A program made the position numbers and the translations under genes. From positions 62,001 through 126,000 of the forward strand of contig NZ_BCTO01000007.1 in the NCBI RefSeq assembly GCF_001571325.1: a stretch of DNA of 64,000 nucleotides, given 5' to 3'. This document shows, piece after piece, positions 1-64,000 of this stretch; the stretch's first letter is position 1; the number at the start of each line of letters is the position of its first letter. Under the pieces are notes generated by a model. It did no database searches. It was not told where the DNA came from and saw nothing but the letters and a program-made list of their open reading frames with translations. The stretch is from Delftia tsuruhatensis NBRC 16741. GTDB taxonomy: Bacteria > Pseudomonadota > Gammaproteobacteria > Burkholderiales > Burkholderiaceae_C.

Positions 1-473
1 AAGCCGATGCGCGCCGCCTCCGCCTGCGCCTCCTGCACGCTGTGCAGCACGGCCGAGCTGGCCGCCTGCGGCATGCCCTGGGCGGCCATGAAGGCCCGCG
101 CCTGGGTCTTGTGGCCCAGCGTGCGTATCCAGTGCGGCGAGGGGCCGATGAAGCACAGGCCCTGGCGCTGCACGGCCTCGGCGAAGTCCGCGTTCTCGGA
201 GAGAAAGCCGTAGCCCGGGTGCACGGCATCGGCGCCGGTCTCGCGCGCCACCTGCAGCAGCCGCGCCTGGTCCAGATAGCTTTGCGCGGCGGGCGCAGGG
301 CCTATGCACACGGCCTGGTCGGCCGCGCGCACATAGGGCAGGCTGGCATCGGCCTCGGAGTACACGGCCACGGATTCAAGGCCCATGCGCCGCAGCGTGC
401 GGATCACGCGCGCGGCCACGGCGCCCCGGTTAGCGACCAGCACGCGGCGGATGGGGTGCGGGGCGCCGCTCAT
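1..473 (-). CDS. Biotin carboxylase, N-terminal part (cut by window edge)
   Basis: About 157 N-terminal residues are visible. They start [17 protein letters not shown] and include the biotin-carboxylase N-domain signatures VLVANRGA and [15 protein letters not shown]. The family makes carboxybiotin from ATP, bicarbonate and a biotin carrier. The ATP-grasp domain and any carrier domain lie outside the window, so I cannot tell whether BCCP is fused. The start ATG overlaps the stop of the upstream acyl-CoA synthetase by 4 bp (ATGA), so it is the fourth and last visible gene of the operon. Its natural partner is the carboxyltransferase at 3638-5185. The substrate is unknown. Confidence 0.9.
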
Positions 474-2578
474 GCCGCCTCCGAGGACGCCGCTGGCGTG
501 GCGGCCACGGCCACCACCGCATCGACGATCACCGGCGCCTGCGCGCCGCGCGCCACGAGCACGGGATTGGCGTCGACCGACTGCACGCGCCCGCCCTGGG
601 CCAGCATCCAGTCGCCCAGCCGCACCATCATGGCGGCCACGGCATCCAGCTCCACGGCCGGCATGCCGCGCACGGCCGCAAAGGCCGGGGCGATGGACAG
701 GCGCGCAAGGGCATCCAGCGCCTGCCGCGCACTGAAGGGGGCGACAAGGAACTGCACGTCCCTGAGCGCCTCCACCAGCACGCCGCCCTGGCCGACCATG
801 ACCACCACGCCGAATTCGGCATCCACATGGGCACCCAGCGCCAGCTCGAAGTCGGCCCTGTGCTGGGCTCCCAGCAGCAGGCCACCATCGGCCGCGCCCA
901 GGCGGGCCAGCGTGGCGGCGAAGTCGCCAAAGGCCTGCAGCGCCTGCTCCGCCTCGCGGATGTTGAGCCGCACCAGGCCATGCTCGGACTTGTGCGAGAG
1001 ATCGGCGGACACGCCCTTGGCCACCAGGGGCCGTGGCAGGGACTCGATGGCGGCGCGCACCTCGTCCTCGCTCCTGCAGACCAGATGGCGCATCACCGGC
1101 AGGCCGGCGCGGGCGAGTTCGGACAGGCTGGAGGGCTCGTCAAGCGTGAGGGAGCGGGAGGCCGCCACCGGCACCGATGCCTCGGCAGACGGCGCCTGTG
1201 CCTGCCTGCCACCGGCCTGCTCGGCCAGCAGCGCCAGGCCGCGCATGGCGGCGCGTTCGCTCCAGAAGGTGGGCACGCCCTGGTCCTGGAAGGCCTGGGC
1301 CACCCAGTCCTGGTTGATGCTGACCGCAATGGGCACGCCGGTGTCGCGCGCAAAGCGGCTGGCCTGGCCCGCGAAGTCGGCAAAGTCATAGCCCTCGCCA
1401 CCGATAGGGAAGCCCACGTGAACGAGGTCCGCCGCACCGCTGCCCGACAAGGCCCGCAGCGTGTCGCCAAAGGTCTGCGGCCTGCCCAGCAGGGCCGTGG
1501 TCATGTCGATGGGATTGCGCGCCGTGACATAGGACGGCAGGGCCTGGGACAGGCTGTCCAGCGTGGCAGCATCGAACGGCTCCAGGGCCAGGCCGTATTC
1601 CTCGGCCGCGTCGGCCGACAGCACGCAGGTGGCGCCCGAATTGCTGATGCTGACCACGCGGCGACCGCGCGGCGCAGGCTGGGACAGGAACAGCGGCGCG
1701 TAGTCGATCAGCTCGCGGAAGTCGGCCAGGCGCGGTATGCCGTGCTGGCGCAGGAAGGCATCGGCCAGCGCGTCCTCGGCCGCCAGCGCGCCCGTGTGCG
1801 AGCTGGCCGTGGCCTGGCCTGCGCGCGTGCGGCCGGCCTTCACGGCCAGGATGGTGACGCCGCGCGCATGCGCCAGGCGCGCGGCCTCGGCCAGCCAGGC
1901 GCTTTGCCTGAGCGTCTCGATGTAGAGCACGACCAGGCGGATGCCTTCATCCTCGACCACGGCGCGCACGGCCTCGGCGGCGCAGACATCGGCCTCGTTG
2001 CCCGTGGACAGCATGTAGCGCACGCCGATGCCCGCGCGGCGCAGGCCGCCGTAGAGAATGGCCGCGCCCGCACCGCTCTGGCTGACGATGGCCACGGGGC
2101 CGTCGGCCGGCGCGTTCTCGTTGATCATGGTCGAGAAGTTGAGGATGGCGCCCGTGGCGAAGTTGGCCACGCCCTGGCAATTGGGGCCGAACAGGCGCAG
2201 CCCGCCGCCTGGCGCCCGGCGCGCCCGCGCCACCAGGTCGGCCTGCTGCCGGCGACCCTCCTCGCCCAGCTCCGCAAAGCCGGACGAATAGATCACGCCC
2301 AGGCGCGCACCCACGGCCACGCAGTCGTCGATGGCGGCGGCCACGTCCTCGCCGGGCAGGCTGATGACCACGGCATCGGGCGCCTCGGGCAGCGCGCGCA
2401 GCGAGGGGTAGGCAGCCAGGCCCTGGACCTCGGCGCGCTTGGGATTGACGGGCAGGATGCGGCCTGCGAAACCATGGCGCCGCAGGTAGTCGATGGGCCG
2501 GCCACCGGCCTTGATGGGGTTGTCGGAGGCGCCAAGGATGGCGACGGAGCGGGGGTTCAGTGCTTGCAACAGAGACAT
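470..2578 (-). CDS. NDP-forming acyl-CoA synthetase (acetate-CoA ligase family)
   Basis: This 702-residue protein has the fused architecture of ADP-forming acyl-CoA synthetases. An N-terminal CoA-binding Rossmann domain ([11 protein letters not shown] near residue 12) is followed by two CoA-ligase domains. The phosphohistidine region probably includes LFGPNCQGV and IVSQSG near residues 130-170. The C-terminal ATP-grasp part spans about 480-690 ([18 protein letters not shown]). Family chemistry is reversible acyl-CoA formation coupled to ATP/ADP. The ATG is 10 bp past the stop of the binding-protein gene, with a TGAGGT ribosome site, and its own stop overlaps the biotin carboxylase start. The context suggests it activates the acid that the carboxylase then uses; that is inference. 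Confidence 0.9.
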
Positions 2579-2588
2579 GCGTACCTCA

Positions 2589-3608
2589 TCAATCCAAAGA
2601 CAAGGCTTCGCGCTGGATGACTTGGCCCCAGTCGGCCACTTCCTTGGCGATGCGCTGGCCGAACGGCGCGGGCGGCATCATCACGGGCTCGCCCTGGCTG
2701 CTGAGCACGGCGCGGATGCGTGCGTCCTGCAGCACGCCCCTGGAGGCCTCGTAGAGCCGGTTGACGATGGCCGGCGGCGTGCCCGCGGGCGCCAGCAGGC
2801 CGGCCCAGAAGGTGACGTCGAAATCGGCATAGCCGGCCTCGGCCATGGTGGGCACCTCGGGCAGCTGCTGCATGCGCCGGGGCGCGGTGACGGCCAGCGC
2901 CACGAGCTTGCCGCTGGCGATGTGGGGCAGCGCGCTCCAGGTGTCGAACTGCGTGTCCAGCTCGCCGCTGAGCACGGCCATCTGGGCCTGCGACGCGCTC
3001 TTGTAGGGCACATGCGTGGTCTTCACGCCCGTGCGGTTGCTCCAGGCCGCATAGGCCAGGTGGGCGATGTTGCCGGGGCCGGCCGAGCCGTAGCTGAGCT
3101 TGTCGGGATGGCCCTTGGCGAAGACGATCACATCCTTGGCCGAGCGGATCTGGTGCTTCTGCGCCCACTCGGGGTTGACGGTGAGGATGAAGGGCGCATC
3201 CAGCACCATGGTGATGGGCGCGAAGTCCTTGGCGCGGTAGGTGATCTTCTTGTAGATCTGGGGGTTGATGGTGATGCTGCTGGAGTTGGTGACCAGCAGG
3301 GTGTAGCCGTCGGGCGCGGCGCGCGCCACCTCGCCCACGCCGATGGCGCCGTTGGCGCCGGGCTTGTTCTCCACCACCACGGGCTGGCCCAGCGACTTGC
3401 TCAGCGGCTCGGACAGCGCGCGTGCAATGGTGTCGGTGAACGAGCCTGCAGGGAAGCCGACCACGATGCGCACGGGGCGCGTGGGCCACTTGTCCTCCTG
3501 GGGGGCCTGGGCCTGGGCCGCCGTCGCGGCGCAGATGGTCAGGCACGGCGCCAGGCACAGGGCCAGGGCGGTGCGGCGCGAGGGCGCGCGCGGTTGTCTG
3601 GTTGCCAT
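2589..3608 (-). CDS. Bug-family tripartite tricarboxylate transporter binding protein
   Basis: A 339-residue secreted protein. The signal peptide is twin-arginine-like (SRRTAL) with a hydrophobic core and an AAQAQA cleavage region around residue 33. The Bug/TctC signatures WPTRPVRIVVGFPAG, VVVENKPGANG and a LSYGSAGPGN stretch follow. Such proteins bind carboxylates in the periplasm and usually serve TctA/TctB permeases. No such permease lies in the window, so this is probably an orphan Bug that uses a permease elsewhere or acts in sensing. It sits between two enzyme genes of the operon, 29 bp after the carboxyltransferase stop. Confidence 0.92.
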   Translation of the reverse strand: MATRQPRAPSRRTALALCLAPCLTICAATAAQAQAPQEDKWPTRPVRIVVGFPAGSFTDTIARALSEPLSKSLGQPVVVENKPGANGAIGVGEVARAAPDGYTLLVTNSSSITINPQIYKKITYRAKDFAPITMVLDAPFILTVNPEWAQKHQIRSAKDVIVFAKGHPDKLSYGSAGPGNIAHLAYAAWSNRTGVKTTHVPYKSASQAQMAVLSGELDTQFDTWSALPHIASGKLVALAVTAPRRMQQLPEVPTMAEAGYADFDVTFWAGLLAPAGTPPAIVNRLYEASRGVLQDARIRAVLSSQGEPVMMPPAPFGQRIAKEVADWGQVIQREALSLD

Positions 3609-3637
3609 TGCTTTGTCTCCTTGGGTTTTTTATGCGT

Positions 3638-5185
3638 TCAGGGCCGCAGGCCGAACTGCGGCGCTCCGGCCTCGCGCAGCGGCGCGGCCAGTTCCACGAA
3701 TTCGCTGAGCAGGGCGCGCGTGTCTCGCGGATCGATCACCTCGTCGATGCCGAAGGCCTCGGCCGTGCGGAAGGGCGAGGTCAGGCTGCGCACGCGCTGC
3801 TCGATCTCGGCGCGCTTTTGCACGGGGTCGTCGGCGCCTTCGATCTCGGCCTTGTAGGCCACCTCCAGCCCGCCCTCGATGGGCAGCGAGCCCCAGTTGG
3901 CCGAGGGCCAGGCATAGCGGAAGTTGAAGCGGCCCATGTGCTGGTGGCCCGCCGCCGCCACGCCGTAGGCGCGGCGGATGAGGATGCTGCACCAGGGCAC
4001 GGTGGCCTGGTAGACGGCGGCCAGGGCACGCACGCCGTAGCGCATGACGCCGGCCTTCTCGGCCTCCACGCCGATCTGGAAGCCCGCGATGTCCACCAGG
4101 TTGACCACGGGCAGGTGGAAGGTCTGGGCCATGTCCACGAAGCGCGTGAACTTCTCGGCCGAGGGGCCGTCCCAGCCGCCGCCGTAGAAGTACGGGTCGC
4201 TGGCCACCACGGCCACGGGCCAGCCGTCGATGCGCGCCAGCCCCGTGACGATGGCCCGGCCCCAGTGGTGGCCCGTCTCCAGGAAGGAGCCCTCATCGAC
4301 CAGGCATTCGACAATGGGCCGGATCTTGTAGACCTTGCGGCCATCACGCGGAATGGCCGACAGCAGCCATTCGTCGCGCCGCCGCGGATCGTCCTGCGGC
4401 GCGGTGCGCGCAGGCAGCTCGTACACCGACGATGGCAGGTAGGACAGGAAGCGGCGCACGCGCTCGAAGGCCTCCTGCTCGGTGGCCACCTCGTCATCGA
4501 CCACGCCGTTGCGCGTGTGCACCTGGCTGCCGCCCAGCTCGTTCTTGGTCACGTTCTGGCCGATGCGCGCCACCACGGGCGGGCCGGCATTGAACAGCTG
4601 GGCGGTCTCCTTGACCATCACCGAGTAATGGCTGGAGGCCACGCGCGCCGCGCCCATGCCGGCCACCGAGCCCAGGGCCAGCGAGACCACGGGCACGGTG
4701 GACAGGTTCTGCACCACCTGGCTCCAGACCTTCATGGTGGGCACGCTGGTGTAGCCCTTGGTCTCGATATTGCGCACCGAGCCGCCGCCGCCCGTGCCGT
4801 CCACCAGGCGCACCATGGGCAGGCGCAGGTCGTGCGCCATCTTCTCGGCAAAGATCAGCTTGTCGCCCACGGCGCCGTCGTTGGCGCCGCCGCGCACCGT
4901 GAAATCGTCGCCCACCACGACCACGGGCCGCCCGCCCACGCGCGCCCGGCCCATGATGAGGTTGGAGGGCGTGAAGTCCGTCAGCCTGCCCAGGCTGTCG
5001 TACTGGCCCGAGCCGGTGAGCGAGCCCACCTCCACGAAGGACTGCGCGTCCGTGCAGGCATCGATGCGCTCGCGCACCGTGAGCTTGCCGGCGGCCTTGT
5101 GCCGCGCCACCTTGTCCTCTCCGCCCAGTTTGGCCGCCAGTGCGCGGCGGTATGCGATCTCGTCCACTTCGGGTTGCCAGCTCAT
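3638..5185 (-). CDS. Acyl-CoA carboxylase, carboxyltransferase (beta) subunit
   Basis: 515 residues starting MSWQPEVDEIAY. It has the two crotonase-like halves of the PccB/MccB/AccD family, with the DGTGGGGSVRN acyl-CoA pocket in the first half and IAGFQIGVEAEKAG plus AYGVAAAGH in the second. It transfers CO2 from carboxybiotin to an acyl-CoA; the substrate is not readable from sequence. I chose the ATG at 5185 over an upstream TTG at 5221 because AAGGAG lies about 11 bases before it and because the TTG would be inside the predicted promoter. It is the first gene of the operon. The sigma-54 element at 5215-5230 would give a leader of roughly 20 bases. Confidence 0.92.
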   Translation of the reverse strand: MSWQPEVDEIAYRRALAAKLGGEDKVARHKAAGKLTVRERIDACTDAQSFVEVGSLTGSGQYDSLGRLTDFTPSNLIMGRARVGGRPVVVVGDDFTVRGGANDGAVGDKLIFAEKMAHDLRLPMVRLVDGTGGGGSVRNIETKGYTSVPTMKVWSQVVQNLSTVPVVSLALGSVAGMGAARVASSHYSVMVKETAQLFNAGPPVVARIGQNVTKNELGGSQVHTRNGVVDDEVATEQEAFERVRRFLSYLPSSVYELPARTAPQDDPRRRDEWLLSAIPRDGRKVYKIRPIVECLVDEGSFLETGHHWGRAIVTGLARIDGWPVAVVASDPYFYGGGWDGPSAEKFTRFVDMAQTFHLPVVNLVDIAGFQIGVEAEKAGVMRYGVRALAAVYQATVPWCSILIRRAYGVAAAGHQHMGRFNFRYAWPSANWGSLPIEGGLEVAYKAEIEGADDPVQKRAEIEQRVRSLTSPFRTAEAFGIDEVIDPRDTRALLSEFVELAAPLREAGAPQFGLRP

Positions 5186-5214
5186 GTCGTCGTGTCTCCT
5201 TGTTCCTGTAAAGA

Positions 5215-5230
5215 TGCACAAGGCGTGCCA
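5215..5230 (-). promoter_or_regulatory. Sigma-54 (-24/-12) promoter of the carboxylase operon
   Basis: The minus strand reads TGGCACGCCTTGTGCA. This matches the consensus TGGCAC-N5-TTGCA at every position but one (G for the first T of the -12 box) and keeps the required GG-to-GC spacing. Transcription would start near 5204, just ahead of the carboxyltransferase ATG at 5185. The divergent gene at 5403 encodes a sigma-54 activator, which supports the call. Confidence 0.8.
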
Positions 5231-5280
5231 GAACGCAGCGCGTTGAATTCAAAGGATTTTTTCCACAGCCGACCTACACA

Positions 5281-5338
5281 TGTCCACATCAAGGACAACC
5301 TCGAAGACACGGGTCGGGCACTGTCTTCAATGGAGACA
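5281..5338. promoter_or_regulatory. Two matched dyads, probable activator sites
   Basis: TGTCC-N7-GGACA spans 5281-5297 and TGTCT-N7-AGACA spans 5322-5338. They have the same arm and spacer lengths, and their centres are 41 bp apart, about four helical turns. They lie roughly 60 and 100 bp upstream of the -24 box, the usual place for upstream activating sequences. Binding by the divergent sigma-54 regulator is inferred. Confidence 0.6.
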
Positions 5339-5358
5339 CCACGGGGACAGACCCGTGG
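5339..5358. repeat. Perfect 7-bp inverted repeat in the regulator leader
   Basis: CCACGGG and CCCGTGG flank a 6-base spacer, directly after the second dyad and 45 bp before the regulator ATG. It could be an RNA hairpin in the regulator leader or an autoregulatory site. There is no T-run, so it is not a standard terminator. Confidence 0.4.
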
Positions 5359-5402
5359 CCTGCGCGCCGCTAGAGTGCGTTCAATCCCAGCCACTGCCCG
5401 CC

Positions 5403-7091
5403 ATGCCCATGCCCAGCTCCCCCGACCACCGATTCGGCGTTCTCGTCTGGCGGCGCGACTCGCCCGAGCCCGTGGCGCGGCTGGGCCTGGCGCAGGAGCC
5501 GCTGCTGCATGCAGCCGTCACCGAGGCCCTGGCCCGCGCGCACGGCGACGGGCACAACCCCATCGGCCATGGCCAGCTGCTGCACGTGGAAACACCGGGC
5601 CAGCGCGGCACGGTGGCCCGCCATGTGGCCGTGGTGCTGGCCGATGCCGAGGGCGAGGTCGCCCTGCTGCGCCCGGCCGACGAGGCGGCGGCGCTGTTCG
5701 ACATGGTGGCCAGCGTGCCCTTCGCCTTCGCCATCCTCAACATGTTCCTGACCAACCCGTACCAGGCGATCACGGTGGCCGACCATGAAGGGCTGATGCG
5801 CTACATCAGCCCCGTGCACGAGAAGTTCTTCGGCCTGGCGCCCGGCACGGCCGCAGGCCGGCGCGCCGAGGACGTGATCCCCAACTCGCGCCTGCCCCAT
5901 GTGGCACGCAGCGGCCGGGCCGAGATCGGCGACCTGCAGCAGCTGGGGCCTGGCGTGAGCCGCATCGTCAACCGCATGCCGGTCTACGAGGGCGGCGCCG
6001 TGGTGGGCGCCGTGGGTCAGGTCAGCTTCAGCGGCGTGGAGGCACTCAACCGCATGCAGCAGCGGCTGAACCAGCTGCATGACGAGGTGCAGCACTACAA
6101 GCGCGAACTGAGCCAGTTGCGCGGCGGCACGCCCACGGCGCAGATGGTGGGCGCCAGTGCCCCCATGCAAAGGCTGGCCCGCGAGATCGACGCCGTGGCG
6201 CGGCTGGACGTGCCCGTGCTCATCCTGGGCGAGAGCGGCAGCGGCAAGGAGCTGGTGGCCCAGGCCCTGCATGCGCGCGGGCGCGATGCCGACGCGCCCC
6301 TGGTCAGCCTCAACCTGGCGGCGCTGCCGGCCACGCTGATCGAGTCCGAGCTGTTCGGCTACGAGGCCGGCGCCTTCACGGGCGGGCGCCGGCAGGGCCA
6401 GCCAGGCAAGCTGGAGCAGGCCGAGGGCGGCACCCTCTTCCTCGACGAAGTGGCCGACATTCCCATGGAGATCCAGGTCAAGCTGCTGCGCGTGCTGGAG
6501 GACCGCCAGGTGCAGCGCCTGGGCGCGCACAGCGGCCGGCAGGTGAACTTCCGCATCGTGGCCGCCACGCACCGCGACCTGCGCGGCCTCATCGACAGCG
6601 GGCGCTTCCGGCTGGACCTGTTCTACCGCCTCAGCGGCGTGGTGCTGCATGTGCCGGCCCTGCGCCAGCGCCTGGAGGACATCCCGGCCCTGGTGCAGCG
6701 CTTTGCCCAGTCGTTCTGCGAGCGCAACGGCATCGCGCTGCCGCGCATCGCGCCCGGCGTCATGCCCTACCTGGCCCGGCAGGCCTGGCCCGGCAATGTG
6801 CGCCAGCTGCGCCAGCGCGTGGAAGAGGCCCTGGTGTTCTGCGACGGCCACCTGCTGGGCGTGGACAACTTCGCGCGCCACGAGGACCCGCTGGCCGGCG
6901 CACGGCCTTCGCCCGTTGCCGAGCCCGGCCTGCCCGCCACCGGCGCCGTGGCCCCGCTCAAGGACCAGGAGCGCAACGCCATCCTCGACGCCATTGCACG
7001 CTGCGGCGGCAACAAGAAGCTGGCCGCGCAGGAGCTTGGCATCTCGCGCTCCTATCTGTACAAGGTGCTGGGCGCGGCAAACCAGGGCTGA
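5403..7091 (+). CDS. Sigma-54-dependent transcriptional regulator (PAS, AAA+, Fis HTH)
   Basis: 562 residues starting MPMPSSPDHRFGV. The N-terminal sensor region (1-130) is unassigned. A PAS-like domain follows at about 130-220 (ITVADHEGLMRYISPVHEKFFG), then a coiled linker. The AAA+ domain has Walker A GESGSGKE at 276-283, Walker B GGTLFLDEVADI and an R-finger region. A Fis-type HTH closes the protein (NKKLAAQELGISRSYLYKVL). The sigma-54 contact loop reads GAFTGG at 323-328 instead of the usual GAFTGA. It is divergent from the carboxylase operon across a sigma-54 promoter, so it very likely activates that operon, perhaps with the acid or its CoA ester as signal. An upstream ATG at 5280 lies in the operator region and was not used. 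Confidence 0.92.
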   Translation: MPMPSSPDHRFGVLVWRRDSPEPVARLGLAQEPLLHAAVTEALARAHGDGHNPIGHGQLLHVETPGQRGTVARHVAVVLADAEGEVALLRPADEAAALFDMVASVPFAFAILNMFLTNPYQAITVADHEGLMRYISPVHEKFFGLAPGTAAGRRAEDVIPNSRLPHVARSGRAEIGDLQQLGPGVSRIVNRMPVYEGGAVVGAVGQVSFSGVEALNRMQQRLNQLHDEVQHYKRELSQLRGGTPTAQMVGASAPMQRLAREIDAVARLDVPVLILGESGSGKELVAQALHARGRDADAPLVSLNLAALPATLIESELFGYEAGAFTGGRRQGQPGKLEQAEGGTLFLDEVADIPMEIQVKLLRVLEDRQVQRLGAHSGRQVNFRIVAATHRDLRGLIDSGRFRLDLFYRLSGVVLHVPALRQRLEDIPALVQRFAQSFCERNGIALPRIAPGVMPYLARQAWPGNVRQLRQRVEEALVFCDGHLLGVDNFARHEDPLAGARPSPVAEPGLPATGAVAPLKDQERNAILDAIARCGGNKKLAAQELGISRSYLYKVLGAANQG

Positions 7092-7157
7092 TCCCTGCGG
7101 GCCCAGGGCCTGCAGGGGAATGAAGCAGCGGGCCGGCTGTGCCGTTGCCATACTAGG

Positions 7158-7202
7158 CGCCCCACATCCGCCCCACATCCGCGTACCCGCCCCGTACCCG
7201 CC
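7158..7202. repeat. Two consecutive pairs of 10-11-bp tandem repeats
   Basis: CGCCCCACATC occurs twice in tandem (7158-7168, 7169-7179). CGTACCCGCC follows twice (7182-7191, 7193-7202). Both pairs have an 11-bp period. They fill the short gap before the transporter gene at 7219. Function is unknown; slippage-derived duplication is the simplest explanation. Confidence 0.7.
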
Positions 7203-7218
7203 GCCATCGGCCTCCTGA

Positions 7219-8220
7219 ATGCAAGACACCCGAGACGCGCTCGAACAGCGCCAGATCCCCATCTACTTCGCCGCCGTGGCCCTGGCCGCAGTTGCCGCCT
7301 GGGCGCTGCCCGGCACGGGCGTGCTGGAGCGCGCCATCAACCCCGCGCTGGCACTGATGCTCTATGTGACCTTCTTGCAGGTGCCCTTGGCCGAGCTGCG
7401 GTGCGCCTTCGGCCAGGTGCGCTTCCTGGCGGCGCTGATGACGGCCAACTTCATCATGGTGCCGCTGCTGGTCTGGGCCCTGCTGCAGTTCCTGCCCGCC
7501 GACCCCCTGCTGCGCCTGGGCGCGCTGCTGGTGCTGCTGGCGCCCTGCATCGACTACGTGGTCACCTTCTCCCACCTGGGGCGCGCCGATGCGCGCCTGT
7601 TGCTGGCGGCCACGCCGGCCCTGCTGATCGCGCAGATGCTGGCCCTGCCCGGCTACCTGGGCCTGTTCCTGGGAGACGATGCGGCGCGGCTGGTGCAGGC
7701 GGGGCCTTTCCTGCATGCGTTCGTGTGGCTGATCGCCGTGCCGCTGGCCCTGGCCGCTGCCACGCAGCTGTGGGCGGCCCGCAGCCGGCGCGGCGCCAGC
7801 GCCTCGGCATGGCTGGGCCTGCTGCCCGTGCCGGCCACCGCGCTGGTGCTGTTCGTGGTGATCGCCTCCGTGCTGCCCCAACTGGGCCCTGCCACGCACG
7901 CGGCCTGGAGCGTGGTGCCCGTCTACGCGGCCTTTGCGGTGGCAGCGCCCGCGCTGGGCTGGCTGGTGGCGCGCGCCTTCCGGCTTCCAGCGCCCGCAGG
8001 CCGCGCGGTCGCGTTCAGCGCGGGCACGCGCAATTCGCTGGTCGTGCTGCCGCTGGCCCTGGCCGTGCCCGGCGCCATTCCCGTGCTGCCGGCCGTCATC
8101 GTCACGCAGACGCTGGTGGAGCTGCTGGCCGAGCTGGCCTATGTGCGCGTGATTGCGCTGTGGGGCCGGGACCGGGAGCCGGCCCTGGCCCGCGGTCAAC
8201 GCGATGACGCCGCGCCATAG
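7219..8220 (+). CDS. Bile acid:Na+ symporter / ACR3-like membrane transporter
   Basis: 333 residues with about ten hydrophobic segments and short loops. The layout fits the BASS/ACR3 superfamily (INPALALMLYVTFLQVP, LAPCIDYVVTFSHLGRADARLLLAATP, FSAGTRNSLVVLPLALA). Members carry out Na+- or proton-coupled transport of organic anions, or arsenite efflux. No arsenic genes are nearby, so the substrate is open. The start has no clear ribosome site. The last 25 bp overlap tail to tail with the binding-protein gene on the other strand. The short gap (127 bp) after the sigma-54 regulator leaves co-transcription possible. Confidence 0.85.
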   Translation: MQDTRDALEQRQIPIYFAAVALAAVAAWALPGTGVLERAINPALALMLYVTFLQVPLAELRCAFGQVRFLAALMTANFIMVPLLVWALLQFLPADPLLRLGALLVLLAPCIDYVVTFSHLGRADARLLLAATPALLIAQMLALPGYLGLFLGDDAARLVQAGPFLHAFVWLIAVPLALAAATQLWAARSRRGASASAWLGLLPVPATALVLFVVIASVLPQLGPATHAAWSVVPVYAAFAVAAPALGWLVARAFRLPAPAGRAVAFSAGTRNSLVVLPLALAVPGAIPVLPAVIVTQTLVELLAELAYVRVIALWGRDREPALARGQRDDAAP

Positions 8221-9140
8221 GCCTGGCGCAGCTGCGCCATATTGTCCAGCAGCGCCGTCGGCCCGGCGCTGCCCATCAGGTACCAGCCCTTGGGATCGAG
8301 GAAGACGACCTGCCCCTTGCGGCCGGCCGCCGTGGCGTGGATCCGCGCGTTGTCGAACACCTTGCGCGAAGCCATGATCTCGCCGCCGCCTGCCGCCTGG
8401 CCCGTGGCCGTGTTGCGGTCGATGACATAGATCCACTCGGGGTCCAGCCGCGCCACATCATCGAAGCCGTAGGCGGTGCCGCGGGCTGGCAGCTGCGCGG
8501 CCGATAGCGCCGAGCGCGCGCCGAACACATCGAACAGAAAGCCGAAGCGCGATCCCGGCGCCTGCGGCAGGAGCTTGTCGTTCACGGCCATCAGCAGCAG
8601 GCCCGGCGCGGCCTGCGAGGCCTGGGCACGCAGGCCCTGCAGCTCGGCGTGGAGGCGCTGCACCAGCGCACGGCCCTGCGCCTGGCGGCCGAACAGCAGC
8701 GCCAGCGTGGCGATGTTGCGTTCGATATCGGCCAGCATGTGCTTGCCGCTGACGCTCAGGTCCAGCGTGGGCGCGATGCGTCCCAGCACCTCGGCCTTGC
8801 CGGCCGAGCGCCCGCCCACGACGATCAGGTCGGGCGCCAGCCGGCTCAGCGCCTCGTAGTCGGGCTCGAACAGCCCGCCCGCCGCAGGCCGCTGCGCGAA
8901 GCTGTCCAGGTACCGGGGCAGCTGCGCCCGGGGCACGCCTGCGACCGCCGACGCGGGCACGCCCAGCGCATGCAGTGCATCCAGCGCCCCCAGGTCATAA
9001 ACCACCGCGCGCCGGGGTGCGCCGGGCAGGCTGGCCACTCCCCCGGCATGCCGCACGGACAGCGGGGCCGCCGCCGCAGTCCCCAGGAACAAGGCCGGCA
9101 AGGCCAGCGCCGCCGCACGGCGCGTGATATCGAAGGTCAT
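8196..9140 (-). CDS. Siderophore/heme ABC transporter periplasmic binding protein
   Basis: 314 residues starting MTFDITRRAAALAL, with a Sec signal peptide ending near AAAAPLSV. The body matches cluster III binding proteins of the FatB/YclQ/FepB type: FEPDYEALSRLAPDLIVVGG in the first lobe, a long linking helix, then FDVFGARSAL and DDVARLDPEWIYVIDR in the second. It would deliver ferric siderophore from the outer-membrane receptor to an inner-membrane ABC permease. The TonB receptor gene is 81 bp upstream on the same strand, so the two are probably co-transcribed. No permease or ATPase gene is in the window. A longer reading frame to 9191 lacks signal-peptide character in its extra part. Confidence 0.88.
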   Translation of the reverse strand: MTFDITRRAAALALPALFLGTAAAAPLSVRHAGGVASLPGAPRRAVVYDLGALDALHALGVPASAVAGVPRAQLPRYLDSFAQRPAAGGLFEPDYEALSRLAPDLIVVGGRSAGKAEVLGRIAPTLDLSVSGKHMLADIERNIATLALLFGRQAQGRALVQRLHAELQGLRAQASQAAPGLLLMAVNDKLLPQAPGSRFGFLFDVFGARSALSAAQLPARGTAYGFDDVARLDPEWIYVIDRNTATGQAAGGGEIMASRKVFDNARIHATAAGRKGQVVFLDPKGWYLMGSAGPTALLDNMAQLRQAYGAASSR

Positions 9141-9221
9141 GGCAAAGAATCCCAGGAAAAAATGAAAGGAGTTCCGGCCTCCGGAGGCCACGGGCAGCGG
9201 CCGCCCTTGCGGCCGGGATGC

Positions 9222-11249
9222 CTAGAACTTCACGTTCATGCCGATCCAGTAGCGCCGGCCGTCCTGCACCGTGGCGTAGTCCTCGTAGTACACGTCCTTG
9301 TCGAACAGGTTGTAGATGCCTGCGTAGAAGGTCACGTCCTTGCTGTAGTTGTAGGAGCCGCCCATGTCGAACATGGCATAGCTGCCGGCCACCCAGGTGC
9401 GCGCCGAACGGCCGCCCGTGGGCTGGCTTTCCTTGCCCCGGTAGGACAGCTTGGCCCAGCCCGCCCATTGCTGCGAAGGCTTCCAGTTCAGCGCCAGGTT
9501 GAGCATGTGGCGCGGCAGCTGGCTCAGCGGCTGCCCCGCGAACTCGCCGCTCTTTTGCTCGGACTTGGTGAAGGTGTAGCTGCTGCTCAGGTCCAGCGTG
9601 CGCGCCAGCGGGGCCTTGAACGTGGCTTCGATGCCGCGCGTGATGGCCTTGTCGATATTGACGTTGGTGGTGGGCGTGTTGCCCGAGGAATTGGCCGGTC
9701 CGCACTCCGGGCAGGCGATGCGCGTGATCTTGTCGTTGAACTCGTTGTCGAACACCGTCAGGCCTGCCGACAGGCCGGCGCCGTTGTTGTAGAGCACGCC
9801 CAGTTCCTTGCTCAGCGAGGTTTCGGGCTTCAGGTCGGGGTTGCCGTAGATGTTGCCGCCGCGGCTGGACTGGCCCCAGTCGCCCAGGGTCTGGCGCAGC
9901 GAGGGCGCGCGAAAGCCGGTGGACACGCCGCCCTTGACGGTCCATTGCGCGTCGAGGTTCCACACGCCGTACAGGCGCGGGCTCCATTGCGATCCGCCCT
10001 TGCTGTCGTGGTCGTAGCGCAGGCCGCCGGTCAGGGCGAAGTTCTCGCGCAGGCGCCACTCGTCCTCGGCGAACCAGGCGTACTGCGTGCGATCGGCCGT
10101 GGTGCGCGCCGAGCCCGGCAGCGTATTGGTCGTCGTGTCGCGCAGGTCCTGCTGGTTGTAGTACACGCCCGTGGTCAGCAGGTGCTGGCGGCCCAGCGGC
10201 GCCACCCAGCTGCTGTTGAACACCGTGTTCCTGATGGTCATGTCGCGCGACAGGTTGCGCGTTTCCTCGCGCTGCAGATAGGTGTCGGAGGAAGCCCAGC
10301 CCCAGCGGCCCTTGTGCTGCAGCGAGTAGTTCTCGCGCTCGAACTTGCGGTCGCTGGGCGCATCGGTGGGCAGCAGGGTCATGCCAGGCGACGAAACGAA
10401 GTGCTGGCGCGAAGTGCCGATCTCGGCGATCAGGTCGTGGTCCTTGCTGGGGGTCAGCGCCAGGCGCAGGTTCAGCGAACGGTTGTCGCTCTTGTTGTAG
10501 CCCTGGTAGATGCGGTCCTGGTCGCGCTTGCCGTAGTTGCCGTACAGGCTCAGGCCCAGCAGGTCGGTCTTGATCGGGCCTGACAGGTAGAAGTTGGTCT
10601 GGTAGGCATCGCCCGAGGTGGAGCGCTCCTGCAGCGTGGCGTCGGCGCGCACCGAGCCATGCCAGTTCTTCGCCACCTTGCGGGTGATGACGTTGATCAC
10701 GCCGCCCATGGCGTCCGAGCCGTACAGCGAGGACATGGGACCGCGCACCACCTCGATGCGCTCGATGGCCTCCAGCGGCGGAATCCAGCTCTGGTCCGTG
10801 CCCGTGCTGCCGTTGGTCTGGGTCTCGCGCGTGCTCATGCGCTTGCCGTCCACCAGGATCAGGGTGTAGTTGGCGCCCATGCCGCGCAACGAGATGTCGT
10901 TGGAGTTGTTGTCCGAGGGCGTGAGGATCACGCCGGGCACATCGCGCAGGGCATCGTGCAGGTTGCGGTAGGCGCCCTGCTCCAGTTCCTGGCGCGTGAT
11001 CACCGAGATCGAGGCCGGCGCCTGGCTGATCTCCTGCTCGAAGCCGCTGGCCGTCACGACCAGGGTTTCCAGCGCGGCCCCGCCTGCTGCCTGGGCCAGC
11101 GCGCTGCCCGAGGCCAGCAGGCCCAGGCAGGCGCCCAGCGCGGTGCGGCGCAGGGGAACGACGGTGGAGGGAAACGAAGCACGCAGGGAGGTGCAAAGGG
11201 CGGACAGGGCAAAGCCACGGCCCGCCGCGGGGGCTGTGCAGTTGTGCAT
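9222..11249 (-). CDS. TonB-dependent siderophore receptor (FepA family)
   Basis: About 675 residues from the ATG at 11249 (an upstream ATG at 11300 is also possible). A long N-terminal signal region ends near GSALAQA. TonB-box-like ETLVVTASG is followed by the plug domain (ALRDVPGVIL, IERIEVVRGPMSSLYGSDAMGGVINVIT) and a beta barrel ending in the outer-membrane C-terminal Phe (MNVKF). FepA-type signatures such as GFRAPSLRQ, NPDLKPETS and a Cys-pair loop (ACPEC) are present. It imports a ferric siderophore, most likely catecholate; the exact ligand is unknown. A Fur-like site lies 75-90 bp upstream, and the next gene encodes the matching periplasmic binding protein. Confidence 0.92.
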   Translation of the reverse strand: MHNCTAPAAGRGFALSALCTSLRASFPSTVVPLRRTALGACLGLLASGSALAQAAGGAALETLVVTASGFEQEISQAPASISVITRQELEQGAYRNLHDALRDVPGVILTPSDNNSNDISLRGMGANYTLILVDGKRMSTRETQTNGSTGTDQSWIPPLEAIERIEVVRGPMSSLYGSDAMGGVINVITRKVAKNWHGSVRADATLQERSTSGDAYQTNFYLSGPIKTDLLGLSLYGNYGKRDQDRIYQGYNKSDNRSLNLRLALTPSKDHDLIAEIGTSRQHFVSSPGMTLLPTDAPSDRKFERENYSLQHKGRWGWASSDTYLQREETRNLSRDMTIRNTVFNSSWVAPLGRQHLLTTGVYYNQQDLRDTTTNTLPGSARTTADRTQYAWFAEDEWRLRENFALTGGLRYDHDSKGGSQWSPRLYGVWNLDAQWTVKGGVSTGFRAPSLRQTLGDWGQSSRGGNIYGNPDLKPETSLSKELGVLYNNGAGLSAGLTVFDNEFNDKITRIACPECGPANSSGNTPTTNVNIDKAITRGIEATFKAPLARTLDLSSSYTFTKSEQKSGEFAGQPLSQLPRHMLNLALNWKPSQQWAGWAKLSYRGKESQPTGGRSARTWVAGSYAMFDMGGSYNYSKDVTFYAGIYNLFDKDVYYEDYATVQDGRRYWIGMNVKF

Positions 11250-11581
11250 GGGAAAGCTCGCAAGAAGAATCACGGACGGTCGAACGACCGGGGTGCGCAT
11301 CCGCTCTGTTGTTTTTGATGAGTGCGAATCGTTCTTATTTTATTTTCCCGACGACAACGGCCTGGCCGACGGCAGCGCAGCTGCTGTTTTTCTTTACAAG
11401 CGGGCCGATCTGTGAGCAATTCATTCAGGATGCTGAATGTTGCCTTGTTCATCAATGACATGCAGGGCTGCCAGTGCCCGGGCGCGTGCAGCGCCCGGCC
11501 CGATTCACGGCGTTCCGGCGAACACGGCGGCTTTGTAAAGTTGGCCCGATGTGGCCGGCAGGCAACATCCTGATACGAAGA
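11250..11581. other. Intergenic region upstream of the TonB receptor
   Basis: This 332-bp gap separates the receptor start from the stop of the DUF445 gene. It is clearly more AT-rich than its surroundings around 11310-11350. Apart from the Fur-like site I see no gene, RNA or convincing terminator. Confidence 0.6.
11322..11342 (-). promoter_or_regulatory. Possible Fur box
   Basis: The minus strand reads AATAAGAACGATTCGCAC, close to the GATAATGATAATCATTATC-type Fur consensus as it appears in beta-proteobacteria (NATNATNAT followed by GATTCGCA). It sits in an AT-rich patch upstream of the siderophore receptor. It is assigned by eye; strength and exact borders are uncertain. Confidence 0.5.
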
Positions 11582-12886
11582 TCAGGACCACAGCCGCCCC
11601 GCATTGGAGACCAGGAACAGCAGCAGCCCCACGGCACCGCCGACCACGGTGCCATTGATGCGGATGTACTGCAGGTCCTTGCCGATGTGCAGCTCGATCA
11701 GCTCGGACAGCTCGCGCGCATCCCAGCGCCGCACGGTGTCGGCGATGTGCTGGGCCAGGAACTGCGAGACATCGGGCGCCAGCGCCTGGGCCCAGCGCTT
11801 GAGGCGTTCGTTCATGGAGTGGCGCAGCGCCTCGTCATGCGCCAGCGACTGGCCCAGCCAGCGGCCCATGGCCGCGGTCTTGCGCGCCACCTGCGAATGC
11901 TCGTTGGCCAGGTCCGCCTGCAGCCTGGCGCGCAGGCCCAGCCACAGCGAACGCAGGTAGCCGGCCAGCTTCTCGTCGTGCAGCAGGTAGTCGCGCAGGC
12001 GCTCGGCGCGATCGGCCATGGCCGGGTCGGACTGCAGCCGGTCAATCAGCCGCTGCACGGAGGCATCGAACGCCTTGCGCATGTGGTGCCCGGGATCGCT
12101 GGCGATGTCCTGCAGCAGGCTGTCCAGCGCCCCGGCGATGGCCGTGGCACCCTTGTCGCCGAGCCAGTCCGTAGGCAGCATCTTTTCCTTGAGCGGATGC
12201 TCGCGCTTGAGCCACAGCACGATGGTCCGGGCGATCAGCACATGGGTCTCGGATTCGCGCAGCACGCCGCTGACGCGCGCCAGCACATCGTCGAGCACGG
12301 CCTGGTGGCGCCCGTCCTGGGTCAGGCCCGACAGCAGGTCCGCCGCCGCGCGCGGCAGGTCCAGATGCTCCAGCAAGGCCTTGAACGAGTGCGAAAGAAA
12401 GCGCTCCACCTGCCGGTCCTGCACCATCTCCAGCGCCGCCAGCGCCAGCCGCGCCACCTGCCGCCCCAGCAGCGTGCTGTTGGCCGGTGAGGTCAGCCAG
12501 CCCGCCAGCACGCGCGCGGGATCATGGCGCTCGATCAGCGCCACCAGCGAAGGCCCGTCCAGGAACTTGTCGCGCACGAAATTCGCCAGGTTCAGCCCGA
12601 TGCGGTCCTTGTTGCGCGGAATGATGGCCGTGTGGCGCCCGACCACGGGCAGCGGAATGTGCCGGAACAGGGCAGACACCGCAAACCAGTCGGCCAGCGC
12701 GCCGACCAGCGAGGCCTCGGTCACGGCCTTGATGCAGGCCAGCCACAGCGGCACCTGCTGCCAGTGCGCTGCCGCCACCGACGAGGCCACGAAGCCCAGC
12801 GCCATGAGCAGCAGCAACGCCAGCGGCAGGCGCTTGGCCGACTTCAGTGTTTGACGTTGCTCTGGCGACAGCATGGAGCGCAGCAT
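11582..12886 (-). CDS. DUF445 (YjiN-type) membrane protein
   Basis: 434 residues starting MLRSMLSPEQRQ; an ATG four codons later is equally possible. There is one N-terminal hydrophobic segment (LALLLLMALGFVASS), then the DUF445 signature TEASLVGALADWFAVSALFR and PRNKDRIGLNLANFV. A long helical middle region follows, and a final membrane segment (VGGAVGLLLFLVSNAG). Length and layout match E. coli YjiN. The family has no established function; the topology suggests an inner-membrane protein with a large helical domain on one side. It is not linked to its neighbours by operon structure. Confidence 0.88.
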   Translation of the reverse strand: MLRSMLSPEQRQTLKSAKRLPLALLLLMALGFVASSVAAAHWQQVPLWLACIKAVTEASLVGALADWFAVSALFRHIPLPVVGRHTAIIPRNKDRIGLNLANFVRDKFLDGPSLVALIERHDPARVLAGWLTSPANSTLLGRQVARLALAALEMVQDRQVERFLSHSFKALLEHLDLPRAAADLLSGLTQDGRHQAVLDDVLARVSGVLRESETHVLIARTIVLWLKREHPLKEKMLPTDWLGDKGATAIAGALDSLLQDIASDPGHHMRKAFDASVQRLIDRLQSDPAMADRAERLRDYLLHDEKLAGYLRSLWLGLRARLQADLANEHSQVARKTAAMGRWLGQSLAHDEALRHSMNERLKRWAQALAPDVSQFLAQHIADTVRRWDARELSELIELHIGKDLQYIRINGTVVGGAVGLLLFLVSNAGRLWS

Positions 12887-13006
12887 ACGACGCCCGCCGG
12901 GCCCCGCGTGGCGATGCCTGCCGCCAATGCCTGTCAGCCAGCGCCTGACCCCGGATTGCGCGGACAATACCGGCTTTCTTCAGAACCCTCTTGCGAGAAC
13001 AAGACC

Positions 13007-13264
13007 ATGACCGACGCCAACGCATCCGCCGAGCGCCCCGCCCTGCCCGACCACCTGTCCATCGACCCGCGCAGCCCGCACCACGTGGCGGCCGTGTTCG
13101 AGCACGACATCGGCATCCGCTTCAACGGCAAGGAGCGGTTCGACGTGGAGGAGTATTGCGTGAGCGAGGGATGGATCAAGGTGCCCGCGGGCAAGACGGT
13201 GGATCGCAAGGGCAGGCCCTTGCTGATCAAGCTCAAGGGCACCGTGCAAGCCTTCTACCGCTGA
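13007..13264 (+). CDS. DUF3297 family small protein
   Basis: An 85-residue soluble protein starting MTDANASAERPALPDHLSID, with the conserved blocks HHVAAVFEHDIGIRFNGKER, YCVSEGWIKVPAGKT and LLIKLKGTVQAFY. It matches the glutathione-peroxidase-like DUF3297 group of Proteobacteria in size and motifs, as far as I can recall. No function is established. A long upstream extension of the frame is antisense to the DUF445 gene and was rejected. It is followed by a strong inverted repeat. Confidence 0.85.
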   Translation: MTDANASAERPALPDHLSIDPRSPHHVAAVFEHDIGIRFNGKERFDVEEYCVSEGWIKVPAGKTVDRKGRPLLIKLKGTVQAFYR

Positions 13265-13273
13265 GCCTTCGGA

Positions 13274-13330
13274 CCTTGTCGCGCCTCTTGCCACAGAGGT
13301 GCTACAAGGGGCGCGACAAGGGCGCGACAA
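13274..13330. repeat. Nested inverted repeat plus 11-bp tandem repeat
   Basis: CCTTGTCGCGCC (13274-13285) is the exact reverse complement of 13310-13321. A smaller hairpin, CCTCT-TGCCAC-AGAGG, lies inside at 13284-13299. The 11-mer GGGCGCGACAA is repeated in tandem at 13309-13319 and 13320-13330. It lies between two convergent genes and may act as a terminator, although it has no T-run. Confidence 0.7.
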
Positions 13331-13387
13331 AGGCATGCCAGGGGTGCGGCAGAGCCAGGAACCACCCAGGGCAGGCTCCGGCAAAGC

Positions 13388-14593
13388 CTACTGGAGCGCC
13401 TCGGCCGGCCCAAAAAACTCATACCGCACCTGCTCCTGCGGCACCCCCAGGGCCTTCAACGATTCCTTCACCGACCGCATGAACGGCCGAGGCCCCAGGA
13501 AGTAGACATCGGCATCCACGGCGGGCAGCCATTCACCCAGCTGGCGGGCGGTCAGCAGGCCCTGCGCATCGACCCCATCGCCCTCCTCCGCCCGGTCATA
13601 GCAGTAATAACGGGTGAGCTGCGGATGCACGGCAGCCAGCGCATCCACATGCTCGCGGAAGGCATGCACCCCGCGCTCGCGTGCGCAGTGGATGAAGACC
13701 ACGGGCCGCCGGGTCGGCAAGGCCGCGTCCAGCATGGGCAGGGTCGGCGTGATGCCCACGCCGCCGCTGATCAGCACCAGCGGGCGCTCGCCGGGCTGCA
13801 GCGTGAAGTGGCCTGCGGGCGGGAACAGCTGCAGCGTGTCGCCGACCCGGACCCGGTCGTGCAGGAAGTTGGAGACCTTGCCACCCGCCTCGCGCTTGAC
13901 GCTGATGCGCAGGCTGCGCCCGTCTGCGGGTGCGGACAGGGAGTAGTTGCGCCGCTGCTCCTGGCCGTCCACCACCAGGCGCAGGCCGATGTACTGGCCG
14001 GGCTGGTGGGCGATCACGGGGCCGCCGTCGGCGGGCACCAGGTAGAAGGACGTGATCTCGGCGCTTTCCTGCACCTTGTCCTCCACCACGAAGGCGCGCT
14101 CGCCGCGCCAGCCGCCTTCGGCCGCCGCCGTGCGGTCATAGGCCTGGCGCTCGGCGCCGATCAGGATGTCGGCCAGCTGCTGGTAGGCGGCGCCCCAGGC
14201 AGCTATGACCTCGTCGGTGGCGATCTCGGCGCCCAGCACTTCGCGGATGGCGCGCAGCAGGCAGGTGCCGACGATGGGGTAGTGCTCGGGCTGCACCTGC
14301 AGCGCAACGTGCTTGTTGATGATCTGCGCGGGCAGGTCGCCCAGGGCGTCCAGCCGGTCGATGTGCCTGGCGTACATGAGCACGCTGTAGGCCAGGGCAC
14401 GCGGCTGGGCGCCGCTTTGCTGGTGGGCCATGTTGAACAGGGCGCGCACCTCGGGGTACTCGCCCAGCATGGTTTGGTAGAAATGCGTGATCAGCGCTTC
14501 GCCGCCGGTTTCAAGCAGCGGAACGGTGGATTGGACGATGGCACGTTGGCGGTCGGTCAGCACGGGAAACTCCTTGGGTACGGGGACGGACAT
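13388..14593 (-). CDS. hmp: Flavohemoprotein (nitric oxide dioxygenase)
   Basis: 401 residues starting MSVPVPKEFPVLTDRQRAIV, the normal length for Hmp. The N-terminal globin domain (1-140) contains HFYQTMLGEYPEVRALFN. A ferredoxin-reductase FAD domain follows (QPGQYIGLRLVVDGQEQRRN, YSLSAPADG), then an NAD-binding domain (VLISGGVGITPTLPM, YFLGPRPFMR). It converts NO and O2 to nitrate with NAD(P)H. The ATG at 14593 is preferred over upstream starts because the sigma-54 promoter at 14626-14641 would place the transcript start near 14616. It is divergent from norR, which makes NorR control very likely. Confidence 0.95.
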   Translation of the reverse strand: MSVPVPKEFPVLTDRQRAIVQSTVPLLETGGEALITHFYQTMLGEYPEVRALFNMAHQQSGAQPRALAYSVLMYARHIDRLDALGDLPAQIINKHVALQVQPEHYPIVGTCLLRAIREVLGAEIATDEVIAAWGAAYQQLADILIGAERQAYDRTAAAEGGWRGERAFVVEDKVQESAEITSFYLVPADGGPVIAHQPGQYIGLRLVVDGQEQRRNYSLSAPADGRSLRISVKREAGGKVSNFLHDRVRVGDTLQLFPPAGHFTLQPGERPLVLISGGVGITPTLPMLDAALPTRRPVVFIHCARERGVHAFREHVDALAAVHPQLTRYYCYDRAEEGDGVDAQGLLTARQLGEWLPAVDADVYFLGPRPFMRSVKESLKALGVPQEQVRYEFFGPAEALQ

Positions 14594-14625
14594 GCCCGGT
14601 GCGATGCCGGACATGCCTTGGCAAA

Positions 14626-14641
14626 GGCAAGGCCCGTGCCA
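14626..14641 (-). promoter_or_regulatory. Sigma-54 promoter of hmp
   Basis: The minus strand reads TGGCACGGGCCTTGCC, a full match to TGGCAC-N5-TTGC. It lies 33 bp upstream of the chosen hmp ATG and about 42 bp downstream of the nearest NorR-type site, which is normal enhancer-promoter geometry. Confidence 0.88.
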
Positions 14642-14682
14642 GTCCTGCGACCCTTGAAGAACAAGGGCTTGGCGTTTCATGC

Positions 14683-14718
14683 GTCAATATGACTCTCGTC
14701 AAATCGAGTCCTTTTGAC
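14683..14718. promoter_or_regulatory. NorR binding region
   Basis: GTCAATATGAC at 14683-14693 fits the NorR core GTCA-N3-TGAC exactly. GTCCTTTTGAC at 14708-14718 is a one-mismatch copy. Between them, from 14698, a GTCA half-site has no good partner. NorR typically uses three such sites upstream of its sigma-54 target. Confidence 0.75.
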
Positions 14719-14734
14719 AGCAATCGCAGTCTTT

Positions 14735-16306
14735 ATGACCACATCCACCGCCCTGCACGCCCTCACCCCTCTGGTGGCCGACCTGGCCCAGGACCTGCCT
14801 GAGCGCGAGCGCTTTCGCCGCCTGCTGGCAGCCCTGCGCGCCGTGCTGCCGGCCGATGCCGCCGCCCTGCTGCGCCTGGAAGGCGAGTGGCTGCGGCCCG
14901 TGGCCATCGACGGCCTGGTGCCCGATGCGCTGGGCCGGCGCTTTCGCATTGCCGAGCACCCGCGCTTCGCCCAGCTGCTGGCCGCGGGCCAGGCCATGCG
15001 CTTTGCGCCAGACAGCCCGCTGCCCGATCCCTATGACGGCCTGGTGGCCCAGGGCCACGGGCCGCTGGAGGTGCACGACTGCATGGGCTGCGTGCTGCAG
15101 ACCGGCGGCCTGCCCTGGGGCCTGCTCACGCTGGACGCGCTGGACCCGGGGCGCTTTGCCGACCCGGCCGCGCTGGCGGCGCTGCAGGCCTTCAGCAACC
15201 TGGCGGCGGCCACCGTGACCACGGCCGAGCGGCTGCGCCGGTTGGCGCGCAGTGCGCGCGCCCTGCCCGCACCCGGCGCCGCCCCGGGGGGCGATTCATC
15301 GCGTCCGCTGATCGGCCAGAGCCCGGCCATGCGCGCGCTGCAAAAGGACATCGCCCTGGTCGCGGCCAGCGACCTCAATGTGCTGATCACGGGCGAGACC
15401 GGCACGGGCAAGGAACTGGTGGCCCAGGCCGTGCATGCGCAGTCGGCGCGTGCAGGCCGGGCGCTGGTCAGCATCAACTGCGCGGCCCTGCCCGACAACC
15501 TGGTCGAAAGCGAGCTGTTCGGCCATGTGCGCGGCGCCTTCACGGGCGCGCTGTCCGAGCGCAGCGGCAAGTTCGAGCAGGCCGACCAGGGCACGCTGTT
15601 CCTGGACGAAGTGGGCGAGCTGTCCCTGCCCGTGCAGGCCAAGCTGCTGCGCGTGCTGCAAAGCGGCCAGCTGCAGCGCCTGGGTTCGGACCGCGAGCAC
15701 CATGTGGACGTGCGCGTGATCGCCGCCACCAACCGCGACCTGGCCGCCGAGGTGGCGGCAGGCCGCATGCGCGCCGATTTCTTCCACCGCCTGAGCGTCT
15801 ACCCGCTGCGCGTGCCCGCGCTGCGCGAGCGCGACAGCGACGTGCTGATGCTGGCCGGCTTCTTCCTCGAGGAAAACCGTTCGCGCCTGGGCCTGGGCGG
15901 ACTGCGCCTGCACCCCGCTGCGCAATCGGCCTTGCTCGCCCAGGACTGGCCCGGCAATGTCCGGGAACTGGAGCACCTCATCAGCCGCGGCGTGCTGCGG
16001 GCGCTCAGCCGTGCGCCCTCCGGCACTCCGGCCGGTGGCCGGGCACGCATGGTCACGCTGGGGCAGGCCGATCTCTGGGATGACGCGCAGCCCCCGGCGA
16101 CGGCCACCCCGACCCTGCCCGTCCCACAGGTCGCATCGCCCGGCGCCAGCCCCCAAGGCCTGCGCAATGCCGTGGAGAGCTACGAGCGCCAGCTGATCGA
16201 GGCCAGCCTGCAGCGCCACCACGGTAGCTGGGCCGCCGCCGCACGCGAGCTGCAGATGGACCGCGCCAACCTGCAGCGGCTGGCGCGGCGGCTGGGACTG
16301 GCATGA
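14735..16306 (+). CDS. norR: Nitric oxide-responsive sigma-54 activator NorR
   Basis: 523 residues starting MTTSTALHALTPLVADLAQD. A GAF domain with a mononuclear-iron NO sensor is expected in the first 180 residues. The AAA+ domain has GETGTGKE at 220-227, the canonical GAFTGA loop at 267-272, and GTLFLDEVGELSLPVQAKLL. A C-terminal Fis-type HTH closes it (SWAAAARELQMDRANLQRLARRLG). The family activates NO-detoxification genes when NO binds the GAF iron. Here the divergent partner is hmp. It has no in-frame conflict with an alternative TTG at 14714, which lies inside the NorR sites. Confidence 0.95.
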   Translation: MTTSTALHALTPLVADLAQDLPERERFRRLLAALRAVLPADAAALLRLEGEWLRPVAIDGLVPDALGRRFRIAEHPRFAQLLAAGQAMRFAPDSPLPDPYDGLVAQGHGPLEVHDCMGCVLQTGGLPWGLLTLDALDPGRFADPAALAALQAFSNLAAATVTTAERLRRLARSARALPAPGAAPGGDSSRPLIGQSPAMRALQKDIALVAASDLNVLITGETGTGKELVAQAVHAQSARAGRALVSINCAALPDNLVESELFGHVRGAFTGALSERSGKFEQADQGTLFLDEVGELSLPVQAKLLRVLQSGQLQRLGSDREHHVDVRVIAATNRDLAAEVAAGRMRADFFHRLSVYPLRVPALRERDSDVLMLAGFFLEENRSRLGLGGLRLHPAAQSALLAQDWPGNVRELEHLISRGVLRALSRAPSGTPAGGRARMVTLGQADLWDDAQPPATATPTLPVPQVASPGASPQGLRNAVESYERQLIEASLQRHHGSWAAAARELQMDRANLQRLARRLGLA

Positions 16307-16342
16307 GGGGTCATGCGGCCGGCCCGCCGCCTTGAGACGAAG

Positions 16343-16409
16343 GCTTATTTAAGTCAGCTTAACTTGGCGCTCTCGTTATTTAAGAAAAACCGCATTTGCT
16401 TAAATAAGC
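16343..16409. promoter_or_regulatory. AT-rich dyad with three TTATTTAAG copies upstream of fic
   Basis: GCTTATTTAAG (16343-16353) is repeated in reverse at 16399-16409 (CTTAAATAAGC), and a direct copy TTATTTAAG lies at 16376-16384. AAGT-CAGCTTA-ACTT forms another dyad beside the first copy. The block is strikingly AT-rich against the surroundings and ends 22 bp before the fic ATG. It is probably the promoter and an operator, possibly bound by the winged-helix part of the Fic protein itself. Confidence 0.6.
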
Positions 16410-16431
16410 GTCCAAAGCCATAGTCAGCCCC

Positions 16432-17613
16432 ATGCCCGATTCCCCTACCAGCCAGCGGCTTGGCCGCTTCATCGAGACATCCGCAGCAGGCGAAAAGGTG
16501 CGCGCCTTCGTGCCGCCACCGCTGCCGCCGGAGCCGGCCATCGATGTGCTCGTCCTCCTGGAAAAGCTCAGCCTTGCCGAGCGTGCGCTGGGACGGCTCG
16601 ATGGCATCACCATGCTGCTGCCCCGCCAAGAGCTGTTCCTCTACATGTACGTGCGCAAGGAGGCCGTGCTTTCTTCGCAGATCGAGGGCACGCAATCGAC
16701 GCTGTCGGACCTGCTGCGCTTCGAAGCCGAGGCCCAGGCGGGCCAGCCCATCGACGACATCCGCGAAGTTTCGAACTATGTGGACGCGATGATGTACGGA
16801 CTGGAGCGCCTGCGGGACCTGCCGCTGTCACTGCGCCTGATCCGCGAGATGCATGGCCGGCTGTTGCAAAGCGGACGCGGCGGCACCAAAAGCCCCGGCG
16901 AGTTCCGGCGCTCGCAGAACTGGATTGGCGGCACGCGTCCAGGCAATGCCTTGTTTGTGCCGCCGCCTGTCAACGAGCTTGGCCCCTGCCTCGACGCATT
17001 TGAACGCTTCATGCACGAAGATGCCTCTCGCCTGCCCGCCCTCATCAAGGCCGGCCTGCTGCACGTGCAATTCGAGACACTGCATCCGTTCCTCGATGGC
17101 AATGGCCGTATCGGCCGCCTGCTGGTCACGCTGTATCTCTGCATCAACGGCGTGCTGAACAAGCCGCTGCTCTACCTCAGCCTTTTTCTCAAGACGCACC
17201 GGGCCGAGTACTACCGGCTGCTCCAGGAAGTGCGCGAGAACGGCAATTGGGAAGCCTGGCTCGATTTCTTTCTCACCGGCGTGGCACAGACCGCGAACCA
17301 GGCCTTCGAGGCCGCCACGCATATCGTCGACCTGTTCAGGCAGGACCGCGAACGCATCGCGACCGAAGGCGAGCGCGCCAGCTCCACGCTGCGCATCCAC
17401 GACCTGTTCCAGCTCAACCCCTTCCTGACGTCCAACCAGCTGGTCCGGCAGACGGGACTGTCCTCGCCCACCGTCAACACGGCGCTCGCCGACTTGCAGC
17501 GCCTGGGCATCATCGAGGAAGTGACCGGCCGCAAGCGAGGCCGTGTCTTCAGCTATCGGCGCTATCTTTCCGTGCTCAACGAGGGCACGGATCCGCTACC
17601 CCGGCCGGCCTGA
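16432..17613 (+). CDS. Fic family protein (probable AMP transferase) with C-terminal winged helix
   Basis: 393 residues. The Fic catalytic motif HPFLDGNGRIGR is complete at 218-229. The N-terminal inhibitory helix motif SSQIEGT (81-87, Glu85) marks a class II, self-inhibited Fic enzyme. The last 90 residues form a winged-helix-like domain (FLTSNQLVRQTGLSSPTVNTALADLQRLGIIEE). Such proteins AMPylate hydroxyl side chains of targets once the inhibitory Glu is displaced. The upstream AT-rich dyad suggests autoregulation. Lower local GC hints at horizontal acquisition, but the coding region itself is ordinary. The target protein is unknown, and no antitoxin gene is beside it. Confidence 0.93.
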   Translation: MPDSPTSQRLGRFIETSAAGEKVRAFVPPPLPPEPAIDVLVLLEKLSLAERALGRLDGITMLLPRQELFLYMYVRKEAVLSSQIEGTQSTLSDLLRFEAEAQAGQPIDDIREVSNYVDAMMYGLERLRDLPLSLRLIREMHGRLLQSGRGGTKSPGEFRRSQNWIGGTRPGNALFVPPPVNELGPCLDAFERFMHEDASRLPALIKAGLLHVQFETLHPFLDGNGRIGRLLVTLYLCINGVLNKPLLYLSLFLKTHRAEYYRLLQEVRENGNWEAWLDFFLTGVAQTANQAFEAATHIVDLFRQDRERIATEGERASSTLRIHDLFQLNPFLTSNQLVRQTGLSSPTVNTALADLQRLGIIEEVTGRKRGRVFSYRRYLSVLNEGTDPLPRPA

Positions 17614-17622
17614 TCCCTGGCC

Positions 17623-18537
17623 TCACCGCCTGAGCGACATCAGCCACCCATACCCGCTCACCAGCAGCACCCCTGCCAGCACCATCAGTGCCCCGGCCAG
17701 GAAGTTGGGCTCGATGGGCTCGCTCAGCAGCCAGGCCCCGAAGACCACGCCGAAGATGGGCGTCATGAAAGAGAACACGCCCAGGCGCGAGGCCAGGTAT
17801 TGCGTGAGCAGCCAGAACCAGACCAGGAAGCTCACGAAGCAGACCAGCACGGACTGGAAGGCCAGGCCGGCCCAGGCCAGGGGCGTGGGCTCGAAGCGGG
17901 TCTGGCCCAGCAGGAAGGCGGCGGGCAGCAGCAGCGCAAAGCCGGTGGCCAGCTGGTAGAGCAGGGTCTGCGCGGCGGGCAGCGATGCCAGCCGCGTGGT
18001 GCGGATGGCCACCGTGGTGGCGCCCCAGGCCATGCCGGCGGCCAGCGCCAGCAGGTCGCCCAGCAGCATGGCGGCGCCGGCTGCCTTCGAAGGCTTGCCG
18101 CCGCCCAGGAAGGCCAGCGCTATGCCGGCAAAGGCCAGTGCGATGCCCAGCCATTGCAGCGGCGCCAGGCGCTCCGAGGGCAGCTTCCAGTGCAGGCCCA
18201 GCGCCGCGAACACGGGAGCGGAATACAGGAAGACCACCACATGGGCGGCCGAGGTGTGGTTGATGCTCTCGCCCACCAGCAGGAATTCCAGCGCAAACAG
18301 CGTGCCCACGGCCAGGCCCGGGCGCCAGCTGCCGTCGCCCCACTGCACGCGCATGCCGCGCCAGCGCATGAACAGCCACACCAGCACGGCGCCCGCGCCA
18401 GAGCGCAGCGCGATCTGCAGCGTGGGCGCGATGGCATCGGCCGTGGCCTTGAGCAGGATCTGCTGCAGGCTCCAGATCAGGCACAGCATGAGCATCAGCG
18501 CGGCGGCGCGCGCGTCCAGCGGTTTGCGTGGGTCCAC
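17623..18537 (-). CDS. EamA/DMT-family metabolite exporter
   Basis: 304 residues with ten predicted membrane helices in two five-helix EamA repeats (first from LMLMLCLIWSLQQILLK, second from LLGDLLALAAGMAWGATTVAI). The start is GTG at 18537, fixed by an AAAGGAAG ribosome site 6-7 bases upstream. The family exports amino acids or related small metabolites; the substrate is not readable. It converges on fic with only a 9-bp gap. Confidence 0.9.
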   Translation of the reverse strand: MDPRKPLDARAAALMLMLCLIWSLQQILLKATADAIAPTLQIALRSGAGAVLVWLFMRWRGMRVQWGDGSWRPGLAVGTLFALEFLLVGESINHTSAAHVVVFLYSAPVFAALGLHWKLPSERLAPLQWLGIALAFAGIALAFLGGGKPSKAAGAAMLLGDLLALAAGMAWGATTVAIRTTRLASLPAAQTLLYQLATGFALLLPAAFLLGQTRFEPTPLAWAGLAFQSVLVCFVSFLVWFWLLTQYLASRLGVFSFMTPIFGVVFGAWLLSEPIEPNFLAGALMVLAGVLLVSGYGWLMSLRR

Positions 18538-18560
18538 GACGTCTTCCTTTCAGCGACCGT

Positions 18561-18586
18561 GAAAAAGCCGGCCCGCAGGCCGGCTT
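18561..18586 (-). terminator. Rho-independent terminator after the FKBP gene
   Basis: On the minus strand an AAGCCGGCC/GGCCGGCTT-type stem with a short loop is followed by TTTTTC. It ends the FKBP transcript just before the exporter gene. A second GC-rich hairpin (GGCCGGCCCGC...) lies directly after the FKBP stop. Confidence 0.85.
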
Positions 18587-18625
18587 CGCATCAGGCGGGG
18601 GATGGCCCGGCCAGCGGGCCGGCCA

Positions 18626-19045
18626 TCACTTGATGCCCAGCAGTTCCACCTCGAAGTTCAGCGTGGCGTTGGGCGGAATCACGCTGCCCGCGCCACGGCT
18701 GCCGTAGGCGATGGAGGGCGGGCAGGTCAGCTTGGCCTTGCCGCCGACCTTCATCTTCTGCACGCCTTCGGTCCAGCAGGGAATCACGCCGGTCAGGGGG
18801 AACTCGATGGGCTGGCCGCGCGTGATGGAGCTGTCGAAGTCCTTGCCCGTGTCGGGGAAGTAGCCGCGGTAGTGCACGCGCACCGTGTCGCTGGCCTTGG
18901 GGCTGGCGCCCGTGCCTTCCTTGAGGCTTTCATAGACCAGGCCGCTGGCCGTGGTGACGGGCTGGGCCGCATGGGCCGCCACGCCGGTCAGTGCGGCGAG
19001 CATCAGGCCGCAGGAGGCGGCCAGGGTGGTGAGGGTCTTGTTCAT
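18626..19045 (-). CDS. FKBP-type peptidyl-prolyl cis-trans isomerase, exported
   Basis: 139 residues. A signal peptide (MNKTLTTLAASCGLMLAALT...AHA) is followed by one FKBP domain: VRVHYRGYFPDTGKDFDSS, then GVIPCWTEGVQKMKVGGKAKL and IAYGSRGAGSVIPPNATLNFEVELL. It should catalyse prolyl isomerisation of secreted or envelope proteins in the periplasm. An AAGGAA ribosome site precedes the ATG. It is a single-gene unit with its own terminator. Confidence 0.93.
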   Translation of the reverse strand: MNKTLTTLAASCGLMLAALTGVAAHAAQPVTTASGLVYESLKEGTGASPKASDTVRVHYRGYFPDTGKDFDSSITRGQPIEFPLTGVIPCWTEGVQKMKVGGKAKLTCPPSIAYGSRGAGSVIPPNATLNFEVELLGIK

Positions 19046-19125
19046 GAGGGTTCCTTCAAATCAAAAAATGCATTCAACAGCAATGCCATGCCGTGCGGCC
19101 TCAAGCGCTGACACTGCCTGAAGGC

Positions 19126-19200
19126 GGGACGCCGAGCAAGAGCCGCCTCGCAGCGAGGGCGTCGTCCCCTGGGGGAAGCGGCGCAGCCGCTCAGGGGGTG
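19126..19200 (-). repeat. 3'-end intergenic repeat, copy 1
   Basis: Read on the minus strand it begins CACCCCCTGAGCGGC and continues with a GCGGC-TGC-GCCGC hairpin, a C-run, then GACGCCCTCGC...GGCGTCCC. The TGA in CACCCCCTGA is the stop codon of the aminotransferase gene. Related copies are at 32311, 35324, 59871 and 62172. Confidence 0.8.
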
Positions 19201-20333
19201 CCATTTACACCGATGTCGTCCAGCGCTTTGGCGATGTGGCCGACGGTGCGGTCCACGTTATGCCATTTTTCCAGGCCGAACAGGCCGATGCGGAAGGTCT
19301 TGAAGTCCGGGCCTTCGTCGCACTGCAGGGGCACGCCCGAGGCGGTCTGCAGGCCGGCTTCCATGAACTTCTTGCCGCTCTGGATGCCGGGGTCGGTGGT
19401 GTAGCTGACGACCACGCCAGGGGCCTTCCAGCCTTCGGCCGCCACGCTGGGAAAGCCGCGCGACTCCAGCAGGGCGCGCACCTTGGCGCCCAGGGCGATC
19501 TGCTCGTCGCGCACCTTGGCGAAGCCGTAGGCGCGCGTCTCCAGCATCACGTCGCGCAGGCGGACCAGGGCGTCGGTGGGCATGGTGGTGTGGTAGGCGT
19601 GCTGGCCTTTTTCGTAGCCCTCGGCAATCTGCATCCACTTCTTGAGGTCGCAGGAGAAGCTGGAGCTTTGCGTGTGCTCGATGGCTTCGCGCGCGCGCTG
19701 CGAGAGCATGACCATGGCGCAGCACGGCGAGCTGCTCCAGCCCTTTTGCGGCGCGCTGATCAGCACGTCCACGCCGGTCTTTTCCATGTCCACCCACATG
19801 GCGCCCGAGGCCACGCAGTCCAGCACGAAGAGCGCGCCCACCTCGTGCGCGGCATCGGCCACGGTGCGCAGGTAGCTGTCGCTGAGGATGATGCCGCTGG
19901 CCGTCTCCACATGGGGGGCGAACACGACCTTGGGTTTTTCAGTGCGGATGGCGGCGGCCACGTCCTCGGCCGCGCAGGGCGCCCAGGGGTCCTGGCTGCC
20001 CGGTCCCTGGCGACGCGCCTTGCAGACCACGGCGCCACCGCCCAGGCCGCCTTCCTCGAAGATCTGGGTCCAGCGGTAGCTGAACCAGCCGTTGCGCACG
20101 ATGAGCACCTTTTCGCGGTTGGCGAACTGGCGCGCCACGGCCTCCATGCCGAAGGTGCCGCTGCCCGGCACCAGCACGGCCGTGTGGGCGTGGTAGACCT
20201 CCTGCAGCGTGGTGAGGATGTCCTGCATCACGCCCGCGAAGCGCTTGGACATGTGGTTGAGCGCGCGGTCGGTGTAGACCACCGAGAATTCGAGCAGGCC
20301 GTCGGGATCGATATCGGGCAGAAGTCCGGGCAT
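19191..20333 (-). CDS. Class V PLP-dependent aminotransferase
   Basis: 380 residues with the alanine-glyoxylate/serine-pyruvate aminotransferase layout: GSGTFGMEAVARQF binds the cofactor phosphate, FVLDCVASGAMWVDMEKTGVD holds the PLP aspartate, and SAPQKGWSS holds the Schiff-base lysine. It transfers an amino group to glyoxylate or pyruvate in related enzymes; the real substrate is uncertain. The C-terminus (VNGTP) and the stop codon are supplied by the downstream repeat. The gene stands alone between two repeats or hairpins, so it is probably monocistronic. Confidence 0.9.
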   Translation of the reverse strand: MPGLLPDIDPDGLLEFSVVYTDRALNHMSKRFAGVMQDILTTLQEVYHAHTAVLVPGSGTFGMEAVARQFANREKVLIVRNGWFSYRWTQIFEEGGLGGGAVVCKARRQGPGSQDPWAPCAAEDVAAAIRTEKPKVVFAPHVETASGIILSDSYLRTVADAAHEVGALFVLDCVASGAMWVDMEKTGVDVLISAPQKGWSSSPCCAMVMLSQRAREAIEHTQSSSFSCDLKKWMQIAEGYEKGQHAYHTTMPTDALVRLRDVMLETRAYGFAKVRDEQIALGAKVRALLESRGFPSVAAEGWKAPGVVVSYTTDPGIQSGKKFMEAGLQTASGVPLQCDEGPDFKTFRIGLFGLEKWHNVDRTVGHIAKALDDIGVNGTP

Positions 20334-20355
20334 GGGAAGGTCTCCAGAGGCAGCG

Positions 20356-20375
20356 GGGCCCGCTTGAGCGGGCCC
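20356..20375. terminator. GC-rich hairpin between carboxylase and aminotransferase genes
   Basis: GGGCCCGCT and AGCGGGCCC form a perfect 9-bp stem over a 2-base loop. It lies between the carboxylase stop at 20436 and the aminotransferase start at 20333. There is no T-run, so termination is plausible but not certain. Confidence 0.5.
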
Positions 20376-20435
20376 GCCATCGTGTTCGTCGAAAAGAGGA
20401 TCAGCTTAGCACGCCGCCTGCCGCGTTTTCAGGGC

Positions 20436-23400
20436 CTACCAGGTGTCCACGAAGCCCGCCTGGGCGGGTGCCACGCGCGCCCCCGCCAGGCCGCGCGACA
20501 GCCAGACGCGCGTGTCGGCGGGGTCGATGACGGCGTCGATCTCCAGCGTGCCGGCCATGTGCATGGCCTCGCCGTGGGCGTACTGCTGGGCCAGCAGCCG
20601 GTCGAACAGGGCGTTGCGTTCGGCGCCCTCGGGCAGGGCCTGCAGTTCCTTGCGAAAGCCCAGGCGCACGGCGCCTTCCAGACCCATGGCGCCGAACTCG
20701 CCCGTGGGCCAGGCCACGTTGAACACCGGCGCATGGAAGCTGCCCGCCGTCATGCCCATGGCCCCCAGGCCGTAGCCCTTGCGCAGCACCACGCTGAAAT
20801 ACGGCACGCGCAGCTTGGCCGCCGTGACGAACAGGCGGCTGACATGGCGCACCTGGGCGGTCTTCTCGATCTCGGGGCCGACCATGAAGCCCGGCGTGTC
20901 CACCAAGCTCACGATGGGCAGGCCATGGGCGTTGCACAGCTGCATGAAGCGCGCGGCCTTGTCGGCCGCATCGGCGTCGATGGCGCCGCCCAGGTGGGAG
21001 GGGTTGTTGGCCATCAGCCCCACGGGCCGGCCTTCGATGCGCGCCAGCGCCGTGTGGATGCCTGCGCCAAAGCCCGTGCGCAGCGGCAGCAGGCTGCCTT
21101 CGTCCACCAGATGCGCCATGGCCGCACGCGTGTCATAGGCACGCAGCCGGTTCTCGGGCACCACATGGCGCAGGGCGCGCGTGTCGGGCGCGGTCCACTC
21201 CGTGGTGCGGCCCTGGAAGAACGAAAGATAGTGGCGCGCTGCAGCCACGGCCTGGGCCTCGTCCTCGACCAGCACGTCGATCACGCCATTGGCATGCTGG
21301 ATGCCGCTGGGTCCTATCTCTTCAGGGCGGAACACGCCCAGGCCACCGCCCTCGATCATGGCTGGCCCGCCCATGCCGATGGTGCTGGCGCGCGTGGCGA
21401 TGATGACGTCGCTGCAGCCCAGCAGGGCTGCATTGCCCGCAAAGCAGCGGCCGTGTGCAATGCCGATCACCGGCACCTGGCCCGACAGCGCCGCGTAGGC
21501 GGCGAAGGTGTGCACATGCAGGCCGGCGACCACGGGCGTGTCGGTATCGCCGGGCCGCCCGCCGCCGCCTTCGGCGAACAGCACCACGGGCAGCTTCTGG
21601 GCCAGCGCAATGCCCAGCATGCGGTCGGTCTTGGCATGGTTGCGCGCGCCCTGGGTGCCGGCCAGCACGGTGGCGTCATAGGCCATGACGACGGCGCGCG
21701 AGCGCTCCTGGCCGAACTGCGCGCCGCTGATGGAGCCCATGCCCGTGACCATGCCGTCGGCCGGCGTGTTGGCGATCAGGTCGTCCATGCTGCGTCGGCG
21801 CGTCTGCGCGGCAATGGCCAGCGCACCGTATTCGATGAAGCTGCCTGCGTCGCAAAGATCGGCGATGTTCTCGCGCGCGCTGCGGCCGCCCTGGGCATGG
21901 CGTTTGGCCATGGCCTCGGGCCGGGCGGTGTCCAGCGTGAAGGCATGGCGGTCGATGACGCGGCGCAGGTCGGCGCGGATGTGGTCCGGGTCCTGGGCGA
22001 TCTGCTGCGCGCGTGCGTCGGCCTGCACGCCTTCGGCGGCGGCCAGCACCAGCAGGGGCTGGTCCTGGGCCACATAGGCACCGGCCTCGGCCAGCCGTTG
22101 GGTGATGGTGCCGGCCTGCGGCGCCAGCAGAACATGCTCCATCTTCATGGCTTCGAGCACGCCCAGTTCGGTGCCTGCGGCTACGACATCGCCCACGGCC
22201 ACGCTCCACTGCACGATGCGCGCGGGCATGGGGGCCGTGATGGCGCCTTCGGGGACGGGCGCGCCAGCAGCCTCGTCCGCCACCGGAACATCGGCGGCCA
22301 CAGCCGTGCGTTGCGCGCCTTCGGCCAGCGCCTGGGCGTCCGCCACCAATTCGGGAAGGGCCTCTTCGAGCCAGCGTGTGTGCACGGCCTGCGATGCCAT
22401 CTCGGGCCGCCGGGCCAGCGCCTGCAGCAGCGGCAGGTTGGTGGCCAGCCCGTCGATGCGGCATTCGTCCAGCGCGCGACGTGCGCGTCGAAGCACGTCT
22501 TCGAAGCGCGACCCGCTGCTGTGCACGATGAGCTTGGCCAGCAGCGTGTCGTAGTGCGGCGAGGGGCTGGCGCCCGCCACCGCATGCGTGTCGATGCGGA
22601 TGCCGGGCCCGGCCGGCCACTGCAGTGCGCCTATGCGCCCGCTGCCGGGGCGCGACTGGCCTGTGGCATCCAGCGTCTCGGCATTGATGCGCCACTGCAT
22701 GGCATAGCCGCGCGGCGCGGGGGGTGTCCTGGCATCCAGGCCCAGCTCGCCCAGGTGATCGCCCGCCGCAATGCGGATCTGGGCCTGCACCAGGTCGATG
22801 CCGAAGACTTCCTCGGTGATGGTGTGCTCGACCTGCAGGCGCGGGTTGGCCTCGATGAAGACATAGGGCAGGGAGTCGGAGGAGGCATCGACCAGGAATT
22901 CGAAGGTGCCCAGGCTCTCGTAGCCGATCTCGGCGGCCATGCGCAGCGCGTCGCGCGTGATGCGCTCGCGCAGCGGCTGCGCCAGGCTGGGGCTGGGCGC
23001 GATCTCCACCAGCTTCTGGAAGCGCCGCTGCAGCGTGCATTCGCGCTCGCCCAGCGCGATGGGGGCGGCGCCGCCATCGCCCAGGATCTGTACCTCGATA
23101 TGGCGCGCGCCCGTCATCAGACGCTCCACATAGACACCGTCCACGCCGAAGGCGGCGCGCGCCTCGCTGCGGCAGCGCTCGTAGGCAGCGGGCAGGTCCT
23201 CGGCACGCGCCACGGCGCGCATGCCGCGCCCGCCGCCGCCGCCGATGGCCTTGACCATGATGCCGCTGGCGCCCCCGGCCTGCTGCGCCTCGAAGAAGGC
23301 CTGGGCCTGTTCCAGCGTGACGGCCTCGCTGCTGCCCGGCATCAGCGGTACGCCGCAGCGGCGCGCCAGATCGCGTGCGCGGGCCTTGTCGCCCAGCAGC

Positions 23401-23729
23401 GCCAGGTGCTCCGGCGCGGGACCGATGAAGCGCAGTCCCGCATCGGCACAGGCCTGGGCAAAGCCGGCGTTCTCGCTGAGAAAGCCGTAGCCCGGATGGA
23501 TGCCGTCGCAGCCGTGCTCGCGCGCAATGCGCAGCAGGTGGGCGCCGTCCAGGTAGGCCGAGGGGCCGCTGGCGTCCAGGGGCACGGCTGCATCGGCAGC
23601 GGATACATGGGGCGCCTGCGCATCGTCTGCGGCAAAGACGGCCAGGCTGGGCACACCCAGCTCGCGCAGCGCGCGCACGATGCGCAGCGCGATCTCGCCG
23701 CGGTTGGCAATCAGGATCTTCTGGAACAT
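20436..23729 (-). CDS. Single-chain acyl-CoA carboxylase (BC-BCCP-CT fusion)
   Basis: 1097 residues carrying all carboxylase functions in one chain. Biotin carboxylase spans 1-450 (KILIANRGEIALRI, GGGGGRGMRAV, FIEANPRLQVEHTITEEVFG). A biotin carrier domain centred on EAMKMEH has the biotinyl lysine at about 529. Carboxyltransferase spans about 600-1097 (HAQGGRSARENIADLCD, GGGRPGDTD, LVDTPGFMVGPEIEKTA). Most bacteria split these into two or three proteins; long-chain acyl-CoA carboxylases of mycobacteria and relatives are known single-chain examples. The acyl-CoA ligase gene is 16 bp upstream on the same strand, so ligase and carboxylase form a two-step activation/carboxylation unit. The substrate is unknown. 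Confidence 0.94.
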   Translation of the reverse strand: MFQKILIANRGEIALRIVRALRELGVPSLAVFAADDAQAPHVSAADAAVPLDASGPSAYLDGAHLLRIAREHGCDGIHPGYGFLSENAGFAQACADAGLRFIGPAPEHLALLGDKARARDLARRCGVPLMPGSSEAVTLEQAQAFFEAQQAGGASGIMVKAIGGGGGRGMRAVARAEDLPAAYERCRSEARAAFGVDGVYVERLMTGARHIEVQILGDGGAAPIALGERECTLQRRFQKLVEIAPSPSLAQPLRERITRDALRMAAEIGYESLGTFEFLVDASSDSLPYVFIEANPRLQVEHTITEEVFGIDLVQAQIRIAAGDHLGELGLDARTPPAPRGYAMQWRINAETLDATGQSRPGSGRIGALQWPAGPGIRIDTHAVAGASPSPHYDTLLAKLIVHSSGSRFEDVLRRARRALDECRIDGLATNLPLLQALARRPEMASQAVHTRWLEEALPELVADAQALAEGAQRTAVAADVPVADEAAGAPVPEGAITAPMPARIVQWSVAVGDVVAAGTELGVLEAMKMEHVLLAPQAGTITQRLAEAGAYVAQDQPLLVLAAAEGVQADARAQQIAQDPDHIRADLRRVIDRHAFTLDTARPEAMAKRHAQGGRSARENIADLCDAGSFIEYGALAIAAQTRRRSMDDLIANTPADGMVTGMGSISGAQFGQERSRAVVMAYDATVLAGTQGARNHAKTDRMLGIALAQKLPVVLFAEGGGGRPGDTDTPVVAGLHVHTFAAYAALSGQVPVIGIAHGRCFAGNAALLGCSDVIIATRASTIGMGGPAMIEGGGLGVFRPEEIGPSGIQHANGVIDVLVEDEAQAVAAARHYLSFFQGRTTEWTAPDTRALRHVVPENRLRAYDTRAAMAHLVDEGSLLPLRTGFGAGIHTALARIEGRPVGLMANNPSHLGGAIDADAADKAARFMQLCNAHGLPIVSLVDTPGFMVGPEIEKTAQVRHVSRLFVTAAKLRVPYFSVVLRKGYGLGAMGMTAGSFHAPVFNVAWPTGEFGAMGLEGAVRLGFRKELQALPEGAERNALFDRLLAQQYAHGEAMHMAGTLEIDAVIDPADTRVWLSRGLAGARVAPAQAGFVDTW

Positions 23730-23745
23730 GGGTCTTCGGTCTTTC

Positions 23746-25341
23746 TCATTGATCGCGCAGCAAGCGACGCAGCACCTTGCCCGCTCCGGTGGCGGGCAGC
23801 GCCTCGATGAAACGCACCTCGCGCGGCGCCTTGTAGCTGGCCATGTTCTCGCGCGACCACTGCACCAGGTCCTCGGCCGCGATCTGCTGGCCCGGCCGCG
23901 TGACGATGAAGGCGCGCACGACCTCGCCCTTTTGCGGGTCGGGCACGCCGATCACGGCGGCCTGGGCCACGGCCGGATGCTTGATGAGGATGGCTTCCAC
24001 CTCCTCGGGAAAGACGCTGTAGCCCGAGACCTTGATCATTTCCTTGAAGCGGCCGATGAAGGTCAGGTAGCCCTCGGCGTCCAAGCGGCCCATGTCGCCC
24101 GTGTGCACCCAGCCGTTCTTCAGGGTCCTGGCCGTGGCCTCGGGCTTGTTCCAGTAGCCCTTGAAGTTGCCGGGGCCGCGGATGGTGATCTCGCCCACTT
24201 CGCCGGCCGGCAGCGGCTCGCCGGTCTCGGGGTCGATGATGCGCACCTCGTTGCCGGGCAGCGGCTTGCCGTGCGTGCCCCAGCGGATGGCATCGCCGGG
24301 CATGGTGGTGTCCATGGTGTGGGTCTCGCTGAGGCCGTAGGCCGCCTCGCTGGAGATGCAGTTCGGGGTGAAGCGCCTCCACTGCCGCGCCAGCTCCTCG
24401 GTGTAGGCAATGCCGAAGCTGGTCACCGTGTTGCGGCGCAGCGCGGAAAAGTCCATGGCCTCCACGCCCGGCAGCTGCATCACGGCCACGTTCATGGGCG
24501 CGATGCTGTACCACCAGGTCACGCGGTAGCGCTCCAGCGCCTGGGCCACGGCCAGCGGGTTGAAGCGGTGCAGCAGCACGCAGGTGGCGCCGCTGTGCAC
24601 GGGCATGTTCACGCCCATGGACATGCCGGCAATGTGATAGAGCGGCGCCACGGCCAGCAGCATGTCGCCGGCGTTCACGCCCGTGGCGCTGGAGGCGCCG
24701 GCCGTCTTGCTGGCCGCGTTGCCGTAGCTGAGCATGGCGCCCTTGGGCAGGCCCGTCGTGCCCGAGGTATAGGTCATCAGCGAGACATCGTCCATGGCGA
24801 CATCGACGGGCACGGGCTTGGCGCCGCTGTGCATGACATCCCAGAACGATTCCACGCCCTCGGGCAGCGGCTGCACGGGGGCCTGCAGTTCGGGCGGCAG
24901 CGCCAGCGTGGCCGATTCAGGAAGCCAGTCGCCATAGCGCACGGCCAGCACATGCCTGAGCGCCGTGCTGGCGCGCACCTTGTCCACCACGGGCAGCAGC
25001 ACATCGGCCGCGACGATGACGCGGGCCTGGAGGTCATCGAGCTGGTACTGCAACTCATGCTCCTTGTTCAGCGGCCCGCAGGGGCAGACGATGGCGCCGA
25101 CCTTCTGGATGCCGTAGTGCGCCACGATGTACTGCGGGCAGTTGTTCATGAACAGCGCCACGGGCTCGCCCCGGCCCACGCCCAGCGCCTGCAGCCGCGC
25201 GGCAAAGGCGTCGCTGGCCGCATCCACCTCGGCCCAGCTGATGTGGCGGCCATACCAGATGTAGGCGTCGCGGCCGGGGTGGTTGCGCGCATTGCGGCGC
25301 AGGGCCTCATGCAGGGGAATGAGGGTCTCGGAATCCGCCAT
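23746..25341 (-). CDS. AMP-forming acyl-CoA synthetase
   Basis: 531 residues starting MADSETLIPLHEALRRNARN. It has the complete adenylate-forming signature MTYTSGTTGLPKGAML, the A5-type YGLSETHTMD motif, the hinge TGDMGRLDAEGY and the catalytic lysine region KVLRRLLRD. It converts a carboxylic acid to its CoA thioester with ATP. AGGAGA precedes the ATG at 25341. The frame stays open much further upstream, but that part is antisense to the TetR gene and was rejected. The gene is the first of the operon with the single-chain carboxylase and is divergent from a TetR regulator. Confidence 0.93.
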   Translation of the reverse strand: MADSETLIPLHEALRRNARNHPGRDAYIWYGRHISWAEVDAASDAFAARLQALGVGRGEPVALFMNNCPQYIVAHYGIQKVGAIVCPCGPLNKEHELQYQLDDLQARVIVAADVLLPVVDKVRASTALRHVLAVRYGDWLPESATLALPPELQAPVQPLPEGVESFWDVMHSGAKPVPVDVAMDDVSLMTYTSGTTGLPKGAMLSYGNAASKTAGASSATGVNAGDMLLAVAPLYHIAGMSMGVNMPVHSGATCVLLHRFNPLAVAQALERYRVTWWYSIAPMNVAVMQLPGVEAMDFSALRRNTVTSFGIAYTEELARQWRRFTPNCISSEAAYGLSETHTMDTTMPGDAIRWGTHGKPLPGNEVRIIDPETGEPLPAGEVGEITIRGPGNFKGYWNKPEATARTLKNGWVHTGDMGRLDAEGYLTFIGRFKEMIKVSGYSVFPEEVEAILIKHPAVAQAAVIGVPDPQKGEVVRAFIVTRPGQQIAAEDLVQWSRENMASYKAPREVRFIEALPATGAGKVLRRLLRDQ

Positions 25342-25426
25342 GCTTGTCTCCTGGGTGTCTGGCCATCCCGGAACCAGTCCTAAGGGATAGCCTTGATTTG
25401 TTTTGGGGTCCAGCGGCTTGCCAATA

Positions 25427-25463
25427 TATACCCGCTGGTAGAACATTGCTACCCATCGGTATA
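25427..25463. promoter_or_regulatory. Nested dyad operator between ligase and TetR genes
   Basis: TACC-N4-GGTA occurs at 25429-25440 and again at 25450-25461, with centres exactly 21 bp apart (two helical turns). The two copies are also mirror images of each other: TATACC...GGTAG on the left, CTACC...GGTATA on the right. That is what a TetR-family dimer pair would be expected to bind. It lies 38 bp before the regulator ATG and about 86 bp before the ligase ATG. Confidence 0.75.
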
Positions 25464-25500
25464 ACCATCGCAGCCACCGACGCGACACGAGATTTCCCGC

Positions 25501-26223
25501 ATGCCCAAGCCCCCTGTCACCCCGCGCGGCCGCCAGCGCCTTCCCACGGCCGGCTCCGATGAAAAGCGCGAACGCATCCTCAAGGCGGCCGAGGCCCTGT
25601 TCGACCGCAACGGCTACGCCAACACCACGATGGAGCAGATCGTCCAGGCCCTGGGCGTGACCAAGCCCTTCGTCTACTACTACTTCCGCAACAAGCAGGA
25701 GATCTTCGAGACCCTGTGCTGGGCGCCCACCGAGGCCTGCTTCACGGTGCTGGACTTCGCAGCCGACGATCCGCGCGCCGCGCACGAGAAGGCCGTGGAC
25801 GGCCTGCAGCGCCTGATCGCGGCCACCATTGCCCACTACCCTGCGGCCTTTTTTCCCTACCGCGAGCCCCAGGCGTTCAGCCCGGCGTACATGAAGGCCT
25901 CGCGCACGCTGGCGCGCCAGTTCTACCGTCAGTTCTGCGCGCTGCTCGAAGAAGGCCGCGCCAGCGGCCACCTGGACTTTCGCGAGACACGCATCACCGC
26001 CCAGGCCGCCTGCAGCCTGCCGGGCTTTCTCTACAACTGGTACCGCCCCGGCGGCCGCCTGGGCACGGCCGAGATGGTGGCCGAGCTGACCGAGCTGGCC
26101 AGCCGCGTGCTGGGCCTGCGCACGGCGCCAGCCACCGCGCCCGAAGCCATTGCCGCATCCCCCGCGAAAAAGACGCCTGCACGGCGCAGCCGGCCCCGGG
26201 CCGAGCCGCCCGGCAAGGACTGA
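25501..26223 (+). CDS. TetR/AcrR-family transcriptional regulator
   Basis: 240 residues. The N-terminal HTH reads RERILKAAEALFDRNGYANT, MEQIVQALGVTKPFVYYYFRNKQEIFETL. The ligand-binding half is unassigned, and a basic Lys/Arg-rich tail (KKTPARRSRPRAEPP) ends the protein. It is divergent from the acyl-CoA ligase/carboxylase operon across a nested dyad, so it probably represses that operon and itself, responding to an acyl-CoA or its acid. The substrate-binding protein gene follows 26 bp downstream and is probably co-transcribed. Confidence 0.93.
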   Translation: MPKPPVTPRGRQRLPTAGSDEKRERILKAAEALFDRNGYANTTMEQIVQALGVTKPFVYYYFRNKQEIFETLCWAPTEACFTVLDFAADDPRAAHEKAVDGLQRLIAATIAHYPAAFFPYREPQAFSPAYMKASRTLARQFYRQFCALLEEGRASGHLDFRETRITAQAACSLPGFLYNWYRPGGRLGTAEMVAELTELASRVLGLRTAPATAPEAIAASPAKKTPARRSRPRAEPPGKD

Positions 26224-26249
26224 CGACCATTCCTTCGAGGAGACAAGAC

Positions 26250-27533
26250 ATGCCGATCCGCCGCCATTGCATCCGACGATATTCCCAGCCATCCATGGCA
26301 CTCGCCGCCGCCCTGCTGTGCAGCACGGCCACCCACGCCCAGGGAACCGACAGCTTCAAGATCGCCTTCATCGATCCGCTGTCCGGCCCCTTCGTCAGCA
26401 CGGGCGAGCTGATGCGCGACCACGTGCAATACGCGGTCGAGGATGTGAACGCCAAGGGCGGGCTGTTCAACGGCGCGAAGCTGCAGCTGCTGCAGTTCGA
26501 CAGCAAGCTCTCGGCCCAGGAAAGCCAGGCCGCGCTGCAGGCGGCCATCGACCAGGGCGCGCGCGTGGTGGTGACGGGAGGTTCGGGCTCTTCAGTGGTG
26601 GCGGCGCTGGTGCAGGCGGCATCGCGCCACAACCAGCGCAATCCGGGCAAGGAGGTGCTGGTGCTCAACCACTCCTCCATCGACCCCGAGCTGACGGGCA
26701 AGGCCTGCAGCTTCTGGCATTTCATGTTCGATGCCAACACCGCCATGCGCATGCAGGCGATTGCCAGCTACATCAAGACCCAGCCGGGCATCCGCAAGGT
26801 CTACCTGCTCAACCAGGACTACGCCCACGGCAAGCAGTGGGCGGCCTACGGGCGCCAGATGGTGAGCGCGGCCCGGCCCGACATCCAGTTCACGGGCGAG
26901 ATGCTCCACCCCATAGGCCGGGTCAAGGACTTCGCGCCCTATGTGGCCAAGATCAAGGAAACGGGTGCGGACTCGGTGATCACGGGCAACTGGGGCCAGG
27001 ACCTGACCCTGCTGCTCAAGTCGGCCGCCGACTCGGGCTATGACCTGCGCTACTTCAACCACAGCGCGGGCGGCATGCCGGGCACGGTGACATCCTTCGC
27101 CCAGACCCGCATCGGCCAGCTGACCTGGGTGGCCGAATGGCACCCGGGCCAGGCCGGCCGCCCGCTGGCCGACGCCCGCGCCCAGGAATACAAGGCCCGC
27201 ATGGGCAAGGACTTCCTGGCCCCGCGCATGGACCTGGTGCCGCGCATGCTGGCCGCCGCCATGGCCAAGGCACAGTCCACCGAACCTGTGAAGATCGCGC
27301 TGGCCCTGGAGGACCTGCAGATGGACACCGTGGTCGGCCCCGTGCGCATGCGCGGCAAGGACCACCAGTTGCTGCTGCCCCAGGTGGTCAACACCATCGC
27401 GCCCGTGGATGGCAAGCTGGTCAAGACCGGCTGGGAAGGCACGAACTACGGCTTTCGCACCGACGCCGTCTACACGCCCGAGCAGGTGGAGCTGCCCACG
27501 GACTGCCAGATGAAGCGGCCCGGCGGGCGCTGA
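26250..27533 (+). CDS. Branched-chain amino acid-type ABC transporter substrate-binding protein
   Basis: 427 residues starting MPIRRHCIRRYSQ, with a signal peptide cleaved near THAQG. The mature part has the type I periplasmic fold of LivJ-like proteins (FKIAFIDPLSGPFVSTGELM, VVVTGGSGSSVVAALVQAA, KVYLLNQDYAHGKQWA). The ribosome site GAGGAGA is 8-9 bases upstream. It would bind an amino acid, amide or aromatic/aliphatic acid in the periplasm. No Liv permease or ATPase gene is near, so it is an orphan. Its position behind the TetR gene suggests that it supplies the substrate of the neighbouring ligase/carboxylase pair. Confidence 0.92.
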   Translation: MPIRRHCIRRYSQPSMALAAALLCSTATHAQGTDSFKIAFIDPLSGPFVSTGELMRDHVQYAVEDVNAKGGLFNGAKLQLLQFDSKLSAQESQAALQAAIDQGARVVVTGGSGSSVVAALVQAASRHNQRNPGKEVLVLNHSSIDPELTGKACSFWHFMFDANTAMRMQAIASYIKTQPGIRKVYLLNQDYAHGKQWAAYGRQMVSAARPDIQFTGEMLHPIGRVKDFAPYVAKIKETGADSVITGNWGQDLTLLLKSAADSGYDLRYFNHSAGGMPGTVTSFAQTRIGQLTWVAEWHPGQAGRPLADARAQEYKARMGKDFLAPRMDLVPRMLAAAMAKAQSTEPVKIALALEDLQMDTVVGPVRMRGKDHQLLLPQVVNTIAPVDGKLVKTGWEGTNYGFRTDAVYTPEQVELPTDCQMKRPGGR

Positions 27534-27571
27534 GGCGGCCTGCCCCGCCAGCCAAGCCAGCTACGCCCCGC

Positions 27572-28297
27572 TCAATGCGGGGCGTAGTTTCGTTGGCCGA
27601 AGATGCCGCTGCCCACGCGCACCATGGTCGATCCGGCGGCCACGGCCGCTTCCAGGTCGCCCGTCATCCCCATGGATACCGTGTCGAAGCGCTCCAGCCC
27701 CGGCAGGCCGCTGGCGCGGATCTGCGTGAACACGGCCGTGGCGCGGGCATGCACCTCGCGCTGGGCCTCGAAGCCCGGCACATCGTCGGGAATGCTCATC
27801 ACGCCGCGCAGCGCCAGGCGCGGCAGCTGCACGATGGCAGCGGCCAGCTCCAGCGCCTGCTGGGGCGCCACGCCGGCCTTGGTCTCGCCGCCATCCACGT
27901 TCAGCTGGATGCAGACCTGCAGCGGCGCCAGGCTTTCGGGGCGCTGGGCCGACAGGCGTTCGGCGATCTTCAGGCGGTCCACGGTCTGGGCCCAGTCGAA
28001 ATGCTCGGCCACCAGGCGCGTCTTGTTGCTCTGGATGGGGCCTATGCAATGCCATTGCAGGGCCTCTCCGCCCGGCAGGCCCATGGCGCGCACGGCGGCG
28101 ATCTTGTCCACGCCTTCCTGGATGTAGTTCTCGCCAAAGCTGCGCTCGCCGGCCAGCACGGCCTGGCGCACGGCGTCGGCGCCGAAGGTCTTGGAGACGG
28201 ACAGCAACTGCACCGAGCCGGCCGCCCGGCCCGCCTGCGCGCAGGCCGAGGCAATCCGTTCGTGAATCTGTTGAAGCTTGTTTTCAATCGTCGTCAT
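27572..28297 (-). CDS. yggS: YggS-family PLP homeostasis protein
   Basis: 241 residues from MTTIENKLQQIHERI. It has the single-domain alanine-racemase-like fold of PLPBP: LLSVSKTF with the PLP lysine, FGENYIQEGVDKI, WHCIGPIQSNKTR, LRGVMSIPDD, and SMGMTGDLEAAVAAGSTMVRVGSGIFG. It binds PLP without known enzymatic activity and buffers cellular PLP. It is divergent from pilT with only 37 bp between starts, a very common arrangement. A longer in-frame extension lies inside pilT antisense and was rejected. Confidence 0.95.
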   Translation of the reverse strand: MTTIENKLQQIHERIASACAQAGRAAGSVQLLSVSKTFGADAVRQAVLAGERSFGENYIQEGVDKIAAVRAMGLPGGEALQWHCIGPIQSNKTRLVAEHFDWAQTVDRLKIAERLSAQRPESLAPLQVCIQLNVDGGETKAGVAPQQALELAAAIVQLPRLALRGVMSIPDDVPGFEAQREVHARATAVFTQIRASGLPGLERFDTVSMGMTGDLEAAVAAGSTMVRVGSGIFGQRNYAPH

Positions 28298-28334
28298 AAT
28301 TGCCGCCAGCGTACCAAACGAGGGAGCGAACTCC

Positions 28335-29378
28335 GTGGACATCACCCAATTGCTGGCTTTCAGCGTCAAGAACAAGGCCTCCGACCTGCACCTGTCCGCG
28401 GGGCTTCCGCCGATGATCCGCGTGCACGGCGATGTGCGCCGCATCAATGTCGATCCGCTGGACCACAAGACGGTCCACGCCATGGTCTACGACATCATGA
28501 GCGACTCCCAGCGCAAGGCCTACGAGGAGTTCCTGGAGGTGGACTTCTCGTTCGAGATCGAGGGCCTGGCGCGCTTTCGTGTCAACGCCTTCAACCAGTA
28601 CCGGGGCGCGGCCGCCGTCTTCCGTACCATTCCCAGCAAGATCCTGACGCTGGAGCAGCTCAACGCGCCGCGCATCTTCGCCGACCTGGCCCTGAAGCCG
28701 CGCGGCCTGGTGCTGGTGACCGGCCCCACGGGCTCGGGCAAGTCCACCACGCTGGCCGGCATGGTCAACCACCTCAACGAGACCGAGTACGGCCACATCC
28801 TGACGGTGGAGGACCCCATCGAATTCGTGCACGACTCCAAGAAGTGCCTGATCAACCAGCGCGAGGTCGGGCCGATGACGCAGTCGTTCTCGGCCGCCCT
28901 GCGCTCGGCGCTGCGCGAGGACCCGGACGCCATCCTGGTGGGCGAAATGCGTGACCTCGAAACCATCCGCCTGGCCATGACCGCGGCCGAGACGGGCCAC
29001 CTGGTCTTCGGCACCCTGCACACCTCCAGCGCCGCCAAGACCATCGACCGCATCATCGACGTCTTCCCGGCCGAGGAAAAGGAGATGGTGCGCGCCATGC
29101 TTTCCGAATCGCTGCAGGCCGTGATCTCGCAGACGCTGTGCAAGACCAAGGACGGCCAGGGCCGCATCGCGGCCCACGAGATCATGCTGGGCACCAGCGC
29201 CATCCGCAACCTGATCCGCGAGGCCAAGGTGGCCCAGATGTACTCCACCATCCAGACGAGTCAGAATGTGGGCATGCAGACGCTGGACCAGAACCTGACC
29301 GATCTGGTGCGGCGCAACCTGATCAGCCCGGCCGAAGCGCGCGCCAAGGCCAAGATACCGGACAACTTCCCGGGCTGA
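28335..29378 (+). CDS. pilT: Type IV pilus retraction ATPase PilT
   Basis: 347 residues, the standard PilT length, starting with GTG at 28335 (VDITQLLAFSVKNKASDLHL) behind a GAGGGAG site. Walker A is GPTGSGKST with Lys136, as in other PilT proteins. The Asp and His boxes follow (TVEDPIEFVH, ETGHLVFGTLHTSSAAKTIDR). The C-terminal AIRNLIRE motif needed for retraction is intact. The hexamer depolymerises pili from the cytoplasmic side and powers twitching and DNA uptake. It is followed 31 bp later by a cyclic-nucleotide-binding protein and then pilU. Confidence 0.97.
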   Translation: MDITQLLAFSVKNKASDLHLSAGLPPMIRVHGDVRRINVDPLDHKTVHAMVYDIMSDSQRKAYEEFLEVDFSFEIEGLARFRVNAFNQYRGAAAVFRTIPSKILTLEQLNAPRIFADLALKPRGLVLVTGPTGSGKSTTLAGMVNHLNETEYGHILTVEDPIEFVHDSKKCLINQREVGPMTQSFSAALRSALREDPDAILVGEMRDLETIRLAMTAAETGHLVFGTLHTSSAAKTIDRIIDVFPAEEKEMVRAMLSESLQAVISQTLCKTKDGQGRIAAHEIMLGTSAIRNLIREAKVAQMYSTIQTSQNVGMQTLDQNLTDLVRRNLISPAEARAKAKIPDNFPG

Positions 29379-29409
29379 CCGCCACCGGCCCAGCCTCTCG
29401 CCACGCGCC

Positions 29410-30042
29410 ATGAAAAGCATTTTCCGCAAGCTGCGAAGCGGCCAGGACCCTTCGGCCCCGGCCTCCGAGTCGGCCTTCTTCACGACCACGCTGGCGGCGC
29501 ATGGCTTCATGGACCCGCACACGCCTCCCGTTCCCTGGGAGGCGCGCGCCATCGAGGTGGGCGCCACGCGGCTGCCGCGCGGCAGCGTCACCCAGCTGGA
29601 GCAGCTGTGGTCGCGCGACCGCTACCTGGGCCAGCTGGATGCGGCCAGCCTGCAGCGGCTCAGTGAATACTTCATCTACGCGGCCGTGGCACCGCAACGC
29701 GACGTGATCCGCCAGGAAGAGAACGGCAGCTTCATGGCGGTGGTGCTGTCCGGCCAGATCGCCGTGGAGCGCCAGCAGCCCTGGGGCGAGCGCATGCGCC
29801 TGGCGCAGACACGGCCCGGCGACATCCTCGGCGAGATGTCGCTGCTCGACGGCGGGCCGCGCTTTTCCAGCTGCACCACGCTGACCGACTGCGAGATCGG
29901 CGTGCTCAGCGCAGAGGCGCTGGACGAAATGATGGTCAAGGATGCCGCGCTGGCCGCCAAGCTGATGGCGCTGCTGGCGCGCAAGCTCTCGTTCCGGCTG
30001 CGTGCCATCAGCGTGCGCCTGGGCGAGGAGCAGCACACTTAG
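29410..30042 (+). CDS. Cyclic nucleotide-binding domain protein between pilT and pilU
   Basis: 210 residues. The first 75 are unassigned and Pro/Thr-rich. A single cNMP-binding beta roll follows at about 80-200 (LSEYFIYAAVAPQRDVIRQEE, SFMAVVLSGQIAVER, PGDILGEMSLLDGGPRFSS). There is no helix-turn-helix, so it is not a CRP-type regulator. The phosphate-binding cassette has the GEMSLLDGGPRFSS form, with the Arg that contacts a cyclic nucleotide. Its place between pilT and pilU suggests it couples cAMP or c-di-GMP to pilus retraction; the ligand is unproven. Confidence 0.9.
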   Translation: MKSIFRKLRSGQDPSAPASESAFFTTTLAAHGFMDPHTPPVPWEARAIEVGATRLPRGSVTQLEQLWSRDRYLGQLDAASLQRLSEYFIYAAVAPQRDVIRQEENGSFMAVVLSGQIAVERQQPWGERMRLAQTRPGDILGEMSLLDGGPRFSSCTTLTDCEIGVLSAEALDEMMVKDAALAAKLMALLARKLSFRLRAISVRLGEEQHT

Positions 30043-30044
30043 AT

Positions 30045-30068
30045 GGCGAATGAGTCGGCGAATGAGTC
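30045..30068 (+). repeat. 12-bp tandem duplication after the cNBD gene
   Basis: GGCGAATGAGTC is repeated exactly at 30045-30056 and 30057-30068, starting 3 bp after the stop codon. A partial third copy (GAATATGAG) follows. It is probably a slippage product; no role is evident. Confidence 0.8.
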
Positions 30069-30171
30069 GAATATGAGGACGCCTGGCCCATCCGGGCCGG
30101 ACCGGACCACCTGCACATAACAAAACAACCTGCGCGCCACGACGGCGCGCAATGCCCGGGGGAATACGGCA

Positions 30172-31308
30172 ATGGAAAGAGATCAGGCCACCAAGTTCAT
30201 CAACGACCTGCTCAAGCTCATGGTCAGCCGCAACGGCAGCGACTTGTTCATCACGGCGGAATTCCCGCCGGCGATCAAGATCGACGGGCGCATCACCAAG
30301 GTGTCGCCGCAGCCGCTGTCGCCGGTGCACACGCTGACGCTGGCGCGCTCCGTCATGAGCGACAAGCAGATCGCCGATTTCGAGCGCACCAAGGAGTGCA
30401 ACTTCGCCATCTCGCCGCCGGGCATAGGGCGCTTTCGCGTCAACGCCTTCATCCAGCAGGGCCGCGTGGGCATGGTGATGCGGACGATTCCGCTGGCCCT
30501 GCCCACCATCGACAGCCTGGGCGTACCCCAGGTGCTCAAGGAAGTGACCATGACCAAGCGCGGCCTGTGCATCCTGGTCGGCGCCACGGGCTCGGGCAAG
30601 TCCACCACGCTGGCCGCCATGGTGGACTGGCGCAACGAGAATTCCTACGGCCACATCGTGACCATCGAGGACCCCATCGAATTCGTGCACCCGCACAAGA
30701 ACTGCGTGGTCACGCAGCGCGAGGTGGGCCTGGACACGGACAGCTGGGAAGCAGCGCTCAAGAACTCCCTGCGCCAGGCACCGGACGTGATCCTCATGGG
30801 CGAAATCCGGGACCGCGAGACCATGGAGCACGCCATCGCCTTCTCGGAAACCGGCCACCTGTGCCTGGCCACGCTGCACGCCAACAGCGCCAACCAGGCG
30901 CTGGACCGCATCGTCAACTTCTTCCCCGAAGAGCGCCGCCCGCAACTGCTGATGGACCTGTCGCTGAACCTGCGCGCCATGGTCTCCCAGCGCCTGCTGC
31001 CCAAGCAGGACAGCAAGGGGCGCGTGGCCGCCATCGAGGTGATGCTCAACTCGCCGCTGATCTCCGACCTGATCTTCAAGGGCGAAGTCACCGAGATCAA
31101 GGAGATCATGAAGAAAAGCCGCAACCTGGGCATGCAGACCTTCGACCAGGCGCTGTTCGACCTGTTCGAGTCCAACCTCATCACCTACGAGGATGCCCTG
31201 CGCAATGCGGACTCGGTCAACGACCTGCGGCTGCAGATCAAGCTGGGCAGCCAGCGCGCCAAGTCGCTGGACCTGGCGGCGGGCACCGAGCATTTCGCCA
31301 TCGTCTGA
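30172..31308 (+). CDS. pilU: PilT-like retraction ATPase PilU
   Basis: 378 residues starting MERDQATKFINDLLKLMVSR. Walker A GATGSGKST has its lysine at about 143, followed by TIEDPIEFVHPHKNC and ETGHLCLATLHANSANQALDR. The longer C-terminus relative to PilT is typical of PilU. It works with PilT on type IV pilus retraction as an accessory motor. It closes the pilT-cNBD-pilU group; the 129-bp gap before it has a duplicated 12-mer but no terminator. Confidence 0.96.
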   Translation: MERDQATKFINDLLKLMVSRNGSDLFITAEFPPAIKIDGRITKVSPQPLSPVHTLTLARSVMSDKQIADFERTKECNFAISPPGIGRFRVNAFIQQGRVGMVMRTIPLALPTIDSLGVPQVLKEVTMTKRGLCILVGATGSGKSTTLAAMVDWRNENSYGHIVTIEDPIEFVHPHKNCVVTQREVGLDTDSWEAALKNSLRQAPDVILMGEIRDRETMEHAIAFSETGHLCLATLHANSANQALDRIVNFFPEERRPQLLMDLSLNLRAMVSQRLLPKQDSKGRVAAIEVMLNSPLISDLIFKGEVTEIKEIMKKSRNLGMQTFDQALFDLFESNLITYEDALRNADSVNDLRLQIKLGSQRAKSLDLAAGTEHFAIV

Positions 31309-31326
31309 ACGCGCCTTCAGCGCGCC

Positions 31327-31344
31327 GAGCCGGGACACCGGCTC
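31327..31344 (+). terminator. Hairpin downstream of pilU
   Basis: GAGCCGG-GACA-CCGGCTC forms a 7-bp stem with a 4-base loop, followed by CTTCC, 19 bp after the pilU stop. It is a possible weak terminator. Confidence 0.5.
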
Positions 31345-31408
31345 CTTCCAGGGCCGCACACCGCGCGCCCCTGCGCCACCCGCTCCCACCACCTCTCAGG
31401 AATCCCCC

Positions 31409-32320
31409 ATGTCCGACTCCTCCATCGCCGCCCGCAGCTATGCGGCCATCGCTCCCCTCTCCGTAGCCTTCCTGGGGCTGGGCGTCATGGGCTATCCCAT
31501 GGCCGGCCACCTGGCCACGGCAGGCCACCGCGTCACGGTCTACAACCGCACGCAGGCCAAGGCCCGCGCCTGGTGCGAGGAGTTCAACGGCGGCCATGCG
31601 GCCACGCCGCGCGAGGCCGTGGCCGGCGCCGACATCGTGTTCAGCTGCGTGGGCAATGACGATGACCTGCGCTCGGTCGTGCTGGGGCCGGACGGCGCCT
31701 TCGCGGGCATGCGCCGCGGCGCCATCTTTGCCGACCACACGACGGCATCGGCCGAAGTGGCGCGCGAGCTGCATGCGGCCGGGCTGGAGCTGGGCCTGCA
31801 GTTCATCGACGCGCCCGTCTCGGGCGGCCAGGCAGGCGCCCAGAACGGCCAGCTCACCGTGATGTGCGGCGGTGACGAGGCCGCCTTCGCCACCATGCAG
31901 CCCGTGGCCATGGCCTTCTCGCGCGCCTGCACGCTGATGGGCGACAGCGGCGCCGGCCAGCTCACCAAGATGGTCAACCAGATCTGCATCGCCGGCCTGG
32001 TCCAGGGCCTGTCCGAGGCCATCGCCTTCGGCCAGCACGCGGGCCTGGACATTCCCGCCGTGCTCGACGTCATCGGCAAGGGCGCCGCCCAGAGCTGGCA
32101 GATGGACAATCGCGGCCGCACCATGGCCGAAGGCAAGTTCGACTTCGGCTTTGCCGTGGACTGGATGCGCAAGGACCTGGGCCTGGTGCTGGCCGAGGCC
32201 CAGCGCAACGGCGCCCGCCTGCCCGTCACGGCCCTGGTGGACCAGTTCTATGCCGATGTGCAGCAGATGGGGGGCAGGCGCTGGGATACCTCCAGCCTCA
32301 TCAAGAGGCTCACCCCCTGA
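31409..32320 (+). CDS. NAD(P)-dependent beta-hydroxyacid dehydrogenase (HIBADH family)
   Basis: 303 residues starting MSDSSIAARSYAA. The Rossmann signature FLGLGVMGYPMAGHLA, the substrate motif DAPVSGGQAGAQNGQL and the catalytic lysine in GAGQLTKMVNQ match 3-hydroxyisobutyrate and tartronate-semialdehyde reductases. It oxidises or reduces small beta-hydroxyacids; which one cannot be told from sequence. The C-terminal Thr-Pro and the TGA stop lie inside an intergenic repeat copy. The gene seems monocistronic, bounded by the pilU hairpin and a bidirectional terminator. Confidence 0.92.
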   Translation: MSDSSIAARSYAAIAPLSVAFLGLGVMGYPMAGHLATAGHRVTVYNRTQAKARAWCEEFNGGHAATPREAVAGADIVFSCVGNDDDLRSVVLGPDGAFAGMRRGAIFADHTTASAEVARELHAAGLELGLQFIDAPVSGGQAGAQNGQLTVMCGGDEAAFATMQPVAMAFSRACTLMGDSGAGQLTKMVNQICIAGLVQGLSEAIAFGQHAGLDIPAVLDVIGKGAAQSWQMDNRGRTMAEGKFDFGFAVDWMRKDLGLVLAEAQRNGARLPVTALVDQFYADVQQMGGRRWDTSSLIKRLTP

Positions 32321-32409
32321 GCGGCTTACGCCGCTTCCCCCTCTCTACTTGTTTCGCAAGGGAGGGGGACGACACCATCGCTGCGGGGCGGCCCTTGCTT
32401 GGTGTCCCT
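32311..32409 (+). repeat. 3'-end intergenic repeat, copy 2
   Basis: It begins CACCCCCTGAGCGGC, the TGA being the stop codon of the dehydrogenase gene. A GCGGC...GCCGC hairpin, a CCCCCTC...GAGGGGG stem and a GGTGTCCC end follow. Same family and same gene-relative orientation as the copies at 19126, 35324, 59871 and 62172. Confidence 0.85.
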
Positions 32410-32474
32410 GGCTTTAGGCCCTGCCAGATTCAAGTGCTATGCCCTGAGGAACGAGATCTTCCTATGTCCAAAAC

Positions 32475-32501
32475 AAAAAGCCGGAACATGTTCCGGCTTT
32501 T
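32475..32501. terminator. Bidirectional terminator
   Basis: An AAAAAGCCGGAACAT palindrome with GTTCCGGCTTTT forms a perfect stem flanked by A and T runs, so it can terminate both the dehydrogenase gene and the dolP gene that converge on it. Confidence 0.92.
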
Positions 32502-32519
32502 GCTTTCAGGCGGCGGTGA

Positions 32520-33251
32520 TCACTTCACCGGGGTGACGGTGGCGCCCACGGGAGTGGACAGGCTGCTTTCCGTGGGGCTGGAGGGAGCGCTGGCTGCGGC
32601 GGCCTTGCCGGAGTCGTCGGTGACCACGGGGGCAGACTGGGGCTGCATGCGGGCCAGTTCGTCCTCGGAGATGACTTCCACCACGCGCACGACCTTGGTC
32701 ACGTCGTTGATGCCGCGGGCGATCTCGGCGCCGCGCTTGGCTTCGCGCGGGGTGACGATGCCCATCAGGAAGACGACCTTGTTCTCGGTCACGACCTTGA
32801 AGGCCGAGGCCTGGATGTCCTTGGCGTCCAGCAGGCTGGCCTTGACCTGGGTGGTGATCAGGGTGTCCTTGGAGCGCTGGCTCAGCGTGGAAGTGAAGGG
32901 CGCCACCACCACTTCGTTGAAGACATTGCGCACCGTGGGCTGCTCGCGCACGAGCTTCTCGATGGTCTGGCGGTCGGCCTCGTTGCCGGCCTCGCCGGTC
33001 AGCAGCACCTGGCGGTTGTAGCTGGTGACGTTGACATGGGCCTTGTCGCCCAGCACTTCGGAGATGCGGTTGTTGGCGCGCAGCTCGATGCCCTGGTCTT
33101 CCACCTGGGTGCCGGTGGTGCGGCGGTCCGCCACCGACATGCCGGCCATCACGGCGCTGCCACCCACCAGGGCGACGCAGCCCGACAGGGCTGCGCCCAG
33201 GGACGCAACGGCGAGCACACCGCAGGCGGCGCGGGACCAACGGAACTTCAT
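32520..33251 (-). CDS. dolP: Outer-membrane lipoprotein with two BON domains (DolP/YraP-like)
   Basis: 243 residues with a lipobox LSGC (Cys25). Two BON domains follow at about 55-125 (ISEVLGDKAHVNVTSYNRQVLLTGEA) and 130-200 (DTLITTQVKASLLDAKDIQASAFKV). A Ser/Ala/Pro-rich tail ends the protein. In E. coli DolP binds anionic phospholipid at the septum and supports outer-membrane integrity. Its start overlaps the stop of the upstream SIS gene by 4 bp, and the order yraN-diaA-dolP is conserved with enterobacteria. The long low-complexity tail is unlike E. coli DolP. Confidence 0.9.
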   Translation of the reverse strand: MKFRWSRAACGVLAVASLGAALSGCVALVGGSAVMAGMSVADRRTTGTQVEDQGIELRANNRISEVLGDKAHVNVTSYNRQVLLTGEAGNEADRQTIEKLVREQPTVRNVFNEVVVAPFTSTLSQRSKDTLITTQVKASLLDAKDIQASAFKVVTENKVVFLMGIVTPREAKRGAEIARGINDVTKVVRVVEVISEDELARMQPQSAPVVTDDSGKAAAASAPSSPTESSLSTPVGATVTPVK

Positions 33252-33856
33252 AGAGGCATCTCCTGTTCACCAAGTAACTGGGCATCCACGCCGTCGCACA
33301 GGCAGTGCAGCACCAGCGTATGGGTTTCGCGCACGCGCGCCGCACGGTCGTGCGGCACGCAGATCAGAACATCGGTCTCGCGCACGCGGCCGGCCAGGGA
33401 GCCGCCCGTGCGGCCGGTCAGCACCACGGCCATCATGTCGCGCTCATGGGCGGCATCCAGGGCCTCCAGCACGGCCACGTCGTTGCCCGTGGCGGACAGC
33501 ACCAGCAGCAGGTCGCCGGGCTGGCCCAGGGCGCGTATCTGGCGCGCCAGGTACTGGGTGGCGTTGCCGCCCGAGCCCGTGGCGCCCACGGTGCCCAGCA
33601 GGCCGCCGTCGGACACAAGGGCCACGGCGGCCAGCTCGGGCCGGTCGCGCTCGAAACCGGCCACGCACAGGGCGGCGAAGAGCTGGGCGTCGCTGGCCGA
33701 GGCGCCAGCGCCGCAGGCCAGGACCTTGCCGCCGCTGGTCACGCAGGCCAGCATGGCCTGTACCGCTGACGCAATGGGCTGGCTCAGCGCCTGGGCGGCC
33801 TGGTATTTCAGGTCGGCGCTGTCGATGAAATGCTGTTGGATACGTTGCTCAAGCAT
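33248..33856 (-). CDS. SIS-domain protein, DiaA/GmhA-like
   Basis: 202 residues with one SIS sugar-isomerase domain: VLACGAGASASDAQLFAAL, then VLSATGNDVAVLEALDAAHERDM and VVLTGRTGGSLAG. The usual SSNSG stretch is varied here (GAGASASD). In E. coli the gene at this place between yraN and yraP is diaA, which promotes DnaA assembly at oriC. The protein is also similar to phosphoheptose isomerase GmhA; the neighbourhood favours DiaA. It overlaps dolP by ATGA. Confidence 0.85.
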   Translation of the reverse strand: MLEQRIQQHFIDSADLKYQAAQALSQPIASAVQAMLACVTSGGKVLACGAGASASDAQLFAALCVAGFERDRPELAAVALVSDGGLLGTVGATGSGGNATQYLARQIRALGQPGDLLLVLSATGNDVAVLEALDAAHERDMMAVVLTGRTGGSLAGRVRETDVLICVPHDRAARVRETHTLVLHCLCDGVDAQLLGEQEMPL

Positions 33857-33929
33857 GGAGGCCCGATGATAACTGCCGCCCCTGAAGTCTTTCGTAGCCA
33901 GGCGTTATTTGTGCTGCAGCGGTAACGGA

Positions 33930-34346
33930 TCAGGCGCCTTCGGCATCAAAGGCGGCCTGCAGCCACTGCACGGCAGGCCCGGCTCCGGGCTCGACCAGCA
34001 CCACGTCGAAGCGGCACGGCGGCGGCGCGGCCCATCGCATCAGGTAGTGGCGCGCGGCAAACACGATGCGCCGCTGCTTGGTGGCGCCTATGCTGGCGCC
34101 GGCACCGCCGAAGGCGCGCGTGCCGCGGCTGCGCACCTCGACGAAGACCACGGTGCCGTCGCGCGCCTGCACGATGAGGTCGATCTCGCCGCCGCCGCGC
34201 CCCGGCGTCCGATAATTGCGCTCGACCAGACGCAGGCCGGCCGCCTGCAGATGGGCCAGCGCCGCATCCTCGGCCTGCTGGCCCCGGTGCCGGGTCGTGA
34301 GGGCAGACGGCCCCGCGCCTGCCGGCTTTTTCGCAAGGAAACCCAT
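33930..34346 (-). CDS. yraN: YraN family (UPF0102) nuclease-fold protein
   Basis: 138 residues. It has the UPF0102 signature GEIDLIVQARDGTVVFVEVRSR, the D-(E/Q)XK-like nuclease core, preceded by RGQQAEDAALAHLQAAGLRLVERN. The family is suspected to be an endonuclease but its role is not settled. Its ATG (34346) overlaps the start codon of rsmI on the other strand by one base. It is followed by the diaA/dolP genes in the conserved order. Confidence 0.93.
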   Translation of the reverse strand: MGFLAKKPAGAGPSALTTRHRGQQAEDAALAHLQAAGLRLVERNYRTPGRGGGEIDLIVQARDGTVVFVEVRSRGTRAFGGAGASIGATKQRRIVFAARHYLMRWAAPPPCRFDVVLVEPGAGPAVQWLQAAFDAEGA

Positions 34347-35287
34347 TGACTACCTCTTTCGCCACCGCGCTGGGCGCAGCCAAGGATGCTGCGGCATCCC
34401 AGCATTATCCGCAGGGCGCCCTCTACGTGGTGGCCACTCCCATAGGCAACCTGGCCGACATCAGCCTGCGCGCCCTGCATGTGCTGCAGCTGGTGGACTG
34501 CGTGGCCTGCGAGGACACGCGCCACACGCAGGGCCTGCTGCGCTCCTATGGACTGGACCGCCCCGGCGGCCAGTTGCTGGCCGTGCACCAGCACAACGAG
34601 GCCGAGGCGGCACAGCAGATCGTGGCCCGGCTGCAGCAGGGCCAGCGCATCGCCTATGTCAGCGATGCCGGCACGCCCGGCGTCAGCGACCCCGGCGCGC
34701 GCCTGTGCGCGGCCGTGCAGGCGGCAGGCCTGCGCTGCATTCCGCTGCCCGGCGCCAGCAGCATCACGGCGGCCATCAGCGTGGCCGGCGCGGTCACGCC
34801 TTCGCAGGGCGAGGGAGGTTTCGTCTTCGCGGGCTTTCTGCCCACCAAGTCGGCCGAGCGCCTGGCCGCCGTGCAGCAACTGGCCCTGCAGCCGCGCTGC
34901 ACCGTGCTGCTGGAGGCGCCGCACCGCATTGCCGACCTGGCCGCCGCCCTGGCCACGCTGGGCGAGCGCCCGGTGACGCTGGCGCGCGAGATCACCAAGC
35001 AGTTCGAGGACATTGCCACCATGCCCGCCAGCGCGCTGCCGGCCTGGCTGCAGGCCGTGCCCCAGCGCAGCAAGGGCGAGTTCGCCGTGGTGCTGCACCC
35101 GGTGGCCCTGGGTGGCGATGAGGCCGACGCCGACGCCCTGCGCGTGCTGCGCCTGCTGCTGGCCGAGCTGCCCACCAAGACGGCCGTGCGCCTGGCCGCC
35201 GAGATCACGGGCGCACCGCGCAACCGCCTCTATGACGCCGCGCTGGCGATCAAGCAGGCCGCCGAGGAGGACCCGATAGAGGATTAA
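34346..35287 (+). CDS. rsmI: 16S rRNA (cytidine1402-2'-O)-methyltransferase RsmI
   Basis: 313 residues. It carries the tetrapyrrole-methylase-fold signatures LYVVATPIGNLADISLRAL, CEDTRHTQGLLRSYG, VSDAGTPGVSDPGARL and FAGFLPTKSAER. It methylates 16S rRNA C1402 with SAM. The start is TTG at 34346, supported by an AAGGAA ribosome site 6 bases upstream; no ATG occurs before the conserved core. The TTG shares one base with the yraN start codon on the opposite strand, so both promoters must lie inside the other gene. Confidence 0.94.
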   Translation: MTTSFATALGAAKDAAASQHYPQGALYVVATPIGNLADISLRALHVLQLVDCVACEDTRHTQGLLRSYGLDRPGGQLLAVHQHNEAEAAQQIVARLQQGQRIAYVSDAGTPGVSDPGARLCAAVQAAGLRCIPLPGASSITAAISVAGAVTPSQGEGGFVFAGFLPTKSAERLAAVQQLALQPRCTVLLEAPHRIADLAAALATLGERPVTLAREITKQFEDIATMPASALPAWLQAVPQRSKGEFAVVLHPVALGGDEADADALRVLRLLLAELPTKTAVRLAAEITGAPRNRLYDAALAIKQAAEEDPIED

Positions 35288-35323
35288 GCCCAAGGCGGCA
35301 GCACCACAGTGGCCTTCACCCTC

Positions 35324-35453
35324 AGGGACACCGAGCAAGGGCCTACGCCGGCCGCGCCGCCCCGCCGCGAGGGTGTCGCCGGTTGCCCGTACGCCCCCCG
35401 CGTAGCGAGAGGGGGCGCCGTGCAACGGGAAGCGGCGCAGCCGCTCAGGGGGA
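35324..35453 (-). repeat. 3'-end intergenic repeat, copy 3
   Basis: Read on the minus strand: CCCCCTGAGCGGC, a GCGGC...GCCGC hairpin, then a longer variant middle, ending GGTGTCCCTGAGGG. It follows the stop codon of the Hsp70-like gene. It also separates that gene from the convergent rsmI, so it may serve as the shared terminator. Confidence 0.75.
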
Positions 35454-35454
35454 C

Positions 35455-36711
35455 TTATGCGTACGCCAGGCCGGTGGCCACGCCACCGAACAGGTCGCCC
35501 TCGACCTGCGGCACGCCGGGGAAGGCCTCGCGCAGCGCATCGCGCAGCGTGCGCAGGGCCGATGAGCCGCCCGTGAGGTAGATGGCGTCCAGCGCCTGGG
35601 GCGCCACGCCGGCCAGGCGCAGGCAGTCCTGGGCGCAGGCCACGACCTGTTGCAGCGGGCCTTGCAGCTGCTCGTGCAGCACCTCGGGCGAGATGGCGGC
35701 GGACAGGCCCGATTCCAGCCAGCCCAGCTCGATGGGCGACTCGGCATGGCGCGTGGAAGCCTCGATCTTGGCCTGCTCCACGACGGCGGCCAGGCGGTGG
35801 CCTTCGCGCAGTTCCAGCACGTCCATCAGGCGCTTGTGCAGGCGCTGGTCGCTGTAGTCGGTGCGCAGGTTGCGCGCCTCGGCCAGGGCCTTGGGCGAGT
35901 ACAGCCACTGGATCAGGTGCCAGGTCGAGAGGTCGAAGAACACGCGGCTGGGCACTTCGCGGCCGCTGGGGCCGGTGTGGCGGTAGCCCAGCAGCGGCAT
36001 GATCTGGGCCAGGTTGAGCCGGTGGTCGAAGTCCGTGCCGCCGATGTGCACGCCGCTGGTGGCCAGGATGTCGTCGCGGCGGTCGCGGCGGCCGGCCTGC
36101 TCGGGCCCCAGGCGCACGACGGTGAAGTCGGAGGTACCGCCACCGATGTCCACCACCAGCACCACGGATTCCTGCGTGAGGCGCTGCTCGTAGTCCAGCG
36201 CGGCGGCGATGGGCTCCATCTGGAAATCCACTTCGCCCAGGCCGGCGGCGCGCGCGGCGTCGGCCAGGGCCTGCTGGGCCTGGCGGTCGCGCTCGGGATG
36301 GTCATCCACGAAGTGCACGGGCCGGCCCAGCACCACGCGCTCGGGCAGGCGCCCGTCCAGCGAGGCACGCGCCCGGTCGGCCACGCGGCGAAGGAACAGT
36401 CCGATCACATCCTGGTAGCTGACCAGCTGGTCGTGCACGGCCGTCTTTTCCTGCAGCAGCGCGCTGCCCAGCAGGCTCTTGAGCGAGCGCATGAGCCGGC
36501 CCGGCTCGCCATCCAGGTACTGGGCCATGGCGTCGCGCCCGAAATGCGTGCTGTGCTCATCCGTATGGAAGAACAGCGCCGTGGGCATGCCGCAGGCATC
36601 GCCTTCCAGCGGCAGCAGGCGTGCGGGCTGGCCGGGCACGCGCCAGGCCATGGCGGAGTTGGAGGTACCGAAATCTATGCCCAGCGTGGCAGGAGAGGAA
36701 GCAGTCGTCAT
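35455..36711 (-). CDS. Hsp70-like protein, YegD type
   Basis: 418 residues starting MTTASSPATLGIDFGTSNSA. It contains the Hsp70/actin phosphate loops GIDFGTSNSAMAW and VVLVVDIGGGTSDFTVVRLG, and the adenosine site region YLTGGSSAL. It lacks the C-terminal peptide-binding and lid domains of DnaK, matching the shorter E. coli YegD. It is expected to bind ATP in the cytoplasm; its client is unknown. An upstream in-frame extension to 36786 contains no conserved residues. A hairpin with T-run lies 50 bp upstream. Confidence 0.9.
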   Translation of the reverse strand: MTTASSPATLGIDFGTSNSAMAWRVPGQPARLLPLEGDACGMPTALFFHTDEHSTHFGRDAMAQYLDGEPGRLMRSLKSLLGSALLQEKTAVHDQLVSYQDVIGLFLRRVADRARASLDGRLPERVVLGRPVHFVDDHPERDRQAQQALADAARAAGLGEVDFQMEPIAAALDYEQRLTQESVVLVVDIGGGTSDFTVVRLGPEQAGRRDRRDDILATSGVHIGGTDFDHRLNLAQIMPLLGYRHTGPSGREVPSRVFFDLSTWHLIQWLYSPKALAEARNLRTDYSDQRLHKRLMDVLELREGHRLAAVVEQAKIEASTRHAESPIELGWLESGLSAAISPEVLHEQLQGPLQQVVACAQDCLRLAGVAPQALDAIYLTGGSSALRTLRDALREAFPGVPQVEGDLFGGVATGLAYA

Positions 36712-36760
36712 GGCAAGCGGCGCCGCGCCACGGCAGCCTGCGAAGGCTGCAGCGGCTGCA

Positions 36761-36784
36761 ACGAAAACGCCCACCGGAGTGGGC
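36761..36784 (-). terminator. Terminator between the VOC and Hsp70-like genes
   Basis: On the minus strand GCCCACTCCGGTGGGC forms a stem followed by GTTTTCGTT. It lies 44 bp beyond the VOC stop and 50 bp ahead of the Hsp70-like ATG. Confidence 0.75.
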
Positions 36785-36804
36785 ATGGGTGTCAGCGGGG
36801 CGCC

Positions 36805-36810
36805 ATTCTA
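36805..36810 (-). promoter_or_regulatory. Possible -10 box upstream of the Hsp70-like gene
   Basis: The minus strand reads GCGATAGAATGGCG, giving TAGAAT. If active, the transcript would start near 36798 and run straight into the hairpin at 36769-36784, so the hairpin could act as an attenuator. No clear -35 box was found. Confidence 0.35.
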
Positions 36811-36827
36811 TCGCCCGCGCATTGCGC

Positions 36828-37667
36828 CTAGGCGGCAGCGGTTTCCCGGGGCAGGGAATCCTGGGCGAGCACGATGCGCACGCCATGCGTGGCGGCCTCG
36901 TCCAGTGCCCGTGCAGGCGCAGTCCGCCGCACGTCCAGCCCGATCGCATAAGGGCCTTCGCCGCGCGTGGCCAGCCGGTGGCCCAGGGCGCCCGTGGCCA
37001 CGCCCTGGGCTGGGGCAGACAGCACCAGCTCGGTGGCGCCCGGCCCCGTGCCCCCCAGCTTCAGCGAGGCGCGGTAGGCGCCGCCATCGGCCGACAGGCG
37101 GGCCTCGCCGATGTCGGCGCCCTCGCCCAGCAGCGCGCGCCAGCGCGCCAGGCTGGCCCGCAGGTCATGCACGGCCACGTGCAGCCGGGCCACGCCGGTG
37201 GCGCCGTTGGCATGCACGCGCGCATCGCCCTCAGGCACGCGCAGGGCGCGCGGCGTGAGGTCGCCGCAGAGAAAGGGCAGGTCCTGGCTGCGGGCGCGTG
37301 CATTGCGCCAGCGCAGTTGCGCGCCGTCGGGGCGCAGGCGGCCGCCTTCGTAGGGCGCCTCGTAGTCCAGCCCGCGCGCCTGGGCTGCGGCGACCACGGC
37401 GCCGGTCTCGGTGGGCAGCAGCGCGAAATCGACAATGCCCTCGCCATGGCGCTGCAGCTGCTGCCACCAGCGTTCCTCGGGCGCGGGCGCCCGCCAGGCG
37501 ATGAGTTCGAAGTAGGCGCCGTCGGCAAATACCACCAGGGCGTTGTGCGTGGAGCGGCCCGGATGCTCGCCGCCGCGCAGCACGTTGAAGCCCAGCGCGG
37601 TGTAGTCGGCAATGGTGCGTTCCAGGTCCTGGACCGCGATGACGATGTGGTCGAGTGGCAGGGTCAT
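36828..37667 (-). CDS. VOC/glyoxalase-like protein
   Basis: 279 residues. The N-terminal half begins LDHIVIAVQDLERTIADYTALGF, the usual beta-alpha-beta start of a vicinal-oxygen-chelate module. A second module follows from about 150 (ARLHVAVHDLRASLARWRALLG). This matches the two-module glyoxalase-like family of unknown reaction. Metal ligands cannot be assigned with certainty; His7 and the Glu of FELIAW are candidates. The OsmC gene is just upstream (25 bp) on the same strand, so the two are probably co-transcribed. Confidence 0.88.
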   Translation of the reverse strand: MTLPLDHIVIAVQDLERTIADYTALGFNVLRGGEHPGRSTHNALVVFADGAYFELIAWRAPAPEERWWQQLQRHGEGIVDFALLPTETGAVVAAAQARGLDYEAPYEGGRLRPDGAQLRWRNARARSQDLPFLCGDLTPRALRVPEGDARVHANGATGVARLHVAVHDLRASLARWRALLGEGADIGEARLSADGGAYRASLKLGGTGPGATELVLSAPAQGVATGALGHRLATRGEGPYAIGLDVRRTAPARALDEAATHGVRIVLAQDSLPRETAAA

Positions 37668-37692
37668 GACAGGGGTGCTTTCCGCACGGTGT

Positions 37693-38244
37693 TCAGGCCG
37701 CCAGGCGCGCGGCGGCGCTGGAGTCGGTATGGCGCACTTCGGCGCGGATGTTCTGCGGATTGCGCAGCAGGTTGAGGATGGGGCAGGTGCGCTCCACGGC
37801 CTCGAACAGCGCTTCGATCTCGGCGCGGCTGGCGGGCGAGTCGATGTGCACGGTGTAGCCGATCTCGTGCGGCCAGATGGGCGTGGCCTCGTGGCCGGGC
37901 TTGCCGCCGCGCGGATCGATGATGCCCGTGACCTCGACCTCCAGGCTCTCCACGGGCACCTGGCGCTCGGCCGCCTGGATCAGAAAGATGTGGGTGACGC
38001 AGGTGCCCAGCACGCCCAGCTGCAGCTCGGGCGAGCTGGGGCCGAGGTTGTAGCCCGCGAAGTCGGGCGGGCTGTCGCTGATGACCTGGTGCTCGCGTAT
38101 GCGCAGGCGGCGCACGCCGCTGCGGCCCTCGGCGCGCACATGGGCCTTGAGGTGGGCGGGCTGGGCCGTGCCGGCCGCGACGGCGGCGCTGCGGGCGAGC
38201 ACGGCGGCGCGCTTTTCGGCAAGGTATTCGTTGAGATGGCTCAT
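37693..38244 (-). CDS. OsmC-family protein
   Basis: 183 residues from MSHLNEYLAEKRAAVL. The two family cysteines are in GTCVTHIFLIQAAE and RTCPILNLLRNP, the arrangement used by OsmC/Ohr thiol peroxidases. Many family members of this length reduce hydroperoxides in the cytoplasm; others have unknown roles. It leads the two-gene unit with the VOC protein. It is divergent from the ABC importer cluster. Confidence 0.9.
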   Translation of the reverse strand: MSHLNEYLAEKRAAVLARSAAVAAGTAQPAHLKAHVRAEGRSGVRRLRIREHQVISDSPPDFAGYNLGPSSPELQLGVLGTCVTHIFLIQAAERQVPVESLEVEVTGIIDPRGGKPGHEATPIWPHEIGYTVHIDSPASRAEIEALFEAVERTCPILNLLRNPQNIRAEVRHTDSSAAARLAA

Positions 38245-38399
38245 GGACGGGCTTTCGGTGAAGGAAGTACCAGCCCATTGTTGGGACCGCCGCATGCGCG
38301 GCAAACAAACGAATCCGTCTGCGCTTATGCACTGGGCAGATATGCGGGGCCCCATCCCTTAGTCGTTTTCCAAATAACGATGCAACTCGATATATGAGC

Positions 38400-38411
38400 G
38401 CAAATATTTGC
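38400..38411. promoter_or_regulatory. Perfect palindrome GCAAATATTTGC in the promoter region of the ABC cluster
   Basis: A 12-bp perfect palindrome in an AT-rich patch about 85 bp before the binding-protein gene. CTC-GATATAT-GAG lies just upstream (38387-38399). Together they look like an operator for the importer cluster; no regulator gene is adjacent. Confidence 0.5.
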
Positions 38412-38435
38412 CATCGATAGCATGAAAAACATGGA

Positions 38436-38465
38436 GCCGGTCCTGTGGCCGGCAGTCTTGTTTTT
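38436..38465 (+). terminator. Attenuator-like hairpin in the leader of the ABC cluster
   Basis: GCCGG (38436-38440) pairs with CCGGC (38449-38453), and a TTGTTTTT run follows to 38465, only 30 bases before the GTG start. It resembles an intrinsic terminator placed in a leader, so expression may be controlled by attenuation. Stem length is modest. Confidence 0.4.
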
Positions 38466-38494
38466 CAGCGCCCCAGCGGCGGCGAGGTACGAAC

Positions 38495-40168
38495 GTGTTT
38501 TCCCAATCGAAGGCGGGTCAGGCGGCATGGAAGGCCGCGATAGCGGTATTGGCGGGCAGCAGCCTGCTGCTGGCGGCGTGCTCCAGGCAGGCCGATACGG
38601 CCCAGGCGGGCGCGGCTGCTGGCCCCGTGGAAGGCGGCACCCTGGTCTACCTGGAGCAGCAGGCCCATACCAACCTCTATCCGCCGGCCGGGGGCTTCTA
38701 TCCCAACGGCGGCGTGCTCAACCAGATCACCGACAAGCTGACCTACCAGGACCCGAAGACGCTGGAGATCCAGCCCTGGATCGCCGAGTCCTGGACCGTG
38801 AATGCCGACGCCACCGAGTACCGCTTCAAGCTGCGGCCCGGCGTCACCTTCTCCGACGGCACGCCGCTGGACGCAGCGGCCGTGGCGCGCAACTTCGACA
38901 CCTACGGCCTGGGCAACAAGGCGCTCAAGCAGCCCGTGTCCGAGGTGATCAACAACTACGAGCGCAGCGAAGTGGTCGACCCACTGACGGTGAAGTTCTT
39001 CTTCAGGAAGCCTTCGCCGGGCTTCCTGCAGGGCACCTCGGTGATCGGTTCGGGCCTGGTCTCGCCGGCCACGCTGGACCGCCCCTTCGAGGAGCTGGGC
39101 GACGCCACGCGCATCATCGGCTCCGGCCCCTTCGTGGTGGCCAGCGAGACGCTGGGCAAGGAGCTGGTGCTCAAGGTGCGCAAGGACTACGCCTGGGGTC
39201 CCGCCAAGCTGGCCCACCAGGGCCGCGCGCGGCTGGACGAGGTGAAGTTCATCGTCACGCCCGAGGACAGCGTGCGCATCGGCGCGCTGCTGGCCGGCCA
39301 GGCCGGGCTGATCCGCCAGATCCAGGCCTACGACGAAAAGCGCGTCGAGGACCAGAAGTTCAGCATCTACGCCCCGCCTACGCGCGGCGTGAACAACAGC
39401 GTGGCCATCCGCCCCGACAACGCCCTGGTGGCCGACCTCAGGGTACGCCAGGCCCTGCTGCATGGCACCAACGCCAAGGAGATCGTGGAGACGCTGTTTT
39501 CGCCGCGCTATCCGCAGGCGCGCTCGGTGATTGCCTCCACGGCGGCCGGCTTCGTGGACCTGTCGGCCAAGCTGGCCTATGACGAGGCCAAGGCGAAACA
39601 GCTGCTGGACGAGGCCGGCTGGACGCTGGGCGCCAACGGCCTGCGCCAGAAGGACGGCCGCGATTTCGTGCTCTCCACCTACGAGTCCCTGCCCCAGCCG
39701 CAGAACAAGGAGACGCTGCAGCTGGTGGCCCAGCAGTGGGCCCGCCTGGGCATCAAGCTCAACGTGCTGTCGGGCGACGCGGGCAGCCGCGCCGTGGACA
39801 CGCTGGACCCCGACAAGACCGGCGTGCTGCCCGGCATGGTGGGCCGCGCCGATCCCGACGTGATCAAGAGCAACTACTACCCGACCAACCGCAACGTGCT
39901 GCTGCAAAAAGGCGGCGTGAGCCAGAAGGTCAAGTCCTTCGAGGACACCAAGCTCAACGGCCTGTTCGACGCCATCGCGGCCGAGACCGATGCCGCCAGG
40001 CGCCTGGCGCTGGCCGGCGAAGTGCAGAACTACCTGATCGACCAGGCCTATGTGATCCCCATCTTCGAGGAACCCCAGGCCTTTGCGGGCGCAGGCTGGG
40101 TGCGTGACGTGGGCTTCGAGGCCGTGGGCCGGCCCAGCTTCTACAGCACCTGGCTGGCCAGGCGCTGA
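38495..40168 (+). CDS. ABC transporter substrate-binding lipoprotein, peptide/opine type
   Basis: 557 residues. The start is GTG at 38495 with GAGGT 8 bases upstream. The signal peptide ends in a lipobox LLLAAC (Cys29). The mature part is a type II (DppA/OppA-like) binding fold: GGVLNQITDKLTYQDP, ITPEDSVRIGALLAGQA and IFEEPQAFAGAGWVRDVGF. It is the first gene of a seven-gene unit. From memory it matches a named family (KPN_01854-type) that travels with the monooxygenase and CMD proteins below. The ligand is unknown; it is unlikely to be a plain dipeptide, given the catabolic enzymes. Confidence 0.9.
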   Translation: MFSQSKAGQAAWKAAIAVLAGSSLLLAACSRQADTAQAGAAAGPVEGGTLVYLEQQAHTNLYPPAGGFYPNGGVLNQITDKLTYQDPKTLEIQPWIAESWTVNADATEYRFKLRPGVTFSDGTPLDAAAVARNFDTYGLGNKALKQPVSEVINNYERSEVVDPLTVKFFFRKPSPGFLQGTSVIGSGLVSPATLDRPFEELGDATRIIGSGPFVVASETLGKELVLKVRKDYAWGPAKLAHQGRARLDEVKFIVTPEDSVRIGALLAGQAGLIRQIQAYDEKRVEDQKFSIYAPPTRGVNNSVAIRPDNALVADLRVRQALLHGTNAKEIVETLFSPRYPQARSVIASTAAGFVDLSAKLAYDEAKAKQLLDEAGWTLGANGLRQKDGRDFVLSTYESLPQPQNKETLQLVAQQWARLGIKLNVLSGDAGSRAVDTLDPDKTGVLPGMVGRADPDVIKSNYYPTNRNVLLQKGGVSQKVKSFEDTKLNGLFDAIAAETDAARRLALAGEVQNYLIDQAYVIPIFEEPQAFAGAGWVRDVGFEAVGRPSFYSTWLARR

Positions 40169-40196
40169 CCGGAACGCTCCCTGAGGAACCGCTCCC

Positions 40197-41144
40197 ATGC
40201 CGCGCCGCTATCTGCTCAGCCGCATCGCACAGGCCGCCCTGGTGCTGTGGGCGGCCTTCACGGTCTCGTTCATCCTGCTGCAGCTGCTGCCGGGCGACGC
40301 CGTGCTGATCAAGTTCCTGAACCCCGAGCTGGGCCTGGGCCCGCAGGAGATTGCCGACATCCGCGCCGCCTACGGCTCGGACCAGCCCGTGTGGCAGCAG
40401 TACCTGCATACACTGGGCCAGTTCCTCACAGGCCATTTCGGCTATTCGCTGCAGGCCGGCGTGCCGGTGAGCCAGGGCCTGGCCACCAGCCTGCCGCCCA
40501 CGCTCAAGCTCGCGGCCCTGGGCTTTGCCGCAGCCGCGCTGCTGGCCGTGGCGCTGGCGGCGGCCGCCAGCCTGGCGCCCTTTGCCTGGCTGCGCAACGC
40601 GCTGTATTCGCTGCCCTCGGTCTTTGTCTCGGTACCCGTGTTCTGGCTGGGGATCATGCTGATCCAGGTGGTGTCGTTCCGCCTGGGCTGGATCGCCGTG
40701 ATCAATCCCGGCCCCTGGGAAGGGCTGGTGCTGCCCACGCTGACCCTGGCCGTGCCGATCTCGGCGCCGCTGGCCCAGGTGCTGCTGCGCAATATCGACG
40801 CCGTGCTGGCCCAGCCCTTCGTGGCCGTGGCGCGGGCCAAGGGCGCCTCGCGCCGCTGGGTGCTGCTGCGCCATGTGGCACGCAATGCCCTGCTGCCCAC
40901 GCTGACCATTGCCGGCGTGCTGTTCGGCGAGCTGCTGGCCGGGGCCGTGGTGACGGAGGCCGTGTTCGGCCTCAACGGCCTGGGGACGCTGACCCAGCAG
41001 GCCGTGGGCAACCAGGACACGGCCGTGCTCCAGGCCGTGGTGGTCGTCTCGGCCGCCGCCTTCGTACTCATCAACCTCGCCGTGGACCTGCTGTACCCGC
41101 TGCTTGATCCGCGCCTGCGCCATTCCGTGGAGAACCGGCCATGA
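40197..41144 (+). CDS. ABC transporter permease 1 (DppB type)
   Basis: 315 residues with six membrane helices. The N-terminal segment RIAQAALVLWAAFTVSFILLQLLPGDAV is typical for DppB/OppB. The permease EAA loop reads FVAVARAKGASRRWVLLRHVARNALLP. It forms half of the inner-membrane channel with the next gene. It starts 29 bp after the binding-protein stop and overlaps permease 2 by 4 bp (ATGA). Confidence 0.93.
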   Translation: MPRRYLLSRIAQAALVLWAAFTVSFILLQLLPGDAVLIKFLNPELGLGPQEIADIRAAYGSDQPVWQQYLHTLGQFLTGHFGYSLQAGVPVSQGLATSLPPTLKLAALGFAAAALLAVALAAAASLAPFAWLRNALYSLPSVFVSVPVFWLGIMLIQVVSFRLGWIAVINPGPWEGLVLPTLTLAVPISAPLAQVLLRNIDAVLAQPFVAVARAKGASRRWVLLRHVARNALLPTLTIAGVLFGELLAGAVVTEAVFGLNGLGTLTQQAVGNQDTAVLQAVVVVSAAAFVLINLAVDLLYPLLDPRLRHSVENRP

Positions 41145-42097
41145 ACACTGCCGTCTCAAGCGCTCTTTCCCCGGCCCTGGATGCCCAGGCCGCGCCCGCC
41201 ACTCCTACTCCCATTCCCACGGCGCTGCCAGCGCCGTCCCTGGCCCCTGCGCCAGCCGCCCCGCGCCGCAGCTTCGCCTTGCCGGCCCGCCTGCAACCCC
41301 TGAAACGCCTGCCACCCACGCTGGCCCTGGCCTGGCTGGTGATTGCCGTGGCCGCGCTGTGGGCGCTGGCGCCCGGCTGGTTTGCCCACCAGAACCCGAT
41401 CGCGGGCCAGGCCGGCCAGCAGCTGCTGGCGCCCGGCGCCGCGCACTGGCTGGGCACGGACGCGCTGGGGCGCGACCTGTGGGCGCGCGTGGTGCATGGC
41501 GCAGTGCATTCGCTGTCGGGCGCCTTCGTGGCCGTGGGCGTGGGCCTGGCCGTGGGCACGCTGATCGGCCTGCTGGCCGGGGCCACGGGCGGGCGCACGG
41601 AAGATGCGCTGATGCGCCTGGTCGATGTGCTGCTGGCCGTGCCTTCTCTGCTGCTGTCGCTGACCATCATCATCGTGCTGGGCTTTGGCACCATCAACGC
41701 GGCCATTGCCGTGGGCGTGGTCTCGGTGGCCAGCTTCGCGCGCCTGGTTCGCTCGGAGGTGGTGCGCGTGCGCCGCTCCGACTACGTGGAGGCCGCTTTC
41801 GGCAGCGGCGGGCGCTTTGCCGCCGTGCTGTGGCGCCATGTGCTGCCCAACTCGCTGACCTCGGTCATCGCCATGGCCGCGCTGCAGTTCGGCTCGGCGA
41901 TCCTTGCGATTTCCACGCTGGGTTTTCTGGGCTACGGCGCGCCGCCGCCCACGCCCGAATGGGGGCTGCTGATCGCCGAGGGCCGCAACTACATCGCCAC
42001 CGCCTGGTGGCTGACCACGGCGCCGGGCCTGATCGTGGTGGCCGTGGTGCTGGCGGCCAACCGCATCGCCACGGCCTTCGCACGGAGGCCTGCATGA
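41141..42097 (+). CDS. ABC transporter permease 2 (DppC type)
   Basis: 318 residues. An Ala/Pro-rich cytoplasmic N-tail of about 45 residues precedes the first helix. The DppC signatures HWLGTDALGRDLWARVVHG and YVEAAFGSGGRFAAVLWRHVLPNSL (EAA loop) are clear, and six membrane segments are seen. It pairs with permease 1. Both its ends are coupled by ATGA overlaps. Confidence 0.93.
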   Translation: MNTAVSSALSPALDAQAAPATPTPIPTALPAPSLAPAPAAPRRSFALPARLQPLKRLPPTLALAWLVIAVAALWALAPGWFAHQNPIAGQAGQQLLAPGAAHWLGTDALGRDLWARVVHGAVHSLSGAFVAVGVGLAVGTLIGLLAGATGGRTEDALMRLVDVLLAVPSLLLSLTIIIVLGFGTINAAIAVGVVSVASFARLVRSEVVRVRRSDYVEAAFGSGGRFAAVLWRHVLPNSLTSVIAMAALQFGSAILAISTLGFLGYGAPPPTPEWGLLIAEGRNYIATAWWLTTAPGLIVVAVVLAANRIATAFARRPA

Positions 42098-43785
42098 GCG
42101 CCGCCATCGAGGAACGCATCCACGCCGCACCAGCGGTGGCAACCACCGCCCCCGTGCTCGAAGTGCAGGACCTGGCCGTGGCCTACCGCGATGCCGCAGG
42201 CCAGGCACAGCGCGTGGTGCACGGCGTGTCGTTTTCCGTGGCGCCGGGCGAGGTGGTGGCCCTGGTCGGCGAATCGGGCTCGGGCAAGACCACCACGGCC
42301 CAGGCCGTGATCGGCCTTTTGGCCGACAACGGCCGGCGCGAGCACGGCAGCATCCGCCTGCAGGGCACCGAGGTCTCGGGCTGGCCGGCCGCACGCTGGA
42401 ACGCCATCCGCGGCCGCGTGGTCAGCCTGGTGCCGCAAGACCCCACCATGTCGCTGAACCCCGTGCGCACGGTGGGCGACCAGGTGGGCGAGATCCTGCG
42501 CATCCACGGACTGCGCGACCGCACGGCCGTGGAGGCGCGCGTGCTGGAGCTGCTGGCCCGCGTGGGCCTGTCCCAGCCCGCGCTGCGCGCACGCCAGTAT
42601 CCGCACGAACTGTCGGGCGGCATGCGCCAGCGCGTGCTGATCGCCATCGCCATCGCGCTGCGGCCCGCCCTCATCATTGCCGACGAGCCCACCAGCGCGC
42701 TGGACGTGACCGTGCAGCGGCGCATCCTGGACCTGATCGACGCGCTGCGCCGCGAGACCGGCACGGCCGTGCTGCTGGTCACGCATGACCTGGGCGTGGC
42801 GGCCGACCGCTCGCACCGCCTGGTCGTCATGCAGGGCGGCCGCATCCAGGAGCAGGGTCCCACGCTGGAGCTGCTGCGCAATCCGCAAAGCGCCTATACG
42901 CGGCGGCTGCTGGCCGATGCGCCTTCGCTGGCGCCCGCGCCGCGCCGCACGCCCAGGCCCGCCACGGCCGATGACTGGGCCATCGAGGTCGAGGACCTGG
43001 TGCACGAGTTCGCGGCGCCCGGCCATGCCTCGGCCCACGGGCGCGGCATCTTCCGCGCCGTGGACGGCGTGTCGCTGCGCGTGCGCCGGGGCAGCACGCA
43101 TGCCATCGTGGGCGAGTCGGGCTCGGGCAAGACCACTACCATCCGCGCCATCGTGGGCCTGGGCCGGCCCACGGCGGGCCGCATCCGCATCGAAGGCACC
43201 GAGGTCACGGGCCTGCGCGGCGAGGCCCTGCGCCAGCTGCGCCGCCGCGTGCAGCTGGTCTACCAGAACCCGTTCAGTTCTCTGGACCCGCGCCAGAGCG
43301 TGTTCGACATCATCGAGGAGCCCCTGCTGAACTTCGACCCGCTGCCGGCCGATGAGCGCCGCCGGCGCGTGCACGACATGCTGGAGCGCGTGGGCCTGCC
43401 GGCCGCCGTGCTGCAGCGGCGCCCGCATGCGCTGTCGGGCGGCCAGCGCCAGCGCGTGGCGATTGCGCGCGCCCTGGTGCTGCAGCCGCAGGTGCTGGTG
43501 CTGGACGAGGCCGTATCGGCCCTGGACGTGACCGTGCAGGCGCAGATCCTCGCCCTGCTCGCCCAGCTGCAGCAGGACCTGGGGCTGACCTATCTCTTCA
43601 TCTCGCACGACCTTGCCGTGGTGCGCCAGATTGCCGACACGGTGTCGGTGCTGCGCGCGGGCCGGGTGGTGGACGCGGGCAGCGTGGAGGAAGTGTTCCA
43701 GCGCCCCACCAGCGACTACACGCGCGAACTCATGGACGCCATTCCCGGCAAAAGGAGCATTGATTTTGTCCCTCATACCGCCTGA
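42094..43785 (+). CDS. Fused double ABC ATPase (DppD-DppF type)
   Basis: 563 residues with two full nucleotide-binding domains. The first has Walker A GESGSGKTTT (59-68), signature LSGGMRQRV and IIADEPTSALDVTVQ. The second has Walker A from residue 340 and LSGGQRQRV. The two are separate proteins in E. coli Dpp/Opp but are fused here. It drives import by the two permeases. The start overlaps permease 2 by ATGA. The last 20 bp overlap the monooxygenase gene. Confidence 0.95.
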   Translation: MSAAIEERIHAAPAVATTAPVLEVQDLAVAYRDAAGQAQRVVHGVSFSVAPGEVVALVGESGSGKTTTAQAVIGLLADNGRREHGSIRLQGTEVSGWPAARWNAIRGRVVSLVPQDPTMSLNPVRTVGDQVGEILRIHGLRDRTAVEARVLELLARVGLSQPALRARQYPHELSGGMRQRVLIAIAIALRPALIIADEPTSALDVTVQRRILDLIDALRRETGTAVLLVTHDLGVAADRSHRLVVMQGGRIQEQGPTLELLRNPQSAYTRRLLADAPSLAPAPRRTPRPATADDWAIEVEDLVHEFAAPGHASAHGRGIFRAVDGVSLRVRRGSTHAIVGESGSGKTTTIRAIVGLGRPTAGRIRIEGTEVTGLRGEALRQLRRRVQLVYQNPFSSLDPRQSVFDIIEEPLLNFDPLPADERRRRVHDMLERVGLPAAVLQRRPHALSGGQRQRVAIARALVLQPQVLVLDEAVSALDVTVQAQILALLAQLQQDLGLTYLFISHDLAVVRQIADTVSVLRAGRVVDAGSVEEVFQRPTSDYTRELMDAIPGKRSIDFVPHTA

Positions 43786-44878
43786 CACACACGCTGGCGC
43801 CACCCCCCGCAGCGGCCCGCGCCTGGGCTTCTTCAGCCGCCTGCTCGACGATGTGCCGGCCGGCGAACGCTACCGTCTGGTGGCCGAGCAGATCGCCCAT
43901 GCCGAGGCCCAGGGCTTCGACTCGGCCTGGGTGGCCCAGCACCATTTCCATGAAAGCGAGGGCGGCCTGCCCTCGCCCTTCGTCTTTCTCGCCCATGTGG
44001 CGGCGCGCACGCGGCGCATCCGCATCGGAACGGGCGTGATCACGCTGCCGCTGGAAAACGCGCTGCGCGTGGCCGAGGACGCGGCCGTGCTGGACCTGCT
44101 GACCGGCGGCCGCCTGGAGGTGGGCCTGGGCACGGGCGGCACGGCCGAATCCTTCGAGGCCTTTGGCGTGCAGGGCGCCGAGCGCGGCGCCGTCTTCGCA
44201 CGCAACTTCGGCGTGCTGCAGGACGCCTGGGCCGGGCGCGCGCTGGCCGGTGGCGTCCACCTGTACCCGGCCGCGCCGCAGCTGCTGGAGCGCATCTGGC
44301 AGGCCACGTTCTCGGCCGAGGGCGGCGCGCGGGCCGGGGCCAACGGCGACGGCCTGATGCTGTCGCGCACCCAGCCACGGCCCGAAGGCGCGCCGCAGGC
44401 CACGCTGTCCGAGATCCAGAACCCCATCATCGACGCCTACCTCGCCCGCCTGCCCGCAGGGCGGGCGCCGCGCATCCTGGGCTCGCGCACGCTGTTCGTT
44501 GCCGACCGCCGAGACGAGGCGCTGCGCTGGGCCGAGGCCGGCCTGCGCCGCGTGGCCCGGCGCCATGCCGCCCAGCCCTCGCAGTGGGCGGCCCGCGTCG
44601 ATCCGCAGGCGCCGCTGGCCGATCTCATCGCCGCCTACGACGTGCATGTGGGCACGCCCGACGAGGTCATCGCCTCGCTGCGCGCCGACACGGCGCTGGC
44701 GCGCGTGAGCGACATCGTCTTCCAGGTGCATTCCATCGACCCGCCGCACGACGCCATCCTGCGCTCCATCGAGCTGACGGCCGCCCATGTGGCACCAGCC
44801 CTGGGCTGGCGCCGTGCAGATCTGCAGGCACCCTCTTCCCTCCCCGCAGCCCGGGCCGGACTGCTGCAAGCCGCATGA
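43766..44878 (+). CDS. Luciferase-like FMN-dependent monooxygenase
   Basis: 370 residues. The TIM-barrel bacterial-luciferase signatures are FSRLLDDVPAGERYRLVAEQ, AEAQGFDSAWVAQHHFHESEG, RTRRIRIGTGVITLPLENALR and GRLEVGLGTGGT. Such enzymes oxidise a substrate with O2 and reduced flavin from a partner reductase. I chose TTG at 43766 because AAAGGAG lies 8 bases upstream and the conserved core begins soon after. It overlaps the ATPase gene by 20 bp. No flavin reductase is encoded nearby. From memory it belongs to the KPN_01858-type family, of unknown substrate. Confidence 0.9.
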   Translation: MSLIPPDTHAGATPRSGPRLGFFSRLLDDVPAGERYRLVAEQIAHAEAQGFDSAWVAQHHFHESEGGLPSPFVFLAHVAARTRRIRIGTGVITLPLENALRVAEDAAVLDLLTGGRLEVGLGTGGTAESFEAFGVQGAERGAVFARNFGVLQDAWAGRALAGGVHLYPAAPQLLERIWQATFSAEGGARAGANGDGLMLSRTQPRPEGAPQATLSEIQNPIIDAYLARLPAGRAPRILGSRTLFVADRRDEALRWAEAGLRRVARRHAAQPSQWAARVDPQAPLADLIAAYDVHVGTPDEVIASLRADTALARVSDIVFQVHSIDPPHDAILRSIELTAAHVAPALGWRRADLQAPSSLPAARAGLLQAA

Positions 44879-45567
44879 CCATGAACACCACCGTACAGCC
44901 CCGTTTTCCGGACGACGTCATCGACCACCTCGCCGGCATCACCCCCGGCAGCGCCCTGGACCGCGTGCGCCGCCACCGCACCGAGGCGCGCACGCAGGCC
45001 CAGCAGAGTTTTGCCGCCCTGTTCACGCCCGCCGAGCCCGTGCCCGGCACGGTCTCGCTGCGCGAGCGGCTGGCCCTGGCCGCCTTCACGGCCGGGCTTC
45101 ATGGCGAGCCGCGCAGCGCCGCCTTCTATGCGAAGGCGCTGGCGGCCGAAGATGCGGAACTGGCTGCCGCCGTGGCATCCGAAGTCGTGCGGGGCCGTGC
45201 ACAAAGCCTTCAGCCCGGCAGCGGCCCGCACGGGCCGTACGGCCGCTACCCGGCAGGCCCGCTGAGCCGCGAAGACCAGAGCGGCCCCGCCTATGCCGTG
45301 GACCCGGCCCATGCCGCGCTGCTGGGCGCGCGCCTGGCCGCGGCGCTGGCCCATGCCCACCTGCTGGCCTACCACCCGCGCGACGCCAGCGCCGGGGCCC
45401 TGCAGGCGCTGCAACAGGCGGGCTGGAGCGAGACGGACATCGTCATCGTGTCCCAGCTGGCGTCCTTCCTGTCCTTCCAGATCCGCGTGGTGGCGGGGTT
45501 GCGCGTGCTGGCTGCACGCCCCGCGTCCCCGGCAGCCCATCAACCCACCCTGCAAGCCCAGCCATGA
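44875..45567 (+). CDS. CMD-domain protein 1 (Avi_7170-type)
   Basis: 230 residues, starting MTMNTTVQPRFPDDVIDHLAG at an ATG that overlaps the monooxygenase stop (ATGA). Helix-rich; it contains the carboxymuconolactone-decarboxylase/AhpD-like pattern (LRERLALAAFTAGLHGEPRS, LLAYHPRDASAGALQALQQAGWS, IVIVSQLASFLSFQIRVVAGL). The paired cysteines of AhpD are absent, so it is unlikely to be a peroxidase by itself. It may form a hetero-complex with the next protein. The substrate is unknown. Confidence 0.85.
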   Translation: MTMNTTVQPRFPDDVIDHLAGITPGSALDRVRRHRTEARTQAQQSFAALFTPAEPVPGTVSLRERLALAAFTAGLHGEPRSAAFYAKALAAEDAELAAAVASEVVRGRAQSLQPGSGPHGPYGRYPAGPLSREDQSGPAYAVDPAHAALLGARLAAALAHAHLLAYHPRDASAGALQALQQAGWSETDIVIVSQLASFLSFQIRVVAGLRVLAARPASPAAHQPTLQAQP

Positions 45568-46151
45568 CCTCAACGAACTCCGCCGCTCCCCAGGTCTTCA
45601 CCCAGGAACAGCTCGACTGGCTGCCATGGATTGAGCCGCTGGACGAAAGCGAGCTGACCGAACGCCACCATGCAGGCCTGGTCGATGCCTCACGCGCGCA
45701 GTCCCCCTACTTCCGCCTGCTGGCGCGCGACCCCGACACGCTGGGCGCACGCACGCGCACCGACAAGGACATCTTCTACAACCCCGACGCCGGCCTGCCG
45801 CGTGCCGAGCGGGAGCTGGCGGCCGCTGCCACTTCGCGCGCCAATGGCTGCATCTACTGCGCCTCGGTCCATGCGCGCTTTGCCACGCACTTCTCGCGCC
45901 GGGGCGGCGACGTGCAGCGCCTGCTCGCCGAGGGTCCGGGCACGGACCTGGGACCGCGCTGGAACGCCATCGTCACGGCGGCCGTGGCGCTGACCCAGAC
46001 GCCGCCTGCGCTGGAGCCCGCCCACATCGATGCGCTGCGCGCCGCCGGCCTGGACGATGCCGCCATCTCCGATGTGCTGCACGGCACGGCCTTCTTCAAC
46101 TGGGCCAACCGGCTCATGCTGTCGCTGGGCGAGCCACGGACCACCGCATGA
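45564..46151 (+). CDS. Alkylhydroperoxidase-domain protein 2 (Avi_7169-type)
   Basis: 195 residues starting MTSTNSAAPQVFTQEQLDW. It contains the AhpD-type active site ANGCIYCASVHARFATHFSRR, with the two cysteines and the proton-relay histidine. The C-terminal helix pair (AAGLDDAAISDVLHGTAFFNWANRL) is typical of the CMD fold. It could reduce a peroxide or peroxyflavin product of the monooxygenase; that is inference. It is the last gene of the unit, coupled by ATGA, and converges on the DASS transporter. Confidence 0.9.
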   Translation: MTSTNSAAPQVFTQEQLDWLPWIEPLDESELTERHHAGLVDASRAQSPYFRLLARDPDTLGARTRTDKDIFYNPDAGLPRAERELAAAATSRANGCIYCASVHARFATHFSRRGGDVQRLLAEGPGTDLGPRWNAIVTAAVALTQTPPALEPAHIDALRAAGLDDAAISDVLHGTAFFNWANRLMLSLGEPRTTA

Positions 46152-46163
46152 GGGCTTTCGCCC

Positions 46164-47669
46164 TCACCACAGGCCCAGCAGCTTCCACCAGGCGCTGCCG
46201 ACCACGGCAAAGACCAGCAGCTCGATCACGCACATGGCCGCGCCCACGCGCCACCAGTTGCCCAGCGTGACATAGCCGCTTCCGAAGATGATGGGCGAAG
46301 TGCCGGTGGCGTAGTGGGTCAGCGTCATCATGATGGCCGAGCCGGCCGTCATCATCAGCATGAAGGGCACGACATAGTCGGCCGGAATCAGCTGCGCGCC
46401 CACGGTCAGGAAGGCCAGCATCATGGCGCTGATGTGGGCCGTGGTGCTGGCGAACAGGTAATGCGAGAACACGAACACGCCCACCAGGATGGCCGCCACC
46501 GGCAGCCAGTCCAGACCGCTGGCGACGATGGCGTTCTTCATGCCCACCGCGAACCAGGACACCACGCCCAGCTTGTTGAGCTGCTCGGCCAGCATGACCA
46601 GGGCGCCGAACCACACCAGCGTGTCCCAGGCGCTTTTCTCGGACAGCACGTCATCCCAGTCGATGGTGCCCGTGATGATCAGCACGAACAGGCCCAGGAA
46701 GGCGACCACCGTCGGGTCCAGCGTGAAGGCAGGCCCGAACAGCATCTGCGGCACGTTGGCCCACAGCAGCAGCATCAGGCCGAAGGTGCCCAGCATCACG
46801 CGCTCCTTGCCCGACAGCGGCCCCATGCGTGCCATCTCGCTGCGCGCGTACTCCACGGCATTGGGCGTGGCCTTGAGTTCGGGAGGCGACAGAAGGTAGA
46901 TCACCAGCGGCATCAGCAGCAGGCACAGCAGGCCCGGCAGCAGCATGTACAGCGCCCAGGTGGTCCAGCTCAGGTGCAGCGCCTGGCCCGTGGCCTTGGC
47001 CACGAAGTCCACCACCAGCGGATTGGGCGCCGTGGCGGTCAGGAACATGGCCGACGTGATGGGATTGGCGTGGTAGTTGACCAGGGCCAGATAGGTGCCC
47101 ACCTTGCCCTGCGTACCCTTGGCCGGGTCCGACTCGAAGGCATTGGCGATGGACTTCATGATGGGGTGCACGATACCGCCGCCGCGCGCCGTGTTGCTGG
47201 GCGTGAACGGTGCCAGCACCAGCTCGCAGATCGCCAGGCCGTAGCCGATGCCGATGGTCCGCTTGCCCAGCAGCGCGATGAACATCAGTCCGATGCGGTT
47301 GCCCAGCCCCGTCTTCTTGAGGCCGCGCGAGATCAGGATGGCCACCACGATCAACCAGATCAGCGGGCTGGAAAAGCTGCTCAGCGCATCGGTGACTGCG
47401 CCCTTGGACGAGCCTGACGTGACCTGGGACAGCGAGACGATCACGATGGCCATCAAGGCCATCACGCCAATGGGCATGACCTTGAGGATGATGGCCACGA
47501 TGGTGGTCAGGAAAATGGCCACCAGCTGCCAGGCCTTGGGCGTCAGCCCCTCGGGCACGGGCACCAGCAGCAGCCCGAACAGCACGGCGGTGGCGATCAG
47601 CGCCGGCACCAGCCGGAACGGCACGGCCGACTTGAAGTAGCGGAACAGCGAGGCAATCTTCTCGAGCAT
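46164..47669 (-). CDS. DASS-family anion:Na+ symporter (CitT/TtdT-like)
   Basis: 501 residues with about 12 membrane segments. Two Ser-Asn/Thr-Thr hairpin motifs that bind Na+ and substrate are visible: APFTPSNTARGGGIVHPI and FASTTAHISAM. The family moves dicarboxylates, tricarboxylates or sulfate with Na+ or by exchange. The closest bacterial relatives in layout are the citrate/tartrate:succinate antiporters. The gene is alone on its strand; its 3' end is 12 bp from the ABC/monooxygenase cluster, but they are not co-transcribed. Confidence 0.92.
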   Translation of the reverse strand: MLEKIASLFRYFKSAVPFRLVPALIATAVLFGLLLVPVPEGLTPKAWQLVAIFLTTIVAIILKVMPIGVMALMAIVIVSLSQVTSGSSKGAVTDALSSFSSPLIWLIVVAILISRGLKKTGLGNRIGLMFIALLGKRTIGIGYGLAICELVLAPFTPSNTARGGGIVHPIMKSIANAFESDPAKGTQGKVGTYLALVNYHANPITSAMFLTATAPNPLVVDFVAKATGQALHLSWTTWALYMLLPGLLCLLLMPLVIYLLSPPELKATPNAVEYARSEMARMGPLSGKERVMLGTFGLMLLLWANVPQMLFGPAFTLDPTVVAFLGLFVLIITGTIDWDDVLSEKSAWDTLVWFGALVMLAEQLNKLGVVSWFAVGMKNAIVASGLDWLPVAAILVGVFVFSHYLFASTTAHISAMMLAFLTVGAQLIPADYVVPFMLMMTAGSAIMMTLTHYATGTSPIIFGSGYVTLGNWWRVGAAMCVIELLVFAVVGSAWWKLLGLW

Positions 47670-47963
47670 GTGGATCCTTTGCGTTGCCGGAGCGGCGCCG
47701 AGAGAGCATGGCCTGCCGGGAGCAAAAGCCCACCAGCCTGCACGGGCACTGGCGGCCGCGCCGCATGACTGACATCATGATGCAGTGCAGCATGAGCCCG
47801 GCTTCCAGCGGGCGCCTGCGCCACCGAAGTTTGACAGGCATCAAGGCCGGGCCAGTAAACCTGGCGACCCAGGCCACCGAGCCCCGCTCACATGACAGCA
47901 TCCCCAGACCGGGTGCCTTTCGCCCCGGTGTACCCATGCAGTGAAAAAAGGAGAAAAGCCGAC

Positions 47964-48281
47964 ATGCCAGCCAACCGATTCTTGCCCGAGGAATGGGAAT
48001 GCCGGCTCCAGGAGATCGACCTGGAGATCGCCCGCCACGCCGTCATCTGCAAGATCCCGCTGCTGCAGGCCGGCGTGGTGGAGCGCGTGCTGGCCGATGA
48101 CGCCAGCGTCTGCGGCGGCGACCACGAGGCCGCTTTCAAGACCCTGCGCGGCCTCTTGTACATGCACTACACCGAGCTGCTGCACATCAGCGAGGTGCTC
48201 AGCCCCGATGCCGCCCAGGAAATCGCCCACCGCGTGCGCCTGCGGCTGGGCCAGCGCATCGGCAACCAGCTGGGCGGCTGA
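47964..48281 (+). CDS. Small conserved hypothetical protein
   Basis: 105 residues starting MPANRFLPEEWECRLQEIDL behind an AAGGAG site. It is soluble and helical, with three cysteines (residues 12, 28 and 49) and the stretch FKTLRGLLYMHYTELLHISEVL. I do not recognise the family; I see no enzyme or DNA-binding motif. A longer frame from 47892 lacks a ribosome site. It faces the ribosomal cluster and shares its bidirectional terminator. Confidence 0.75.
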   Translation: MPANRFLPEEWECRLQEIDLEIARHAVICKIPLLQAGVVERVLADDASVCGGDHEAAFKTLRGLLYMHYTELLHISEVLSPDAAQEIAHRVRLRLGQRIGNQLGG

Positions 48282-48324
48282 TGCCGGGCTGTCTGCCTGG
48301 CCTTTGCCCTGGCGCGAGGGCATG

Positions 48325-48358
48325 AAAAAAGGGCTACGACAGTTGTCGTAGCCCTTTT
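48325..48358. terminator. Bidirectional terminator
   Basis: GGGCTACGACA and TGTCGTAGCCC form an 11-bp perfect stem flanked by an A-run on the left and TTTT on the right. It serves both the small gene on the plus strand and tRNA-fMet with the ribosomal cluster on the minus strand. Confidence 0.95.
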
Positions 48359-48363
48359 CAATT

Positions 48364-48440
<77 letters not shown>

Positions 48441-48450
48441 GTATTCCAAA

Positions 48451-48459
48451 ATTATAGCA
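48451..48459 (-). promoter_or_regulatory. Extended -10 promoter of tRNA-fMet
   Basis: The minus strand reads TGCTATAAT, a perfect extended -10 element (TGnTATAAT). Transcription would start near 48444, about four bases before the tRNA. No good -35 hexamer is present, as expected for extended -10 promoters. It sits between the rplQ stop and the tRNA. Confidence 0.75.
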
Positions 48460-48461
48460 GA

Positions 48462-48854
48462 TTATTCAGCTGCCTTGGCTTCGGCGGCGCCTTCTTCAGC
48501 GCGCTCGACCAGTTCCACGAAGGCCATGGGGGCGTTGTCGCCCACGCGGAAGCCCATCTTCAGGATACGGGTGTAGCCACCAGGACGCTTTGCGAAGCGG
48601 GGGCCCAGCTCGTTGAAGAGCTTGGTCACGCTGTCGCGGTCGCGCAGGCGGTCGAATGCCAGGCGGCGGTTGGCAACGGTGTCGACCTTGGCCAGGGTGA
48701 TCATGGGCTCGATCACGCGGCGCAGTTCCTTGGCCTTGGGAACGGTGGTCTTGATGGCTTCGTGCTCGATGAGCGAATTCATCATGTTCTTCAGCATCGC
48801 CAGGCGGTGCGAAGAGGTGCGATTGAGTTTGCGGAGGCCGTGACCGTGACGCAT
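48462..48854 (-). CDS. rplQ: 50S ribosomal protein L17
   Basis: 130 residues, [20 protein letters not shown] at the start and the [11 protein letters not shown] block typical of L17. It binds 23S rRNA near the tunnel exit. It is the last protein gene of the alpha operon, separated from rpoA by 186 bp that hold two stem-loops and a TATAAT element. The C-terminus ([11 protein letters not shown]) is an acidic Ala-rich extension. Confidence 0.97.
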
Positions 48855-48970
48855 GGTGCTTTATTCCTAAAATATGTAATTAGGGCTTGCGCAAACAAGG
48901 ATGCAAGCCTGGACCCGTTACCGGATCTGCAGCTTGCCTCAACCGAATTTGCGCAAGTTGTTGATTAATT

Positions 48971-49036
48971 CGGGCAGCCGTATCAGGTACTGCCCGAGGC
49001 ACTGAGGCTCTCCAAAAAGGAGAGCCCGCAATTATA
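48971..49036 (-). promoter_or_regulatory. rpoA-rplQ spacer: -10 box and two stem-loops
   Basis: On the minus strand TATAAT (49036-49031) follows directly after the rpoA stop. It is followed by an 8-bp hairpin with loop TTTTT (49026-49006, GGCTCTCC/GGAGAGCC) and a 7-bp inverted repeat CGGGCAG/CTGCCCG (48971-48996). The first hairpin could terminate part of the transcription, and the -10 box could restart it for rplQ. Confidence 0.5.
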
Positions 49037-49040
49037 GTGC

Positions 49041-50039
49041 TTAGCGCTTTTCCAGGCCAGCAGGCGGCCAGTTCTCCAGCTTCATGCCCAGCGTCAGACC
49101 GCGGGAAGCCAGGACTTCCTTGATCTCGTTGAGCGACTTGCGACCCAGGTTGGGGGTCTTGAGCAGCTCGTTTTCGGTACGCTGGATCAGGTCGCCGATG
49201 TAGTAGATGTTCTCTGCCTTGAGGCAGTTGGCCGAACGCACGGTGAGTTCCAGCTCGTCCACGGGACGCAGCAAGATGGGATCAAAGGCGGTTGCGGCAC
49301 CACGGCCACCGGCCGGAGCATCGAAGACGCTGGCGATATCGCCGCCGTCCAGCTGAGCGAACACGGCGAGCTGTTCCACCAGGATCTTGGCGGAGGCGCG
49401 CACGGCGTCCTCGGCAGTGATCGCACCATTGGTTTCGATCTCCACCACCAGCTTGTCGAGGTCGGTGCGTTGTTCAACGCGGGCCGATTCGACGGCGTAG
49501 CTCACGCGCTTGACGGGCGAGAACGAAGCGTCCAGCACGATACGGCCGATCGACTTCGTGGACTCGTCGCCATAGCGGCGCACATTGCCGGGCACATAGC
49601 CGCGGCCCTTCTCGACCTTGATCTGCATGTCCAGCTTGCCGCCTTGCGACAGGTTGGCGATGACATGATCAGGGTTGATGATTTCCACGTCGTGGGGCGT
49701 CTGGATGTCGCGCGCCGTCACGACGCCTTCGCCATCCTTGCGCAGGGAGAGCGTGACCTCGTCGCGGTTGTGCAGCTTGAACACCACACCCTTGAGGTTC
49801 AGCAGGATGTTGACCACATCTTCCTGGACACCGTCAATGGACGAGTACTCGTGCAACACACCAGCAATCGTCACTTCCGTCGCTGCGTAACCCACCATGG
49901 ACGAGAGCAGGACACGGCGCAGGGCATTGCCCAGCGTATGGCCGTAGCCACGCTCAAACGGCTCCAGAACAACTTTGGCGCGATTGTGGCCAAGCTGCTC
50001 GACATTGATCGTCTTGGGCTTCAGCAAATTGGTTTGCAT
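49041..50039 (-). CDS. rpoA: RNA polymerase alpha subunit
   Basis: 332 residues. The N-terminal assembly domain has [25 protein letters not shown] and the C-terminal domain has [39 protein letters not shown], the helices that contact UP elements and activators. The acidic/Ala-Gly linker ([15 protein letters not shown]) joins them. Its place after rpsD is the usual alpha-operon order. Confidence 0.98.
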
Positions 50040-50093
50040 GCAGACTTCCTCTCAATACCCCCGGCTCGTTACACCGGTAAGGCTGGTGAAGCA

Positions 50094-50120
50094 CCCCAGC
50101 GCGATGCCTCGCGGCTGGGG
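50094..50120 (-). other. Stem-loop between rpsD and rpoA
   Basis: CCCCAGC at 50094-50100 pairs with GCTGGGG at 50114-50120, with inner complementary bases. There is no T-run. It may slow or protect the mRNA, or be part of ribosomal-protein autoregulation. Confidence 0.5.
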
Positions 50121-50151
50121 GACGGTTTTACAGAAATGTCGCTGCGCGGAA

Positions 50152-50775
50152 TTAACGCGAGTACAACTCAACGATCAGGGATTCGTTGATGTCTGCACCG
50201 AACTCGTCGCGGTCAGGCGACTTCTTGAACGTGCCTTCAACCTTGTCGGCCGACACTTCCACCCATGCGGGGAAACCGACTTGACCAGCCAGTTGCAGGG
50301 CTTCGACGATGCGGGCCTGCTTCTTGGACTTTTCACGCACGGCGACCACGTCACCCACCTTCACCATGTAGGAAGGGATGTTGACGGATTGGCCGTTGAC
50401 CGTGATGGCCTTGTGCGACACCAGCTGACGCGCTTCCGAGCGGGTCGAGCCGAAGCCCATGCGGTACACCACGTTGTCCAGACGCGACTCCAGCAGCGAC
50501 AGCAGATTGGCACCGGTGTTGCCCTTCTTCTTGTCGGCGGCTTCGAAGTAGCGGCGGAATTGCTTTTCCAGCACGCCGTACATGCGCTTGACCTTCTGCT
50601 TTTCACGCAGCTGCAGGCCGAAGTCGGAAGTACGCTGACCGGAAGTGCGGCCGTGCTGACCGGGCTTGGTGTCGAACTTGGACTTGTCGGCGATCGAGCG
50701 ACGTGCGCTCTTCAGGAACAGGTCAGTGCCTTCACGGCGGGAGAGTTTGGCCTTGGGGCCGATATAGCGTGCCAC
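50152..50775 (-). CDS. rpsD: 30S ribosomal protein S4
   Basis: 207 residues: [20 protein letters not shown], then the S4 RNA-binding domain ([32 protein letters not shown]). The N-terminal zinc cysteines present in some S4 proteins are absent (the C-minus form). S4 starts 30S assembly and in other bacteria represses the alpha operon. Confidence 0.97.
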
Positions 50776-50865
50776 TTGATTTCCTTTGTGTCATCTGCCG
50801 TGCACAAGCACGGGAGCCGCCCGCGATGTTACACATCTGGGCGGCGGTGGGCTTGGTGAAAAAGC

Positions 50866-51270
50866 TTAGATACGACGGCGCTTTTGAGGGCGGCAGCCGT
50901 TGTGGGGAACCGGCGTCACGTCCGCGATGGAAGTGATGCGGATGCCCAGGGCGCCCAGGGCGCGAACCGAGGATTCACGGCCGGGACCGGGACCCTTGAT
51001 TTCGACGTCCAGGTTCTTGATGCCCTGTTCGATGGCAGCACGACCAGCCACTTCCGAAGCCACCTGGGCAGCGAAGGGAGTCGACTTGCGCGAACCCTTG
51101 AAGCCCTGGCCACCCGACGAGGCCCACGACAGAGCGTTGCCTTGGCGGTCGGTGATGGTGATGATCGTGTTGTTGAACGAAGCGTGCACGTGGGCAATGC
51201 CGTCCGAAATGTTCTTACGGACTTTCTTGCGAACGCGCTGTGCAGCGTTGTTTGCGGGAGACTTAGCCAT
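50866..51270 (-). CDS. rpsK: 30S ribosomal protein S11
   Basis: 134 residues with [23 protein letters not shown] and the C-terminal [16 protein letters not shown]. It lines the mRNA exit path of the 30S platform. The start follows the rpsM stop by 18 bp. Confidence 0.98.
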
Positions 51271-51288
51271 AGTGATCTTTCAATCTCT

Positions 51289-51654
51289 TTATTTCTTCAA
51301 AGCCGCGGCACCCTTGCGCGGACCCTTGCGGGTACGTGCATTCGTGCGGGTACGCTGACCACGCATGGGCAGGCCACGACGATGACGGAAACCGCGATAG
51401 CAACCGATGTCCATCAAACGCTTGATGTTCATCGTTGTTTCGCGACGCAGATCACCTTCCAGCGTCAGGGAAGTCAGCTGATCGCGGATCTTTTCCAGAT
51501 CGCCGTCAGTCAGTTCCTTGATTTTCTTGGAATATGCGATGCCAGCGGCTTCGCAGATCTTGCGTGCAGTGGTGCGACCGATCCCATAGATAGCGGTCAG
51601 GCCGATTTCAGCGTGCTGATGCGGCGGGATGTTAATGCCAGCGATACGTGCCAT
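51289..51654 (-). CDS. rpsM: 30S ribosomal protein S13
   Basis: 121 residues: [20 protein letters not shown], the H2TH-like [18 protein letters not shown], and a basic tail [19 protein letters not shown]. It contacts the P-site tRNA and helix 42 in the 30S head. It is the first gene of the alpha-type group after rpmJ. Confidence 0.98.
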
Positions 51655-51676
51655 TATTCGTCCTCAAACTTTCCTA

Positions 51677-51790
51677 TCAACCCTGGCGCTGCTTGTGGCG
51701 CTGGTCCGTGCAGATCACTCGCACCACACCCTTGCGGCGGATGATCTTGCAGTTACGGCAGATTTTTTTGACCGAAGCCGAAACTCTCAT
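51677..51790 (-). CDS. rpmJ: 50S ribosomal protein L36
   Basis: 37 codons, [14 protein letters not shown] at the start, ending DQRHKQRQG. The zinc-ribbon ligands Cys11, Cys14, Cys27 and His32 are all present (C-plus form). It sits between secY and rpsM as usual, but infA is missing from its normal place between secY and rpmJ. Confidence 0.97.
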
Positions 51791-51922
51791 TTCATTCTCC
51801 TAAAACTCTACATCCGTTACGGCCTATCGACCGGGAAACATGCCCGCGATGGATAGATCGAATGGGCGTCTACTAACTCTTACTGGACCCGCCGGCACCG
51901 CCGGCCAGGCCCATCACTTAGT

Positions 51923-53242
51923 TCAATTGCCAAGTGTCGCTTTGAAGTTCGCCTTTTTGAGGAGCGATTCGTACTGTTGCGACATCATGTAGTTCTGCAC
52001 CTGGGCCATGAAGTCCATGGTCACCACCACAATAATCAGCAGTGATGTACCACCGAAGTAGAACGGGACGTTGTACTTCAGGATCAGGAACTCGGGCAAC
52101 AAGCACACGAATGTGATGTACACCGCACCAGCCAGGGTCAGGCGAACCAGGATCTTGTCAATGTAGCGGGCCGTCTGGTCACCGGGACGGATCCCGGGGA
52201 TGAAGGCACCACTCTTCTTCAGGTTGTCGGCGGTTTCCCGGCTGTTGAACACCAGGGCCGTGTAGAAGAAGCAGAAGAAGATGATGGCGGTGGCGTAGAG
52301 CATCACATAGATCGGCTGACCGGGGGTCAGCGTGCTAGCAATGTCCTTCAGCCAGCGCATGGATTCCCCTGCACTGAACCAGTTCACAACGGTCGCCGGC
52401 AGCAAGATGATCGAGGAAGCGAAGATGGGAGGAATGACCCCCGCCATGTTCAGCTTCAGCGGCAAGTGCGAAGACTGACCGCCATACACCTTGTTACCCA
52501 CCTGACGACGCGCATAGTTCACCAGGATCTTGCGCTGTCCCCGCTCGACAAACACGACGAAGTACGTCACGGCTGCCACCACGAGAACGATGAAGATCGC
52601 GGCCAGGATGCTCATGGCACCGGTGCGCACCAGCTCCAGCAGACCACCGATGGAGCTCGGCAGACCTGCGGCGATACCTCCAAAGATGAGGATCGAGATG
52701 CCGTTGCCCAGACCACGTTCCGTGATCTGTTCACCGAGCCACATCAGGAACATGGTGCCGGCCGTCAGGCTGACCACCGCCGTGAGGCGGAAGCCGAAAC
52801 CGGGGCTCAGAACCAGACCTGCGGAGCTTTCCAGAGCCACGGCAATTCCCAGGGACTGAAAAATCGCCAGGCCCAGAGTGCCATAGCGGGTGTACTGGGT
52901 GATCTTGCGACGACCCGATTCACCTTCCTTTTTCAGCTGCTCGAATGTAGGGACCACATAGGTCATGAGCTGCATGATGATCGATGCCGAGATGTACGGC
53001 ATGATCCCCAGTGCGAACACCGTGAAGCGCGACAGCGCCCCACCCGAGAACATGTTGAACAGATTGAGAATGCCGCCCTGCTGGCCATTGAACAGCTGCT
53101 GCAGCTGCGCTGGATCGATGCCCGGCACGGGGATATGAGCCCCGATGCGGTAAACGACCAGCGCGAGCAACAGAAAAACCAGACGGCGGCGAAGATCGCC
53201 GAATTTTCCGGTTTTTGCAATTTGAGCTGCGCTAGTAGCCAC
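51923..53242 (-). CDS. secY: Preprotein translocase channel subunit SecY
   Basis: 439 residues with ten membrane helices, [26 protein letters not shown] at the start and the plug region after it. Conserved loops include [16 protein letters not shown] and the cytoplasmic [20 protein letters not shown]. It forms the protein-conducting channel with SecE/SecG. It starts 24 bp after the rplO stop, so it is translated within the spc operon. Confidence 0.98.
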
Positions 53243-53266
53243 GGATGTCTTCTTTCAGATCATTAA

Positions 53267-53698
53267 TCAGGCGATGCTGCCGCCGGCAGCTTCGATGGCA
53301 GCCTTGGCGCCGGCGGTAGCGCCGATGCCGTTGAGCTTGACAGCCTTGCTGATTTCACCGCTCTTGATGATCTTGACCACCTTTGCGATTTCACCAACCA
53401 GACCGGCTTGCTTCAGAGCTGCCAGATCGACTTCGGCCAGGCCCAGCTGTTCCAGAGCGGACAGGGTCACTTCTGCGTTGAACTTCAGCAGATGCGACTT
53501 GAAGCCACGCTTGGGCAGACGGCGCTGCAGAGGCATTTGACCGCCTTCGAAGCCCACCTTGTGGTAGCCACCCGAACGCGACTTCTGGCCCTTGTGACCA
53601 CGGCCGGCAGTCTTGCCCAGGCCGGAGCCGATGCCGCGGCCGACACGGCGCTTGGCATGCTTGGCACCTGCTGCAGGCTTGATGCTATTGAGTTCCAT
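53267..53698 (-). CDS. rplO: 50S ribosomal protein L15
   Basis: 143 residues, [20 protein letters not shown]. The Gly/Arg-rich N-terminal segment [20 protein letters not shown] threads into 23S rRNA. Two ATGs lie next to each other; 53698 is preferred because AAAGGA is then 6 bases upstream. spc operon order is normal here. Confidence 0.96.
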
Positions 53699-53709
53699 CA
53701 TCAATCCTT

Positions 53710-53892
53710 TCAGAGGACTTTGACCAGATAGCTGATCTTGTTGATCATGCCGCGCACAGCAGGCGTGTCCTGCAGTTCGCTGATGCTATTCAGCTTGCGC
53801 AGGCCCAGGCCACGGACGGTGGCGCGGTGCGATTCCTTGGTGCCAATGGGGCTGCGCACCAGTTGCACCTTCACGGTTTGTTGCGTTGTCAT
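53710..53892 (-). CDS. rpmD: 50S ribosomal protein L30
   Basis: 60 residues: [27 protein letters not shown], the short bacterial L30. It binds 23S rRNA near helix 38. It sits between rpsE and rplO with 11-14-bp gaps. Confidence 0.97.
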
Positions 53893-53906
53893 GTGATTGA
53901 CTCCGA

Positions 53907-54428
53907 TCAGGCGGTGAAGATGTCTTCAACCGACTTGCCGCGCTTGGCTGCCACTTCCGAAGGGGTCGTGGAGTTCTTCAGAGCGTCAAAAGTCGCGCGG
54001 ACCATGTTGTAGGGATTCGACGAGCCATGGCTCTTGGCCACGATGTCGGTGATGCCCAGCACTTCGAAGACGGCGCGCATCGGGCCGCCGGCGATGATGC
54101 CGGTACCCTTGGGAGCGGGGTTCAGCATCACGGATGCTGCGCCATGCTGACCCATCACGGTGTGATGGATCGAGCCGTTCTTCAGGGACACCTTGATCAT
54201 GTTGCGACGGGATTCTTCCATCGCCTTTTGCACGGCTGCAGGCACTTCCTTGGACTTGCCCTTGCCCATGCCAACACGGCCATCACCGTCGCCAACCACG
54301 GTCAGTGCAGCGAAGCCGAGGATACGACCGCCCTTCACAACCTTGGTGACGCGGTTCACCGCGATCATTTTTTCGCGCAGACCGTCGTCACGACCTTCGT
54401 CTTGCACCTTGGGAGAAAACTTTGCCAT
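53907..54428 (-). CDS. rpsE: 30S ribosomal protein S5
   Basis: 173 residues with the S5 double-stranded-RNA-binding domain ([44 protein letters not shown]) and the C-terminal domain around [15 protein letters not shown]. It lies at the mRNA entry site and contributes to accuracy. Confidence 0.98.
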
Positions 54429-54443
54429 TTCTATCCGCTCCGC

Positions 54444-54809
54444 TTAGAACTGCAGGCCGGCTTCACGAGCGGCTTCTGCCAAAGCCTTCACGCGGCCGTG
54501 GTATGCGAAACCAGCGCGATCGAAAGCCACTTTCTCCACGCCTGCAGCCTTGGCCTTCTCGGCAATGCGCTTGCCGATCAGCGTAGCGGCAGCCACGTTG
54601 CCACCCTTGCCGATGGCGCCCAGTTGGGTGCGCACTTCGGCTTCGGCAGTCGAGGCCGAAGCCAGCACCTTGGTGCCGTCTTCCGACACCACGCTTGCGT
54701 AGATGTGGAGGTTCGTACGGTTCACGCTCAGACGTGCCACGCCTTGCTGTGCAATGCGGATGCGGGTCTGGCGGGCACGACGGAGACGCTGCTCTTTCTT
54801 GGTCAACAT
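54444..54809 (-). CDS. rplR: 50S ribosomal protein L18
   Basis: 121 residues, [20 protein letters not shown], then [24 protein letters not shown] and the C-terminal [20 protein letters not shown]. It binds 5S rRNA with L5. Confidence 0.98.
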
Positions 54810-54820
54810 AATGCAGCTCC

Positions 54821-55354
54821 TTACTTCTTCTTGGTCTCTTTGATCACGACCTTCTCATCCGAGTAACGGATGCCCTTGCCCTTGTAGGGCTCGGGAGGAC
54901 GAACGGCACGGATCTCAGCAGCCAGTTGGCCAACGGCCTGGCGGTCAGCACCCTTGACCACGATTTCCGTGGGCGTGGGGGTGGCAACAGTGATGCCGGC
55001 CGGCATTTCGAAGTTCACCGGGTGCGAATAGCCGATCGCGAGGTTCAGCTTGGCGCCAGAGGCCGAAGCCTTGAAGCCCACGCCGACCAGCGACAGCTTC
55101 TTCTCGAAGCCCTTGCTCACGCCCACCACCATGTTGTTCACCAGCTGACGCATGGTGCCGCTCATGGCGTTGGCTTCGCGCGAGTCGTTGACGGGCTCGA
55201 AAGACAGCTTGCCTTCGTTGTTGGAGATCTTCACCAGAACGTTCTGGGCCAGCGACAGCGTGCCGCCGGTGCCCTTCACATTGATCTGGTCAGCCTTGAT
55301 GGACACATCCACGCCTGCGGGGATGGCCACGGGAGTCTTTGCTACGCGAGACAT
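54821..55354 (-). CDS. rplF: 50S ribosomal protein L6
   Basis: 177 residues with two related domains, beginning [17 protein letters not shown]; the C-terminal signature [14 protein letters not shown] is present. It lies near the factor-binding site of the large subunit. The gap to rplR is 11 bp. Confidence 0.98.
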
Positions 55355-55378
55355 TTCAGTATTTCTCCTTAATGTCCG

Positions 55379-55774
55379 TTAGGCCACGTAGCACAGCACT
55401 TCGCCGCCCACGCCGGTGGCGCGTGCCTTGCGATCCGTCATCACGCCCTTGGGAGTGGTGACGATGGCCACGCCCAGACCGTTCATGACCTGGGGGATTG
55501 CGTCGCGGCCCTTGTACACGCGCAGGCCGGGACGGCTCACGCGCTCGATGCGCTCGATCACCGGACGGCCGGCGTAGTACTTCAGGGTAATTTCGAGTTC
55601 GGACTTGCCAGCGTCGGTCTTCACTTGGAAGCCGTCGATGTAGCCTTCATCCTTCAGCACCTGGGCGATGGCAACCTTGACCTTGGAGGAAGGAGCCGTC
55701 ACGGTGGTCTTGGAGACCATTTGTGCATTGCGGATGCGGGTCAGCAAGTCAGCGATGGGATCACTCATGCTCAT
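55379..55774 (-). CDS. rpsH: 30S ribosomal protein S8
   Basis: 131 residues, [20 protein letters not shown]; the C-terminal [17 protein letters not shown] is typical. The first of two ATGs (55774) is used because AGGAGA is 8 bases before it. In E. coli S8 binds spc mRNA near rplE and represses the operon. Confidence 0.98.
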
Positions 55775-55794
55775 GTTTAATCTCTCCTGCTTGC

Positions 55795-56100
55795 TTACCA
55801 GCTGGCCTTGGTGACACCGGGGATGTCGCCAGCGAAGGCCAGTTCACGGATCTTGGCGCGGCCCAGACCGAATTGACGGAAGGTGCCACGGGGACGACCC
55901 GTGATCTCGCAGCGGTTGCGCTGGCGAGTGGGGTTCGCGTTACGGGGCAGCTTCTGCAGGCCCAGGCGAGCGGCGTCGCGCTCTTCGTCGCTGCGCTTTG
56001 CGTCAGCGGCGATTGCCTTCAGTTCTGCGTACTTGGCAGCGTACTTGGCCGCCAGCTTTTCGCGCTTGAGTTCGCGCTGAATCAATGCAACTTTAGCCAT
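55795..56100 (-). CDS. rpsN: 30S ribosomal protein S14
   Basis: 101 residues, [20 protein letters not shown], ending [22 protein letters not shown]. This is the long, zinc-free form (no CxxC) found in most Proteobacteria. It sits in the head of the 30S subunit. Confidence 0.98.
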
Positions 56101-56108
56101 GCGCCACC

Positions 56109-56648
56109 TCAGTTCTTGAAGGGGAAACGGAAAGCGGCGAGCAGTGCCTTGCACTCGTCGTCGGTCTTTGCCGTAGTCGTGATGCTGATGTTCAGACCAC
56201 GCAGAGCGTCCACCTTGTCGTACTCGATTTCGGGGAAGATGATCTGTTCCTTGACGCCGACGTTGTAGTTGCCGCGACCGTCGAACGAACGGCCGGAGAT
56301 ACCACGGAAGTCACGCACGCGGGGCAGAGCCACGGTGACGAAACGATCCAGGAATTCATACATCTGAACGCCACGCAGGGTCACCATGCAGCCGATGGCC
56401 TGGCCTTCGCGGATCTTGAAGCCGGCGATAGCCTTCTTGGCCTTGGTCACCACGGGCTTCTGACCAGCAATCTTGGTCAGGTCGGCCACGGCGTTGTCCA
56501 TCACCTTCTTGTCGGCCACGGCTTCGCTCACACCCATGTTCAGGGTGATCTTGGTCAGGCGGGGCACTTCCATGGTGGAGGTGTAGCCGAACTTTTCCTT
56601 CAGTTCAGCCGCGATCTTTTCGCGATACAGTTTTTGCAGTCGTGCCAT
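56109..56648 (-). CDS. rplE: 50S ribosomal protein L5
   Basis: 179 residues. It includes [40 protein letters not shown] and [20 protein letters not shown]5 joins 5S rRNA to the central protuberance and contacts P-site tRNA. Confidence 0.98.
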
Positions 56649-56658
56649 GTGTTACCCC

Positions 56659-56979
56659 TTAGGCCGCCTTGATTTCGGCGCCGTTGGACTTGAACACGCG
56701 AACGCGCGTGCCGTCGGCTTGCACCTTGATGCCCACGCGATCGGCCTTGCCGGTCGCTGCATTGAAGATGGCCACGTTGGATTGGTGGATAGGCATGGCC
56801 TTTTCCACGATGCCGCCGGTGGTGCCCTTCATGGGGTTCGGCTTGACGTGCTTCTTCACCAGGTTGATGCCGTCGATCAGCAGGTGGGAGTCGTCCTTGC
56901 GAGCCGAGACCACGCCTTGCTTGCCCTTGTCACGGCCGGTCAGCACGATGACTTGGTCGCCCTTGCGAATCTTGTTCAT
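56659..56979 (-). CDS. rplX: 50S ribosomal protein L24
   Basis: 106 residues with the N-terminal KOW motif ([20 protein letters not shown]) and [20 protein letters not shown]. It initiates large-subunit assembly. The gap to rplE is 10 bp. Confidence 0.98.
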
Positions 56980-56989
56980 GGTGCTTCCT

Positions 56990-57358
56990 TTAGAGAACTT
57001 CAGGTGCCAGGGACACGATCTTCATGAACTTTTCGTTGCGCAGTTCACGAGTCACGGGGCCAAAGATGCGGGTGCCGATAGGCTCCAGCTTGGCGTTCAG
57101 CAGCACGGCGGCATTGCCGTCGAACTTGACGAGCGAGCCATCAGCGCGGCGAATACCCTTCGCCGTGCGCACCACGACCGCGCTGTAGACCTCGCCTTTT
57201 TTGACGCGTCCACGCGGTGCAGCTTCCTTGATGCTCACCTTGATGATGTCACCAACACTCGCATAGCGACGATGAGAACCGCCCAGCACCTTGATGCACT
57301 GAACAGACTTCGCGCCGGTGTTGTCGGCAACCTCTAACCGAGATTCTGTTTGGATCAT
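56990..57358 (-). CDS. rplN: 50S ribosomal protein L14
   Basis: 122 residues from [20 protein letters not shown], ending [12 protein letters not shown]. It bridges to 16S rRNA helix 14. It is the first gene of the ribosomal group in this window. The genes that normally precede it (rpsQ, rpmC, rplP) are absent: 678 bp of non-coding DNA and then glpD lie upstream, so the S10 operon is at another place. Confidence 0.98.
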
Positions 57359-57492
57359 TTCAATATTCCCAACTTGCTCCAGCAAACACCCGACAGCCCC
57401 AGAGTCTTCTCAAGGGCCGCGAGCAGCCAGTCAGTCTTGGGCCCGTCGTCCACGCCGAAAACCATTTCTCGGCGCTTCCACTGGGCAGATAA

Positions 57493-57513
57493 CTTCACGA
57501 TTTTCACGTGAAG
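57493..57513. promoter_or_regulatory. 7-bp inverted repeat upstream of rplN
   Basis: CTTCACG-N7-CGTGAAG, perfect arms, about 135 bp upstream of the rplN start in the probable promoter region. It may be an operator; no T-run follows. Confidence 0.4.
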
Positions 57514-57664
57514 CATGGGATTGTCCCAGAAATTCCTTTGCGCGTCAAACCCTTAGCGACTTTTCCCGCCCCTGCCCGGCAGCGTTGCGCAACGCCCACA
57601 AGGGCGCCGGCAACCGAGGGGCCGCCCGGGCCTCCCGATCGGCCCATGCCACCGGAGACGCCCA

Positions 57665-57692
57665 TAAAAAAGCCGAGCCACGCGGGCTCGGC
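57665..57692 (-). terminator. Orphan rho-independent terminator
   Basis: On the minus strand GCCGAGCC and GGCTCGGC make a perfect 8-bp stem over a 5-base loop, followed by TTTTTT. No protein gene ends before it. The glpD terminator is 300 bp further upstream, so it may end a small RNA. Confidence 0.85.
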
Positions 57693-57989
57693 AAAGGGTG
57701 GCAGACTCAACGCAATTGTTGGCTGCGGACGGACCGCGCCGACGACGGCACAGACCGCGCAGCGGCTTTGGGGCCACCGCGTCGGGCTTGGGCGCGGCCC
57801 TTGCCCTGCGGAAAACGCACTTTCAAGCGCTTTCTTTTTGCTTCCCTCCCTCGTCAGCCTTGTGCTGGCTGCTGTTCACTGGCACTGAAGCTGGGCGCCA
57901 TGAACCGCATTCTCATTCATAAAACCAATCGAGTACATATATTCATCAATTTTGACAATCATTCGTGGCGCAAGCGTCTTACGCAGAAA

Positions 57990-58020
57990 GCACAACGCCC
58001 TGCGCTGCAGGGCGTTGTGC
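57990..58020 (-). terminator. glpD terminator
   Basis: GCACAACGCCCTGC and GCAGGGCGTTGTGC form a perfect 14-bp stem with a 3-base loop, 16 bp after the glpD stop, followed by TTTCT on the minus strand. Confidence 0.85.
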
Positions 58021-58036
58021 ATGGAGATGGACAGGA

Positions 58037-59626
58037 TCAGGCAGGCAGGTACTGCGCCGCCAGCGGCATGAAGTCCGCCAGGCCGGCGTCGTGTCCCAGC
58101 TCCTCCTGGAGGATGGCCGCCACGCGCGGGGCCACTTCGGCGGCCTTGCGCGCGTCGAGGAACAGCAGGCGGCTGCGGCGCGCCAGCACGTCTTCCACGG
58201 TGCGCGCGTATTCGAAGCGCGCGGCAAAGCGCACCATGGCTTCGTTCAGGCCGTCGGCCAGCCATTCGTCGTTGCCCGGCAACGCCTGCACCGCCGAGGC
58301 TTCCGTGCCGTAGGAATGCAGGCCCTGGATCTGGTTCATGCGGTGGTGCACGGCGGACTCGGCCGGGGCGCCGGCCAGCGGCAGGCGGGCCGTGACACCA
58401 CCGGGGCGGTGCGGCAGGCGGCCGATGGCAAAGCATTCGGAGAGCACGTCTTCGGCCATGGCGCGGTAGGTGGTCCACTTGCCGCCCGTGACGGTCACCA
58501 GGCCGGTGCGGCTGGACATGACGGTGTGCTCGCGGCTGATCTTCTTGGTGTTTTCGCCATCGTCGTCCTGGGGCTTGACCAGCGGGCGCAGGCCCACCCA
58601 CATGCTGCGCACGTCGGCCAGCGTGGGCTGGCGCGTGAGGTAGCGGCCTGCCTCGGTGAGGATGAAGTCCAGTTCTTCGGGGAAAGGCAGGGGTTCGCGC
58701 GCCAGGTCGTTGCGCGGCGTGTCGGTGGTGCCCAGGATGACCTTGCCCAGCCAGGGCACGGCAAAGAGCACGCGGCCGTCGGCCGTCTTGGGCACGAGCA
58801 GGGCATGGTCGCTGGGCAGGAAGTCGCGGTCCACGACCACGTGCACGCCCTGGCTGGGCGCGACCATGGGCTTGACGGGACGGCCCTGGGCCTCGGCGTC
58901 CTGCTGGCGGAACAGGTCCACCCAGGGGCCGGTGGCGTTGACCACGCACTTGGCGCGCAGCGTGAAGCGCCGGCCCGATTCCGTGTCTTCGCAGACCAGG
59001 CCGGCGACCTTGCCGCCTTCATGCAGCAGTTCAAGCGCGGGGCAGTAGTTGACCAGCAGCGCGCCCTTGGCAGCGGCCGTGCGGGCCAGCGCCAGCGCCA
59101 GGCGGGCATCGTCGAACTGGCCGTCCCAGTATTTGACGCCGCCCTTGAGGCCCTGCTGCCGCACGGTGGGCAGGCACTTCACGGTGCTGGAGCGCGAGAG
59201 GAATTCCGTGGCGCCCAGGCCTGCCTTGCCGGCCAGCGCGTCATACATCTTGAGGCCGATGCCGTAGAACGGCGTGTCCAGCAGCTTGTAGGACGGCATG
59301 ACGAAGGCCAGCGGCTGCGCCAGGTGGGGCGCGTTGTGCAGCAGCGTGGTGCGCTCATGCAGCGCTTCCCGCACCAGGGCGATGTTGCCCTGCGCCAGGT
59401 AGCGCACGCCACCATGGACCAGCTTGGTGGCACGCGAGGACGTGCCCTTGGCGAAGTCATGCGACTCCACCAGCACGACCTTGAACCCGCGCGCCGCCGC
59501 GTCCAGGGCCACGCCCAGGCCGGTGGCACCGCCGCCGATGATGGCCAGATCGTAGGTTTCAGGCTGGGCCAGGCGTTCCAGCAGGGCGGCGCGGCCGGTG
59601 GGCAGAGGGGAAGCAGCGAGGGACAT
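58037..59626 (-). CDS. glpD: Aerobic glycerol-3-phosphate dehydrogenase
   Basis: 529 residues from MSLAASPLPTGRAALLERLA. The FAD-binding site is YDLAIIGGGATGLGVALDAAARG, followed by SSRATKLVHGGVRYLAQGNIALV and GPWVDLFR; a C-terminal helical cap follows. It oxidises glycerol-3-phosphate to dihydroxyacetone phosphate at the inner membrane and passes electrons to quinone. An upstream in-frame extension to 59836 is AT-rich promoter DNA. It lies just downstream of the glycerol ABC importer genes and may be co-regulated by a GlpR-type repressor. Confidence 0.96.
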   Translation of the reverse strand: MSLAASPLPTGRAALLERLAQPETYDLAIIGGGATGLGVALDAAARGFKVVLVESHDFAKGTSSRATKLVHGGVRYLAQGNIALVREALHERTTLLHNAPHLAQPLAFVMPSYKLLDTPFYGIGLKMYDALAGKAGLGATEFLSRSSTVKCLPTVRQQGLKGGVKYWDGQFDDARLALALARTAAAKGALLVNYCPALELLHEGGKVAGLVCEDTESGRRFTLRAKCVVNATGPWVDLFRQQDAEAQGRPVKPMVAPSQGVHVVVDRDFLPSDHALLVPKTADGRVLFAVPWLGKVILGTTDTPRNDLAREPLPFPEELDFILTEAGRYLTRQPTLADVRSMWVGLRPLVKPQDDDGENTKKISREHTVMSSRTGLVTVTGGKWTTYRAMAEDVLSECFAIGRLPHRPGGVTARLPLAGAPAESAVHHRMNQIQGLHSYGTEASAVQALPGNDEWLADGLNEAMVRFAARFEYARTVEDVLARRSRLLFLDARKAAEVAPRVAAILQEELGHDAGLADFMPLAAQYLPA

Positions 59627-59734
59627 GGATCTTCGACGAAGGAATGTGGGGCAAGTTAACAGGGCGCCATGTAGCCGCCATGTCAGCACCCGGGACGCCA
59701 CGCCTGCGCCCAATGCGAAGGGGACGGAATCGGG

Positions 59735-59805
59735 TTTTCCGCTATTTTCGCTCGTTTTTGTATTTTTTTCTTCGCTATCTTTCGTTTCGTGTTTTTTGCA
59801 GTCAA
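59735..59805 (-). promoter_or_regulatory. Probable glpD promoter with repeated CGAAA motifs
   Basis: The minus strand has TTGACT (59805-59800) and, 17 bases on, a weak -10 AAAGAT. The tract downstream repeats CGAAA/GCGAA five times between 59749 and 59789. Such CGAAA repeats resemble operators of DeoR-type GlpR repressors. The block is strongly A-rich on this strand, in contrast to the surroundings. Confidence 0.5.
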
Positions 59806-59870
59806 CGAATTTGGAGATAGGCCGGGAGACCAGCACAGGGCATGTTGTCCAAAGCCGACACGGCCCAACT

Positions 59871-59970
59871 CAGGGACGCCGAGCAAGAGCCGCCTCGCGG
59901 CGAGGGCGTCGTCCCCCTCCCTTGCGAAGCAAGTAGAGAGGGGGAAGGCGCGCAAGCGCCTCAGGGGGTG
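59871..59970 (-). repeat. 3'-end intergenic repeat, copy 4
   Basis: Read on the minus strand it begins CACCCCCTGAGGCGC, then a GGCGC-TTGC-GCGCC hairpin, CCCCCTC...GAGGGGG and GACGCC...GGCGTCCC. It starts directly after the TAG of glpV. It is nearly identical to the copy at 62172. Confidence 0.88.
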
Positions 59971-61704
<1,734 letters not shown>

Positions 61705-61804
61705 CTGCCGTCTCCTAGATTCTTGCTGTCTCCCCGACATGCACATGCACCAGCGGGCCCCGGGGGAGCTTCGGACCCGGCTGTCGATAAATGGAATGAA
61801 GTGA

Positions 61805-62113
61805 TCAGCCTTTGCGCATCACGACGGCCAGCACGAGCATGGACAGCACGAAACTGATCCACACCGAAGGCTCGGCCTCCAGCGAGAACCACTGCGCCAT
61901 CTTCTCGCCCAGCCCCACCCAGGCCAGATTGACATAGGCCGCCAGCAGCAGCCCGATGAACAGCCGGTCCCCGCGCGTCGTCGCCATCGGCAGCCAGCCC
62001 TTGCGCATCACGGTCGGGCTGCGCAACTCCCACAGCGTCATGCCCACCAGCATCAGCACGATGCAACTGAAGAACACCGCCACCGGCAGCGTCCAGGCCA
62101 TCCAGGAAAACAT
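61805..62113 (-). CDS. glpU: DUF2160 small membrane protein
   Basis: 102 residues with three membrane segments (LPVAVFFSCIVLMLVGMTLWEL, LFIGLLLAAYVNLAWVGL, VWISFVLSMLVLAVVM). It lies between a permease and the binding-protein gene, the place of glpU in the Rhizobium glycerol operon; its role is unknown. AAAGGA precedes the ATG. Confidence 0.85.
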   Translation of the reverse strand: MFSWMAWTLPVAVFFSCIVLMLVGMTLWELRSPTVMRKGWLPMATTRGDRLFIGLLLAAYVNLAWVGLGEKMAQWFSLEAEPSVWISFVLSMLVLAVVMRKG

Positions 62114-62171
62114 TGACGAGTCCTTTCAGAAACAAAAACCACTGCCCGTCGAAACTGGCGCGGCCCCAAGC

Positions 62172-62272
62172 GAGGGACAGCAAGCAAGGGCCGCCCCGCC
62201 GCGAGGCTGTCGTCCCCCTCCCCCGCGAAGCGGGCAGAGAGGGGGAAGGCGCGCAAGCGCCTCAGGGGGTGC
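62172..62272 (-). repeat. 3'-end intergenic repeat, copy 5
   Basis: It begins CACCCCCTGAGGCGC right after the stop of glpQ and carries the same hairpins as copy 4. Here it lies inside an operon, between glpQ and glpU, so if it terminates it must do so only partly. Confidence 0.88.
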
Positions 62273-62273
62273 C

Positions 62274-63089
62274 TCACACCCTCCCCATTGCGAAACCCTT
62301 GGCGATGTAATGCCGCACGAACCAGATCACGATGGCGCCCGGCACGATGGTCAGCACGCCGGCCGCCGCCAGCGTCGCCCAGTCCATGCCCGAGGCCGAG
62401 ACGGTGCGCGTCATGGTCGCCACGATGGGCTTGGCGTTCACGCTGGTCAGCGTGCGCGCCAGCAGCAGTTCCACCCAGCTGAACATGAAGCAGAAGAAGG
62501 CCGCCACGCCCACGCCGGCCTTGATCAGCGGCAGGAAGATGGTGAGGAAAAAGCGCGGGAAGGAGTAGCCGTCGATATAGGCCGTCTCGTCGATCTCGCG
62601 CGGAATGCCGCTCATGAAACCCTCCAGGATCCAGACGGCCAGCGGCACGTTGAACAGCAGGTGGGCCAGGGCCACGGCGATGTGCGTGTCCATCAGGCCC
62701 ACCGTGGTGTAGAGCTGGAAGAAGGGCAGCAGGAAGACGGCCGGCGGCGTCATGCGGTTGGTCAGCAGCCAGAAGAACACATGCTTGTCGCCCAGGAACT
62801 GGTAGCGCGAGAACGCATAGGCCGCCGGCAGCGCCACCGTCAGCGAGATCACGGTGTTGATGGCCACGTAGATCAGGCTGTTGATGTAGCCCGAGTACCA
62901 GGAGGCGTCGGTGAAGATGGTTTGGTAGTTGGCCCAGGTGAAATGCTGGGGCCACAGCGAGAAGCTCGACAGGATCTCCTCGTTGGTCTTGAAGCTCATG
63001 TTGACCATCCAGTAGATGGGCAGCACGGCGAACAGCAGGTAGGCGACGAGGAACAGCGTGCGCTTGTGGAAACGGCGGTCTTCAGTCAT
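62274..63089 (-). CDS. glpQ: Glycerol ABC transporter permease GlpQ
   Basis: 271 residues from MTEDRRFHKRTLFLVAYLLF with six membrane helices. It has the carbohydrate-permease (CUT1, MalG-type) features MNMSFKTNEEIL-like near the start and an EAA loop beginning SGIPREIDETAYIDGYSF. It pairs with GlpP as the channel. The longer frame to 63116 lacks a ribosome site. Confidence 0.9.
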   Translation of the reverse strand: MTEDRRFHKRTLFLVAYLLFAVLPIYWMVNMSFKTNEEILSSFSLWPQHFTWANYQTIFTDASWYSGYINSLIYVAINTVISLTVALPAAYAFSRYQFLGDKHVFFWLLTNRMTPPAVFLLPFFQLYTTVGLMDTHIAVALAHLLFNVPLAVWILEGFMSGIPREIDETAYIDGYSFPRFFLTIFLPLIKAGVGVAAFFCFMFSWVELLLARTLTSVNAKPIVATMTRTVSASGMDWATLAAAGVLTIVPGAIVIWFVRHYIAKGFAMGRV

Positions 63090-63109
63090 GTCCGGCCTCC
63101 CGCAGGGCC

Positions 63110-63160
63110 ACCCCAAGGCAGGCCGAGCCCCCTCGGGGGGCAGTGAACGAAGGGAGCGTG
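63110..63160 (-). repeat. GC-rich inverted repeat between glpP and glpQ
   Basis: On the minus strand CCCCCACGCTCCC, then TGCCCCCCGAGGGGGC forms a CCCCC/GGGGG stem. It is a different family from the 3'-end repeats at 19126 and elsewhere. It lies 10 bp after the glpP stop. Confidence 0.55.
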
Positions 63161-63164
63161 GGGG

Positions 63165-64000
<836 letters not shown>

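Follow-up and report, generated by a model that had tools for sequence, protein, structure and literature searches.

The closest described relatives of the locus analysed here belong to a cluster of four NCBIfam families (TIGR04027, TIGR04028, TIGR04029 and TIGR04030; the KPN_01858, KPN_01854, Avi_7170 and Avi_7169 types), all of which the NCBI library types as hypothetical equivalogs. For Corynebacterium glutamicum, the available part of one source lists cg2678-74 under McbR as a peptide-type ABC transporter with a duplicated ATPase and a CMD protein, in entries starred as predictions, and has the genes go up at pH 6 (PMC2807442). Passages of three further papers count the same genes among the McbR-regulon genes with lower transcription in the mutant of the cysR study (PMC2580772), mark cg2678 with an R, a mark whose meaning lies outside the passage, in the same list as the ssu genes (PMC6892785), and report the operon to be under the heme-responsive HrrA as well (PMC9491836). 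In an iron-limitation proteome, the one paper that a name search turned up, Klebsiella KPN_01858 is named among iron-responsive proteins, in one sentence with TauC; together with the HrrA report, this makes a link to iron or heme possible. A solved relative, PCX02514 of Klebsiella sp. PCX (PDB 8K74), has been published as a poly(acrylic acid) (PAA) monooxygenase (PMC11354265), and a review, as excerpted, gives a CysB motif 5' of E. coli yciW (PMC10821248). A search of the titles and abstract openings of the open-access literature found no statement of a sulfur role for the cluster.

A compact seven-gene row in Delftia tsuruhatensis

The window is a stretch of 64,000 nucleotides from D. tsuruhatensis NBRC 16741 (contig NZ_BCTO01000007.1), with the following features:

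36828..37667, minus strand: VOC protein with a Glyoxalase_3 domain (PF13468, 136.6 bits), divergent accessory gene
37693..38244, minus strand: OsmC-family protein (PF02566, 53.7 bits), divergent accessory gene
38363..38398, plus strand: conserved putative cis-element 5' of the SBP gene, from an alignment of 15 sequences
38495..40168, plus strand: solute-binding (SBP) lipoprotein, TIGR04028 (868 bits, cut-off 468.5); GTG start, lipobox LAAC
40197..41144, plus strand: ABC permease 1, DppB/NikB type (PF00528 and PF19300; Opp2B 249.9 bits, below the cut-off of 350)
41141..42097, plus strand: ABC permease 2, DppC/NikC type (PF00528; Opp2C 231.5 bits, below the cut-off of 300)
42094..43785, plus strand: ABC ATPase with two fused ATPase domains (PF00005 in two stretches)
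43766..44878, plus strand: luciferase-like monooxygenase (LLM), TIGR04027 (554.7 bits, cut-off 412.9); TTG start, solved relative 8K74
44875..45567, plus strand: CMD1, cysteine-free AhpD-fold protein, TIGR04029 (188 bits, cut-off 100.75); an alternative ATG at 44881 is possible
45564..46151, plus strand: CMD2, AhpD-type protein with CxxC...H, TIGR04030 (281 bits, cut-off 233.15); PF02627

As the original prediction had it, seven plus-strand genes form a tight row at 38495-46151. Its account of the junctions was right for the ATGA overlaps, of 4 bp at four junctions, and for the 20 bp shared by the ATPase and LLM genes, where AGGAG ends 8 bases 5' of the TTG start at 43766; the gap between the SBP and permease 1 genes is 28 bp rather than 29 bp. 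Neither a regulator nor a flavin reductase beside the LLM was recognised in the seven genes or the listed neighbours, four of which were family-searched, in agreement with the prediction that the unit includes neither. The OsmC and Glyoxalase_3 neighbours were missing from its list.

The four families that it named all score above their NCBI cut-offs in the window, and these scores, with the recurrence of the gene order in related loci, place the seven-gene row beyond chance. The cluster is widespread, and the locus represents its Delftia-like form. Its gene order is that of the Allorhizobium ampelinum S4 locus, from which the window differs in having the divergent OsmC and VOC genes and in lacking the 2OG-oxygenase gene found downstream in ampelinum.

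An enzyme triad with an exchangeable importer

The order LLM-CMD1-CMD2 is kept in 80 of 80 related loci, which were themselves retrieved by their LLM, and 65 of these loci have the full seven-gene order, a few of them with interrupted reading frames; among the 12 actinomycete loci having the SBP (L106 and L158-L168), 11 show it. The importer is absent from 15 of the 80 loci, every one of them Variovorax, and from the whole genomes of these 15 when 50 LLM genomes (all 15 Variovorax and 35 others) were searched. A class-wide search found an LLM above cut-off in one of 185 genomes, the window's own.

Importers without the LLM were also found. G200, a genome of the window's family, has the SBP, but searches found neither LLM (at 1e-100) nor CMD2 (at 1e-50) nor CMD1 (at 1e-20) there, and the 2.3-Mb actinomycete L167 has the importer without the LLM. 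The C. glutamicum genome carries the SBP, CMD1 and CMD2 families (TIGR04028, TIGR04029 and TIGR04030) above cut-off, and a family profile search found no TIGR04027 LLM above cut-off there, a difference from the window. The genes behind these matches are presumably cg2678-cg2674, which resemble the window in their annotated SBP, permease, duplicated ATPase and CMD protein (PMC2807442, available part). Taken together, G200, L167, C. glutamicum and the importer-less Variovorax rule out an inseparable seven-gene unit. The prediction of one importer-plus-oxidation unit survives, stripped of the claim that importer and enzymes cannot be parted, and the check that it proposed, whether the families always occur together, comes out negative on G200, L167 and the 15 Variovorax. 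The core is the enzyme triad LLM-CMD1-CMD2, and the importer is exchangeable.

The CMD1-CMD2 pair

Both CxxC cysteines of CMD2 are present in 31 of 31 aligned sequences and, judged by sequence, the protein has the AhpD-type peroxidase motif. CMD1 has no such CxxC, and 38 of its 39 aligned sequences contain no Cys at all. Its AF2 model (pLDDT 90) gives AhpD-fold matches in a fold search, and CMD1 and CMD2 are fused as one ORF in 18 of the 122 loci examined. With this predicted fold and these gene fusions, CMD1 is the cysteine-free AhpD-fold partner of CMD2, the two probably forming a complex.

The company kept by the pair varies: at least four importer types accompany it (two peptide-type ABC, a Liv-type ABC and tripartite-type binding proteins), and second-type loci have an FAD-type monooxygenase in 8 of 9 cases. 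E. coli YciW matches CMD1 and then CMD2, in that order, weakly and under both cut-offs, and scores 29.8 bits to a fused Erwinia protein; the first Cys of the CxxC is replaced in the alignment. No LLM or TIGR04028-named importer adjoins yciW, sapABCDF lying ~1.7 kb off, past fabI and ycjD. A tentative and rather doubtful extension of these observations would make CMD1-CMD2 a hetero-oligomeric AhpD-type enzyme at the fixed heart of modular sulfur-scavenging units with varied monooxygenases and importers, and YciW its stand-alone descendant; if this were true, the CysB-linked orphan YciW would gain a testable reaction.

Importer class and candidate cargo

The importer is of the Opp/Dpp/Nik type, with an SBP_bac_5 protein, two BPD_transp_1 permeases and a two-domain fused ABC ATPase. 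A nickel, glutathione or dipeptide importer was rejected on the scores of the SBP, which reach 152.2 bits for NikA (cut-off 393), 100.7 for GsiB (594) and 72.5 for DppA (1005). The binding-site motif GRAD is kept in 28 of 28 aligned sequences; as an argument against dipeptides it was dropped, because one dipeptide-binding chain has Arg there too.

These data bear on the idea that the unit takes up or breaks down a compound without sulfur (an opine, a peptide-like or amino-acid compound, or one linked to heme or a metal), in which case the LLM would oxidise the nutrient or free the metal and the CMD pair would treat the product. The nearest solved binding proteins include nickel-type proteins, the heme-binding HbpA, DppA, YliB, AgaA and agrocinopine proteins, and the fused ATPase exceeds the NikD (427.2 against 318.7) and NikE (412.8 against 332.55) cut-offs and those of the CntD/F models, although in each case the scores of the two domains add up. 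Paracoccus L119 adjoins sarcosine-oxidase genes and Terrarubrum L125 hydantoinase genes, and both the HrrA report (PMC9491836, as excerpted) and the iron response of KPN_01858 would fit. We nevertheless hold this explanation to be unlikely, if not strikingly so, given that the SBP falls well under the NikA, GsiB and DppA cut-offs and that the available passages place the C. glutamicum counterpart in a sulfur regulon (PMC2807442, PMC2580772, PMC6892785).

The monooxygenase and its solved relative

PCX02514 scores 405.6 bits to the window LLM, and the two are one family by sequence. The original prediction gave these families no assigned substrate, which for the LLM no longer holds; the one assayed LLM relative that was found is reported to act on PAA. 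Breakdown of PAA or similar long anionic chains would agree with the published NADPH-dependent chain shortening and binding measurement, but we regard it as highly improbable for the window: the activity reported in the available text is without flavin, and a kcat of 0.00214 per second with no activity with FMNH2 (PMC11354265) is odd for the enzyme class, while a long polymer would be an improbable cargo for a peptide-type importer. The five docked residues of 8K74 are also unevenly conserved. In the window LLM their equivalents at positions 140, 200 and 201 do not vary across the 32 aligned LLMs and that at 25 is Arg in 29 (three gaps), whereas only 7 of the 32 have a His at the position matching docked His253. 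The conserved docked residues may just hold the flavin phosphate.

Divergent neighbours and an upstream element

For neighbourhood comparisons we used 49 test loci, being the 50 LLM loci minus L061 (contig too short), which are not independent of one another, and control stretches mostly 50 kb away, closer on short contigs. OsmC was found in 14 of 49 test loci and none of 49 control stretches, and the same counts were obtained for the Glyoxalase_3 VOC protein. An OsmC gene and a window-type VOC each occur in 22 of the 80 related loci, and in L168 a Glyoxalase_3 gene lies 3' of CMD2 with OsmC in the same row. The divergent OsmC and Glyoxalase_3 genes belong with the seven-gene unit.

Peroxide reduction is the known activity of both the OsmC and the AhpD-type families. 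This, the OsmC enrichment and the CxxC kept throughout CMD2 raise the prospect of a unit that protects the cell from organic hydroperoxides or reactive sulfur, with CMD1-CMD2 and OsmC as effectors and the LLM and importer supplying or processing a toxic thiol or peroxide. That seems to us a poor fit and quite unlikely: 58 of the 80 loci have no OsmC match within the stretch, a binding-protein importer would be unusual for defence, and the LLM is kept in all 80, though the loci were found by LLM.

The cis-element aligns in the window and 14 relatives, and its matrix also matches directly 5' of the LLM in L114 (29.2) and L087 (16.6); nothing above 14 was seen in 962 kb of shuffled sequence, and there were two unexplained matches elsewhere. 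A pattern search of the window's own genome gave no second convincing site, with six matches against four for the reversed pattern and no other match shown as a sulfur promoter. The element was set aside as a regulon marker, no further promoter having been found in that genome.

Sulfur genes near related loci

Some loci adjoin sulfonate or cysteine genes, and in Variovorax L054 an SfnB/DszC-like gene, under both cut-offs, lies 3' of CMD2. Six of 20 plasmid stretches picked for reading (L114, L115, L121, L123, L124 and L132) have sulfur-named neighbours; the other 14, among them the unannotated L118, have no explicitly sulfur-named one. With nine single-sequence markers, one of them derived from a test locus (L054), sulfur markers lay near 9 of 49 loci and 5 of 49 control stretches (p=0.19), or 8 and 3 of 49 without CysB (p=0.1). 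A wider follow-up to this non-significant control, with seven pooled profiles and the CysB and L054 markers dropped, gave 13 of 49 against 5 of 49 (p=0.033, one-sided, uncorrected, some matches weak). EpsC- and SufS-type markers were enriched in neither control. Sulfur neighbours were rejected as proof because the first control gave p=0.19 and p=0.033 was reached only after widening to pooled profiles.

A proposed role in sulfur scavenging

The likeliest reading, to which we give roughly even chances, is that the unit scavenges sulfur from a small organosulfur compound; of the substrates guessed originally, a thio- or sulfono-compound fits best. In its favour are the McbR reports for C. glutamicum, the CysB motif reported for yciW, the fused CMD1-CMD2 ORFs and the sulfur-type neighbours, for which the neighbourhood controls gave weak support. 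Against it are the HrrA and iron reports, the lack of an LLM above cut-off in C. glutamicum, the replaced Cys in YciW, the absence of another promoter with the cis-element in the window's own genome and the PAA activity of the assayed LLM relative. By homology, the lipoprotein and ABC importer would take the compound up. The LLM, going by its class and supplied with FMNH2 by a reductase whose gene lies elsewhere, would oxygenate it and break or prime the C-S bond; CMD1 and CMD2 would act as one hetero-oligomeric AhpD-type enzyme, with CMD2 bringing the CxxC site, that may reduce or cleave the oxidised product, and by-products could be handled by OsmC and the glyoxalase-like protein. On this sulfur reading, the scheme of importer plus flavin monooxygenase would be that of the SsuD/MsuD/NtaA-type desulfonating LLM systems, from which the window differs in its LLM family, its importer class, its paired AhpD-type proteins and the lack of a recognised flavin reductase in the unit.

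Were sulfur scavenging to prove true, the cluster in Klebsiella, Pantoea, rhizobia, Delftia and its relatives, and actinomycetes would be annotated for sulfur nutrition instead of peptide uptake or polymer decay. Paired AhpD-type proteins of which one lacks cysteine would also gain a role open to testing, as would E. coli YciW.

The locus and its close surroundings

The genome that carries the seven genes is 6.6 Mb long, in 135 contigs, and is close to Delftia acidovorans, the luciferase-like monooxygenase (LLM) of loci L034 and L035 being 94-95% identical to that of the window. The features are:

35455-36786, beyond the VOC gene: Hsp70-like protein (PF00012)
38495-46151, + strand: seven-gene unit encoding a solute-binding lipoprotein (SBP), the permeases, the ATPase, LLM and the AhpD-type proteins CMD1 and CMD2
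46164-47669, convergent: Na_sulph_symp-family (PF00939) transporter, ending 12 bp past CMD2

The first intergenic gap of the unit is 28 bp, four junctions are 4-bp overlaps, and the ATPase and LLM genes overlap by 20 bp. In the window, all four named families (SBP, LLM, CMD1 and CMD2) exceed their NCBI cut-offs, and CMD1 has no Pfam match. Family searches place genes for an OsmC and a Glyoxalase_3 (VOC) protein immediately upstream on the opposite strand. Among the loci compared, the transporter clusters only with those of L034-L038, so that its cluster spans 6 of 81 loci with the window counted, and the Hsp70-like protein clusters with those of the same five. The locus is a genuine and tidy representative of a gene cluster that is known but little characterised.

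A conserved enzyme triad and a variable importer

Scanning genome contigs with LLM gave at least 533 confirmed relatives, of which the best 80 loci were kept; this set, recruited by LLM, is biased to close relatives. Within these best 80 of at least 533, the order LLM, CMD1, CMD2 on one strand is found in 80 of 80, with CMD frames broken in two (L090 and L098), and the importer lies directly upstream of the triad in 65. The 15 loci without it are all Variovorax, one of them (L061) having just 3 kb of upstream sequence. A search of 50 whole genomes from this set, the 15 Variovorax together with 35 others, found LLM in all 50 and the SBP family in 35, with no SBP match in the 15 Variovorax genomes. 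In four Variovorax loci (L054, L064, L087 and L098), genes for a Liv-type importer, OsmC and VOC precede the triad on its own strand.

Among 150 genomes from the family to which the window belongs, matches over cut-off number 4 for LLM, 5 for SBP, 4 for CMD2 and 9 for CMD1, and looser thresholds give 11 for CMD2 (1e-50) and 14 for CMD1 (1e-20). In the class of the actinomycete Klugiella (L106), SBP occurs in 12 of 394 genomes, each of which also carries CMD1 and CMD2; LLM is present in 11 of the 12. The actinomycete locus L167, which lacks LLM, has only the importer and a fused CMD1-CMD2.

Several individual loci depart from the standard arrangement. Two from Comamonas (L039:3119-6300 and L078:2898-6300) have tandem SBP copies ahead of a single importer. 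An own-family genome (L148:7461-12778) has a full importer without LLM or CMD genes in an apparently flagellar region, a label read from protein starts rather than from a family search. On a Paracoccus denitrificans plasmid (L119:9425-10884), one permease and a partial ATPase were all that matched before the triad, and sarcosine-oxidase genes adjoin the locus. In Rhizobium sp. RCAM05350 (L090 and L127, one record), the permease, ATPase and CMD frames are broken and SBP and LLM are open, reflecting either decay or poor sequence.

Upstream of the SBP gene, the window and 14 relatives share a conserved, putative 36-base cis-element. The matrix built from these 15 sequences also matches directly before LLM in two importer-less Variovorax loci (scores 29.2 and 16.6), and in shuffled sequence totalling 962 kb it gave no match above 14. 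Two additional matches, in loci L217 and L052, have no explanation, and a search of the window's own genome gave no second convincing site.

OsmC and VOC companions

One locus, L168, carries SBP, two permeases, ATPase, LLM, CMD1, CMD2, VOC and OsmC in a single row, and both accessory genes therefore belong to the wider set. When each of 49 loci was paired with one 20-kb stretch from elsewhere on the same contig, OsmC was found in 14 of 49 test loci versus 0 of 49 controls, and VOC likewise (one-sided p=2.1e-5 each, values that are flattering because the loci are related). More than half of the best 80 of at least 533 loci have neither gene: OsmC is present in 22, the window-type VOC in 22 and another VOC type in 6.

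The CMD pair and its partners

A CxxC motif is present in 31 of 31 aligned CMD2 sequences, and CMD1 is cysteine-free in 38 of 39. The CMD1 structure, predicted with confidence (pLDDT 90), has AhpD-type peroxidase-related proteins as its top fold matches (2oyo, E 7.9e-4; 6k40, E 2e-3; TM ~0.5-0.6). CMD1 and CMD2 are fused into one ORF in 18 of 122 loci examined (the eight enterobacterial plasmid stretches included, Ewingella, two Comamonas, L167 and six loci of the second type described below), which supports a putative physical pair.

The second type comprises nine stretches (L149-L157) from own-family or same-genus genomes, picked on CMD family matches, with a shorter CMD1, a CMD2 and no TIGR04027 gene. 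Eight of them have an FAD monooxygenase-like gene, three identified by family search and the others by likeness to that of L149. Their importers are Liv-type in one, with tripartite-type binding proteins in four, and Dpp-type with a BAAT-family gene in four. At locus L114, an FAD gene of this kind adjoins an LLM triad. The modules thus seem to mix, the CMD pair occurring with differing oxygenases and importers.

A solved relative of the monooxygenase

The window LLM has a close relative of solved structure within its family, PCX02514 from Klebsiella (PDB entry 8K74). According to its report, PCX02514 was selected on the premise that long chains are luciferase substrates, and it was active only with NADPH, with a turnover of 0.00214 per second (PMC11354265). 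Window residues 140, 200 and 201 correspond to three docked residues of 8K74 and are invariant in 32 of 32 aligned sequences; at residue 25, three sequences have a gap and the other 29 have Arg, and the docked His of 8K74 is kept in 7 of 32. We consider it more likely that LLM acts on a small anionic compound with FMNH2.

A possible link to sulfur

In Corynebacterium glutamicum, SBP, CMD1 and CMD2 score over cut-off and LLM under it; the three matches probably correspond to cg2678-74. In published reports, cg2678-74 is placed in the McbR regulon, where a star in the table marks a predicted entry (PMC2807442), is among the genes lowered in a CysR study (PMC2580772) and is also under the heme-responsive HrrA (PMC9491836). 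Escherichia coli YciW matches TIGR04029 (36.2 bits) and then TIGR04030 (30.8 bits), in order and both below cut-off, and a review reports a CysB motif upstream of yciW (PMC10821248). In E. coli (L134:8981-17111), yciW lies ~1.7 kb from the peptide-type ABC genes sapABCDF, with fabI and ycjD between.

Among 20 plasmid stretches that we chose for reading neighbours, six have explicitly sulfur-named ones (CysB, tauA, a sulfonate SBP, cysteine desulfurase, methionine ABC). Three, all Pantoea, have additional LLM, amidohydrolase and GNAT genes, a set that we take to resemble S-succinocysteine breakdown genes; the remaining 11, one unannotated, show no such neighbours. One of the six, on a Variovorax sp. 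PBL-E5 plasmid (L121:5276-12770), has CMD1 and a CMD2 with a broken frame but no LLM, beside genes for EpsC, rhodanese and a family 2A encapsulin whose cargo is a cysteine desulfurase. The controlled neighbourhood test was weak: sulfur-type neighbours were found at 9 versus 5 of 49 test and control stretches (p=0.19), and at 13 versus 5 of 49 with pooled profiles (p=0.033).

In the open-access literature searched, we did not find the core-versus-importer split, the OsmC and VOC companions, the cysteine-free partner or the YciW tie; for the sulfur link itself, the main basis is regulon data already published for C. glutamicum. Taking together the regulon reports, YciW, the sulfur-type neighbours and the weak control test, sulfur scavenging is the best reading of the unit, to which we would give about an even chance.
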